Below are positions 1 to 34,597 of a stretch of DNA of 34,597 nt, piece by piece. A program made the translations under genes and the position numbers. Source of the DNA: an uncultured Bacilli bacterium (GTDB lineage Bacteria; Bacillota_I; Bacilli_A; RF39; UBA660); assembly GCA_944358405.1 (NCBI GenBank), contig CALVQX010000061.1, forward strand, positions 1 through 34,597. Reading direction: 5' to 3'. Under the pieces are notes generated by a model. It did not search any database. It saw only the letters and a list, made by a program, of their open reading frames with translations, and was not told the origin of the DNA. The number at the start of each line of letters is the position of its first letter. The first letter of the stretch is position 1.

Positions 1-190
1 AAGAAGAATTGTTTATTGACTTTGATTTAAAGCATTCTAATGATGTTTCAAATCTAATAAAATTATACATTAATTATTATAATTATAAAAGACCTAGTTA
101 TGCATTAAATTATAAAACCCCAATCCAATATAAAATTGAATCAGGATTTTAAGTGCATTTTTTTACTGTCTATTTTTTCTTGACTAGTGC
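1..190 (+). mobile_element. IS3-family element, right end (truncated by window)
   Basis: The window opens inside an insertion sequence. The last codons of an IS3-type transposase end at 152 and are followed by an A/T-rich tail. Read inward from about 188, that tail (TAGTCAAGAAAAAATAGACAGT) resembles the sequence at 34403-34426 near the other window edge (TAGACAGTCTAAAAAAGACACAGT). I infer these are the two terminal inverted repeats of one kind of element. The outer boundary near 188 is approximate because the flanking duplication cannot be seen. Confidence 0.6.
3..152 (+). CDS. IS3-family transposase OrfB, C-terminal fragment
   Basis: This open frame enters from the left edge and stops at 150-152. 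The visible end reads IKLYINYYNYKRPSYALNYK followed by TPIQYKIESGF. It matches the end of the IS3/IS150 integrase core (rve) domain, where a YNxxRPxxALxxKTPxxY block closes the protein. The DDE catalytic residues lie outside the window, so activity cannot be judged. Another copy of an IS3-type element begins at the right edge of the window in the same orientation. Confidence 0.82.
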   Translation, partial: EELFIDFDLKHSNDVSNLIKLYINYYNYKRPSYALNYKTPIQYKIESGF

Positions 191-256
191 ACTTTTGTGC
201 ACTTCTTTTTTAATATACACATTTAAGTGTTTAAGTAATATTAGGTACATAAAAAT

Positions 257-285
257 TTGACAAATGCATAAAATAATGATAAGAT
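257..285 (+). promoter_or_regulatory. Promoter of the asparagine T-box operon
   Basis: TTGACA (257-262) and TAAGAT (280-285) are separated by 17 bases, a near-consensus housekeeping promoter. Transcription should start at about 292, just before the T-box leader. Confidence 0.8.
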
Positions 286-299
286 GATCTATATTTTTA

Positions 300-572
300 A
301 AATGTTGAAGAAAAGAAGTAACTATTCTTTCCTTTTTGTAGAGAGCTTGTGGCTGGTGAAAACAAGTAAAAGAAAATAGTGAATAACATTTCTGAGTGCT
401 TAAAGAATTGAGTAGACTAAGCCGGGTGCAAACCGTTACATTTGCTAGATTTGTTGGAATCGAAAAGGGATTATGAAGAATAAAAAACTTTATAATAAAT
501 TGGGTGGCACCGCGGAAGACTAGTTTCGTCCCATAGTACAAATAGTATTATGGTACGGACTAGTCTTTTTAA
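300..572 (+). promoter_or_regulatory. T-box leader, specifier AAC (asparagine)
   Basis: Canonical T-box landmarks appear in order: GAAGTAA at the specifier-loop side, AGAGAG with a GGTGAAAA loop (about 340-361), the closing strand of Stem I, the T-box sequence GGGTGGCACCGCGG (502-515) and a terminator helix. Aligned on the remembered B. subtilis glyQS leader, the base after the GAA motif is followed by AAC at 385-387, an Asn codon. This agrees with asnS being the second downstream gene. Uncharged tRNA-Asn is expected to stabilise the antiterminator and allow transcription of the deacylase gene and asnS. Confidence 0.92.
516..570 (+). terminator. T-box regulated terminator
   Basis: AAGACTAGT (516-524) pairs perfectly with ACTAGTCTT (559-567), with an inner hairpin between them, and the helix runs into a T tract ending at 570. 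Its left arm follows the T-box sequence directly, as expected for the competing terminator. Confidence 0.88.
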
Positions 573-595
573 ATTTATGAAATGAGGGTGTTATT

Positions 596-1240
596 ATGAA
601 ACAATGCAGTGTATCAACACAAACAATAGCAATGCTTAGGAGTATTGGAATGTATTCTAAGGAAGATTTACGAAGATTACAAAAAATACAAAAAGCACAG
701 CAATTTTGTCAGTATTTACTTCGTCATGGAATTACTTATGATTTTTGTATTAAACATGGCGAAGTGTTAGGGTGTTTGGAATCTGATAAATATTATCAGA
801 GATTTCAAGATTACCTAGGAGAGGATTATGTTATCTGTAAAAACTTACTACTACAAGAAAGAAAAGGAGATAGGCAAAAATTTTTATTAATCACTAATAG
901 TCAAAAAAAAGTTGATTTAGCTAGCGTTAGGGAAACAATTGGAAGTAGAAAACTGGAATTTGTTGGAGAGGAAGAGATGCATAGAGTAATCGATGCTACA
1001 CCAGGTAATGTTTCTTTATTTTCTATTATGAATGATTCTAACCAAGAAGTGAAATTAGTGATTGATGAGGAATTATTAGATGCTTCTAGACTTGCCTTTC
1101 ATCCATTATACAATGGAATGAGCATCTTTTTACAACCGAAAGAATGCTTTAAATTTTTAAATATGATTGGCAGAGAAGCAATGATCGTCCCTATTGCCGA
1201 AAAGGAATTAGAAAAAGCCAAACAAAAGATATTAGCTTAA
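596..1240 (+). CDS. YbaK/ProX-like aminoacyl-tRNA deacylase (free-standing editing domain)
   Basis: This 214-residue protein has a helical N-terminal part (about 1-85) followed by a YbaK/ProX-type editing domain (about 88-205). Visible family features are the KFLLITNSQKKVDL strand with lysines, the VIDATPGNVSLFSI stretch that matches the family's TPGxVSPF block, VKLVIDEELL, and the FHPLYNG turn. Family members hydrolyse mis-charged tRNA in the cytoplasm, classically Ala- or Cys-tRNA(Pro). Here the gene lies directly under an Asn T-box and is followed by asnS after 99 bases, so its regulation follows tRNA-Asn charging. The overall length and extra N-terminal region resemble PrdX-like proteins. 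Substrate assignment is uncertain; the fold assignment is fairly firm. Confidence 0.78.
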   Translation: MKQCSVSTQTIAMLRSIGMYSKEDLRRLQKIQKAQQFCQYLLRHGITYDFCIKHGEVLGCLESDKYYQRFQDYLGEDYVICKNLLLQERKGDRQKFLLITNSQKKVDLASVRETIGSRKLEFVGEEEMHRVIDATPGNVSLFSIMNDSNQEVKLVIDEELLDASRLAFHPLYNGMSIFLQPKECFKFLNMIGREAMIVPIAEKELEKAKQKILA

Positions 1241-1339
1241 TAAAGTCCCTTAGATTTTAAGATGATTTTATAAAAAAGGCTCCACAAACTATAGAGCAAC
1301 ACTAAAATAAATGATATACTAATTAAAGGAGGAATAATT

Positions 1340-2722
1340 ATGTTAATTGATGCGAAAGAGTTATATGAAAAATTAGATGACTATATGGAAAAAGAGGTTA
1401 CCATTCAAGGTTGGATACGTAATCATCGAAAACAAAAAGAATTTGGCTTTATTGATTTTAATGACGGTACATGTTTTCAAAATATTCAAATCGTTTATGA
1501 TAATAAATTGAACTGTTTTGAGGAAGTTCAAAAATTACATGTTGGGTGTGCAATTGAAGTTATAGGAAAAGTAGTAGCTTCTCCTGCTAAGGGACAAGAA
1601 TTCGAAATTTCTATGGAAAAAATTCAACTATTAGGAGACTGTCCTGAAGATTATCCAATTCAACCAAAAAGACATTCTCGGGAATTTTTAAGAGAACAAG
1701 CCTATCTTCGTCCAAGAACGAATTTGTTTAATGCAGTATTTCGCCTACGAAGTGTAGCAGCAATGGCAATTCATGAGTATTTTCAGAGTCATAACTATGT
1801 TTATGTTCATACTCCATTAATTACAACTGCTGATTGTGAAGGTTCGGATCAAATGTTTAAGATTACTACATTAGATTTGAATCATTTACCTATGGTAGAT
1901 GGGAAAGTAGATATGTCTCGTGACTTATTTGGCAAACAAGCCTATATTACTGGTACAGGACAATTACATGGAGAAGCCTTTGCTATGGCTTATAAAAAAA
2001 TTTATACGTTTGGGCCAACTTTTCGTACCGAAAATTCCAACACAAAGACACATGCGAATGAATTTTGGATGATTGAGCCAGAAATTGCCTTTTGTGATTT
2101 AAATGGTCTTATGGATATCGAAGAAGAGATGCTAAAATTTGTAGTATCTTATGTACTAAAACATTGTAAGACAGAGATACAGTTCTTTGATTCTTTTGTA
2201 GAAAAGGGATTAAAGGAAAAGTTAGAAAAATTAGTTTCTTCGAAGTTTGTTCGTATTTCTCACCATGATGTAGTGGATATTTTGAAAAAAGCAGATGTAT
2301 CTTTTGAATTTACGCCAGACTATTCTGAAGATATTGCCAAGGAACATGAGCGATATATCACAGAATATTTTGATGGTCCAGTATTTATTACAGATTGGCC
2401 TAAGGATATTAAAGCTTGGTATATGAAGACAAATGAAGATGGAAAGACTGTTGCTGCTGTTGATCTAGAAGTTCCTGGAGCAGGAGAGTTAATGGGCGGT
2501 AGTCAACGTGAAGAAGACTATGATAAATTAATCTCTCGTGCACGTGAAATGGGAGTGGATGAGAGTACAGTGGATTGGTTCTGTAATTTGCGACGTTATG
2601 GTGGATGCTATCATTCTGGATTTGGAATGGGATTTGAACGTTTGTTAATTTATTTGACAGGAGTTGAAAATATTCGTGATGTCATACCATTCCCTAGAAC
2701 ACCAGGAAATTGTGAATATTAA
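1340..2722 (+). CDS. asnS: Asparaginyl-tRNA synthetase
   Basis: AsnRS (460 residues) attaches asparagine to tRNA-Asn in the cytoplasm. An N-terminal OB-fold anticodon-binding domain (about 15-100, starting VTIQGWIRNHRKQKEFGFID) is followed by a class II catalytic core. Motif 2 appears as FGPTFRTENSNTKTHANEFW, followed by MIEPEIAF, and motif 3 as GFGMGFERLLIYLTG near the end. The asparagine-type ending RTPGNCEY distinguishes it from AspRS. A strong AAAGGAGG site precedes the ATG. It is the second gene after the AAC T-box and ends before a strong terminator, so the unit is deacylase-asnS. Length matches the family. Confidence 0.97.
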   Translation: MLIDAKELYEKLDDYMEKEVTIQGWIRNHRKQKEFGFIDFNDGTCFQNIQIVYDNKLNCFEEVQKLHVGCAIEVIGKVVASPAKGQEFEISMEKIQLLGDCPEDYPIQPKRHSREFLREQAYLRPRTNLFNAVFRLRSVAAMAIHEYFQSHNYVYVHTPLITTADCEGSDQMFKITTLDLNHLPMVDGKVDMSRDLFGKQAYITGTGQLHGEAFAMAYKKIYTFGPTFRTENSNTKTHANEFWMIEPEIAFCDLNGLMDIEEEMLKFVVSYVLKHCKTEIQFFDSFVEKGLKEKLEKLVSSKFVRISHHDVVDILKKADVSFEFTPDYSEDIAKEHERYITEYFDGPVFITDWPKDIKAWYMKTNEDGKTVAAVDLEVPGAGELMGGSQREEDYDKLISRAREMGVDESTVDWFCNLRRYGGCYHSGFGMGFERLLIYLTGVENIRDVIPFPRTPGNCEY

Positions 2723-2731
2723 GTAATATAC

Positions 2732-2770
2732 AAGTTTACATTTCAAAAGTGTAAACTTTTCTTTTTTTTT
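2732..2770 (+). terminator. Terminator after asnS
   Basis: AAGTTTACA (2732-2740) pairs with TGTAAACTT (2750-2758) around TTTCAAAAG and is followed by a long T run. It is a clear intrinsic terminator just after the stop codon. Confidence 0.92.
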
Positions 2771-2777
2771 ATTATTT

Positions 2778-2808
2778 TTGATCAATATCAGGAAATATAT
2801 GGTAAAAT
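2778..2808 (+). promoter_or_regulatory. Probable promoter of the PP2C gene
   Basis: TTGATC at 2778 is followed by TATGGTAAAAT (2798-2808). Spacing to TAAAAT is 19 bases, so the exact -10 element is uncertain. A similar TATGATAAAAT string precedes sepF. Confidence 0.45.
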
Positions 2809-2838
2809 GAAAGAACCCCCCAAAAAAGGAGTTGAGTC

Positions 2839-3648
2839 ATGAAAACAGATTATATTATGCAGAAAAAGACGAATAAAGGGTTAAAAAGGGATCATAATGA
2901 AGATAGTGTGATTATTATGAATCATCCTAATCATGATGGTATTAAATTATTAGCAATTGCCGATGGGATGGGTGGAAGGAAAGATGGAGAAATCGCTTCT
3001 AAATATATTGTTGATAGTCTTTGTGAATGGTTTGTTCATACAGAAGTAGAGCTATTAAATCAAACAGAGCAGATCTCTAAAACTCTTTCAGAACTTATCT
3101 CTAAATGGAATGCAGAGCTAATTCAGATGTATGGGGAAAATCGATTGGGAACGACATTAACGATGGCCCTAGTAAATTTTACTAAGACAATTATTTTAAA
3201 TATTGGAGATTCTAGATGTTACGTTTACAAGGATAAAAATTTAATTCAAGTGACGGAAGATGATTCAGAAGTATGGATGTATTATAAATATGGAAAAGTA
3301 GACAAGGAGGATTTAAGATATTTTTCAACGAGCAATATTATCAATGCTTGTATTGGCCTTTCTTACGAGCTATGTCTACCAACGATTTTAGTTCAAGACA
3401 ATGAGGATTATGACTTATTATTGCTAGTTACTGATGGAATTACGGATTTGCTAACAGATGAGAAAATTAAATTTCTAATTCATAATAATCGTAAAGAGCA
3501 GATTCTAGATGCTTTAATTCAGGAAGCAATTTATGTAGATCAGGAATTATTTGTTCCAAGTAAACTCAAAGATCAATATTTTGAACGTTTCTTTGTACCA
3601 GAGCATGGAAAAGATGATGCAACAGCTGCGATTTTTATTAAAAATTAG
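2839..3648 (+). CDS. PP2C-family serine/threonine protein phosphatase (Stp/PrpC-like)
   Basis: This 269-residue PPM/PP2C phosphatase removes phosphate from Ser/Thr residues using two metal ions. The metal-binding motifs are visible: RDHNEDS near the N-terminus, ADGMGG, LGTTLTMALV, NIGDSRCYVY, VTDGITDLL and the C-terminal GKDDATAAIF. No transmembrane segment is seen, so it is cytoplasmic. In most Bacillota the partner Ser/Thr kinase is encoded next to it, but no kinase gene lies beside it here. The ATG follows an AAAAAAGGAG site. A predicted lipoprotein follows after about 50 bases. Family assignment is firm; the target proteins are unknown. Confidence 0.93.
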   Translation: MKTDYIMQKKTNKGLKRDHNEDSVIIMNHPNHDGIKLLAIADGMGGRKDGEIASKYIVDSLCEWFVHTEVELLNQTEQISKTLSELISKWNAELIQMYGENRLGTTLTMALVNFTKTIILNIGDSRCYVYKDKNLIQVTEDDSEVWMYYKYGKVDKEDLRYFSTSNIINACIGLSYELCLPTILVQDNEDYDLLLLVTDGITDLLTDEKIKFLIHNNRKEQILDALIQEAIYVDQELFVPSKLKDQYFERFFVPEHGKDDATAAIFIKN

Positions 3649-3702
3649 AATTCTAGTATAAAAAAGTTATTTTTTTCCATTCTATAAATGGGAGGAAATA
3701 AG

Positions 3703-4266
3703 ATGAAAAAAATATTCATTGCTTTCGTTATTGTTTTACTTTTATGTACTGGTTGTATGACGACTGAGGTCACTCCTACTAGAAGAGTAGAAGAGTTATT
3801 AGGAAAATATCAATCTATGGATAGTGCTGTCTTGTCTCAGTTAGATAGTATTATTGATGCAGAACAGTATATGTCAGAGGAGCAAAAAGAACAATATCGT
3901 TCTTTAATGGAGAAACAATATCAAAACTTATCTTATAAGATTGAGAATGAGGAAATTGATGGCGAGACTGCAACAGTCGATGTAGAAATTGAAGTACTTG
4001 ATTATGCTACTTCAATTGCAAAATCGAAGGAGTATTATAGAGAACATCCTGAAGAATTTAAGAAAACATCTTCTAGTGATAATACTTCTCAAAGTATAGA
4101 TAGTGATTCAGAATATATTGATTATAAAATAAAAGAATTAAAAAATGTATCTGATAAAGTGAAATATGATATGACATTTTATCTTACTAAAGTAGATGGA
4201 GAATGGAAGTTAGATGATATGAGTGATATTGATAGGCAAAAAATCCATGGATTATATGAGTCATAA
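3703..4266 (+). CDS. Predicted lipoprotein of unknown function
   Basis: I place the start at the ATG at 3703, preceded by GGGAGG; an in-frame ATG at 3688 overlaps that site. The 187-residue product begins MKKIFIAFVIVLLLCTGC, a lipoprotein signal peptide with Cys18 as likely lipidation site (the residue before it is Gly). The mature part is charged and helical at first, then has an alternating strand-like segment (ATVDVEIEVLDYA) and ends with VDGEWKLDDMSD, a pattern common in NTF2-like/DUF4878-type extracytoplasmic domains. A Ser/Asp-rich linker lies near residues 125-140. It follows the PP2C gene and ends at a terminator. No specific function can be given. Confidence 0.72.
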   Translation: MKKIFIAFVIVLLLCTGCMTTEVTPTRRVEELLGKYQSMDSAVLSQLDSIIDAEQYMSEEQKEQYRSLMEKQYQNLSYKIENEEIDGETATVDVEIEVLDYATSIAKSKEYYREHPEEFKKTSSSDNTSQSIDSDSEYIDYKIKELKNVSDKVKYDMTFYLTKVDGEWKLDDMSDIDRQKIHGLYES

Positions 4267-4280
4267 AAAAAATATTTGGA

Positions 4281-4308
4281 AAAAAGTCAATTAATGACTT
4301 TTTTTTTA
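4281..4308 (+). terminator. Terminator after lipoprotein gene
   Basis: AAAAAGTCA (4281-4289) pairs with TGACTTTTT (4295-4303), followed by more T residues. It separates the phosphatase/lipoprotein pair from the HerA-like gene. Confidence 0.88.
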
Positions 4309-4357
4309 TTGTATTTTTTGATATACTTTTCTATAGATAGAATAGAGGGTGTTGAAC

Positions 4358-6385
4358 ATGTTAGGAAACATTACAGAAATTATTGATAATAATGTTATCG
4401 TAGAACTTTCAATTGATATTAACAGTCAACCTAATTTGGTTAATCTACATGTTGTTTTTGAAGATGATAAAAAGAAAGTCGTAGGTGAAATAGTCAAAGT
4501 TACACAGACTGCTTTGACGGCAAATATTGTGGGTGAATTAGAAAATGGAGGATTTACTCCTGGAGCAACTTCTAAACCCGCTTTTAATGCCAAGGTTCGC
4601 TTGATCGAGTTGGAAGAATTGGAAAAGATTTTGGGAGATCAAAAAGTTTCTTCTGGCGAAACTAATTTTGGTACTAGTAATGTATATGCCGGATACAAAA
4701 TTAACGTTAGTATTAATGATTTCTTTAGCAACCATTTTTCTATTTTAGGAAATAGTGGTGCCGGTAAGAGTTGTACTGTTGCTTCTATTTTACAGAAATT
4801 ATTTATTAGTAGTCCAACACCACCTGTGAATTCTCATTTGTTTTTCTTTGATGCTTATGGAGAGTATACAAAAGCATTTGGAAAATTGCATGATGTAAAT
4901 CCTTTGTTAAATTATAAAACTTATACAACGAATACAAAGTATCCTGATACGGAAATTTTAAGAATTCCTGTTTGGCTTTTAGATGTAGATGATCTAGCTT
5001 TGCTTTTAGATGCTAATAATCCTACCCAACTTCCAATTTTGGAAAAGACACTAAAACTAGTTCCAATTTTAACAGGAAATTCAGAAGCAGTAGTTCGTAA
5101 GAAAAATGATATTATTGCTCGTGCACTACAAGATATTTTATTATCAGGAAATGATTCTACGAAGATTCGTGACCAAGTAATTGCTGTTTTAACTAAGTTT
5201 AATACTCCTGAATTGAATTTGGAAAGTCAAATTGTTCAACCCGGATACATTCGTACTTTAAAACAATGCTTGTTTGTAGATAAAACAGGAAAGATGCAAG
5301 AAATGGAACTTGTAGTTGAATTTATCCGAGGATATATCAATGAAGAAGAAGAAGAAATTCGGGAAGAAGATAAAAACCCATTTTATTCTTTATCTGATCT
5401 TGAACTAGCTATGGATTTTGCTTTAATTAGTGAGGGTATTTTAAAGAGTGAAAAAGTCTTTGACTATGCTAATGTACTTAGTGTGCGACTACATACATTA
5501 GCTAGCGGTGAATCCAAAGAATATTTTTCTTATCCTAATTTTGTAACAAAAGATCAATTTATTGAATCGCTGGTTCATACTCCAAAAGGAGAACCATGCC
5601 AAATTGTAAACTTTAATATTAACTATATTGACGATCGTATGGCCAAAGTAATTACTAAGATTTTATCTAGAATGTTATTTTTAAAAGCGAGCACTACACT
5701 ACCTCGTGGTAGCAGAGCTTTTCATATTATTATTGAGGAAGCACATCGTTATGTTATTAAAGACCGTGATACTGATTTACTTGGCTATAACATTTTTGAA
5801 CGAATTACTAAAGAGGGACGTAAATATGGTGTGTTCCTAGGTTTGATTACACAACGTCCAAGCGAACTTTCTGATACTTGTATTTCCCAATGTGCTAATT
5901 TCGTTATTTTGCGTACTCTACATCCAAAAGATTTGGACTATATCCGCGATATGGTGCCTAATATTTCATCAGAAATCGTTCAACAATTGAAAAGCTTAAA
6001 ACCAGGAAACTGTATTGCTTTCGGAAATGCCTTTAAAGTTCCCATTTCTATGTATATTGATTTACCAAATCCACGACCACTTTCTAACAACGTTGATTTG
6101 GAGGTTGTATGGTATCAAAGTATTCAACCGCAACCAGTAGTGCAGCCTTCGGCAATTCCTACTGGAGTCGGAGGAGCAAGGTTTATCCCACCAGCTGTTG
6201 CTATGGGAAATGCCACTCCAACTTATCAATTACCTGTAGCTCAGGCACCAACTCCACCACCAGTTCCAGTTGCTACTGGACCGAAGTTTGTAGATCCGGC
6301 ACAAGTTGCTTCTGTTGTAAATGATACTTCTGATTCAACTGGTGCGATTGCTCCTAATGGGGTTGCTGTTCCATCGACTTCTTAA
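4358..6385 (+). CDS. HerA-like hexameric ATPase/helicase (DUF87 family)
   Basis: The start is taken at ATG 4358, seven bases after AGAGGGTG. The 675-residue product has an N-terminal HAS-barrel-like beta domain (about 1-95), then a FtsK/HerA-type P-loop ATPase. Walker A is GNSGAGKS at residues 131-138, a Walker B-like FHIIIEEAH contains Glu460-Glu461, and LGLITQRPSEL provides the sensor/arginine region. The last ~80 residues are rich in Pro, Ala and Val and look disordered. HerA proteins are DNA-pumping ring ATPases, in archaea paired with NurA nuclease; some bacterial relatives serve in defence. No nuclease partner is adjacent. The gene precedes sepF and divIVA, suggesting a role tied to chromosome or division biology, but that is inference. 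Confidence 0.85.
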   Translation: MLGNITEIIDNNVIVELSIDINSQPNLVNLHVVFEDDKKKVVGEIVKVTQTALTANIVGELENGGFTPGATSKPAFNAKVRLIELEELEKILGDQKVSSGETNFGTSNVYAGYKINVSINDFFSNHFSILGNSGAGKSCTVASILQKLFISSPTPPVNSHLFFFDAYGEYTKAFGKLHDVNPLLNYKTYTTNTKYPDTEILRIPVWLLDVDDLALLLDANNPTQLPILEKTLKLVPILTGNSEAVVRKKNDIIARALQDILLSGNDSTKIRDQVIAVLTKFNTPELNLESQIVQPGYIRTLKQCLFVDKTGKMQEMELVVEFIRGYINEEEEEIREEDKNPFYSLSDLELAMDFALISEGILKSEKVFDYANVLSVRLHTLASGESKEYFSYPNFVTKDQFIESLVHTPKGEPCQIVNFNINYIDDRMAKVITKILSRMLFLKASTTLPRGSRAFHIIIEEAHRYVIKDRDTDLLGYNIFERITKEGRKYGVFLGLITQRPSELSDTCISQCANFVILRTLHPKDLDYIRDMVPNISSEIVQQLKSLKPGNCIAFGNAFKVPISMYIDLPNPRPLSNNVDLEVVWYQSIQPQPVVQPSAIPTGVGGARFIPPAVAMGNATPTYQLPVAQAPTPPPVPVATGPKFVDPAQVASVVNDTSDSTGAIAPNGVAVPSTS

Positions 6386-6389
6386 ATTT

Positions 6390-6417
6390 TTGCTTTTTCT
6401 TTTCTTAGATTTATGAT
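6390..6417 (+). promoter_or_regulatory. Probable promoter of sepF-divIVA
   Basis: TTGCTT (6390-6395) and TATGAT (6412-6417) are 16 bases apart, in the short gap before sepF. The overlapping TAAAAT gives an alternative -10. Confidence 0.55.
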
Positions 6418-6463
6418 AAAATGAAATATAGTAAATACAAATACTAAATTGGAGGATAGATTT

Positions 6464-6907
6464 ATGGCTTTAGATAAATTAAAAAACTTGTTGGTTGGAA
6501 ATGAAGATGGAGAGAATGAAGACGTTACTCCAGATGAAGAGTTTTATACCACCACTAGAGAAGAATATCATGCTGCCAATGGAGTTGCCGGTAGCAAAAT
6601 GATGCTATTAGAACCTCGAGCTTATTCAGAAAGTCAACAAATTGCGGATTATTTAAAGAATCGAAGTGCAGTAGTTGTGAATTTAAAGAGGGTTACTCCG
6701 GATCAAGCAAAAAGGATTGTTGACTTCCTATATGGTACAATTTATGCGATTGGGGGAGATCTTCAAAAATTAGGTGGCGGCATTTTCTTGTGTACTCCTA
6801 ATAATGTGAATGTAGAAGGTAAGATTAGTGATGATAACACTCCTTCCAAATCAGTTCGTGGTAAAAAGGAGAAGGAAAAAGAAACAGAAGAAGATGATTT
6901 TTTCTAG
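6464..6907 (+). CDS. sepF: Cell division protein SepF
   Basis: The start is ATG 6464, 8 bases after GGAGG; a TTG at 6449 overlaps the ribosome binding site and is not used. The 147-residue protein has the SepF plan: an N-terminal membrane-targeting helix ([12 protein letters not shown]), an acidic variable linker, and a C-terminal core (about 50-120) with [20 protein letters not shown] and [20 protein letters not shown], which form the SepF dimer domain. SepF anchors FtsZ to the membrane and shapes the division ring. An acidic/basic low-complexity tail follows. divIVA begins 27 bases downstream, a common pairing in Bacillota. Confidence 0.95.
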
Positions 6908-6934
6908 AATTTGATGCTGTTCTGAGGTGATTAT

Positions 6935-7372
6935 ATGGAAAAATTTAGTTATGAAGCTAATGGATATAATCGCAAAGAAGTCAATCAATTTGTTAGTGAT
7001 GTAATTACTCAGACTGAGGGAATTATTACTCGATGTAAGAAGCAGAATGCCGAATTAGAAAAATTAAAGGCCGAGTTAGAGCACTATAAAAATTTGGAGG
7101 ATACTTTGAAAGTTGCGATTATGAAAGCAGAAGAAACCGGAGACAATATTAAACGAATGGCTCTAGAAGAGTCCCAAATGATTGTTACGGATGCGAAACA
7201 TAATGCAAGTAGAATTGTAAACGAGGCTTTATTAAAGGCAGAAAAAATCGAGAACAATGCAGCAATTTTAGAAAAGAATATGAAGATTTTTAAGCGTAAG
7301 TTAAAAGTAATTATGGAGCAACAGATGGCTGTTGTTGATGAAATAGAAGTTTTAGAACTAGATCCTAAGTAG
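6935..7372 (+). CDS. divIVA: DivIVA-domain cell division/polarity protein
   Basis: This 145-residue protein opens with FSYEANGYNRKEVNQFVSDV, the DivIVA/GpsB lipid-binding N-terminal signature, and continues as an almost uninterrupted coiled coil (about 30-135). DivIVA proteins bind negatively curved membrane at septa and poles and recruit division or chromosome-anchoring partners. It lies directly after sepF with the same orientation and no promoter between. The stop codon lies inside the loop of the operon terminator. The length suggests a short DivIVA rather than a long Min-type protein. Confidence 0.92.
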   Translation: MEKFSYEANGYNRKEVNQFVSDVITQTEGIITRCKKQNAELEKLKAELEHYKNLEDTLKVAIMKAEETGDNIKRMALEESQMIVTDAKHNASRIVNEALLKAEKIENNAAILEKNMKIFKRKLKVIMEQQMAVVDEIEVLELDPK

Positions 7373-7383
7373 GGTCTTTTTTT
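7361..7383 (+). terminator. Terminator overlapping divIVA stop codon
   Basis: GATCCT (7361-7366) pairs with AGGGTC (7371-7376, one G:U pair) and is followed by seven T residues. The loop contains the TAG stop codon of divIVA. Confidence 0.8.
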
Positions 7384-7391
7384 GTTAATAA

Positions 7392-7607
7392 GGAATTTGC
7401 TTTATTAAAATGCAAATTTGAAAACTTGATAAAAACATTTGGTTGTACTAGATTTGTATTCAATCATTATTTAGAGAAAGTAAAAGATGTAAGTGTTAGA
7501 AGCTTAATATGTCTAGAATATGGTAGTTATCATGGTAGAGATTATAATGCAGTTACAATATTATGTTTGAAGGACGAAAGAAATATAATATGTTAGAATT
7601 AAAATAG
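7392..7607 (+). pseudogene. Internally deleted TnpB (IS200/IS605 accessory protein) remnant
   Basis: Translation from about 7392 gives NLIKTFGCTRFVFNHYLEKV, which is the N-terminal block of TnpB, joined after a few codons to ICLEYGSYHGRDYNAV, which matches the C-terminal zinc-ribbon/RuvC III block (CSxCGSYHDRDYNA). The hundreds of residues normally between them are gone, so this is a deletion remnant. A one-base shift then gives NIMFEGRKKYNMLELK and a stop at 7605-7607, the usual TnpB ending. No active protein can be made. The same kind of 3' end recurs near 27957. Confidence 0.8.
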
Positions 7608-7735
7608 AAAAATGAAAAACAAAAGAAAACTACGCTAGCAACTACCTTCTGTTAGGTTTGTTAGGAAGTAGGGATATCTAGTCTAGGAAGCAGGATGATT
7701 GGAAGGTGATATCAAGGCGAATTAAGTTTACTTAT
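7608..7735 (+). repeat. IS200/IS605-type right end, copy A
   Basis: After the TnpB stop comes a structured tail with CTACCTTC and GGAAGTAG able to pair (about 7643-7674), then AGGAAGCAGG, AAGGTGAT and AATTAAGTTTACTTAT ending near 7735. The last 60 bases align with tails ending near 26944 and 28105. In related elements this region holds the right-end hairpin and, on RNA, the omega-RNA scaffold, so the three are likely decayed copies of one family. Confidence 0.65.
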
Positions 7736-7953
7736 CCAGTGCAGGAGGTGTTATCATTTAACTATGGGATGCTTAATGCCCTTTATCGACAAAGGTTTCT
7801 TAATGAAATTGAGGTATCCTGTGAATTTGAAGATATGGAAAAAAGAAATTTAGCGAAGTTTATTTCTAATATTTTTCCTACTAGAAATAGAGATAGTTCT
7901 TCTTTATTTCCTGTTGCCAAGAAGTATTTTCTTAAAACTGATACGCCAAAGCA

Positions 7954-7997
7954 ATATCTATTAAAAAGATTAGAAATATCTATTAAAAAGATTAGAA
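7954..7997 (+). repeat. Perfect 22-bp tandem duplication
   Basis: The unit ATATCTATTAAAAAGATTAG plus AA occurs twice head to tail (7954-7975 and 7976-7997). Since 22 is not a multiple of three, it shifts the frame it lies in. Confidence 0.92.
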
Positions 7998-8003
7998 AAG
8001 TAA

Positions 8004-8032
8004 TTGTCAGCAATAAAAAACTGTGGTATATT
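8004..8032 (+). promoter_or_regulatory. Promoter of the ileS T-box unit
   Basis: TTGTCA (8004-8009) and TATATT (8027-8032) are spaced by 17 bases, with expected start near 8039, right at the 5' side of T-box Stem I. Confidence 0.75.
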
Positions 8033-8038
8033 AGACTG

Positions 8039-8250
8039 GAAAGCATGTGCGAAAGACGGGATGTTTTGGAATAAGTAGAGAGCCTGTGGGTGGTGAAAAC
8101 AGGTTAGGAAGAAGCATTCAGATCACTTTCAAGTTGCGATTTATGGATAAGATAAATACGGTAACGCGTTATAGTATTGAGATAGATTTTTTCTATGAAA
8201 TAAGGTGGTACCACGAACAATTCGTCCTTAGGGATGAGTTGTTTTTTTCT
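8039..8250 (+). promoter_or_regulatory. T-box leader, specifier ATC (isoleucine)
   Basis: The leader shows AGAGAG (about 8076), the GGTGAAAA loop, a Stem I closing strand with ATC at 8122-8124 in the specifier position, the T-box sequence AGGTGGTACCACG (8203-8215), and a terminator. ATC is an isoleucine codon and the next gene is ileS, so sequence and context agree. Uncharged tRNA-Ile should promote read-through. Confidence 0.92.
8216..8248 (+). terminator. T-box regulated terminator of ileS
   Basis: AACAATTCGTCC pairs with GGGATGAGTTGTT around TTA and is followed by a T run to 8248. It sits directly after the T-box sequence. Confidence 0.85.
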
Positions 8251-8265
8251 TGGAGGAGGAATAAT

Positions 8266-11200
8266 ATGGAATTTGAAAAATTGGAAAAAGGTAGTATTCA
8301 TGAAGTAGAATCCAAATATGTGAAAGAATGGCAGAAAAAAGATATTTTGAAGAAAACAATTGAACATAGGGAAGGATGTCCTGATTTTGTTTTTTATGAT
8401 GGACCAATTTATGCGAATGCAAAGCCTGGAATTCATCATGTATTTGCTAAGACGATTAAAGATGCTTTTTGTAAATATAAAACGATGTCAGGATATCGTG
8501 TTTTGAGAAAAATTGGTCTAGATACCCATGGTCTTCCAATTGAGGTAAATGTAGAGAAGAAATTAGGCTTTAAATCAAAGACGGATATTGAAAAATTTGG
8601 AATCGAAAAATTCTGTGAAGAATGCAAAGTAGAAACAGATAGTAATATTGATGAAGTAAAAAAAGTAACCGATATGATGGGACAGTTTATTGATTGTAAT
8701 GATCCTTATGTTACTTGTAGTAATGATTATATTGAATCAGAATGGTGGATTGTCAAGGAACTTTATAAAAAGGGATTAATTTACCATGGGAATAAGGTCT
8801 TACCATATTGTCCTAGATGTGGTACGGAACTTGCCTCTCATGAAGTTTCACAAGGATACAAAGAAGTGAGTGTCAATACGGTAATTGTTCCCTTTAAGAT
8901 CGTTGATAAAGATGAGTATTTTTTGGTTTGGACAACTACGCCTTGGACTTTAATGGCAAATGTAGCTTTATGTGTAAATCCAGACTTAGAGTATGTGAAA
9001 GTTGCTTCTCGGGGATATACTTTTATTGTTGGAGCTAGTTTAGCTAGTCAGGTCTTAGGAGAAGATTATGAGGTTCTTGAGACATATCGAGGTAGAGATT
9101 TGGTTGGAATAAAGTATGAACAATTAATGCCTTTTGTGAAAGTAGAAGGAAAAGTATTTGAGGTTTTAGCAGATTCTTATGTTACAGATAGTGATGGTAC
9201 GGGTATTGTTCATATGGCTCCTGCTTTTGGTGAAGATGATAGTCGTGTATGCCGAGAAAATGATATTACTTTTGTTAATCCAGTTGGCAAAGATGGTTGC
9301 TATACCACGGGTCCATGGGAAGGTACTTTAGTTACTGATCCAGAATTGGAAGTTACAATTATTAAGTGGTTGAAAGAGAATGATAAGTTATTTAAGAAAC
9401 AAAAAATGGTACATGATTATCCACATTGTTGGCGTTGTAAACAGCCTTTGGTTTATTATGCAAAGCCTGCTTGGTACGTAAAAACAACGGCGTATAAAGA
9501 TAAGATCATTGAAGCAAATAAGACAGTTTCTTGGTATCCAGATTATATTGGTACCAAAAGATTCCATAATTGGTTAGAAAATATGATTGATTGGGGAATT
9601 TCTAGAAACCGTTACTGGGGTTGTCCACTTCCTATTTGGACTTGTGATTGTGGTCATATGGAGGCGATTGGTTCTAGGAAGGAATTAAAAGAAAAAGCAG
9701 TGGAAGAGGTAGATATCGATACTTTAGAATTACATCGTCCATATGTGGATCGTATTCATCTAAAATGTCCAAAGTGCGGTAGAGAAATGTCTCGTGTCAG
9801 TGATGTGTTGGATGTATGGTTCGATTCTGGAGCAATGCCTTATGCTCAGTTTCATTATCCATTTGAAAATAAAGAATTGTTTGAATCCCAATTTCCGGCA
9901 GATTTTATTGCAGAGGGAGTAGATCAAACTCGTGGTTGGTTTTATGTATTGCTTGTGTTGTCTACCTTAATTAGTGGACAAAGCAGTTTTAAAAATGTTG
10001 TAGTCAATGATATGATGTTAGACGCTAATGGCAAAAAGATGAGTAAATCTACTGGGAATATTATTGATCCAATTCAGATTATGAAAGAGTATGGGGCAGA
10101 TACAGTCAGGTTCTATATGTTATATGCATCTCCTGTTTGGACACCATTAAAATTTGATGTAGAAGGAGTAAAAGAGGTTTATTCTAAATATATTTCTACT
10201 TTCAGAAATGCATATTCTTTCTTTGAAATGTATGCTAATGCGGATCATATTGATCCTAGAGAATATGATATTCCAGTAGATCAACGAGATTTGATCGATC
10301 GATGGATTCTATCTAAATTGAATCGTTTGATTCAAAATGTACAATCTGCTTATCAAGAATATGATTTAAATAAAGTAACCAAATTAATTGTTCCATTTTT
10401 GAATGATGATCTATCTAATTGGTATATTCGTAGTAATCGTAGACGTTTTTGGGATAGTGAATTGACAGAGTCTAAAAAGTGTGTTTATTTAACAACATAC
10501 GAAGTGTTAGTAACTTTATGTAAATTGTGTGCTCCAATTACTCCATTTATTACAGAAGAAATTTATCAGAGATTAACGAAAGAAGATTCTGTTCATTTAG
10601 CTGATATGCCAGTTGAAAATACAGATCTAATCTATGATAGCATTGAAGAACGGATGGATTTAGTACGAGATGTTTGCTCTTTAGGTAGATTTGCTAGAGA
10701 AGAAGCAAATATTAAAGTTCGTCAACCAATTTCTCATTTGATTTTACCAAAGAGTGATCAGATGATCATTGGAGATTTGCTACCTGTCATCGAAGAAGAG
10801 TTAAATGTAAAAGAAGTAATCTTCAAAGAAGATATGAGTGAATATTTAGATTATATTATTAAACCTAATTTTAAAGTATTAGGAAAATCTCTTGGGTCTA
10901 AAGTAAAACTTTTAAGTGATATTTTAAATAAATTGACTAATAAAGAAATTGCTCAAATTGAGTCAGACGGATTAATGATTCAGTTAGATGGAGAAGATTT
11001 TAAACTTACTAATGATATGGTTTTAATTTCTTTAAGACAAAAAGAAGGATATGCTTCTAGCAGTAATAATCGTACTTGCGTGGTATTAGATACTGAACTT
11101 ACAGAAGAATTAATCTTAGAAGGACTTGCCAGAGAGTTCGTTCGTAAAGTTCAAAGCCTTCGTAAAGAAGCTGATTTCATTATTACGGATCATATTAAAG

Positions 11201-11361
11201 TCTATTATAATGGAAGTGAGCAAGTTCAAAAGATGTTAGAAGTCTATGGTGATTATGTTAGAGGGGAAGTCCTAGGGGATGAAATTATCTACGATGAAGA
11301 TTGTACAGAGGAATATGAACTAAATGAAGAAAAGGTTTGTATTCGAGTAGAAAAAATATAA
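8266..11361 (+). CDS. ileS: Isoleucyl-tRNA synthetase
   Basis: The real start is ATG 8266, six bases after GGAGGAGG and just past the T-box terminator; the frame is open upstream to 8047 but that is leader RNA. The 1031-residue class I synthetase charges tRNA-Ile. The HIGH-equivalent motif appears as PGIHH (residues 54-58), KMSKS is at 591-595, and the CP1 editing domain contains WTTTPWTLMAN and DSDGTGIVHMAPAFGEDDSR. Cys pairs occur at CPRC and CPKC. Length and the missing C-terminal zinc finger fit the IleRS2 (eukaryote-like) type, often tolerant of mupirocin. It is a single-gene unit with its own T-box and terminator. Confidence 0.96.
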   Translation: MEFEKLEKGSIHEVESKYVKEWQKKDILKKTIEHREGCPDFVFYDGPIYANAKPGIHHVFAKTIKDAFCKYKTMSGYRVLRKIGLDTHGLPIEVNVEKKLGFKSKTDIEKFGIEKFCEECKVETDSNIDEVKKVTDMMGQFIDCNDPYVTCSNDYIESEWWIVKELYKKGLIYHGNKVLPYCPRCGTELASHEVSQGYKEVSVNTVIVPFKIVDKDEYFLVWTTTPWTLMANVALCVNPDLEYVKVASRGYTFIVGASLASQVLGEDYEVLETYRGRDLVGIKYEQLMPFVKVEGKVFEVLADSYVTDSDGTGIVHMAPAFGEDDSRVCRENDITFVNPVGKDGCYTTGPWEGTLVTDPELEVTIIKWLKENDKLFKKQKMVHDYPHCWRCKQPLVYYAKPAWYVKTTAYKDKIIEANKTVSWYPDYIGTKRFHNWLENMIDWGISRNRYWGCPLPIWTCDCGHMEAIGSRKELKEKAVEEVDIDTLELHRPYVDRIHLKCPKCGREMSRVSDVLDVWFDSGAMPYAQFHYPFENKELFESQFPADFIAEGVDQTRGWFYVLLVLSTLISGQSSFKNVVVNDMMLDANGKKMSKSTGNIIDPIQIMKEYGADTVRFYMLYASPVWTPLKFDVEGVKEVYSKYISTFRNAYSFFEMYANADHIDPREYDIPVDQRDLIDRWILSKLNRLIQNVQSAYQEYDLNKVTKLIVPFLNDDLSNWYIRSNRRRFWDSELTESKKCVYLTTYEVLVTLCKLCAPITPFITEEIYQRLTKEDSVHLADMPVENTDLIYDSIEERMDLVRDVCSLGRFAREEANIKVRQPISHLILPKSDQMIIGDLLPVIEEELNVKEVIFKEDMSEYLDYIIKPNFKVLGKSLGSKVKLLSDILNKLTNKEIAQIESDGLMIQLDGEDFKLTNDMVLISLRQKEGYASSSNNRTCVVLDTELTEELILEGLAREFVRKVQSLRKEADFIITDHIKVYYNGSEQVQKMLEVYGDYVRGEVLGDEIIYDEDCTEEYELNEEKVCIRVEKI

Positions 11362-11433
11362 GTTATTTTAAACTGTGAACAAGAATGAAGTGAACTCTAA
11401 ATGCTGGACAGTTTGTTAATCGGTTCTAATTAG

Positions 11434-11474
11434 AGGATTGTAACCTGTAATTTACAGGAGACAGTCCTTTTAAT
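11434..11474 (+). terminator. Terminator after ileS (nested hairpin)
   Basis: AGGATTGT (11434-11441) pairs with ACAGTCCT (11461-11468, one G:U), enclosing a second perfect hairpin CCTGTAA/TTACAGG, followed by a T-rich tract. It lies about 70 bases after the ileS stop. Confidence 0.78.
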
Positions 11475-11483
11475 TTTAAAAAA

Positions 11484-11715
11484 ATGGTCCTTATAAAAGC
11501 TTTGACAAATGATGAATTAAAATATGAGATAAAAGAAAGGATGGTTCAGATTGGATAAATATGAAGAAGCGATTTCTAAGATTTAGGAGGATATTGAAAA
11601 AAGTAGGACGATGAAAGAGGAGAGCAAAATAAGTAGGTATGATTTATTAGAAGTACTAAATCAAAAATTAATTACAGATTTTTTGAAGATAGATTGCTTT
11701 AACAATCAATGGTAA
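11484..11715 (+). pseudogene. Remnants of two small genes
   Basis: An ATG frame at 11484-11558 encodes MVLIKALTNDELKYEIKERM plus four residues. A second frame begins TTG at 11551 with MDKYEEAISKI, meets TAG at 11584-11586, then continues EDIEKSRTMKEESKISRYDL and on to TAA at 11713-11715. The second looks like a small helical gene interrupted by a nonsense mutation. Overlapping small genes of this sort are common in mobile elements, but no family is recognised. Within the 594-base gap between ileS and the ABC genes there is otherwise only regulatory DNA. Confidence 0.4.
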
Positions 11716-11789
11716 TAAGGAAAAACTAAAAGCAAAATTATTATTGTATTCTTAGAAATTGTGTTATGATGGTTTAAAAAAGTTCAGAG

Positions 11790-11823
11790 AAAATACAAGT
11801 GATATCATTAATTTGTATTTTTT
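11790..11823 (+). terminator. Intrinsic terminator-like hairpin
   Basis: AAAATACAA (11790-11798) pairs with TTGTATTTT (11813-11821) around a TGATATCA palindrome, then T residues. It lies shortly after a TATGAT box (11765-11770), with TTGTAT at 11744-11749 only 15 bases upstream, so it could end a very short transcript or stop read-through from upstream debris. Confidence 0.55.
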
Positions 11824-11861
11824 GAAAAAGAGCAATTTAAATGACAATTTTCCTATCACTC

Positions 11862-11890
11862 TTGACATGGGAATCATTGTTTTATATATT
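11862..11890 (+). promoter_or_regulatory. Promoter of the ABC exporter operon
   Basis: TTGACA (11862-11867) and TATATT (11885-11890) are 17 bases apart, 65 bases before the ATPase start codon. Confidence 0.8.
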
Positions 11891-11955
11891 GAATTTGTTA
11901 GGTAATTCTTAAACTTAAAATATTTTGTAAAAGAAGAAATTAGAAAGGATTTGTT

Positions 11956-12852
11956 ATGTTAAGAGTAGAGAATATTGTAAAATACTATGGTGAAAATAAA
12001 GCAGTAGATCATTTGTCTTTTGAGGTAGAAAATGGAGAGATTTTTGGCCTGTTAGGAGAGAATGGAGCTGGAAAGACGACTACTTTTCGAATTATTATGG
12101 GACTTTTAGAAGCATCTTCTGGAGATGTATTTTTGGATGGCAAGAAAATAGATTACTCTGTTACTGATCAGATTGGCTATGTCACAGAAGAAAGAAGTTT
12201 ACTTACTAAGATGACGGTAAAAGAACAAATTATTTTTTACGGAGTATTAAAAGGAATGAAAGAAGAAGATATCTTAGAAGAATTAAAAAAATGGTTGAAA
12301 GAATTTCAAATCGAGGGATATGAAAATAGAAAGATTAAAGAATTATCTAAAGGAAATCAGCAAAAGATTCAATTTATTTCTGCTGTTATTCATCATCCCA
12401 AATTACTTATTTTAGATGAACCATTTACAGGATTAGATCCTATTAATGTAGAACTGATGAAAAAAGCAATTTATCGATTACAAAAGGAAGGTTGTTCTAT
12501 TATTTTTTCATCTCATCAAATGGAACATATTGAAAATTTTTGTGAAAAATTAATTATTTTGGTGAAAGGAAAAGCGATTGTTGATGGTTATGTAGGAGAT
12601 ATTAAGAAAGAATATAAAAAGAAAAATATTGTGCTTCGTGGAGAGAATCTACCAATAGATGCAATTGAGAAGATTCCGGGAGTTATTTCTGTTAGTAAAA
12701 AAAATAATGAGTATGAACTAAAAATTTCCGAGGAAAGTGTTGCATCTAAAGTTTTTGCTAAAATAAAAAATAAAAAAATTACTAAATATGATGTTACAGA
12801 GCCAACTTTAAATGAGATCTTTATTGAGAAAGTAGGTGGTGTTCATGAGTAG
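11956..12852 (+). CDS. ABC transporter ATP-binding protein (NatA-like)
   Basis: This 298-residue nucleotide-binding subunit contains Walker A GENGAGKTT (about 34-42), the signature ELSKGNQQK, Walker B LLILDEPFTGLDP and the H-loop SSHQMEH. The C-terminal extension after residue 215 (KNIVLRGENLP and the ending TEPTLNEIFIEKVGG) is typical of DrrA/NatA-type exporters. It should power the membrane protein encoded immediately downstream, whose start overlaps this stop codon. NatAB exports sodium in B. subtilis, but relatives export drugs or peptides, so the substrate is unassigned. Own promoter at 11862. Confidence 0.9.
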   Translation: MLRVENIVKYYGENKAVDHLSFEVENGEIFGLLGENGAGKTTTFRIIMGLLEASSGDVFLDGKKIDYSVTDQIGYVTEERSLLTKMTVKEQIIFYGVLKGMKEEDILEELKKWLKEFQIEGYENRKIKELSKGNQQKIQFISAVIHHPKLLILDEPFTGLDPINVELMKKAIYRLQKEGCSIIFSSHQMEHIENFCEKLIILVKGKAIVDGYVGDIKKEYKKKNIVLRGENLPIDAIEKIPGVISVSKKNNEYELKISEESVASKVFAKIKNKKITKYDVTEPTLNEIFIEKVGGVHE

Positions 12853-14164
12853 TAAATTTTGGTTTTTAACAAAGCAGAGTTTGAAGAAAAAAGTTCATTC
12901 TAAATGGTTTGTGATCGTCAATATTCTTTTGGCAATTTCTATTATTGCACTAATCAATATTCAGTCGATTATTACTTTTTTTGGAGGGGATTTTAATCAA
13001 TCTACAGAAGTTTTTGTAATTGATTTGACAGAGGTTTCTTTTCCTATTTTTAAAGAGTCTATTCAACAACTTATGAATGATGAAAAAGATCAAAGTGGGG
13101 AGATTATCGTCAAAAATACGGAAAAAACAGAGCAAGAATGGGAAAAATCTTTAGAAAGTAACCAAGTATTAATTGTTTTTTTAGAGGATTCTGATTTTTA
13201 TGTTAAAGCAAAAATGATCAGTAAAGAAAAGATCGATAATAATACTTATCAATATTTATTGCAAGGATTGAATGCTACGAAAATGAGTGTTTCTTTAATG
13301 AAGGAGAATATGGATGCAGAAGTACTTTCTGCTATATCAGCTCCTATTAATTGTGAGAGAGTTGTTTTAGATGAGAAAAAAAGTGTCGATGAAAATATGG
13401 AATTGATTATGTCCACTGTATTTCCGACTTTGATTTTACCATTTTTTATGTTAATTATTTTTCTGGTTCAGATGATTGGTGGAGAGATTTGTGAAGAAAA
13501 GACGACTAGAAGTATGGAGATTATTATTTCTAATGTGAGTCCTAAGGTGCATTTGCTATCTAAAATTGTTGCTAGTAATCTATTTATTATAGGTCAAGGA
13601 ATCTTACTAGTTTTATATGCTATAATTGGTTTTTTCCTTGGTACAAAAGGACAAGGATTTGCAGTATCTTCTGGTGTAGATAGTTTGCTTTCTACTTTGA
13701 TGGAGGCTGGTTTTTTAGATAAATTGCTTCACTTTATTCCAAGCGCTTTCATTATTATGATCTTATCTTTTTTGGCATATTCTTTGGTTGCGGGTATTTT
13801 AGCATCAATGACTACAAATATGGAAGATTTTCAACAAATTCAAACCCCTATTATGCTTATTTTACTACTAGGTTATTATTTGGCAATTATGGCAGGAATG
13901 TTTGAAGGATCAAGTTTTATTAAAGTTTTGTCTTATGTACCATTTCTATCTTGTTTCATTTCCCCATCTCTTTATATGATGGGACAAATTGGTATTATTG
14001 ATATTATGATTTCTATTGTACTTTTAATCGGATTTATTTTCTTTTTATTAAAGTATGGATTAAGAATATATAAAATTGGTATTTTAAATTATTCCAATGA
14101 AAAAATCTGGTCTAGATTTGCGAAAGCTATTAAAAGCAAAGATGATTCAAAAACTCCCTTTTAG
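12845..14164 (+). CDS. ABC-2 type permease (NatB-like)
   Basis: The start is ATG 12845, overlapping the end of the ATPase gene by 8 bases; two GTG codons just upstream are within the likely ribosome binding site. The 439-residue membrane protein has one N-terminal transmembrane helix (about 20-42), a large extracytoplasmic domain to about residue 180, and a cluster of about five further helices (from LILPFFMLIIFLVQMIGGEI onward). The GGEICEEKTTRSMEIIISNVSP stretch is split between membrane and coupling helix and matches the NatB/ABC2_membrane_3 signature (EKTxRxxE). It forms the translocation path with the preceding ATPase. Confidence 0.88.
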   Translation: MSSKFWFLTKQSLKKKVHSKWFVIVNILLAISIIALINIQSIITFFGGDFNQSTEVFVIDLTEVSFPIFKESIQQLMNDEKDQSGEIIVKNTEKTEQEWEKSLESNQVLIVFLEDSDFYVKAKMISKEKIDNNTYQYLLQGLNATKMSVSLMKENMDAEVLSAISAPINCERVVLDEKKSVDENMELIMSTVFPTLILPFFMLIIFLVQMIGGEICEEKTTRSMEIIISNVSPKVHLLSKIVASNLFIIGQGILLVLYAIIGFFLGTKGQGFAVSSGVDSLLSTLMEAGFLDKLLHFIPSAFIIMILSFLAYSLVAGILASMTTNMEDFQQIQTPIMLILLLGYYLAIMAGMFEGSSFIKVLSYVPFLSCFISPSLYMMGQIGIIDIMISIVLLIGFIFFLLKYGLRIYKIGILNYSNEKIWSRFAKAIKSKDDSKTPF

Positions 14165-14175
14165 GAGTTTTTATT
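14149..14175 (+). terminator. Terminator overlapping permease stop codon
   Basis: AAAAACTCC (14149-14157) pairs with GGAGTTTTT around CTTTTA, the stop codon lying within the hairpin. Confidence 0.85.
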
Positions 14176-14190
14176 TATAAAAATAGAATT

Positions 14191-14201
14191 TGTGTTATAA
14201 T
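14191..14201 (+). promoter_or_regulatory. Extended -10 promoter of the 14244 operon
   Basis: TGTGTTATAAT has a consensus TATAAT with an upstream TG. No good -35 hexamer is seen at the expected distance, so this is tentative. Confidence 0.45.
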
Positions 14202-14243
14202 TTTACTATAAGAACTTTCTGTTAAGATGGTAGGAGGTATTTT

Positions 14244-16793
14244 ATGAGCGATAAAAACATCATTAATGAACTTTCTCAGATGTCATTAGGTTCATTTTTA
14301 AGAAGATTTAGTTCTATGACATTGGAAGAACGTCAACAATTGCTAGAGAATCCATTTTTGGATGAATTGGATTCCACGATATTTACTTCTTTCTTTTTAC
14401 AGTTAGAAACTGATCAAGCTAGGCAAATATTAAAGAATCCCAAGATTTTTCATAAAGTATTAACATCACCAAAAAATAACAAGAAAAGAAATATTTTAAG
14501 TATTATTGGAGAGAAGGATTTTTCTTTATTAAAGAGTATTTTTGAAAGTGAATATTTTTCCTCTTATCCAGAACAATTTTGTGAATATATTGCTTCTATC
14601 AATCATGATAGATTTCAAAAGTTATTAGAAAATATAGATTTTAGTAAAATGTATTCTGTTTTTTTTCCACAATATGATTTAGAGCATTTAGAAAAACTTA
14701 CTGGTATTAATCATCTTGATTCTAATCTTGCCTTGTCTTTTTTTCAAAAAGTGAAGAATCAGCATTTAAATCCTTTAGGTGTTTTAAAGATCAAAAATGA
14801 AAAAGAGTTCTTGATCTATACTAAATTTGGACTTTCTGTTCCAATTTTAGATGACTTGGAAGAAATTACTTTAAAAAATGGACTTGTAGTACCATATGAT
14901 GAAGTTTTAAATGTTGGAGAAAGTAAAATCAATAAATTAATTCAATTGTTGAAAGAAAAGGGTGATGTTTCATCAGAAGATTTATTGGAGGTTGGTTTAA
15001 AACTTTATTTCATTTTTGGATATGATAATGCTAGAAAAATTATTATGGATAAATTTACGAATATGACTCCTAGTGCAATATTACGAGTTGCTGATTTTAA
15101 TTTTAAAGATCATCGTAGGGAATATCGTACCAAACATCAAGAACGTTTCTATCATTATGAAATGATAGATGAAGTTTTGTTTTCTTTAAAAAATCAAGAA
15201 CATCAAATTTTTGCCAATCTTTTATATGATGCTACTCCGGAAGCAATTTCCCAGTTAGAGAAAGAATTTTCGGAGATTGTTTCTGCTTGTTCTGATACTT
15301 TTCAATTAAAAGAGAGTGTGAAAGCTAAACTTATTGAATTAATTAATCGGAGAGAAGAACAGGCAAAGGTGTATTATACGAAAGATATTAGAAAACGGTT
15401 ATCGAATCAGCTACCTAAAGAATTATCTACTCAAGATATAAAAAAATTATTGCAAGATGTTTCTCTTATTCATTTGCTTAAAGACTGTGATCGCTCTATT
15501 TTTCCAAGGATTCAACAGTTTTTGCTTGGCAATGGTAAAGTAGACAATGATTGCTTACTTCGTTTAATTATCAATCAAGAGGCATTAGGATTAAATCAGA
15601 TGTTAGGAGAGTTAATTAATCGATATGATTTGATTGAATGTATTGCTTCAAAGAACCATTTATCATTAAATTCTTTGTTAGATGTGATCGATATTGTAAA
15701 AACAAGTTTCTTTTCCTTGAAACCGAATGAACAAGATATATTTTTAACAACGATAGCTAAGATCGTCTCTTCAAAGGAATATTGTAATATGAGTGATGTT
15801 GATATTTTGAAAGAAACTTGTAAGTTACATATTGAAAGAAAGCAAAAAGTGTATGCTTCTATTCCTACGATAGAAGGAAAGGCTAGTCAATTTGAATATA
15901 AAGTGGCACCGTTTGATGCTGAGTATTTATTATCTGCTGGTGTCGATTCTAAAAATTGTTTTCGTATTTCTGGTCATGGAGAAGAATTTTTTAGATATTG
16001 TCTAACAAGTAATCAAGCTGTTGTTATGTATTTTACAAATCCAAAAACACAACATACTTACATTTGTCCTATTATCCGAAGTGGGAATGGAATTCATTGT
16101 AATGGGGTGGATCCAGAACTTTCAGAAGAAGAAAGAGAGATATTTTTTGAGGCTTTTTCTCAAGCGATGGAACAGATGATTTCGATTAGTGAAAAAAATA
16201 GTATTGAAGATGAAAAGATTGAGGTTGCTACGATTACGGATCTTCACTTAAAAGATTATTTTGAGGATCATACTTATTCGAAATATCAGTTAGAAACTTA
16301 TATCCCACTCGATCAGCCTTGCTATACAGATTATAATAAGAAAGAGATCACACATTATATTGTTGCACATAGTAATACCTATCAAAAAAATCAATATTAT
16401 TTAGCAAAAGATCAATTTTATCAACAAAGAAGAGCAGACTATGAATTTGATGTTGATAAGGAATATGATAAAGAACGTTTATCTTTGATTGTTAATTCTA
16501 TTGCTTATTCGTCTATTGATTACAAAAGTATTCCTTCTTCTATGAAAAGTAAAGAGAAGAGAAATTTTAAACCAATCGATGTAAATACTTTTCAATATAT
16601 TGTTGGTAATAAAGATTGGTATGTAGCGATTGACGATCAATTCAATATTCTTGCCAATCTTTTACCTTATGATATAAGGGCTAAAAAGGATTATTTTAGG
16701 CATCTAGGTAGGGCTCCTTTGCTATTAGAAAATATGATGAGAGAGGAGAAATATTATGGAGCTAATGGGGAAAATTTATCAAAAAATAAATGA
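14244..16793 (+). CDS. Large protein of unknown function (849 residues)
   Basis: I do not recognise this family with confidence. The ATG follows GTAGGAGG. Residues about 1-540 are almost all helical with recurring short blocks (ENPFLDEL, KNPKIFHKVL, FEYI-like repeats) that suggest a helical-repeat scaffold. Around 545-660 there is a distinct mixed domain with YLLSAGVDSKNCFRISGHGE (Cys572), then EFFRYC and QAVVMYFTNPKTQHTYICPI, which looks like an enzyme or ligand-binding core. The C-terminal 180 residues are rich in Tyr, Asp and Lys. No signal peptide or membrane helix is seen. It heads a probable operon and its last 38 bases overlap the next gene, implying translational coupling. Any biochemical role is unknown. 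Confidence 0.8.
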   Translation: MSDKNIINELSQMSLGSFLRRFSSMTLEERQQLLENPFLDELDSTIFTSFFLQLETDQARQILKNPKIFHKVLTSPKNNKKRNILSIIGEKDFSLLKSIFESEYFSSYPEQFCEYIASINHDRFQKLLENIDFSKMYSVFFPQYDLEHLEKLTGINHLDSNLALSFFQKVKNQHLNPLGVLKIKNEKEFLIYTKFGLSVPILDDLEEITLKNGLVVPYDEVLNVGESKINKLIQLLKEKGDVSSEDLLEVGLKLYFIFGYDNARKIIMDKFTNMTPSAILRVADFNFKDHRREYRTKHQERFYHYEMIDEVLFSLKNQEHQIFANLLYDATPEAISQLEKEFSEIVSACSDTFQLKESVKAKLIELINRREEQAKVYYTKDIRKRLSNQLPKELSTQDIKKLLQDVSLIHLLKDCDRSIFPRIQQFLLGNGKVDNDCLLRLIINQEALGLNQMLGELINRYDLIECIASKNHLSLNSLLDVIDIVKTSFFSLKPNEQDIFLTTIAKIVSSKEYCNMSDVDILKETCKLHIERKQKVYASIPTIEGKASQFEYKVAPFDAEYLLSAGVDSKNCFRISGHGEEFFRYCLTSNQAVVMYFTNPKTQHTYICPIIRSGNGIHCNGVDPELSEEEREIFFEAFSQAMEQMISISEKNSIEDEKIEVATITDLHLKDYFEDHTYSKYQLETYIPLDQPCYTDYNKKEITHYIVAHSNTYQKNQYYLAKDQFYQQRRADYEFDVDKEYDKERLSLIVNSIAYSSIDYKSIPSSMKSKEKRNFKPIDVNTFQYIVGNKDWYVAIDDQFNILANLLPYDIRAKKDYFRHLGRAPLLLENMMREEKYYGANGENLSKNK

Positions 16794-16947
16794 TAGTAGT
16801 GGCTATATTATGGGAGAGGATGAGCAATTGTATTTGTATTTTAGTTATGATTTTTTAGAAGAATTTGAAGCTAGTATTGGACAGATTGTTTTATTTCGCC
16901 CAGAACAGGGAAAAATATTAAGAGCTACTTATATTTCTAAATTTTAA
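16756..16947 (+). CDS. Small cold-shock-domain-like protein
   Basis: This 63-residue product begins MELMGKIYQKIN inside the end of the 849-residue gene, with GAGAGGAG placed before the ATG. The pattern GKIYQK...SSGYIMGEDEQLYLYFSYDF...GQIVLFRPEQ...ILRATYI follows the order of a cold-shock OB fold: G-K-I start, a GYI strand, an YxYFS strand equivalent to VFVHFS, and a G(Q)xVxF strand. The nucleic-acid-binding aromatics are only partly kept, so binding to RNA is an inference. A second ATG at 16765 is also possible. The overlap with the upstream gene suggests the two proteins work together. Confidence 0.68.
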   Translation: MELMGKIYQKINDSSGYIMGEDEQLYLYFSYDFLEEFEASIGQIVLFRPEQGKILRATYISKF

Positions 16948-16979
16948 GACTGTATTTAGTCGGAAGGAGTGAGAAAAGG

Positions 16980-17417
16980 GTGTATAAAGATCCAGAACTT
17001 ATTTTGTTGCGAAATCGTTTTTTACTTGGACTAGGAGTAGCACTGATTTTTGCGATTCCGATTGCACTTTTGTTTTTTAATCGATTTCATTCTACCTATT
17101 CTGATGTATATTCGGCATTTCGTAGGCAGGATAGTTTTGTTATTTTTTTAACAGATTCTTCTAATTGTTCTAATTGTTCATTGATAGAACAAGTATTAAA
17201 GGATCAGGAGGTTGCTTATTATCCTTATGATATTTCTAAAGAGAAAGATTATTCTTTGGTGCAAGAGAGAATTGGAATTGTTTCTTCTGCGTTAAAAGTT
17301 CCTGCGATTATCTATATTCGTGAAGGGCAGATGGAGGAAAATTTACTTAATATAACTAAGGAAGAAGATGCTTTGTTGTTTTTAGAAACTCATGGTTTGG
17401 TTCATACATTGGAATAA
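16980..17417 (+). CDS. Membrane-anchored thioredoxin-like protein
   Basis: The GTG start at 16980 follows GGAAGGAG by 10 bases; no ATG fits. The 145-residue product has one membrane helix (about 13-33) and then an external thioredoxin-fold domain. The redox pair is CSNC (Cys63, Cys66) in NCSNCSLIEQVL, and LKVPAII provides the cis-proline (Pro108) before a strand. Arrangement resembles small extracytoplasmic thiol-disulfide proteins, though it could be structural or signalling. It is third in the operon starting at 14244. Redox function is likely from the motif but not proven. Confidence 0.75.
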   Translation: MYKDPELILLRNRFLLGLGVALIFAIPIALLFFNRFHSTYSDVYSAFRRQDSFVIFLTDSSNCSNCSLIEQVLKDQEVAYYPYDISKEKDYSLVQERIGIVSSALKVPAIIYIREGQMEENLLNITKEEDALLFLETHGLVHTLE

Positions 17418-17474
17418 CATTGTTTTTTTGGATATTTTAAGATATACTTTTTTTAGTAAATGGAGTTGGATTTT

Positions 17475-18209
17475 ATGGTTGCATTGATTACTGGTGGGAA
17501 TCGGGGGATTGGAAAGAGTATTGCTTTAGAATTTGCTAAAGCTTCTGTAAATGTGGTAATTAATTATTATCATCATGAACAGGAGGCTTTGGAATTGGCA
17601 GAATATATTAGAGAGCATTATGATGTAGAAGTAATGACGATTGCCTGTGATGTTTCTAAGGAAGAGGAAGTAGAGATGATGGTTAATCAGATTACAGATG
17701 CTTATGGTACGATCGATATTTTAGTAAATAATGCAGGAATATGTAGAGATGGTTTATTATTGGATAAGTCTCCTAGAGAATTTCTTAGAATTTTGAATGT
17801 TAATTTAGTTGGAACGTTTCTTTGTAGTAAGTATGTTGGTAAAATTATGTTAGAACAAAAAAGAGGGAGAATTGTTAACATTTCTTCTACGAATGCCTTA
17901 GATACTTACTATCCTGAGAGTTGTGATTATGATGCTTCTAAAGCAGGGGTGATTTCTTTAACGCATAATTTGGCACAGGATTTTGCGCCTTTTGTTCGAG
18001 TTAATTGTGTTTGCCCTGGTTGGGTGAAAACGGATATGAATCAAGACTTATCTGTAGAACAAATTCAAAAGGAAAATAGAAAAATTTTATTAGGACGATT
18101 TGCTGATCCAGAGGAAATTGCAAAAGTAGTTGTCTTTTTGGCAAGTAATAAAGCAAGTTATGTAAATGATTCTATTATTCGAGTAGATGGGGGAAGATGT
18201 AGTGGATAG
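17475..18209 (+). CDS. Short-chain dehydrogenase/reductase (FabG-like)
   Basis: The start is ATG 17475, 9 bases after GGAG; an ATG at 17460 lies before that site. The 244-residue classical SDR shows the NAD(P) motif TGGNRGIG (residues 6-13), NNAG, a catalytic Ser in ISSTNALD, YDASK with catalytic Tyr and Lys, CPGWVKTDM and a C-terminal IIRVDGGRCSG. FabG-type enzymes reduce 3-oxoacyl-ACP, but no other fatty-acid synthesis genes are present, so the substrate may be another oxo or hydroxy compound. The next gene starts inside its 3' end, so the two are translationally coupled. Confidence 0.87.
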   Translation: MVALITGGNRGIGKSIALEFAKASVNVVINYYHHEQEALELAEYIREHYDVEVMTIACDVSKEEEVEMMVNQITDAYGTIDILVNNAGICRDGLLLDKSPREFLRILNVNLVGTFLCSKYVGKIMLEQKRGRIVNISSTNALDTYYPESCDYDASKAGVISLTHNLAQDFAPFVRVNCVCPGWVKTDMNQDLSVEQIQKENRKILLGRFADPEEIAKVVVFLASNKASYVNDSIIRVDGGRCSG

Positions 18210-18642
18210 GAGTGTTGTGATTCTTCCGATGAAAGAGGATGAGGAAGTTTTTATTCGCTCAGTGAATGAAAAAGATCGCCATGCAATTAGGTTTAGAGAA
18301 TTTATTTCTCAATATGGATTAGAGTATGATGGATATTTATCAGATGCAGGGTATACACTTGCTTGTTATCTTTCTAGTATTGGTTATGTTGTTTTACAAA
18401 ACGATGATGATAGTGTTCTTTATTTGCCAGAATGTTTGTCTATAAATCAATATGTATGGTTTAAGAATCATAAGAAACAATTTCGAAAAATGGGAAAAAA
18501 CTTGGCAATTGTAGATTTTGATCAGGGGAGAATTTCTCATTATGATGAGTATAGTTTGGATGTGATGTTGCTGTTTGTCCAATTTCGAAATCTTTTAGAA
18601 GAAAAGCAAATTGTTGATTATTCTAGAAAGAAAAAGGAGTGA
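18187..18642 (+). CDS. Conserved-looking small protein of unknown function
   Basis: This 151-residue product is not recognised. The frame overlaps the end of the dehydrogenase gene; start could be ATG 18187 or GTG 18202, the latter better placed after GGGGGAAG. The protein is soluble, acidic at first and has a segment YGLEYDGYLSDAGYTLACYL and a later WFKNHKKQFRKMGKNLAIVD. No motif points to a reaction. Being squeezed between a dehydrogenase and a PLP lyase with almost no spacing, it is probably co-expressed with them. Confidence 0.65.
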   Translation: MGEDVVDRSVVILPMKEDEEVFIRSVNEKDRHAIRFREFISQYGLEYDGYLSDAGYTLACYLSSIGYVVLQNDDDSVLYLPECLSINQYVWFKNHKKQFRKMGKNLAIVDFDQGRISHYDEYSLDVMLLFVQFRNLLEEKQIVDYSRKKKE

Positions 18643-18646
18643 TTAG

Positions 18647-19903
18647 ATGTATCAAGGGCTAGGAATTCATGATGATGTGGCAGAAATTGTTCATCGTTGT
18701 GAAGTAGATTGTTTTGAAGAATTTATTAAAATTGATGAGGCATGTGCATATAATAGTTTGAAGGTTTTAACTAGTTTTCATAAAAATCAAATTACTGAAG
18801 CACATTTTAATGCTACTACTGGATATGGTTATAATGATTTGGGAAGAGATGCAATTGAAAATGTTTTTAAAGATGTTTTAGGTGCGGAAGATGCTTTAGT
18901 ACGTAGTCAGTTTATTTCTGGTAGTCATGCATTAACTGTTTGTTTTTTTGCTCTACTTCGTCCTAATGATATTTTACTAAGTATTAGTGGAAAACCATAT
19001 GATACATTAGATGAAGTCATTGGTATTTGTGAGAATCCAAGTTCTCTTAAGAGTTTTGGTGTTCAATATCATCAAATTGATTTGGTGCAGGATGATTTTG
19101 ACTATGATGCTATATGTGATTTTGTTTCTAAACATAAGGTAAAGGTAGTAGAAATTCAACGTAGTAAAGGTTATTCGACTAGAAAAAGTATTAATCTGGA
19201 GAAACTTGGTAGAGTTATTAAAAAAATTAAAGCTATCGATCCTGAGGTTATTGTGATGGTTGATAATTGTTATTGTGAGTTTGTTAGTTCTAACGAGCCA
19301 TTAGCAGTTGGAGCAGATGTTATCGTAGGTTCATTGATTAAGAACTTAGGAGGTGGAATTGCTCCTAATGGTGCTTATATTGCTGGTAGATCAGATTTAA
19401 TAGCACTTTGTGCGGATCGATTAACTGTTCCTGGAGAAGGAAAGGAAGTGGGTCCAACCTTTGGAATTAATAAACAGATTTTACAAGGATTATTTATGGC
19501 TCCTTCTGTAGTTGCTGCTTCTTTAAAGACGGCAATTCTAACGAGTAGAGTGATGGAAGAGTTAGGATATGAAGTGGAACCTAGATATACTGAAGAGCGA
19601 GTGGATATTGTCCAAAATATTATTTTTAGGGATCCAGATAAATTGATTCGTTTTACTAGAGGCATTCAACAAGCATCTCCGATCGATTCTAATGCTTTGG
19701 TAGAGGCATGGGATATGCCAGGATATCAGGAGCCTGTTGTGATGGCAAGTGGTTCTTTTACCCAAGGTTCTTCTATTGAACTTTCTTGTGATGGACCAAT
19801 TCGAGAACCTTATATTGCATATATGCAAGGCTCTCTTACTTATTCCTACGGGAGATTAGGTTTAATGAAAGCAATCGATAATTTATTACATAAGGAAAAA
19901 TAA
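18647..19903 (+). CDS. PLP-dependent lyase, methionine gamma-lyase/aluminium-resistance family
   Basis: This 418-residue protein belongs to the fold-type I PLP enzymes once called aluminium resistance protein. Visible marks are the N-terminal TGYGYNDLGRDAIENVFKDV, the SQFISGSHALTVCFFALLRP substrate/cofactor region, MVDNCYCEFV containing the PLP-binding Asp, and SLIKNLGGGIAPNG with the Schiff-base lysine (Lys232). Members cleave sulfur amino acids or related substrates, but the true substrate in this group is unsettled. The ATG follows AAAGGAG. It lies four bases after the 151-residue gene and 12 before the next gene, so it is within the operon. Confidence 0.9.
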   Translation: MYQGLGIHDDVAEIVHRCEVDCFEEFIKIDEACAYNSLKVLTSFHKNQITEAHFNATTGYGYNDLGRDAIENVFKDVLGAEDALVRSQFISGSHALTVCFFALLRPNDILLSISGKPYDTLDEVIGICENPSSLKSFGVQYHQIDLVQDDFDYDAICDFVSKHKVKVVEIQRSKGYSTRKSINLEKLGRVIKKIKAIDPEVIVMVDNCYCEFVSSNEPLAVGADVIVGSLIKNLGGGIAPNGAYIAGRSDLIALCADRLTVPGEGKEVGPTFGINKQILQGLFMAPSVVAASLKTAILTSRVMEELGYEVEPRYTEERVDIVQNIIFRDPDKLIRFTRGIQQASPIDSNALVEAWDMPGYQEPVVMASGSFTQGSSIELSCDGPIREPYIAYMQGSLTYSYGRLGLMKAIDNLLHKEK

Positions 19904-19915
19904 GGAGGATATATT

Positions 19916-20560
19916 ATGGATACTTATGCAAATAGTTATAATTATAATTGGAATTCATATCATACTGCGCTTGATGATACTGTTTTTTCAATTATATTTG
20001 TTATTTTAGGAATTTTCTTATTGCTTGCAATTATCATTTGTATTTTTACGGTGATAGGTCAATGGAAGATGTTTCAAAAAGCAGGGGAAAAAGGTTGGAA
20101 GGCTCTTATTCCAGTTTATAATGTTTATACTTTATGTCAACTAACCGGTGTAAATCCTTGGTGGCTTGTGATTGTTTTTGTTGCTGGTGTTTTGAGTGGT
20201 CTTTTCCCTCTATTATCGATGATTGGTTCTCTAGCGTCGCTTTATTTTTCTGTGCTTTTGGCCATCAGTACAGCTAGAAGTTATCAGAAAGAGGATGCTT
20301 ATGCCATCGGATTGCTTTTCTTTCCACCAGTTTTTTATATGATTTTAGGATTTGGTAAAAATGAATATTTAGGGAAGAAACCGATGAATGATATTATTTT
20401 TAATGCTTTTTCGGGTGCAATGTCTTCTTCTGCTTCTACAGGTTCTTCTGCTAGTTCTAATTCTTCTAGTGTGGAAGCAGAAGTTTTAGATGTCGAAGAT
20501 AATTCTTCTTCCGAACAAGTTCAATTTTGTACTCAATGTGGGAAGAAGATTAGTAGGTAA
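19916..20560 (+). CDS. DUF5684-like membrane protein with truncated zinc ribbon
   Basis: The 214-residue product has three to four membrane helices (about 22-48, 83-105, 108-125, 137-150) and the signature QAGEKGWKALIPVYN, here as KAGEKGWKALIPVYNVYTLC, which marks this widespread family. A Ser-rich linker is followed by FCTQCGKKISR and TAA at 20558-20560. In the same frame the DNA continues DRFCPHCGKEI before TAG at 20594-20596, which would complete a four-cysteine zinc ribbon. So the gene either lost its last 11 codons to a nonsense change or makes a half ribbon. Function is unknown. It is the last gene before spoIIIAH. Confidence 0.8.
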   Translation: MDTYANSYNYNWNSYHTALDDTVFSIIFVILGIFLLLAIIICIFTVIGQWKMFQKAGEKGWKALIPVYNVYTLCQLTGVNPWWLVIVFVAGVLSGLFPLLSMIGSLASLYFSVLLAISTARSYQKEDAYAIGLLFFPPVFYMILGFGKNEYLGKKPMNDIIFNAFSGAMSSSASTGSSASSNSSSVEAEVLDVEDNSSSEQVQFCTQCGKKISR

Positions 20561-20596
20561 GATCGATTCTGTCCACATTGTGGCAAAGAAATTTAG
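20561..20596 (+). pseudogene. Stranded second half of the zinc ribbon
   Basis: In-frame continuation after the TAA stop encodes DRFCPHCGKEI then TAG. The CPHC pair is the expected partner of CTQC, so this is probably former coding sequence. Confidence 0.75.
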
Positions 20597-20657
20597 AGAT
20601 ATTTATAGAATATTATAATTTTTTGAACATATAGTTAAGTAAACAAGGAGGAATCGT

Positions 20658-21167
20658 ATGATTAATAAACAAAATTTGTGGTTTTTGACATTGTTTAGCT
20701 TAATTTTAATACTTAGTGTTTATTACATTACAATGCCTAATGATTTACTTACAGTAAAAAATACTACGGAAGTAGTGAAAGCAGAAGATGATTCTTCTAC
20801 TACAGAGACTATTGAGGAGACTTCTCCTTTAGTGGCAATGAGAGTTAGTTTAGAAGAGGAACGCCAGAATGAGATGGATGTTTTACAAGAACAGCTTACT
20901 AGTGATTCTATGACTAGCGAAGAGAAGAATAATGCTTATGAAAAGTTGAAATATTTAAATGAGATTCAGGGAAAAGAGGAATCTTTTGAAAAAGCGATCA
21001 AAAAGAATTATAAGATCGATTGCTTTGTTAAGATTGATAATAGTGATGTGAATGTCGTTTGTGTTTCAGAGAAACATGATAATACTTTAGCGAATAATAT
21101 TATGCGATTAATCCAACAAGATTATGACACTAAAATGTATATTACGGTTAAATTTCAAAGTAGTTAG
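20658..21167 (+). CDS. spoIIIAH: SpoIIIAH-like sporulation protein
   Basis: This 169-residue protein begins MINKQNLWFLTLFSLILILS and YYITMP, the N-terminal membrane helix signature of SpoIIIAH, followed by an acidic linker, a helical segment (about 60-120) and a beta-rich end with VVCVSEKHDNTLANNIMRLI and MYITVKFQSS, as in the ring-building (YscJ/FliF-like) domain. In sporulation SpoIIIAH sits in the mother cell membrane and pairs with SpoIIQ to bridge forespore and mother cell. The rest of the spoIIIA operon is absent here, so the gene is detached. Ribosome binding site AAGGAGG precedes ATG 20658. Confidence 0.82.
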   Translation: MINKQNLWFLTLFSLILILSVYYITMPNDLLTVKNTTEVVKAEDDSSTTETIEETSPLVAMRVSLEEERQNEMDVLQEQLTSDSMTSEEKNNAYEKLKYLNEIQGKEESFEKAIKKNYKIDCFVKIDNSDVNVVCVSEKHDNTLANNIMRLIQQDYDTKMYITVKFQSS

Positions 21168-21233
21168 TGAGTAGTGGGTGAATGCATACAACAAAATCCA
21201 GATTTTTCATACAATATTCTAGGTGATAAAGAA

Positions 21234-21440
21234 ATGGCAAATACTATATTAACAGCACGAGAGAAAAATGTCTTTGAACTTTTAATAGAGAATAAAAGTA
21301 CGAAGGAGATTGCCAAAGAGTTAGGAATTAGTGAAAAAACTGTTAGAAATCATATTTCTAATGTGATGCAAAAACTAGGTGTAAATGGACGTGCTGGAGC
21401 TGTTGTAGAGTTATTAAAACTTAAAGAATTATCCTTATAA
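21234..21440 (+). CDS. gerE: GerE-like LuxR-type transcription regulator
   Basis: The start is taken at ATG 21234, preceded by AGGTGAT at 7 bases, giving 68 residues; an upstream GTG at 21174 has no good ribosome binding site. The whole protein is a LuxR/GerE helix-turn-helix: LTAREKNVFELLIENKSTKE, IAKELGISEKTVRNHISNVM, QKLGVNGRAGAVVELLKL. It closely follows B. subtilis GerE, the last mother-cell regulator of coat genes. No receiver domain is present, also like GerE. It lies between spoIIIAH and gerM, so context supports a sporulation role. Confidence 0.86.
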   Translation: MANTILTAREKNVFELLIENKSTKEIAKELGISEKTVRNHISNVMQKLGVNGRAGAVVELLKLKELSL

Positions 21441-21465
21441 ATCGTACTATTTTAGTACGATTTTT
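21441..21465 (+). terminator. Terminator after gerE
   Basis: ATCGTACT (21441-21448) pairs with AGTACGAT (21454-21461) around ATTTT, then T residues. It begins at the base after the gerE stop codon. Confidence 0.86.
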
Positions 21466-21489
21466 CATATATTTGGATGGGTGATGCCA

Positions 21490-22437
21490 ATGTTGAGAAC
21501 AAAAGCTTTGAGAAAAATTTTTATTACAACACTGACTTTATTTATCTTACTTACGATTTATTCTATCCCTACGACGGAAAGTTCTAATGTTTTAAGAACT
21601 AATTTGGAAATTGAGGAGGTAAGTGGTCTTGCTACTAACAGTATTTATCTTTTGAACGATGATGGGTATTTAGTTAAAAGTAGAATTTTACTGGATTCGG
21701 ATGATGTTCGTGAAAAAGTTCATAAGTTACTGGTGAACTTGATCGAAAGTGATTCTAGTAATTTTTCTAATGGTTTATCTGCAACCATTCCTAAAAATAC
21801 GAAAATAAAAGAAATTATTTATGGGGATAAGATTGTAACAGTTGATTTCTCTAAAGAAATTTTATCCGTGCCAGTCCATTTGGAGAAAGCTATGATTTCT
21901 TCCATTGTTTATAGTGTATTAGGAATTGATGGGATTACTGGGGTTCAAATTTTAGTCGAAGGAGAAAGTTTGTTGGAGTATCCTAATACACATGAGTCGT
22001 TGCCACCTATTTTGGATAAGAGTATTGGAATTAATAAGAAATATAATTTAACTTCTAGAGAGAATATATCTAAGGTTGTTGTATATTATTTGGAAGAAAT
22101 TGATAATGATCTTTATTATGTTCCTGTAACGAAGTATATTAATGATGATCGGGAGAAGATTAAAATTATTGTAGAGGAGCTTACTACTAGTTATATTTAT
22201 GAGTCGAATTTGATGAGTTTTTTAAACAGCAATGTTGAATTGCTTAGTTACCAAGAGGAGGGTAATGTGATGTTTTTAAATTTTAATGATTATTTATTTG
22301 ATGCTAATGATAAAGTTTTAGAGGAAGTTCTTTATAGCATTGCTTATTCTGTATTTGATAATTATGATGTGAATACGGTTATGTTTGAAGTAAATTCTGA
22401 GGAGATTCGTTATATTAGTTCTCAAGATTTACCATAA
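21490..22437 (+). CDS. gerM: GerM-like spore germination/morphogenesis protein
   Basis: The start is taken at ATG 21490 after GGGTGAT. The 315-residue protein has a membrane anchor or signal helix (about 9-27) and two GerMN repeats, about 45-170 and 185-310. The first has IYLLNDDGYLVKSRILL, ATIPKNTKIKEI and VTVDFSKEIL; the second VVVYYLEEIDNDLYYVPVTK and MFLNFNDYLF. GerM is extracytoplasmic and in B. subtilis is needed for spore peptidoglycan and for SpoIIIA-SpoIIQ localisation. Being next to spoIIIAH and gerE fits that role. A terminator follows eight bases after the stop. Confidence 0.87.
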   Translation: MLRTKALRKIFITTLTLFILLTIYSIPTTESSNVLRTNLEIEEVSGLATNSIYLLNDDGYLVKSRILLDSDDVREKVHKLLVNLIESDSSNFSNGLSATIPKNTKIKEIIYGDKIVTVDFSKEILSVPVHLEKAMISSIVYSVLGIDGITGVQILVEGESLLEYPNTHESLPPILDKSIGINKKYNLTSRENISKVVVYYLEEIDNDLYYVPVTKYINDDREKIKIIVEELTTSYIYESNLMSFLNSNVELLSYQEEGNVMFLNFNDYLFDANDKVLEEVLYSIAYSVFDNYDVNTVMFEVNSEEIRYISSQDLP

Positions 22438-22444
22438 AAATAAA

Positions 22445-22472
22445 AAAAGCCCTTGCAAGATGAGGGCTTTTA
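22445..22472 (+). terminator. Terminator after gerM
   Basis: AAAAGCCCT and AGGGCTTTT pair around TGCAAGATG, with further T residues. The loop contains the -35 box of the following tRNA promoter. Confidence 0.88.
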
Positions 22473-22481
22473 TTGTATAAT
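22453..22481 (+). promoter_or_regulatory. Promoter of tRNA-Arg
   Basis: TTGCAA (22453-22458) and TATAAT (22476-22481) are exactly 17 bases apart. The -35 box lies inside the gerM terminator hairpin, the start would be near 22488. Confidence 0.75.
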
Positions 22482-22501
22482 TCTATTTGTCAGTTGATTA
22501 T

Positions 22502-22578
22502 GTCTGCGTAGCTCAGCTGGATAGAGCAATCGCCTTCTAAGCGATCGGTCAGGCGTTCGAGTCGCCTCGCGGACACCA
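22502..22578 (+). tRNA. tRNA-Arg (anticodon TCT)
   Basis: A full cloverleaf is visible. The acceptor stem is GTCTGCG (22502-22508) with CGCGGAC (22568-22574). D-arm TAGCTCAGCTGGATAGAGC, anticodon arm ATCGC-CTTCTAA-GCGAT with TCT at 22536-22538, and T-arm with GTTCGAGTC are all present. CCA is encoded at 22576-22578. The anticodon reads AGA/AGG arginine codons, heavily used in this A/T-rich genome. Confidence 0.97.
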
Positions 22579-22587
22579 TTAGAAAGT

Positions 22588-22617
22588 AAATCCTTGATTT
22601 TCAAGGGTTTTATTTTT
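22588..22617 (+). terminator. Terminator after tRNA-Arg
   Basis: AAATCCTTGA pairs with TCAAGGGTTT around TTT, then TATTTTT, ten bases after the tRNA. Confidence 0.82.
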
Positions 22618-22703
22618 GGATTATTTCTATTATATCTTTCATTTGTTTGCAATTTTGTAGACATATTATATGATAAAATATGTTTGAAATCTTTTTTATT
22701 TAT

Positions 22704-22728
22704 CAAAAAACATACCGAAAGGTATGTT
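22704..22728 (-). terminator. Terminator of the minus-strand gene
   Basis: AACATACC (22709-22716) and GGTATGTT (22721-22728) form a hairpin with a GAAA (plus) loop; on the minus strand it is followed by six T residues. It overlaps the stop of the 22727-23284 gene by two bases. Confidence 0.85.
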
Positions 22729-23284
22729 ATTTTGTTGTAGGAAGTCCTTTTTTCTTTTGAAATATTTTTCCTTTGTTTTTCTTTTTTTGTTGTTTTTCAT
22801 AATGAAATTTGATCTGTCCTTGTTTTTCTTGCTCTGTTTTTAAGTCTTGGATATAGTTCATTAAATAAGTATTACCCTCTTTTTGCTTTATTAATGGTTT
22901 GATATGCTCCATAAAAGTGGTAAAACTAGGGTAATTATATAAAATTGGTAAGATTTCATTATTTTGCTGTTCTAGAGAGAATGTTTGCTCACTTTGTAGT
23001 AGAGTTGCTATAAAGTGGTCTACTTTCTCTTCTATTTTTTCATATAAATTTCTAGAATCTTGAAATGAGGATAAAAATTTATTTTTTGCTTTTTTTATTT
23101 CTGATTCTAAACAACCATTTTCTTTTTTGATATTGATAATTGCTTGTTCAAAATCATCTAGGCCAATATAATTGGGATAATGTTGTACAATTTCTAGACA
23201 CTTTAGTCTTTCTTGCTCCTCTTCAATGAAGGCTAATTTGCTTATTGCTTCTTGATATTCTTCTTCTGTAATTTGCTTTTTCAT
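22727..23284 (-). CDS. Soluble helical protein of unknown function
   Basis: The only minus-strand gene that I accept. The 185-residue product is almost entirely helical and charged: ITEEEYQEAISKLAFIEEEQ at the start, a coiled-coil-like centre with KNKFLSSFQDSRNLYEKIEE, and a basic, low-complexity end (KQQKKKNKGKIFQKKKGLP) that could bind nucleic acid or the ribosome surface. No domain is recognised and no membrane segment is present. It has its own good promoter (23307-23335), AAAGGAG before the ATG, and a terminator, so it is a monocistronic unit facing away from the bacteriocin locus. Confidence 0.75.
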   Translation of the reverse strand: MKKQITEEEYQEAISKLAFIEEEQERLKCLEIVQHYPNYIGLDDFEQAIINIKKENGCLESEIKKAKNKFLSSFQDSRNLYEKIEEKVDHFIATLLQSEQTFSLEQQNNEILPILYNYPSFTTFMEHIKPLIKQKEGNTYLMNYIQDLKTEQEKQGQIKFHYEKQQKKKNKGKIFQKKKGLPTTK

Positions 23285-23306
23285 GTTTTTTCTCCTTTAT
23301 ATGTAT

Positions 23307-23335
23307 AATATATGTTATTTTGTATTTGATGTCAA
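23307..23335 (-). promoter_or_regulatory. Promoter of the minus-strand gene
   Basis: On the minus strand TTGACA (23330-23335) and TATATT (23307-23312) are 17 bases apart, giving a short leader before the ATG at 23284. Confidence 0.82.
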
Positions 23336-23360
23336 ATGAATTGTTATTTTTGTAAATTTA

Positions 23361-23389
23361 TTGTATACGTTTTTCTTTTGTGCTATGAT
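23361..23389 (+). promoter_or_regulatory. Promoter of the candidate small RNA
   Basis: TTGTAT (23361-23366) and TATGAT (23384-23389) are 17 bases apart; the start is expected near 23396. The next coding region in the same direction begins about 170 bases later, beyond a terminator. Confidence 0.7.
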
Positions 23390-23401
23390 TGAGATGTGTG
23401 A

Positions 23402-23461
23402 ATGGTAGTGAAGTTAGCGATTGTTATATTCTCTTTTATCATGTTATCACGCAGACTTTGA
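23402..23461 (+). CDS. Candidate 19-residue hydrophobic peptide
   Basis: An ATG frame within the candidate small RNA encodes MVVKLAIVIFSFIMLSRRL, a single hydrophobic span with a basic C-terminus, in the style of type I toxin or leader peptides. The expected leader before it is only a few bases and the ribosome binding site is poor (GAGATG), so translation is doubtful. It is given as a possibility only. Confidence 0.28.
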   Translation: MVVKLAIVIFSFIMLSRRL

Positions 23462-23488
23462 TAAATGGTTTCACATTAACCATTCCAT

Positions 23489-23516
23489 AAGAAACAAGAA
23501 ATTGTTTCTTTTTTTT
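23489..23516 (+). terminator. Terminator of the candidate small RNA
   Basis: AAGAAACAA (23489-23497) pairs perfectly with TTGTTTCTT (23502-23510) around a GAAA loop and is followed by a run of T. It is one of the best terminators in the window. Confidence 0.92.
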
Positions 23517-23567
23517 GGATTTTTTATTTTTTTTCGAATAATTAAATAGGAGGTGAGAGAATTATTC

Positions 23568-25649
23568 ATGAAAGTTGTATTGCAGGATGGTGCAAAAGAC
23601 TGCGGTGTTTGTTGCTTGCTTTCTGTAATTCGATATTATGGAGGAGATGTATCGAAAGAATATTTGAGGGAACTGACAAATACTACAAGATTTGGTGTCT
23701 CTGCTTATCAGTTGATTTGTGCAGCAGAAAAATTAGGATTTGATGCTAGTGGTATGAAGGGAGACTTGTCCAAAATCGAAAAAAATAACTTACCTTGTCT
23801 TTCTCATATCATTATCCGTAAAAGTTATCAGCACTTTGTAACAATTTATGATGTTTCTGAAAAGTTAGATAGAGTTTTAGTGATGGATCCTGAACGAGGA
23901 CGGAGAGTTTTTTCTTTTTCTGAATTTCGAATGTTATCTAGTGGTTACTTTATTTTTTTGCATCCTAGGAAGACTTTACCTGTTATGATCCCAAAGAAGA
24001 TTCTTCGCCATACTTTGTTTCTTTTTTTGAAAGAGCAAAGATTGCTACTATTACTTCTTTCCTTATTAACTTTTTTATATTTTGTATTTCAAATCATTAC
24101 GGCTTTCCATTTTAAATACTTGTTAGAATTTTCTATTTCTTATCAACTTTCTAGTCCACTTTTCTTTCTTAGTTGCTATCTTTTTGTTTTCTATCTGTTA
24201 AAAGAAATATCTAATATGTTGCGAAATCTGGTATTAATGAAATGGACTTGTCTATTGGATGCTAAACTTACATTCTGCACTTATCAGCAAATTCTCTTAC
24301 TTCCTTATTTTTATTATCGAAATCGAACTTCTGGAGAAGTGATTTCTAGACTCAAAGATTTAAATGTTGTAAAAACTTTTTTAGCACAATTTTTTACTTC
24401 TTTTTTTAGTGATTTTTTAGGATTTTTTTTATTTGGCTTTTTCCTTTTTCTTTTAAATCCTACGATTACTTTGTGGGCTTTTCTACTTTTTGCTTTTTTT
24501 ATAGGAATTCATTTTTTATTTAAAAAGTACAAGATGAAATATTGTGTTAAGGTTGCTAATCAAGAAGATAAAGTAAATTCTTATTTAGTAGAGTCTTTAG
24601 CAAATGTAGATACGCTGAAAGGTGGGCACATCGAAAAAAGATTGAGGGATGTGTTTATATTAAAATATCAAAAGTTATTGGAAATTTCTTATATACAAAC
24701 TCTTTTAAATGAGCTTTCTTTCTTTTTACAGAAACTAAGTTATGCTTGTTTTTTTACTTTTTTTCTTGGTTTAGGTAGTTTCTTAGTAATACAAAAAGAG
24801 TTTTCTTTAGGTGATTTTATTGTGTATCAGAGTGTTTTTCAATATTTTTTTAATTGTTTTCAAAGACTATTAGAAATTGGAAATAGTTATCCATCTTTTT
24901 TGACTTCTTTAGAACGGGTAGAAGATTTATTTACGATTCCTGCGGAAAATTTTTCTGGAAGTAGTAATTATTTTTTTGTTTCGCTTGAAGGAGAGATTCA
25001 TATTTCTGATTTTTCTTATCAATTAGGAAGAGTTTTGTTGTTTGATCATCTGGAGTTACATATTACATCGGGGCAAAAGATTTTAATCATGGGAGAGTCG
25101 GGAAGTGGAAAGAGCACTTTGATGAAGATGCTAATGCGTTATATTGAAGTCCCTTTTGGTAAGATTCAAATTCATAATATTGATATTAATCATTATCATT
25201 TGGAAGTTTTGAGAAATCAAATTACTTATGTTACTACTTCTGAGTTTTTATTTACAGAGACTATTTATTTTAATATTACTTTGAATCGAGAAGTAGATGA
25301 AGAGAAATTTCAAGAGGTAGTTCGTTTGACAAAGGTGGATGATTTTGTTAGAAATGATACTTTGCAATACCAAAGGCTTGTTGAGGAAAATGGCTTTAAT
25401 TTTAGTAATGGGGAAAAGCAAAGAATTATTTTAGCTAGAGCCTTATTAAGAGAGAGTAGTATTTATATTTTTGATGAGGCATTTAGTCAAATTGATCCAG
25501 AAAAAGAGTCTCAAATTATGAAGAATGTTTTTGCGTATTTAGAGGGAAAAACAGTGATTGTAGTAAGTCATCGGCTTTTACCATTTTCGTTATTTGATCA
25601 AACTTTAAGATTGGAAGGTGGGAAGTTTTGTTGTGTTGAAGAATTATGA
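23568..25649 (+). CDS. Peptidase-containing ABC transporter for bacteriocin export
   Basis: The start is ATG 23568; the GTG at 23553 falls within the AGGAGGTGA site. The 693-residue protein combines three parts. A C39 cysteine peptidase (1-130) has QDGAKDCGVCC with Cys12, HFVTIYD with His89 and Asp107. A six-helix ABC membrane domain (about 145-430) follows. The ATPase has Walker A GESGSGKST (509-517), a degenerate signature FSNGEKQR, and Walker B IYIFDEAF. Such proteins cleave double-glycine leaders and export the mature peptide. Two fitting precursor peptides lie downstream at 26045 and 26185, so the substrate is likely these. Confidence 0.94.
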   Translation: MKVVLQDGAKDCGVCCLLSVIRYYGGDVSKEYLRELTNTTRFGVSAYQLICAAEKLGFDASGMKGDLSKIEKNNLPCLSHIIIRKSYQHFVTIYDVSEKLDRVLVMDPERGRRVFSFSEFRMLSSGYFIFLHPRKTLPVMIPKKILRHTLFLFLKEQRLLLLLLSLLTFLYFVFQIITAFHFKYLLEFSISYQLSSPLFFLSCYLFVFYLLKEISNMLRNLVLMKWTCLLDAKLTFCTYQQILLLPYFYYRNRTSGEVISRLKDLNVVKTFLAQFFTSFFSDFLGFFLFGFFLFLLNPTITLWAFLLFAFFIGIHFLFKKYKMKYCVKVANQEDKVNSYLVESLANVDTLKGGHIEKRLRDVFILKYQKLLEISYIQTLLNELSFFLQKLSYACFFTFFLGLGSFLVIQKEFSLGDFIVYQSVFQYFFNCFQRLLEIGNSYPSFLTSLERVEDLFTIPAENFSGSSNYFFVSLEGEIHISDFSYQLGRVLLFDHLELHITSGQKILIMGESGSGKSTLMKMLMRYIEVPFGKIQIHNIDINHYHLEVLRNQITYVTTSEFLFTETIYFNITLNREVDEEKFQEVVRLTKVDDFVRNDTLQYQRLVEENGFNFSNGEKQRIILARALLRESSIYIFDEAFSQIDPEKESQIMKNVFAYLEGKTVIVVSHRLLPFSLFDQTLRLEGGKFCCVEEL

Positions 25650-26040
25650 GAAACATATTTTCCTTTTGAGTAGTTGTCTTCTTTTCTTTTTATTGGTTAT
25701 TTTATTTTTCATTTATACGATGCAAACTAAAATTTATTTTTATAGTAAGTTTATTGGTACTGTTTGGTCTAAGGATTTTATAGAGGTTGTAGTTACAGAA
25801 GAGCAATTGAAGACTTTATATCAAAATCGGTTTTTATATTTTGATAATCAAAAGAAATCATTTCAAGTGAAGTCGGTGATTAGGGAGGTGATGGTTCGAA
25901 AAGATCAAAAGTATCATGATGTTTATCTTGCTTGTTCTTTAGGTGAGGATGTGAAAGAAAAAGACATGGTAGAGTTTGTTTTAAAAAAAGAAAAGCGGGG
26001 GTTATTTGAAATATTTAGGGTGATATGGGATGGTGATTAG
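25633..26040 (+). CDS. Single-span accessory protein of the bacteriocin locus
   Basis: This frame overlaps the end of the exporter gene. I favour GTG 25633 as start, about 11 bases after GGAAGGTGGG; GTG 25618 and TTG 25636 are alternatives. The roughly 135-residue product has one membrane helix near its N-terminus (FLLSSCLLFFLLVILFFIYT) and an external part of short strands (FIGTVWSKDFIEVVVTEEQL, VKSVIREVMV). This resembles short secretion-accessory (HlyD-like) or immunity proteins found beside class II bacteriocin exporters. No sequence motif decides between those roles. It is followed after four bases by the first precursor gene. Confidence 0.7.
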   Translation: MLKNYEKHIFLLSSCLLFFLLVILFFIYTMQTKIYFYSKFIGTVWSKDFIEVVVTEEQLKTLYQNRFLYFDNQKKSFQVKSVIREVMVRKDQKYHDVYLACSLGEDVKEKDMVEFVLKKEKRGLFEIFRVIWDGD

Positions 26041-26044
26041 AACA

Positions 26045-26188
26045 ATGAAATTAGTGAATGATAGCGATTTAGAGCAGGTGATCGGTGGTAGCAATGCAGC
26101 TTGGATTGGTGTTGCTGTTGCGGCAGTTTTTATTTTTTTATCTGGAGTAATTGAAGGGTTTACGAATCCAGGGAGGTGTAAAAGTTGA
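26045..26188 (+). CDS. Bacteriocin precursor 1, double-glycine leader
   Basis: This 47-codon gene follows GGTGAT at about 8 bases. The product begins MKLVNDSDLEQVIGG, a classic double-glycine leader (hydrophobic residues at -4, -7, -12 style and Gly-Gly at 14-15), and the mature part is SNAAWIGVAVAAVFIFLSGV with IEGFTNPGRCKS. The mature peptide is small, hydrophobic and ends in a NPGRC-like tail seen in class II bacteriocins. It sits right after a C39 exporter and its accessory gene. The gene overlaps the start of precursor 2 (TTGA). Function as antimicrobial or signal is inference. Confidence 0.84.
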   Translation: MKLVNDSDLEQVIGGSNAAWIGVAVAAVFIFLSGVIEGFTNPGRCKS

Positions 26189-26358
26189 AGAAAGTTTCTG
26201 ATTTAGGTGAGTTGGAAATGATTTGTGGAGGCAGTAGTCTTAGTGGAACTCTTTTAAATGCACTTACGAACATTATTGAGTTGTTACAAGATGCAGGAAG
26301 GAGTTTTGGAGCAGCACTTCGGCGTATTAGTGAGAATAATTTATGTTCTTTAGAATAG
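26185..26358 (+). CDS. Bacteriocin precursor 2, double-glycine leader
   Basis: This 57-codon gene starts with TTG 26185 after GGGAGG (8 bases), its start overlapping the stop of precursor 1. The leader reads MKKVSDLGELEMICGG and the mature part SSLSGTLLNALTNIIELLQD followed by AGRSFGAALRRISENNLCSLE. It is amphipathic and helical, unlike the very hydrophobic first peptide. Two adjacent different precursors with one exporter are typical of two-peptide (class IIb) bacteriocins. The rare TTG start may lower its output or be offset by translational coupling. Confidence 0.82.
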   Translation: MKKVSDLGELEMICGGSSLSGTLLNALTNIIELLQDAGRSFGAALRRISENNLCSLE

Positions 26359-26370
26359 TATTTATTAAGT

Positions 26371-26428
26371 AAATTTTTCATTTTTGTATTAAACTAAAGG
26401 TATTTTTCGAAAAAAAATGAAAAAATTG
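26371..26428 (+). terminator. Possible bacteriocin-operon terminator
   Basis: AAATTTTTCATTTTT and AAAAAATGAAAAAATT form a long A/T-only inverted repeat between the last precursor and the rpsU promoter. Lack of G/C makes it a weak call. Confidence 0.35.
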
Positions 26429-26457
26429 TTGAAAAACAGGTAATCTTCTGTTATAAT
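26429..26457 (+). promoter_or_regulatory. Promoter of rpsU
   Basis: TTGAAA (26429-26434) and TATAAT (26452-26457) are 17 bases apart, 33 bases before the rpsU ATG. Confidence 0.85.
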
Positions 26458-26489
26458 TCTTGGTAGTTATAGCGAAGGGAGGGATAATG

Positions 26490-26690
26490 ATGGCAACTAA
26501 AGTAACTGTTAGAGGTAATTTGGATCAAGCTCTAAGAAAGTTCAAGCAAAAAGTGGCAAGAGACGGTGTCCCTTCAGAATGGAAAAAAAGAGAAGCTTAC
26601 GATAAACCAGGAGTTAGAAGAAGAGCAGCTAAGAAAGAAGGAATTAAAAATTCTCGAAAGAGAAATCGTGACAATAATAAAGATTATTAA
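26490..26690 (+). CDS. rpsU: 30S ribosomal protein S21
   Basis: The start is ATG 26490, six bases after AAGGGAGGG; the tandem ATG at 26487 is too close to that site. The 66-residue basic protein begins MATKVTVRGNLDQALRKFKQ and ends in a Lys/Arg-rich tail, as in bacterial S21, a late-assembled small-subunit protein involved in initiation. In Bacillus it lies next to yqeY; here an unknown gene and IS remnants lie between them. It has its own promoter and terminator. Confidence 0.95.
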   Translation: MATKVTVRGNLDQALRKFKQKVARDGVPSEWKKREAYDKPGVRRRAAKKEGIKNSRKRNRDNNKDY

Positions 26691-26691
26691 T

Positions 26692-26714
26692 AAAAGAGAT
26701 TTGTTCTCTTTTTT
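26692..26714 (+). terminator. Terminator after rpsU
   Basis: AAAAGAGA and TCTCTTTT pair around TTTGT, followed by more T residues, beginning two bases after the stop. Confidence 0.85.
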
Positions 26715-26849
26715 GTTTATAAGAAATTTCTTTTGAAAACAATAAAAACTTGTTAACATACAGGTAAAGACTTTAATAACAAGAAATTATTTATAAAGTT
26801 TTTACTTATAATTATTAGTTATAAAAGTAGTCAAGAATTAGCGTATGTG

Positions 26850-26944
26850 AATATAAAAAAAGAATGATCTACGTAATGACTATTTGGTTTAGTGAAGTAG
26901 GAATTTTGTAAGGTGATAACCAAAGTAAATTAAATTTACTTATT
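26850..26944 (+). repeat. IS200/IS605-type right end, copy B
   Basis: GAAGTAGGAATTTTGTAAGG followed by TGATAACC and AATTAAATTTACTTAT match the tail at 7666-7735, with about 80 percent identity by eye over the last 35 bases. The final AGTAAATTAAATTTACT is itself palindromic. No TnpB coding sequence precedes it. The remaining bases 26715-26849 are A/T-rich with no feature I can name. Confidence 0.6.
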
Positions 26945-26966
26945 TTTTATTTCTGAGGTGGGTTTG

Positions 26967-27887
26967 ATGTTTTATTCTGATGATGCAGTCAATTCTTTAT
27001 TAAATTATAGTAAAATATTAGTAGATGGAATGAATCAAAAAAGTAACAAGGCTGTTCCTAAAGAGTTAAAGGGGATTGAATATCTTCTATTTGCTGGAAT
27101 GGTATCTTATTATGGATTTGAGAATATTTCTTTAATTTATAAAACTTTTGAAGCGATTCATTTTGTTCATATGAAAGGATATACCTTAGATCAGATAAAT
27201 CAATTTTTTATTCAGAAAGGTGGTTCTCTTGTTCTTCCTAATCAGCAGAATTATGCTTTTTTAATTCGACAAATTGTTTGTGATTCTCTGTCAAGATTTC
27301 ATATTCAGTACCATATTTATTCTTTTGATATTGTGCAACCTTTTGTTTCTTTTTTGGAACAATTAGTTCACGAAGTAAATCATGTAATGAATTCTGTTTC
27401 TGTTCCTATCGGAATACGTCATGGACATAAAGTTTCTCGCTGTGGCCTTTCTGTTTATGATTTAGAAAGTGGGGTCTTTGATGCCAAAAATTTTGAGGAA
27501 TCTATTAATGTTTTACAGGCAGCTGAAATCACAAATCATATTTTAGATTTTGGTAATTATCAAATTTATGATCCGGAAATTCGTAGGGAAGTAGAACGTA
27601 TTCCTTATCGTGATATCCAAAAAAGAATGGGATTTGGTTATGATTTTACTGTACCACTAATTCGCCCTCTTTATCAGGATCCTTATTTTTATCCTTTGCT
27701 TGTTAAAAAACGCCTCAGTGGAGATACTGCAGATCTTCATCATATTTTTCAAAAGAGACTAGGAGAAGAATCTTATACCGAGTTGAAACAGCTTTTGGAT
27801 GATTTAAATGAAAAAAAGGAGAATAGATTTACGATTCGAAAACAGCAAAATAAAGTTAAAATGTTGGTCAAAAAATGTATTCAATAG
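26967..27887 (+). CDS. Protein of unknown function with HEVNH motif
   Basis: The start is ATG 26967, 8 bases after GAGG; the GTG at 26958 is in that site. The 306-residue soluble protein contains LEQLVHEVNHVMNS with His135, Glu136 and His139, matching the HExxH pattern of zinc metallopeptidases. A second His-rich stretch GIRHGHKVSRCG follows about 15 residues later, and EITNHILDF lies further on, either of which could supply a third ligand. The C-terminus is basic and helical. I do not recognise a named family. The gene interrupts the rpsU-yqeY order and is flanked by IS200/IS605 right-end remnants, so it was possibly brought in or relocated. Confidence 0.75.
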   Translation: MFYSDDAVNSLLNYSKILVDGMNQKSNKAVPKELKGIEYLLFAGMVSYYGFENISLIYKTFEAIHFVHMKGYTLDQINQFFIQKGGSLVLPNQQNYAFLIRQIVCDSLSRFHIQYHIYSFDIVQPFVSFLEQLVHEVNHVMNSVSVPIGIRHGHKVSRCGLSVYDLESGVFDAKNFEESINVLQAAEITNHILDFGNYQIYDPEIRREVERIPYRDIQKRMGFGYDFTVPLIRPLYQDPYFYPLLVKKRLSGDTADLHHIFQKRLGEESYTELKQLLDDLNEKKENRFTIRKQQNKVKMLVKKCIQ

Positions 27888-27956
27888 GAATTATGTTTAT
27901 TTACGTAAATAGATAGGGAAAAGACTTAAGTGGGTTTTGGTTTTGAAAGTTATTAT

Positions 27957-27994
27957 AATATTATATTTGAAGGATTGGTAAAATATATGATAGA
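27957..27994 (+). pseudogene. TnpB C-terminal fragment, copy C
   Basis: The frame encodes NIIFEGLVKYMIELV and TAA, matching the TnpB ending (NIMFEGRKKYNMLELK) seen at 7560-7607. Nothing upstream in frame resembles the rest of TnpB, so only the last codons survive. Confidence 0.62.
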
Positions 27995-28105
27995 ATTAGT
28001 ATAAGAAATGAAAAGAACAATACTCTCTATCATATGTGAAGTAAGAATATTTATTAGGAAGCAGAAATTTTGAAAGGAAATGACTTAAGCAAATGAAACT
28101 TCCTT
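27995..28105 (+). repeat. IS200/IS605-type right end, copy C
   Basis: After the TnpB fragment comes ATTAGGAAGCAG, TTTTGAAAGGAAATGAC and AAATGAAACTTCCTTA, aligning in order with copies A and B but more diverged at its tip. It ends about 40 bases before yqeY. The sequence 27888-27956 likely belongs to the same element but has no clear feature. Confidence 0.6.
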
Positions 28106-28146
28106 AGTTCTTTTGTTTTATAATATAGAGAAAGGAGATGAAGATA

Positions 28147-28584
28147 ATGGTAGAAAAGTTGCAACAAGATATGATTGCTGCGATGAAGAGTCATGAAAAA
28201 GAAAAGTTAACAGTAATTCGTATGGTAAAAGCAGCAATAGATCAAGAACATATCGATCGTAAGAGAGAGTTAAATGATGAATTATTAATTGATGTTGTCA
28301 ATAAGCAAATTAAAATGCGGAAAGATTCTATTGCAGAATTTGAAAAAGGAAATCGTGAGGATTTGATTGCTAAGACACAAAGTGAGATCGATATTTTACA
28401 AGATTATTTGCCTGAACAATTAGATGATTCTGAAGTAGAGCAAGTAATTGATGAAATTTTTTCCTTGGTACAACCTACTAGTCAAAAAGATATGGGTAAA
28501 GTAATGAAGGAAGCTACTAGTAGACTCAAAGGAAAAGCCGATATGAAAATGGTTAGTGAAAAAATTAAAGCACGCTTGCAATAA
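28147..28584 (+). CDS. yqeY: GatB/YqeY domain protein
   Basis: The start is ATG 28147, preceded by AAAGGAG at 9 bases; ATG 28138 is too close to that site. The 145-residue protein is the single-domain YqeY form of the tRNA-binding helical domain found in GatB: VEKLQQDMIAAMKSHEKEKL at the start, RKDSIAEFEKGNREDLIAK in the centre, DILQDYLPEQL and KDMGKVMKEATSRLKGKADM. It probably binds tRNA or related RNA, but the exact role is undefined. It normally sits right after rpsU. Confidence 0.93.
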   Translation: MVEKLQQDMIAAMKSHEKEKLTVIRMVKAAIDQEHIDRKRELNDELLIDVVNKQIKMRKDSIAEFEKGNREDLIAKTQSEIDILQDYLPEQLDDSEVEQVIDEIFSLVQPTSQKDMGKVMKEATSRLKGKADMKMVSEKIKARLQ

Positions 28585-28597
28585 AAATAATGGTTAT

Positions 28598-28636
28598 GAA
28601 AAGAAATCTATCAATGGATTTCTTTTCTATTCTTTA
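28598..28636 (+). terminator. Terminator after yqeY
   Basis: GAAAAGAAATC (28598-28608) pairs perfectly with GATTTCTTTTC (28617-28627) around TATCAATG, then T-rich sequence. Confidence 0.82.
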
Positions 28637-28669
28637 GAGTTTTTTCATATAATTTTTTAGGTGATGTCT

Positions 28670-28909
28670 ATGTTTGAAAGAGTGAAAGAATATATTCAGG
28701 ATAATGAATTTCGTCTAACTCTTTTCGAGGATCGGATTCATATTATTAATTATGTAAAAATACTTTCTTTAGAAACAGAAAGAATTTCAATATTAACTTC
28801 TTCAAAACGGATTGTAATTAAAGGAGAAAATTTAGTTTTAAATCGGTTATTAGAGTGTGAAGTTTTAATTCTTGGAAATGTTTTTTCAATTGAGGTTTTT
28901 TATGAATAG
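28670..28909 (+). CDS. yqfC: Sporulation protein YqfC
   Basis: The start is ATG 28670 after AGGTGATG. The 79-residue product reads LTLFEDRIHIINYVKILSLE then RIVIKGENLVLNRLLECEVL and a final strand, the YabP/YqfC beta fold. In Bacillus it is sigma-E controlled and lies next to yqfD. It is cytoplasmic or peripheral. The last eight bases overlap yqfD, so both are likely co-translated. Confidence 0.88.
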   Translation: MFERVKEYIQDNEFRLTLFEDRIHIINYVKILSLETERISILTSSKRIVIKGENLVLNRLLECEVLILGNVFSIEVFYE

Positions 28910-30059
28910 TAGATATCGATTAAAAATTATAGGAAGAAATCCTGATTATTTTGTTCAAAAATTAATTCAACAAGGAATTTTTATTTATTTTCTGCAAAAA
29001 TCACCAAGACAGTTGATTGTGGTAGTAGATCAAGAAGGCTTTCTAAAAATTCAGAAGATCAAGACTACTTATCGGTATCAAGTAATAGAAAGATATGGTT
29101 TTGCTAAAATTACATATCTATTACGTAAATATGCTATTTTTCTAAGTTGTTTTTTGCTAGGAATTTTATTGAATTTATTTTTAAGTCAAGTGATATTTGA
29201 AGTTGAAGTGATTCATTCTAATTCAAATATTCGCGAGATGATATTAGAAGATTTAAAACAAGCGGGAATTTCTAAGTTTCGATTTAAGGTGAGTTTTTCT
29301 GAGAAGGAAAAGATAGTGGAAGAAATTTTGAAGAAAGAAACAAATGATATTGAATGGATGGAGATTGAAGAACAGGGAACGAAATATGTAGTTCGTGTGG
29401 AGCAACGAAAAAAGAATCAGGAGGCAGAAGTCTGTGAAGCTAGGAATATTGTTGCGAAAAAAGATGCAATGATTTTGGAAATTCGGGCAGAGGAAGGAGA
29501 AGTCGTTGCGAAGAAGTTAGACTATGTAAAAAAGGGTGATGTAATTATTAGTGGTACCATTCATAATAAAGAGGATATAGTTTCTAAAAAATGTGCTGTT
29601 GGACAAGTTTTTGGGGAAGTCTGGTATCAAGTTCATTTGGAATTACCAAAAAATTATTATGAGGAAAATGTTACAGGAAAAGAGAAAAAACAATTGGAGA
29701 TTCAATTTTTAAATCATAATTATACATTGTTTCATAAGTTTGAGCATTATCAGAAAAAAAGTATTCCACTTCTTGAATCTTTTCTTTTCCCTATTGGTAT
29801 TTATTTCTCTACTTATTTGGAAACAGAAGTAATAGAGGAGACTTATACGTTGGAGAATGTAGATTCTAAGGCAATTTCTCTAGCTACTTCTAAGTTAGAA
29901 AATAAATTAGGAGAGGAGGATGTTATCCTTTCTAAAAATGTTTTGAAAAAAACAGAAAAAGAGAGTAAAATAATAGTAGAAGTATTTTTTAAAGTAAAAG
30001 AAGATATTACAGATACTGCAGATATTGTAGAAGAAGTTCCAGAAGAGAAAGTCTCATGA
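28902..30059 (+). CDS. yqfD: Sporulation protein YqfD
   Basis: The start is ATG 28902, overlapping the yqfC stop and preceded by GAGG. The 385-residue protein has an N-terminal cytoplasmic region, a membrane helix (about 78-98, YAIFLSCFLLGILLNLFLSQ) and a large extracytoplasmic domain with VEVIHSNSNIREMILEDLKQ, RVEQRKKNQEAEVCEARNIV, and VKKGDVIISGTIHNKED. This is the YqfD (SpoIV-related) arrangement. It acts with YqfC in spore formation in Bacillus relatives. An acidic tail ends the protein. Confidence 0.9.
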   Translation: MNSRYRLKIIGRNPDYFVQKLIQQGIFIYFLQKSPRQLIVVVDQEGFLKIQKIKTTYRYQVIERYGFAKITYLLRKYAIFLSCFLLGILLNLFLSQVIFEVEVIHSNSNIREMILEDLKQAGISKFRFKVSFSEKEKIVEEILKKETNDIEWMEIEEQGTKYVVRVEQRKKNQEAEVCEARNIVAKKDAMILEIRAEEGEVVAKKLDYVKKGDVIISGTIHNKEDIVSKKCAVGQVFGEVWYQVHLELPKNYYEENVTGKEKKQLEIQFLNHNYTLFHKFEHYQKKSIPLLESFLFPIGIYFSTYLETEVIEETYTLENVDSKAISLATSKLENKLGEEDVILSKNVLKKTEKESKIIVEVFFKVKEDITDTADIVEEVPEEKVS

Positions 30060-30069
30060 GGTGATAGTT

Positions 30070-30669
30070 ATGCTTGGTCCTTTATCTAATACTATTCAAG
30101 GAGTGGTCCGGTTTACCTGGCCAATGCTAATAATTTCTCTTGTGGTATTAGTTTCTGTCCGTGTTAGTTATTTAGTAAAAAACAAAGAACACTTTGTTTT
30201 ATATAAAGAATTGTTAATGCTTAGTTTTATTATTTATATTTTGTGTTTGTTTCAAGTAGTTACTTTCCGTGACGATACAACTTGGTCTACGAATAATTTT
30301 ATTCCTTTTCGAGAAATTTTGCGTTATAATATGGGCAGTCGGTTGTTTTTTAAGAATGTTTTAGGTAATACCATTATGTTTTTACCGTATGGTTTTTTTA
30401 TTAGTTATTATTTAAAAAATGAAAAACCATATCTTACTATTTTTTTAACTATTATTGCTTCCGTTTCTATCGAAGTGGTACAAATGGTGATTGGTAGAGT
30501 TTTTGATGTAGATGATATTATCTTAAACGTTCTTGGAGGAAGTTTAGGATATGGAATTTATTATTTGTTAAATCGAATTGGAAATCGTTTGCCAAGTGTC
30601 TTTAAGAGTGAGTGGTTCTTAAATGTAGTTTCGGTTATTTTATTAATTGGAATTATCGTATTGTTGTAG
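30070..30669 (+). CDS. VanZ-like membrane protein
   Basis: The start is ATG 30070 after GAGGTGAT, which overlaps the yqfD stop. The 199-residue protein has four to five membrane helices and the VanZ signature: VVTFRDD, NNFIPFREIL, FKNVLGNTIMFLPYGFFISY and SIEVVQMVIGRVFDVDDIILNVLGG. VanZ-like proteins are linked to glycopeptide (teicoplanin) tolerance in some species, but most copies have no known function. It lies where phoH and yqfF commonly occur between yqfD and ybeY. Translation is probably coupled to yqfD and ybeY. Confidence 0.88.
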   Translation: MLGPLSNTIQGVVRFTWPMLIISLVVLVSVRVSYLVKNKEHFVLYKELLMLSFIIYILCLFQVVTFRDDTTWSTNNFIPFREILRYNMGSRLFFKNVLGNTIMFLPYGFFISYYLKNEKPYLTIFLTIIASVSIEVVQMVIGRVFDVDDIILNVLGGSLGYGIYYLLNRIGNRLPSVFKSEWFLNVVSVILLIGIIVLL

Positions 30670-30677
30670 GAGGTAGT

Positions 30678-31133
30678 ATGAATCAAATTGAAGTATTTAA
30701 TCAGACGGAAAAAGAGATTAAAGAGTTAGGAACTGTAGAGAAAGTATTATATAGTGCTATGGAGAAAGAACAATTAAAAAATACTAGCTTTAATGTAATT
30801 ATTGTAGATAATACTTATATTCATCAATTGAATTTAGAGTATCGTCATGTAGATCGGGCAACGGATGTGATTACTTTTGCCTTGGAAGATGAAGATAGTT
30901 TAGTAGTTCCTGTCGATGAGAGAATTTTGGGAGATATTTATATTTCTATAGATAAAGCTTTCGAACAGGCAGAAAAATATGGACACTCCTTACTTAGAGA
31001 GCTTTCCTTTTTAGCAGTTCATGGATTTTATCATTTGCTTGGTTATGATCATATGACAAAAGAAGAGGAGCAAGTAATGTTTTCAAAACAAGAGGAGGTC
31101 TTGGAGCAATATGGCATTCAAAGGGAAAATTAA
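30678..31133 (+). CDS. ybeY: Endoribonuclease YbeY
   Basis: The start is ATG 30678 with TAGGAGG before it; frame is open upstream into the VanZ gene but that is overlap. The 151-residue zinc RNase contains the catalytic motif HGFYHLLGYDH, where three His bind zinc, and RATDVITFALEDED. YbeY trims the 3' end of 16S rRNA and takes part in ribosome quality control. It is adjacent to dgkA, cdd and era, its usual neighbours. Its last 23 bases overlap dgkA. Confidence 0.95.
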   Translation: MNQIEVFNQTEKEIKELGTVEKVLYSAMEKEQLKNTSFNVIIVDNTYIHQLNLEYRHVDRATDVITFALEDEDSLVVPVDERILGDIYISIDKAFEQAEKYGHSLLRELSFLAVHGFYHLLGYDHMTKEEEQVMFSKQEEVLEQYGIQREN

Positions 31134-31524
31134 AATTAAGGGGTTAAAACTAGATCACAAAAGATTATCCAATAGTTTTCGCTATGCTTTTTCTGGGATT
31201 GTTCAAGCTTATATTGGAGAGCAGAATTTGAAAATTCATACAGCAATTGCTATCTTGGTAATTATTTGTGGATTTTGCTTTCAAATTAGTTATTACGAAT
31301 GGTTGATTTGCCTAGTGTTGATTGGTCTTGTTTTAATGGCTGAATTTTTCAATACAGCTTTTGAATATGTTGTAGATTTGGTTTGCCCTGAGGTTCATCC
31401 TTTAGCAAAAGCAGTAAAAGATACTGCGAGTGCAGGAGTCTTGATGATGGCAATTATCGCTGCAATCATCGGTCTAGTTATTTTTGTACCGAAGGGAATT
31501 CAGTGGATTGGAGGTTTGTTATGA
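31111..31524 (+). CDS. dgkA: Undecaprenol/diacylglycerol kinase
   Basis: This 137-residue membrane kinase has a short N-terminal helical part, then three membrane helices (about 44-60, 65-80, 108-130). The family motif is ALGQAYIGEQNLKIH-like (here FSGIVQAYIGEQNLKIH) and MAEFFNTAFEYVVDL, with the Glu and Asn needed for phosphate transfer. In Gram-positives it mostly phosphorylates undecaprenol for cell wall recycling. GAGGAGG lies 15-20 bases before the ATG, and the start lies within ybeY. Confidence 0.93.
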   Translation: MAFKGKIKIKGLKLDHKRLSNSFRYAFSGIVQAYIGEQNLKIHTAIAILVIICGFCFQISYYEWLICLVLIGLVLMAEFFNTAFEYVVDLVCPEVHPLAKAVKDTASAGVLMMAIIAAIIGLVIFVPKGIQWIGGLL

Positions 31525-31907
31525 TCGAAAAATTACAAAATTTATTAAAAAATAGTTATAGTCCATATTCCCATTTTCCAGTAAGCGCTATTGTAATCAT
31601 GAAAGATGGGTGTGAATTTTGTGGTGTGAATGTAGAAAATGCGAGTTATGGAGCTAGTATCTGTGCTGAGAGAAGTGCGATTGTTTGTGCTATTAGTGCT
31701 GGATACAAAAAGAATGATTTTTTAGAATTACACGTAATGGTAGGTAGCGGTAAAATTGGTATGCCATGTTTTGCATGTAGACAGGTAATTAGTGAGATGT
31801 TTTCACAAGATGCTACTGTTTATTGTTATTCTACAGATGGGCAAGTAAAGAAGTATTCTGTTCAAGAATTATGCCCTTATCCGTTTGGTGAGGATGATTT
31901 GGTATGA
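31521..31907 (+). CDS. cdd: Cytidine deaminase
   Basis: The start is ATG 31521 after GGAGG. The 128-residue enzyme converts cytidine to uridine in pyrimidine salvage. The zinc-binding, catalytic motifs ASICAERSAI (Cys, Glu) and MPCFACRQV (Cys pair) are visible, with NVENASYG before them. Its first bases overlap dgkA and its stop overlaps era (ATGA), so it is inside a tightly coupled operon. Confidence 0.95.
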   Translation: MIEKLQNLLKNSYSPYSHFPVSAIVIMKDGCEFCGVNVENASYGASICAERSAIVCAISAGYKKNDFLELHVMVGSGKIGMPCFACRQVISEMFSQDATVYCYSTDGQVKKYSVQELCPYPFGEDDLV

Positions 31908-32794
31908 GATGTGGTTTTGTTAGTTTAGTAGGAAGACCTAATGTAGGGAAGAGTACCTTACTGAATGAATTACTTGGAATGAAGTTAGCAATTACTTCTA
32001 ATGTTAGTGGAACGACTCGAAATATTATTCAAGGAATTTATAATGATGAGGATTCACAAATTGTATTTATTGATACTCCAGGAATTCATAAACCAACGCA
32101 TAAATTAGGTAATTTGATGAATAAAAAGGCTTATAACAATACAGAAGGTGTCGATGTCATTTTATTTTTAGTAGATATTTATCATGGATTTGGTCGAGGA
32201 GATGAGTTTGTTTTAAATCGAATTAAAGATCATGATATTCCAATCTTTTTGCTTTTAAATAAAATTGATCAAATAAAAGACAAAAGTATCTTACTAGCTA
32301 GAATTGCTGAATTAAAAGAAAAATATGATTTTGCAGAAATTATTCCTATTTCTGCAGTCAAACATGATAATTTGGATACGTTAATTGCAGTTTTAAAAAA
32401 ATATTTACCAGAGATGGAAAAAATTTATTCTGAAGAAGATTTGACCAATGTATCTACAAAATTTATTATGGCAGAATTTGTTCGCGAAAAAGTATTAGAG
32501 CTTACCAAACAAGAGATTCCTCATACTGTTACTTGTTATGTAGAAAATTACGAAGAAGAAGAGAATTTAGTACATATTCAAGTGCTTATTGTTGTTGATC
32601 GAGAAAATGTAAAGAAAATTATTATTGGAAAAAATGGTTCTATGTTAAAAGAAATTGGTAGTCGGGCTCGTTATGATATGGAAAAGTTTTTAGGAAAAAA
32701 AGTGTTTTTAGAAACTTATGTAAAAACGTTAAAGAACTGGCGAGATGAAGAGAAATATTTCTTAGAATTAGGATTAAAAGAAGAGGATGAATAA
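31904..32794 (+). CDS. era: GTPase Era
   Basis: This 296-residue GTPase helps mature the 30S subunit by binding the 3' end of 16S rRNA. G1 is GRPNVGKST (10-18), the G2 region has GTTRNIIQGIY, G3 is DTPGIHKP, G4 is NKID, and G5 ISAVKHDN. The C-terminal KH domain includes VKKIIIGKNGSMLKEIGSRA. The ATG overlaps the cdd stop (ATGA). The usual neighbours yqzL and recO follow. Confidence 0.97.
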   Translation: MRCGFVSLVGRPNVGKSTLLNELLGMKLAITSNVSGTTRNIIQGIYNDEDSQIVFIDTPGIHKPTHKLGNLMNKKAYNNTEGVDVILFLVDIYHGFGRGDEFVLNRIKDHDIPIFLLLNKIDQIKDKSILLARIAELKEKYDFAEIIPISAVKHDNLDTLIAVLKKYLPEMEKIYSEEDLTNVSTKFIMAEFVREKVLELTKQEIPHTVTCYVENYEEEENLVHIQVLIVVDRENVKKIIIGKNGSMLKEIGSRARYDMEKFLGKKVFLETYVKTLKNWRDEEKYFLELGLKEEDE

Positions 32795-32822
32795 ATTTTA
32801 AAAAGATGAATAAATTAAAATT

Positions 32823-32854
32823 AAAATCACCACTATATTAGTAGAGGTGATTTT
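32823..32854 (+). promoter_or_regulatory. Hairpin covering the yqzL ribosome binding site
   Basis: AAAATCACC (32823-32831) pairs perfectly with GGTGATTTT (32846-32854), with an inner ACTA/TAGT pair. The right arm contains the ribosome binding site GGTGAT and ends at the base before the yqzL ATG. It could end part of the transcription or block translation of yqzL. Confidence 0.65.
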
Positions 32855-32941
32855 ATGAGTTATGATTTATTATGGGAACTTTTTAAAAAAACAGGAGATA
32901 TCCGTTATTATAATTTATTACAAGTATTAAAAAAGAAGTGA
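32855..32941 (+). CDS. yqzL: YqzL-like small protein
   Basis: This 28-codon gene encodes MSYDLLWELFKKTGDIRYYN followed by LLQVLKKK. The W-x-L/F-x-x-TG(D/N)I-x-x-Y-L pattern and the place between era and recO match YqzL of Bacillus, though it is shorter than the usual 45 or so residues. Function is unknown. GAGGTGAT provides the ribosome binding site, which is held in a hairpin. Confidence 0.8.
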   Translation: MSYDLLWELFKKTGDIRYYNLLQVLKKK

Positions 32942-32947
32942 TGATTT

Positions 32948-33685
32948 GTGAGGTTAGAATGTGTTGAAGGTCTTGTTTTAAGTGAGACGAATTATAGTGA
33001 GTCGAGTAAAATATTAAATGTTTTTACTAAAGAATATGGTGTTATTGGGATAATGTCTAAGGGTTGTCGGAATATGAAATGCAAATTACGTGGAGTGAGT
33101 CGTAAACTTTTGTATGGTAAGTTCCATATTTATTATAAAGAAGAGGGACTTTCTACTTTGAAGGATGTAGATGTAATTTATTCTTTTTCTAAACTACTTA
33201 CTGATTTGGAAAAAGTGAGTTATGCTTCTTTTTTGCTAGAACTTACTTCACAAGTGGTTCGGGAAAATGATGATGTTAGCATTTTAGAATTATTAAAAGA
33301 TACCTTAGTAAAAATGGAAGAGGGTCTTTCTCCAATGATACTTACTGAGATTTTAGAACTAAAACTTTTAGATTATTTAGGAGTACGTCCTAGTATTGAT
33401 TGTTGTAGTGTATGTGGCAGTAATAAAAGGATTGTTACTGTAGATTCTAACGTGGGTGGTTATATATGCTATGAATGTTATCATAATGAGTCTTTAGTTT
33501 CTGATAAAATGATAAAATTACTTCGAATGTTTTATTATGTCGATATTAAAAGTATTTCTAAATTAGAAGTGAGAGATTCTGTAGTTTTGGAAATTAATCA
33601 GTTTTTGGATGATTATTATGATCGGTATACGGGAATTTACTTAAAGAGTAAGGATTTTATAAGACGTCTTAAGAAATTAGGATAA
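32948..33685 (+). CDS. recO: DNA repair protein RecO
   Basis: The start is GTG 32948, six bases after the yqzL stop; the ribosome binding site is weak, suggesting coupling to yqzL. The 245-residue protein has the N-terminal OB fold (VEGLVLSETNYSESSKILNV, FTKEYGVIGIMSKGCRNMKC) and a helical C-terminal domain with a four-Cys zinc site CCSVCGS and GGYICYECYHNE. RecO loads RecA onto SSB-coated DNA with RecR. It normally follows era in Bacilli. The gene looks complete. Confidence 0.95.
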   Translation: MRLECVEGLVLSETNYSESSKILNVFTKEYGVIGIMSKGCRNMKCKLRGVSRKLLYGKFHIYYKEEGLSTLKDVDVIYSFSKLLTDLEKVSYASFLLELTSQVVRENDDVSILELLKDTLVKMEEGLSPMILTEILELKLLDYLGVRPSIDCCSVCGSNKRIVTVDSNVGGYICYECYHNESLVSDKMIKLLRMFYYVDIKSISKLEVRDSVVLEINQFLDDYYDRYTGIYLKSKDFIRRLKKLG

Positions 33686-33698
33686 GGGTAGTGTTAGT

Positions 33699-33999
33699 GT
33701 GGAATTTGATAATTTGACTCTTTTACAGTATTATCTTTCTAACTCGTAAATTGTAGGGGAAAACCAAGAAAATAATAAAAACTTAGAATAGAAGTATCAA
33801 TGGCTGATGTAGGATTTTTAGGACTTGAAGAGAGGCTTTTTTAGTAGAAGATGAGATAAAGTCAATCTTGTTCAAATAATTTTAGCAAGACAGTATTGTT
33901 ATAAAGTAAATTGTCCATTGTACGGTGCATTTAAATGCAGAAGAACAGGATAAAATTGGCAGTATTTGCGGGAATGAATTTCAGGCTAGTTATGATTGA
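33699..33999 (+). pseudogene. Decayed gene fragments after recO
   Basis: Short open pieces lie in different frames. A GTG frame at 33699-33749 encodes EFDNLTLLQYYLSNS after its start, a frame at about 33799 encodes MADVGFLGLEERLF, and a frame 33910-33999 encodes CTVHLNAEEQDKIGSICGNE followed by FQASYD. These look like protein, each ends at a stop, and there is no single continuous frame. I infer a broken gene or genes without recognised family. The rest of the 300-base gap shows nothing else. Confidence 0.42.
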
Positions 34000-34002
34000 T
34001 AT

Positions 34003-34194
34003 ATGAATAAATTTGATAGTTTATTTGAAAGGTATTTTGATGATGTTTCTAAGAATACATATTTTAAGAAAACAAAGGATGGACAATTAAAAGTACTAGG
34101 TGATATTACTGAATACGGTGGACATACTAATATGGGTGTAAATAAAACGACGGAAAGTGAAATCATAGAACTATATGAGTTTGATGGAGACTAG
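34003..34194 (+). CDS. Small hypothetical protein
   Basis: A 63-residue frame encodes MNKFDSLFERYFDDVSKNTY at its start and ends GVNKTTESEIIELYEFDGD. It is acidic and soluble, with no recognised motif. The ribosome binding site is poor, and surrounding DNA is decayed, so this may be a fragment. It starts three bases after the stop of the preceding fragment, which could mean the two once formed a gene pair. Confidence 0.38.
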   Translation: MNKFDSLFERYFDDVSKNTYFKKTKDGQLKVLGDITEYGGHTNMGVNKTTESEIIELYEFDGD

Positions 34195-34352
34195 AAAGTT
34201 TATTCACAGATATAAAAAAGTAGATCAAGTAAACCAAAAAACTAGAGACTGAAGGTTATTAAATCATTGGAAATGATGGTAGAATCAAGTAAAAAAGCGA
34301 TATGAATCGTTGAATCAATCTAAAGTGCACAATTGAGTGCAATTTAAAGTTG

Positions 34353-34387
34353 AATGTGCATTTTTAAAAGAAAATGCACATTTTGAA
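34353..34387 (+). terminator. Perfect 12-bp hairpin with T tail
   Basis: AATGTGCATTTT (34353-34364) pairs perfectly with AAAATGCACATT (34371-34382), loop TAAAAG, followed by TT and G. It lies just outside the right-edge IS. Between 34195 and 34352 I see only short decayed frames. Confidence 0.6.
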
Positions 34388-34400
34388 GTGATACAATAAA

Positions 34401-34438
34401 TGTAGACAGTCTAAAAAAGACACAGTCTACATTTTTTT
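34401..34438 (+). terminator. IS left-end hairpin/terminator
   Basis: TGTAGAC (34401-34407) pairs with GTCTACA (34425-34431), with an inner GTCT/AGAC pair, and seven T residues follow. Many insertion sequences carry such a hairpin near their left end to block outside transcription of the transposase. Confidence 0.72.
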
Positions 34439-34481
34439 GTTATTATAAATAAGAAGGAGGCTATTTTATGAAAAAAACAAT

Positions 34482-34597
34482 ATGAAAACACCAGAAGAAA
34501 AAGAAATAATTGTAAAACGATATATAAATGGTGAATCAACCACAAAATTGGCTGATGAATTTAATGTTGCTAGAAGGCAAATTTATCGTTGGATAAA
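34482..34597 (+). CDS. IS3-family transposase OrfA, N-terminal fragment
   Basis: ATG 34482 opens a frame that runs off the right edge: MKTPEEKEIIVKRYINGEST then TKLADEFNVARRQIYRWI. This is the helix-turn-helix of IS3-type OrfA, with the typical RY.NGES...A.EF.V....IY.WI pattern. The good ribosome binding site (34451-34460) fits better with an ATG at 34468, which gives only MKKTI before TGA overlapping ATG 34482 (ATGA). A missing A in the preceding A run would join the two, so either coupling or frameshift decay. Confidence 0.8.
   Translation, partial: MKTPEEKEIIVKRYINGESTTKLADEFNVARRQIYRWI

Follow-up and report, generated by a model that had tools for sequence, protein, structure and literature searches.

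A C39 exporter with two double-glycine leader peptides at a conserved locus of uncultured RF39 Bacilli: a possible class-IIb-like secreted complex

In a contig of an uncultured Bacilli bacterium (CALVQX010000061.1 of assembly GCA_944358405.1, 34,597 nucleotides, called the window below), two very small overlapping genes follow an ABC exporter with a C39 peptidase domain, and a sequence-only reading took them for the likely precursors of a two-peptide (class IIb) bacteriocin. Are these two frames genes at all, and if so, what would a secreted peptide pair do for the bacterium that makes it? The window belongs to a 1.3 Mb draft genome in 72 contigs and to a family of uncultured, mostly gut-dwelling bacteria. 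From the names of the records that carry the second peptide, we infer that this family of Bacilli is GTDB RF39/UBA660; named records among them are Candidatus Onthousia and Candidatus Faecisoma, and others are draft genomes from rumen, rabbit, deer and digester. RF39 are common gut bacteria.

The peptide genes and their conservation

The locus comprises the following features.

23568..25649, forward strand: C39-peptidase ABC exporter (PCAT type), recognized by its Pfam domains; alternative GTG start at 23553
25633..26040, forward strand: export accessory, modelled as one beta-barrel domain between an N-terminal membrane span and a C-terminal helix
26045..26188, forward strand: P1 precursor, 47 aa; 15-aa leader MKLVNDSDLEQVIGG ending VIGG; 32-aa mature part, hydrophobic, with GxxxG..NPxxC
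26185..26358, forward strand: P2 precursor, 57 aa; TTG start; 16-aa leader MKKVSDLGELEMICGG ending MICGG
26343..26372, forward strand: ORF3 stub, MFFRIVFIK and a stop codon; 9 codons, where relatives begin ORF3
26490..26690, forward strand: rpsU (ribosomal protein S21; Pfam Ribosomal_S21, 3.8e-14), a conserved downstream neighbor

The two small genes of 47 and 57 codons lie where they were first placed, downstream of the exporter and a one-span gene, with the leaders first assigned to them; the TTG start of P2 at 26185 overlaps the stop of P1 by 4 nt, and ribosome binding sites precede both starts (GGGATGG before P1 and AGGGAGGTG before the TTG of P2). The mature peptides are, as had been noted, of unlike nature. 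P1 is membrane-helix-like, with a maximal hydropathy over 19 residues of 2.43, and the 41-aa mature part of P2 is an amphipathic helix with the pattern GxxxG....RR......C, modelled as a single helix over residues 18-49 (mean pLDDT 70, and 83-88 in the second half of the helix). The sequence details of the earlier reading were thus accurate throughout, and its sole correction concerns the role of the gene at 25633. Downstream, a promoter-like site of rpsU lies at 26429-26457, with 11 of 12 matches.

The profiles of P1 and P2 took their seeds from about 37 of the 193 genomes of the family, so that most matches are independent of them. The P1 profile matches 177 and the P2 profile 178 of the 193 genomes, each in 137 of 148 genera, and the pair is present in about 92% of the sampled family genomes. 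The order exporter-(accessory)-P1-P2-(ORF3)-rpsU-yqeY predominates among 132 distinct loci: an accessory-sized frame separates exporter and P1 in 91, rpsU follows P2 on the same strand in 95 at a median distance of 206 nt (some of the others are short contigs), and P1 and P2 stand side by side, with a median stop-to-stop distance of 172 nt (131 loci). The succession of exporter, accessory and two precursors, whose conservation had been proposed as a check, is therefore kept in most of these loci. The double glycine is conserved at 99-100% in the leaders of both peptides (about 130 loci). In the mature parts, every named residue of the P1 motif GxxxG...PxxC is found at 98-100% (129 sequences), and GxxxG, RR and the C-terminal Cys of P2 at 95-100% (131 sequences). 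By a strict pattern GxxxG occurs in 127 of 131 P1 peptides (129 when small-residue variants are counted) and in 127 of 132 P2 peptides, and exactly one Cys is present in the mature part of 117 of 131 and 125 of 132, respectively. The pattern search for P2 used a 7-sequence subset, the full P2 alignment being too diverse.

The earlier reading had named two signs that would speak against it, broken frames beside a retained exporter and a lack of coding selection. Relatives with the exporter hardly ever lack either frame, and selection at the coding level is strong: P1 has a pooled pN/pS of 0.31 and P2 one of 0.24, compared with 0.32 in the exporter and 0.18 in rpsU, and both peptides are under purifying selection. 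P1 and P2 are real genes, far beyond chance, as is evident from the profile matches in 177 and 178 of the 193 family genomes, the adjacency and the purifying selection; that they are chance open frames next to an exporter is vanishingly improbable, their short length being all that speaks for it, whereas homologs occur in over 170 genomes, the motifs are invariant and pN/pS lies at 0.24-0.31, and conservation and selection together rule it out.

The distribution of the pair follows that of the exporter and of the lineage. A Pfam C39 protein was found in 182 of the 193 family genomes, all but one of which have just one match, and the 11 genomes that have none all lack both P1 and P2 (Fisher 5e-15 for P2 and 2e-14 for P1). 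Across 346 genomes of the class, profile matches that extend past the first 42 columns belong exclusively to this family, where 43 of 46 sampled members have them; 22 matches outside the family stay within the leader and the residues immediately behind it. Neither a full-length match of P1 or P2 elsewhere in Bacilli nor copies in plasmids, phages or viral contigs were found. For P1, P2 and the exporter, pairwise distances show Spearman correlations of 0.43-0.61 with the rpsU and yqeY distances (none of 300 permutations as high), comparable to the correlation of rpsU with yqeY (0.59). These distances point to vertical inheritance, and the P1/P2 locus is core, single-copy and vertically inherited. 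A few family genomes (G166 and G275) have two or three P2-profile matches each and may carry duplicates or additional GG peptides; the leader of P1 accounts for some of the weak second matches.

The exporter, its accessory and the mycoplasma locus

The exporter, the only C39 protein in the window genome, has the Pfam domains Peptidase_C39 (1.5e-29), ABC_membrane (1.4e-21) and ABC_tran (4.4e-25), and its active-site residues Q6, C12, H89 and D107 are present in 100% of 85 aligned relatives. From the intact C39 exporter and the GG leaders, it is predicted to cut both leaders after the double glycine and to export P1 and P2. Upstream of it, positions 23390-23512 fold better than shuffled sequences (z -2.85) and end in a terminator-like hairpin with a T run; this putative RNA element matches no Rfam family and shows no convincing conservation.

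The gene at 25633 had been put forward as an immunity candidate, and this claim was not upheld: it is an export accessory. Its homologs in mycoplasmas accompany the exporter at loci without such peptides, and its AlphaFold2 model (mean pLDDT 93.9) consists of a membrane helix and a beta-barrel. Membrane-fusion proteins are among its best structural matches, with Z of 6-8 for the barrel, but unrelated barrels score equally well; HlyD of HlyB/D aligns over 126 residues (Z 5.9), no hit of the fold search had an E below 0.001, and the 135-residue model has no lipoyl or coiled-coil domain. An HlyD-like assignment is plausible, not proven.

The link to mycoplasmas is one of gene order and of the accessory. 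The Mbov_0121/MAG1140 pair of mycoplasmas (NF045998 and NF045999) is homologous to that in the window and likewise consists of an adjacent exporter and one-span accessory, and at four mycoplasma loci the order is exporter-accessory-ybeY-cdd-era. Downstream of rpsU the window has genes that we take, from their translations, to be ybeY (30612), dgkA (31111), cdd (31503), era (31904) and recO (32948). Against these two models the window proteins score below cut-off (exporter 281.3 bits, cut-off 500; accessory 13.7, cut-off 35), and the MAG1140 profile matches the homologous gene beside P1 in several relatives, also below cut-off (E 5e-6 to 2e-4). From the shared order and the accessory match, the exporter-accessory pair is likely older than the split from mycoplasmas. 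Because an exporter tree does not recover RF39 as one clade (support 0.36), the case for this common origin is made by gene order and the accessory match.

Unlike the window, the mycoplasma loci examined are without P1 and P2; other kinds of GG-leader peptide occur elsewhere in mycoplasma genomes. Their homology with P2 was considered and rejected, the mature parts giving non-significant matches (E 0.08 and 0.97). Such peptides, of about 80-130 aa, are encoded in four small single-contig genomes that were read as mycoplasmas (TGA = Trp), at L205 3539-3931, L206 3827-4111, L215 3637-3915 and L207 3488-3754, all on the reverse strand. Several share a G.[SN]..[FL]..D-like stretch, one weakly resembles the MPN313 family, and all are sited away from the C39 exporter, of which they are likely unrecognized substrates. 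In two other Bacilli families, a GG-leader peptide of 58-59 aa ending LPGG[FY][KR]F[TE]W lies between valS-like and radC-like genes with no adjoining exporter (L208 3782-3958, forward strand; L216 3470-3649, reverse strand).

ORF3, a third component in most relatives

In 80 of the 132 loci, P2 is followed by ORF3, a leaderless one-span protein of 46-62 residues whose start overlaps the end of P2. Its profile matches that of P2 over 44 columns with a probability of 93.6% (E 2e-7) and does not match that of P1 (0.1%). GxxxG is present in 79-80 of 80 sequences, and the invariant GxxxG and Arg of ORF3 coincide with those of P2. As judged from this profile match and the coinciding residues, ORF3 is a membrane-anchored relative of the mature part of P2.

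The window lacks ORF3, as do up to 52 of the 132 loci that retain P1 and P2, some of these being contig ends. In the window, a frame of nine codons overlapping P2 aligns at the junction with two relatives whose ORF3 begins MSFKVIWSK (L011) and MPFKVIFTK (L013). No ORF3 was found elsewhere in the draft genome, where the profile finds fragments and the C-terminus of P2 alone. By this alignment ORF3 appears to have been lost by decay in the window, leaving the nine-codon stub, which taken alone is weak evidence of it. In three relatives (L168, L019 and L166) a short ORF3 of 34-36 residues directly follows P2, with GxxxG kept but the Arg-containing tail lost, which suggests that it is GxxxG on which selection acts.

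The literature on class IIb bacteriocins describes both GxxxG and small immunity proteins with one span, and CbnZ, an immunity protein of 42 residues, offers a comparison for ORF3 (PMC6957408). ORF3 is a better candidate for immunity than the gene at 25633. However, where ORF3 is missing and the peptides persist, protection must lie elsewhere or not be needed, and nothing speaks more strongly against a self-lethal toxin than this repeated loss with P1 and P2 kept.

What the exported pair may do

The part of the class IIb proposal that stood is the exported pair of GG-leader peptides with GxxxG in both; the assignment of immunity to the gene at 25633 did not. Like the known systems (lactococcin G/enterocin 1071, carnobacteriocin XY, plantaricin), the window has a pair of neighboring GG-leader peptides whose mature parts both contain GxxxG (motif as defined in PMC6957408) and a dedicated C39 exporter with an accessory gene in the cluster; in most relatives ORF3, a small one-span protein, adjoins the peptides as in those systems. 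It differs in that the mature peptides match no known member and have one invariant C-terminal Cys each, that the pair is core and single-copy at a housekeeping locus, that the candidate immunity gene is a homolog of one of the peptides, P2, and that no regulatory genes are seen beside the cluster. No modification enzymes were found among the neighboring reading frames. No known family covers the mature parts of P1 and P2, in agreement with the first reading, which recognized no homolog with a known name and took the peptides as possibly new: leaderless P1 and P2 have no NCBIfam bacteriocin match, no family model was found to cover P2 or ORF3, and known class IIb families match via the leader alone. 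At E up to 0.1, 30 of 35 P1 members match TIGR03949 (lactobin A/cerein 7B, NCBIfam), and two of three relatives checked singly exceed its cut-off of 21.5 bits, the scores of 23.6-32.0 in some relatives coming largely from the leader; a P1 stripped of its leader fails to match. For the window P1, no match to this model was listed at E up to 1 or 0.1, its match to the lactococcin G-beta model is weak (21.5 of 37 bits), and P2 does not match TIGR03949 except weakly in some members. A literature search found no paper on RF39 bacteriocins.

We consider it on balance probable that the locus is a family-wide core system secreting a class-IIb-like, membrane-active two-peptide complex. The joint loss of pair and exporter, the fixed order, the invariant motifs, the membrane-like P1 and helical amphipathic P2, the homology of ORF3 to P2, the intact catalytic residues and the distances that follow those of rpsU and yqeY support this reading, as does the lack of modification enzymes among the neighboring frames. 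The C39 exporter, aided by the one-span accessory, would cleave P1 and P2 after GG and export both. P1, as a transmembrane-like hydrophobic helix, and P2, as an amphipathic helix, would pair via the GxxxG that is invariant in both, perhaps with a disulfide between the single invariant Cys of each to lock them, and on the class IIb model the complex would insert into a membrane and permeabilize it. In most relatives ORF3, sited in the producer membrane, may compete for P1 and thus protect the cell, as its homology to P2 would suggest. Given its near-universal presence in a single, vertically inherited copy, the system presumably renders the lineage a constitutive service, most plausibly by opening neighbor cells, both to compete with them and to scavenge lipids and building blocks. 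RF39 have reduced genomes with many auxotrophies and lack fatty-acid synthesis and many other biosyntheses (PMC6784871), which makes the opening of neighbors for building blocks an attractive idea. Near-universal conservation and purifying selection, unlike known bacteriocins, count against this reading, as do the loci that keep the peptides without ORF3 and the leader-only matches to known class IIb families.

The main rival is a non-killing role on the producer, which we judge somewhat unlikely. The exported pair would then be no weapon and would act on the producer or its kin, for instance as a constitutive part of the envelope, as an aid to lipid uptake or adhesion, or as a signal between cells, with ORF3 as a membrane partner or receptor-like anchor pairing with P1. 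Core status, a single copy, vertical inheritance and purifying selection fit such a role, as do the repeated loss of ORF3 with the peptides retained, the lack of mobile copies among those searched and an exporter and accessory common to mycoplasmas at the same genomic block. However, GG leaders, GxxxG in both peptides and a hydrophobic-amphipathic pair follow the logic of membrane-permeabilizing two-peptide bacteriocins, and no histidine kinase or regulator gene is seen beside the cluster in the window.

An ordinary class IIb bacteriocin, that is, a cluster for strain- or species-level competition novel in sequence alone, is improbable. All sequence features named by the sequence-only reading are indeed present, and the P1 of some relatives reaches the cut-off that NCBI sets for lactobin A/cerein 7B. 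However, this family match is one of the leader alone, the cluster sits at a single conserved housekeeping locus in about 92% of the family genomes, the searches of plasmids, phages and viral contigs found no copies, and the peptides show little sequence diversification relative to the exporter. Bacteriocins are normally patchy, and a single-copy, near-universal, vertical distribution is atypical for them and speaks strongly against this reading. In lactobacilli, characterized bacteriocins are limited to 16 species (PMC5471241).

Tentatively, and with somewhat less than even confidence, the secreted pair may be read as an obligate core two-peptide complex with an anchored mimic of P2 and a housekeeping purpose, its exporter-accessory module coming from a common ancestor with mycoplasmas. 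Nutrient capture from neighbors, an envelope function or kin signalling, not occasional competition, would be such purposes. The system would work like a class IIb pair and be new in its family-wide core status, its P2-like third component and its ancient exporter module. A secreted pair in about 92% of the sampled genomes would be among the few universal means by which RF39 act on their surroundings, and it would make the question of how they acquire lipids and nutrients, and perhaps of why they have resisted cultivation, directly testable. The system also hints at the role of the conserved but unexplained C39 exporter of mycoplasmas, and ORF3 would be a clean case of a protein that apparently mimics, in membrane-anchored form, one of the two partners in such a complex.

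Far upstream in the window, a T-box leader precedes a small protein gene, presumably YbaK-like, and then an asparaginyl-tRNA synthetase-like gene (296-1240 and 1340-2722); the pairing of an editing-type domain with such a synthetase gene is unusual.
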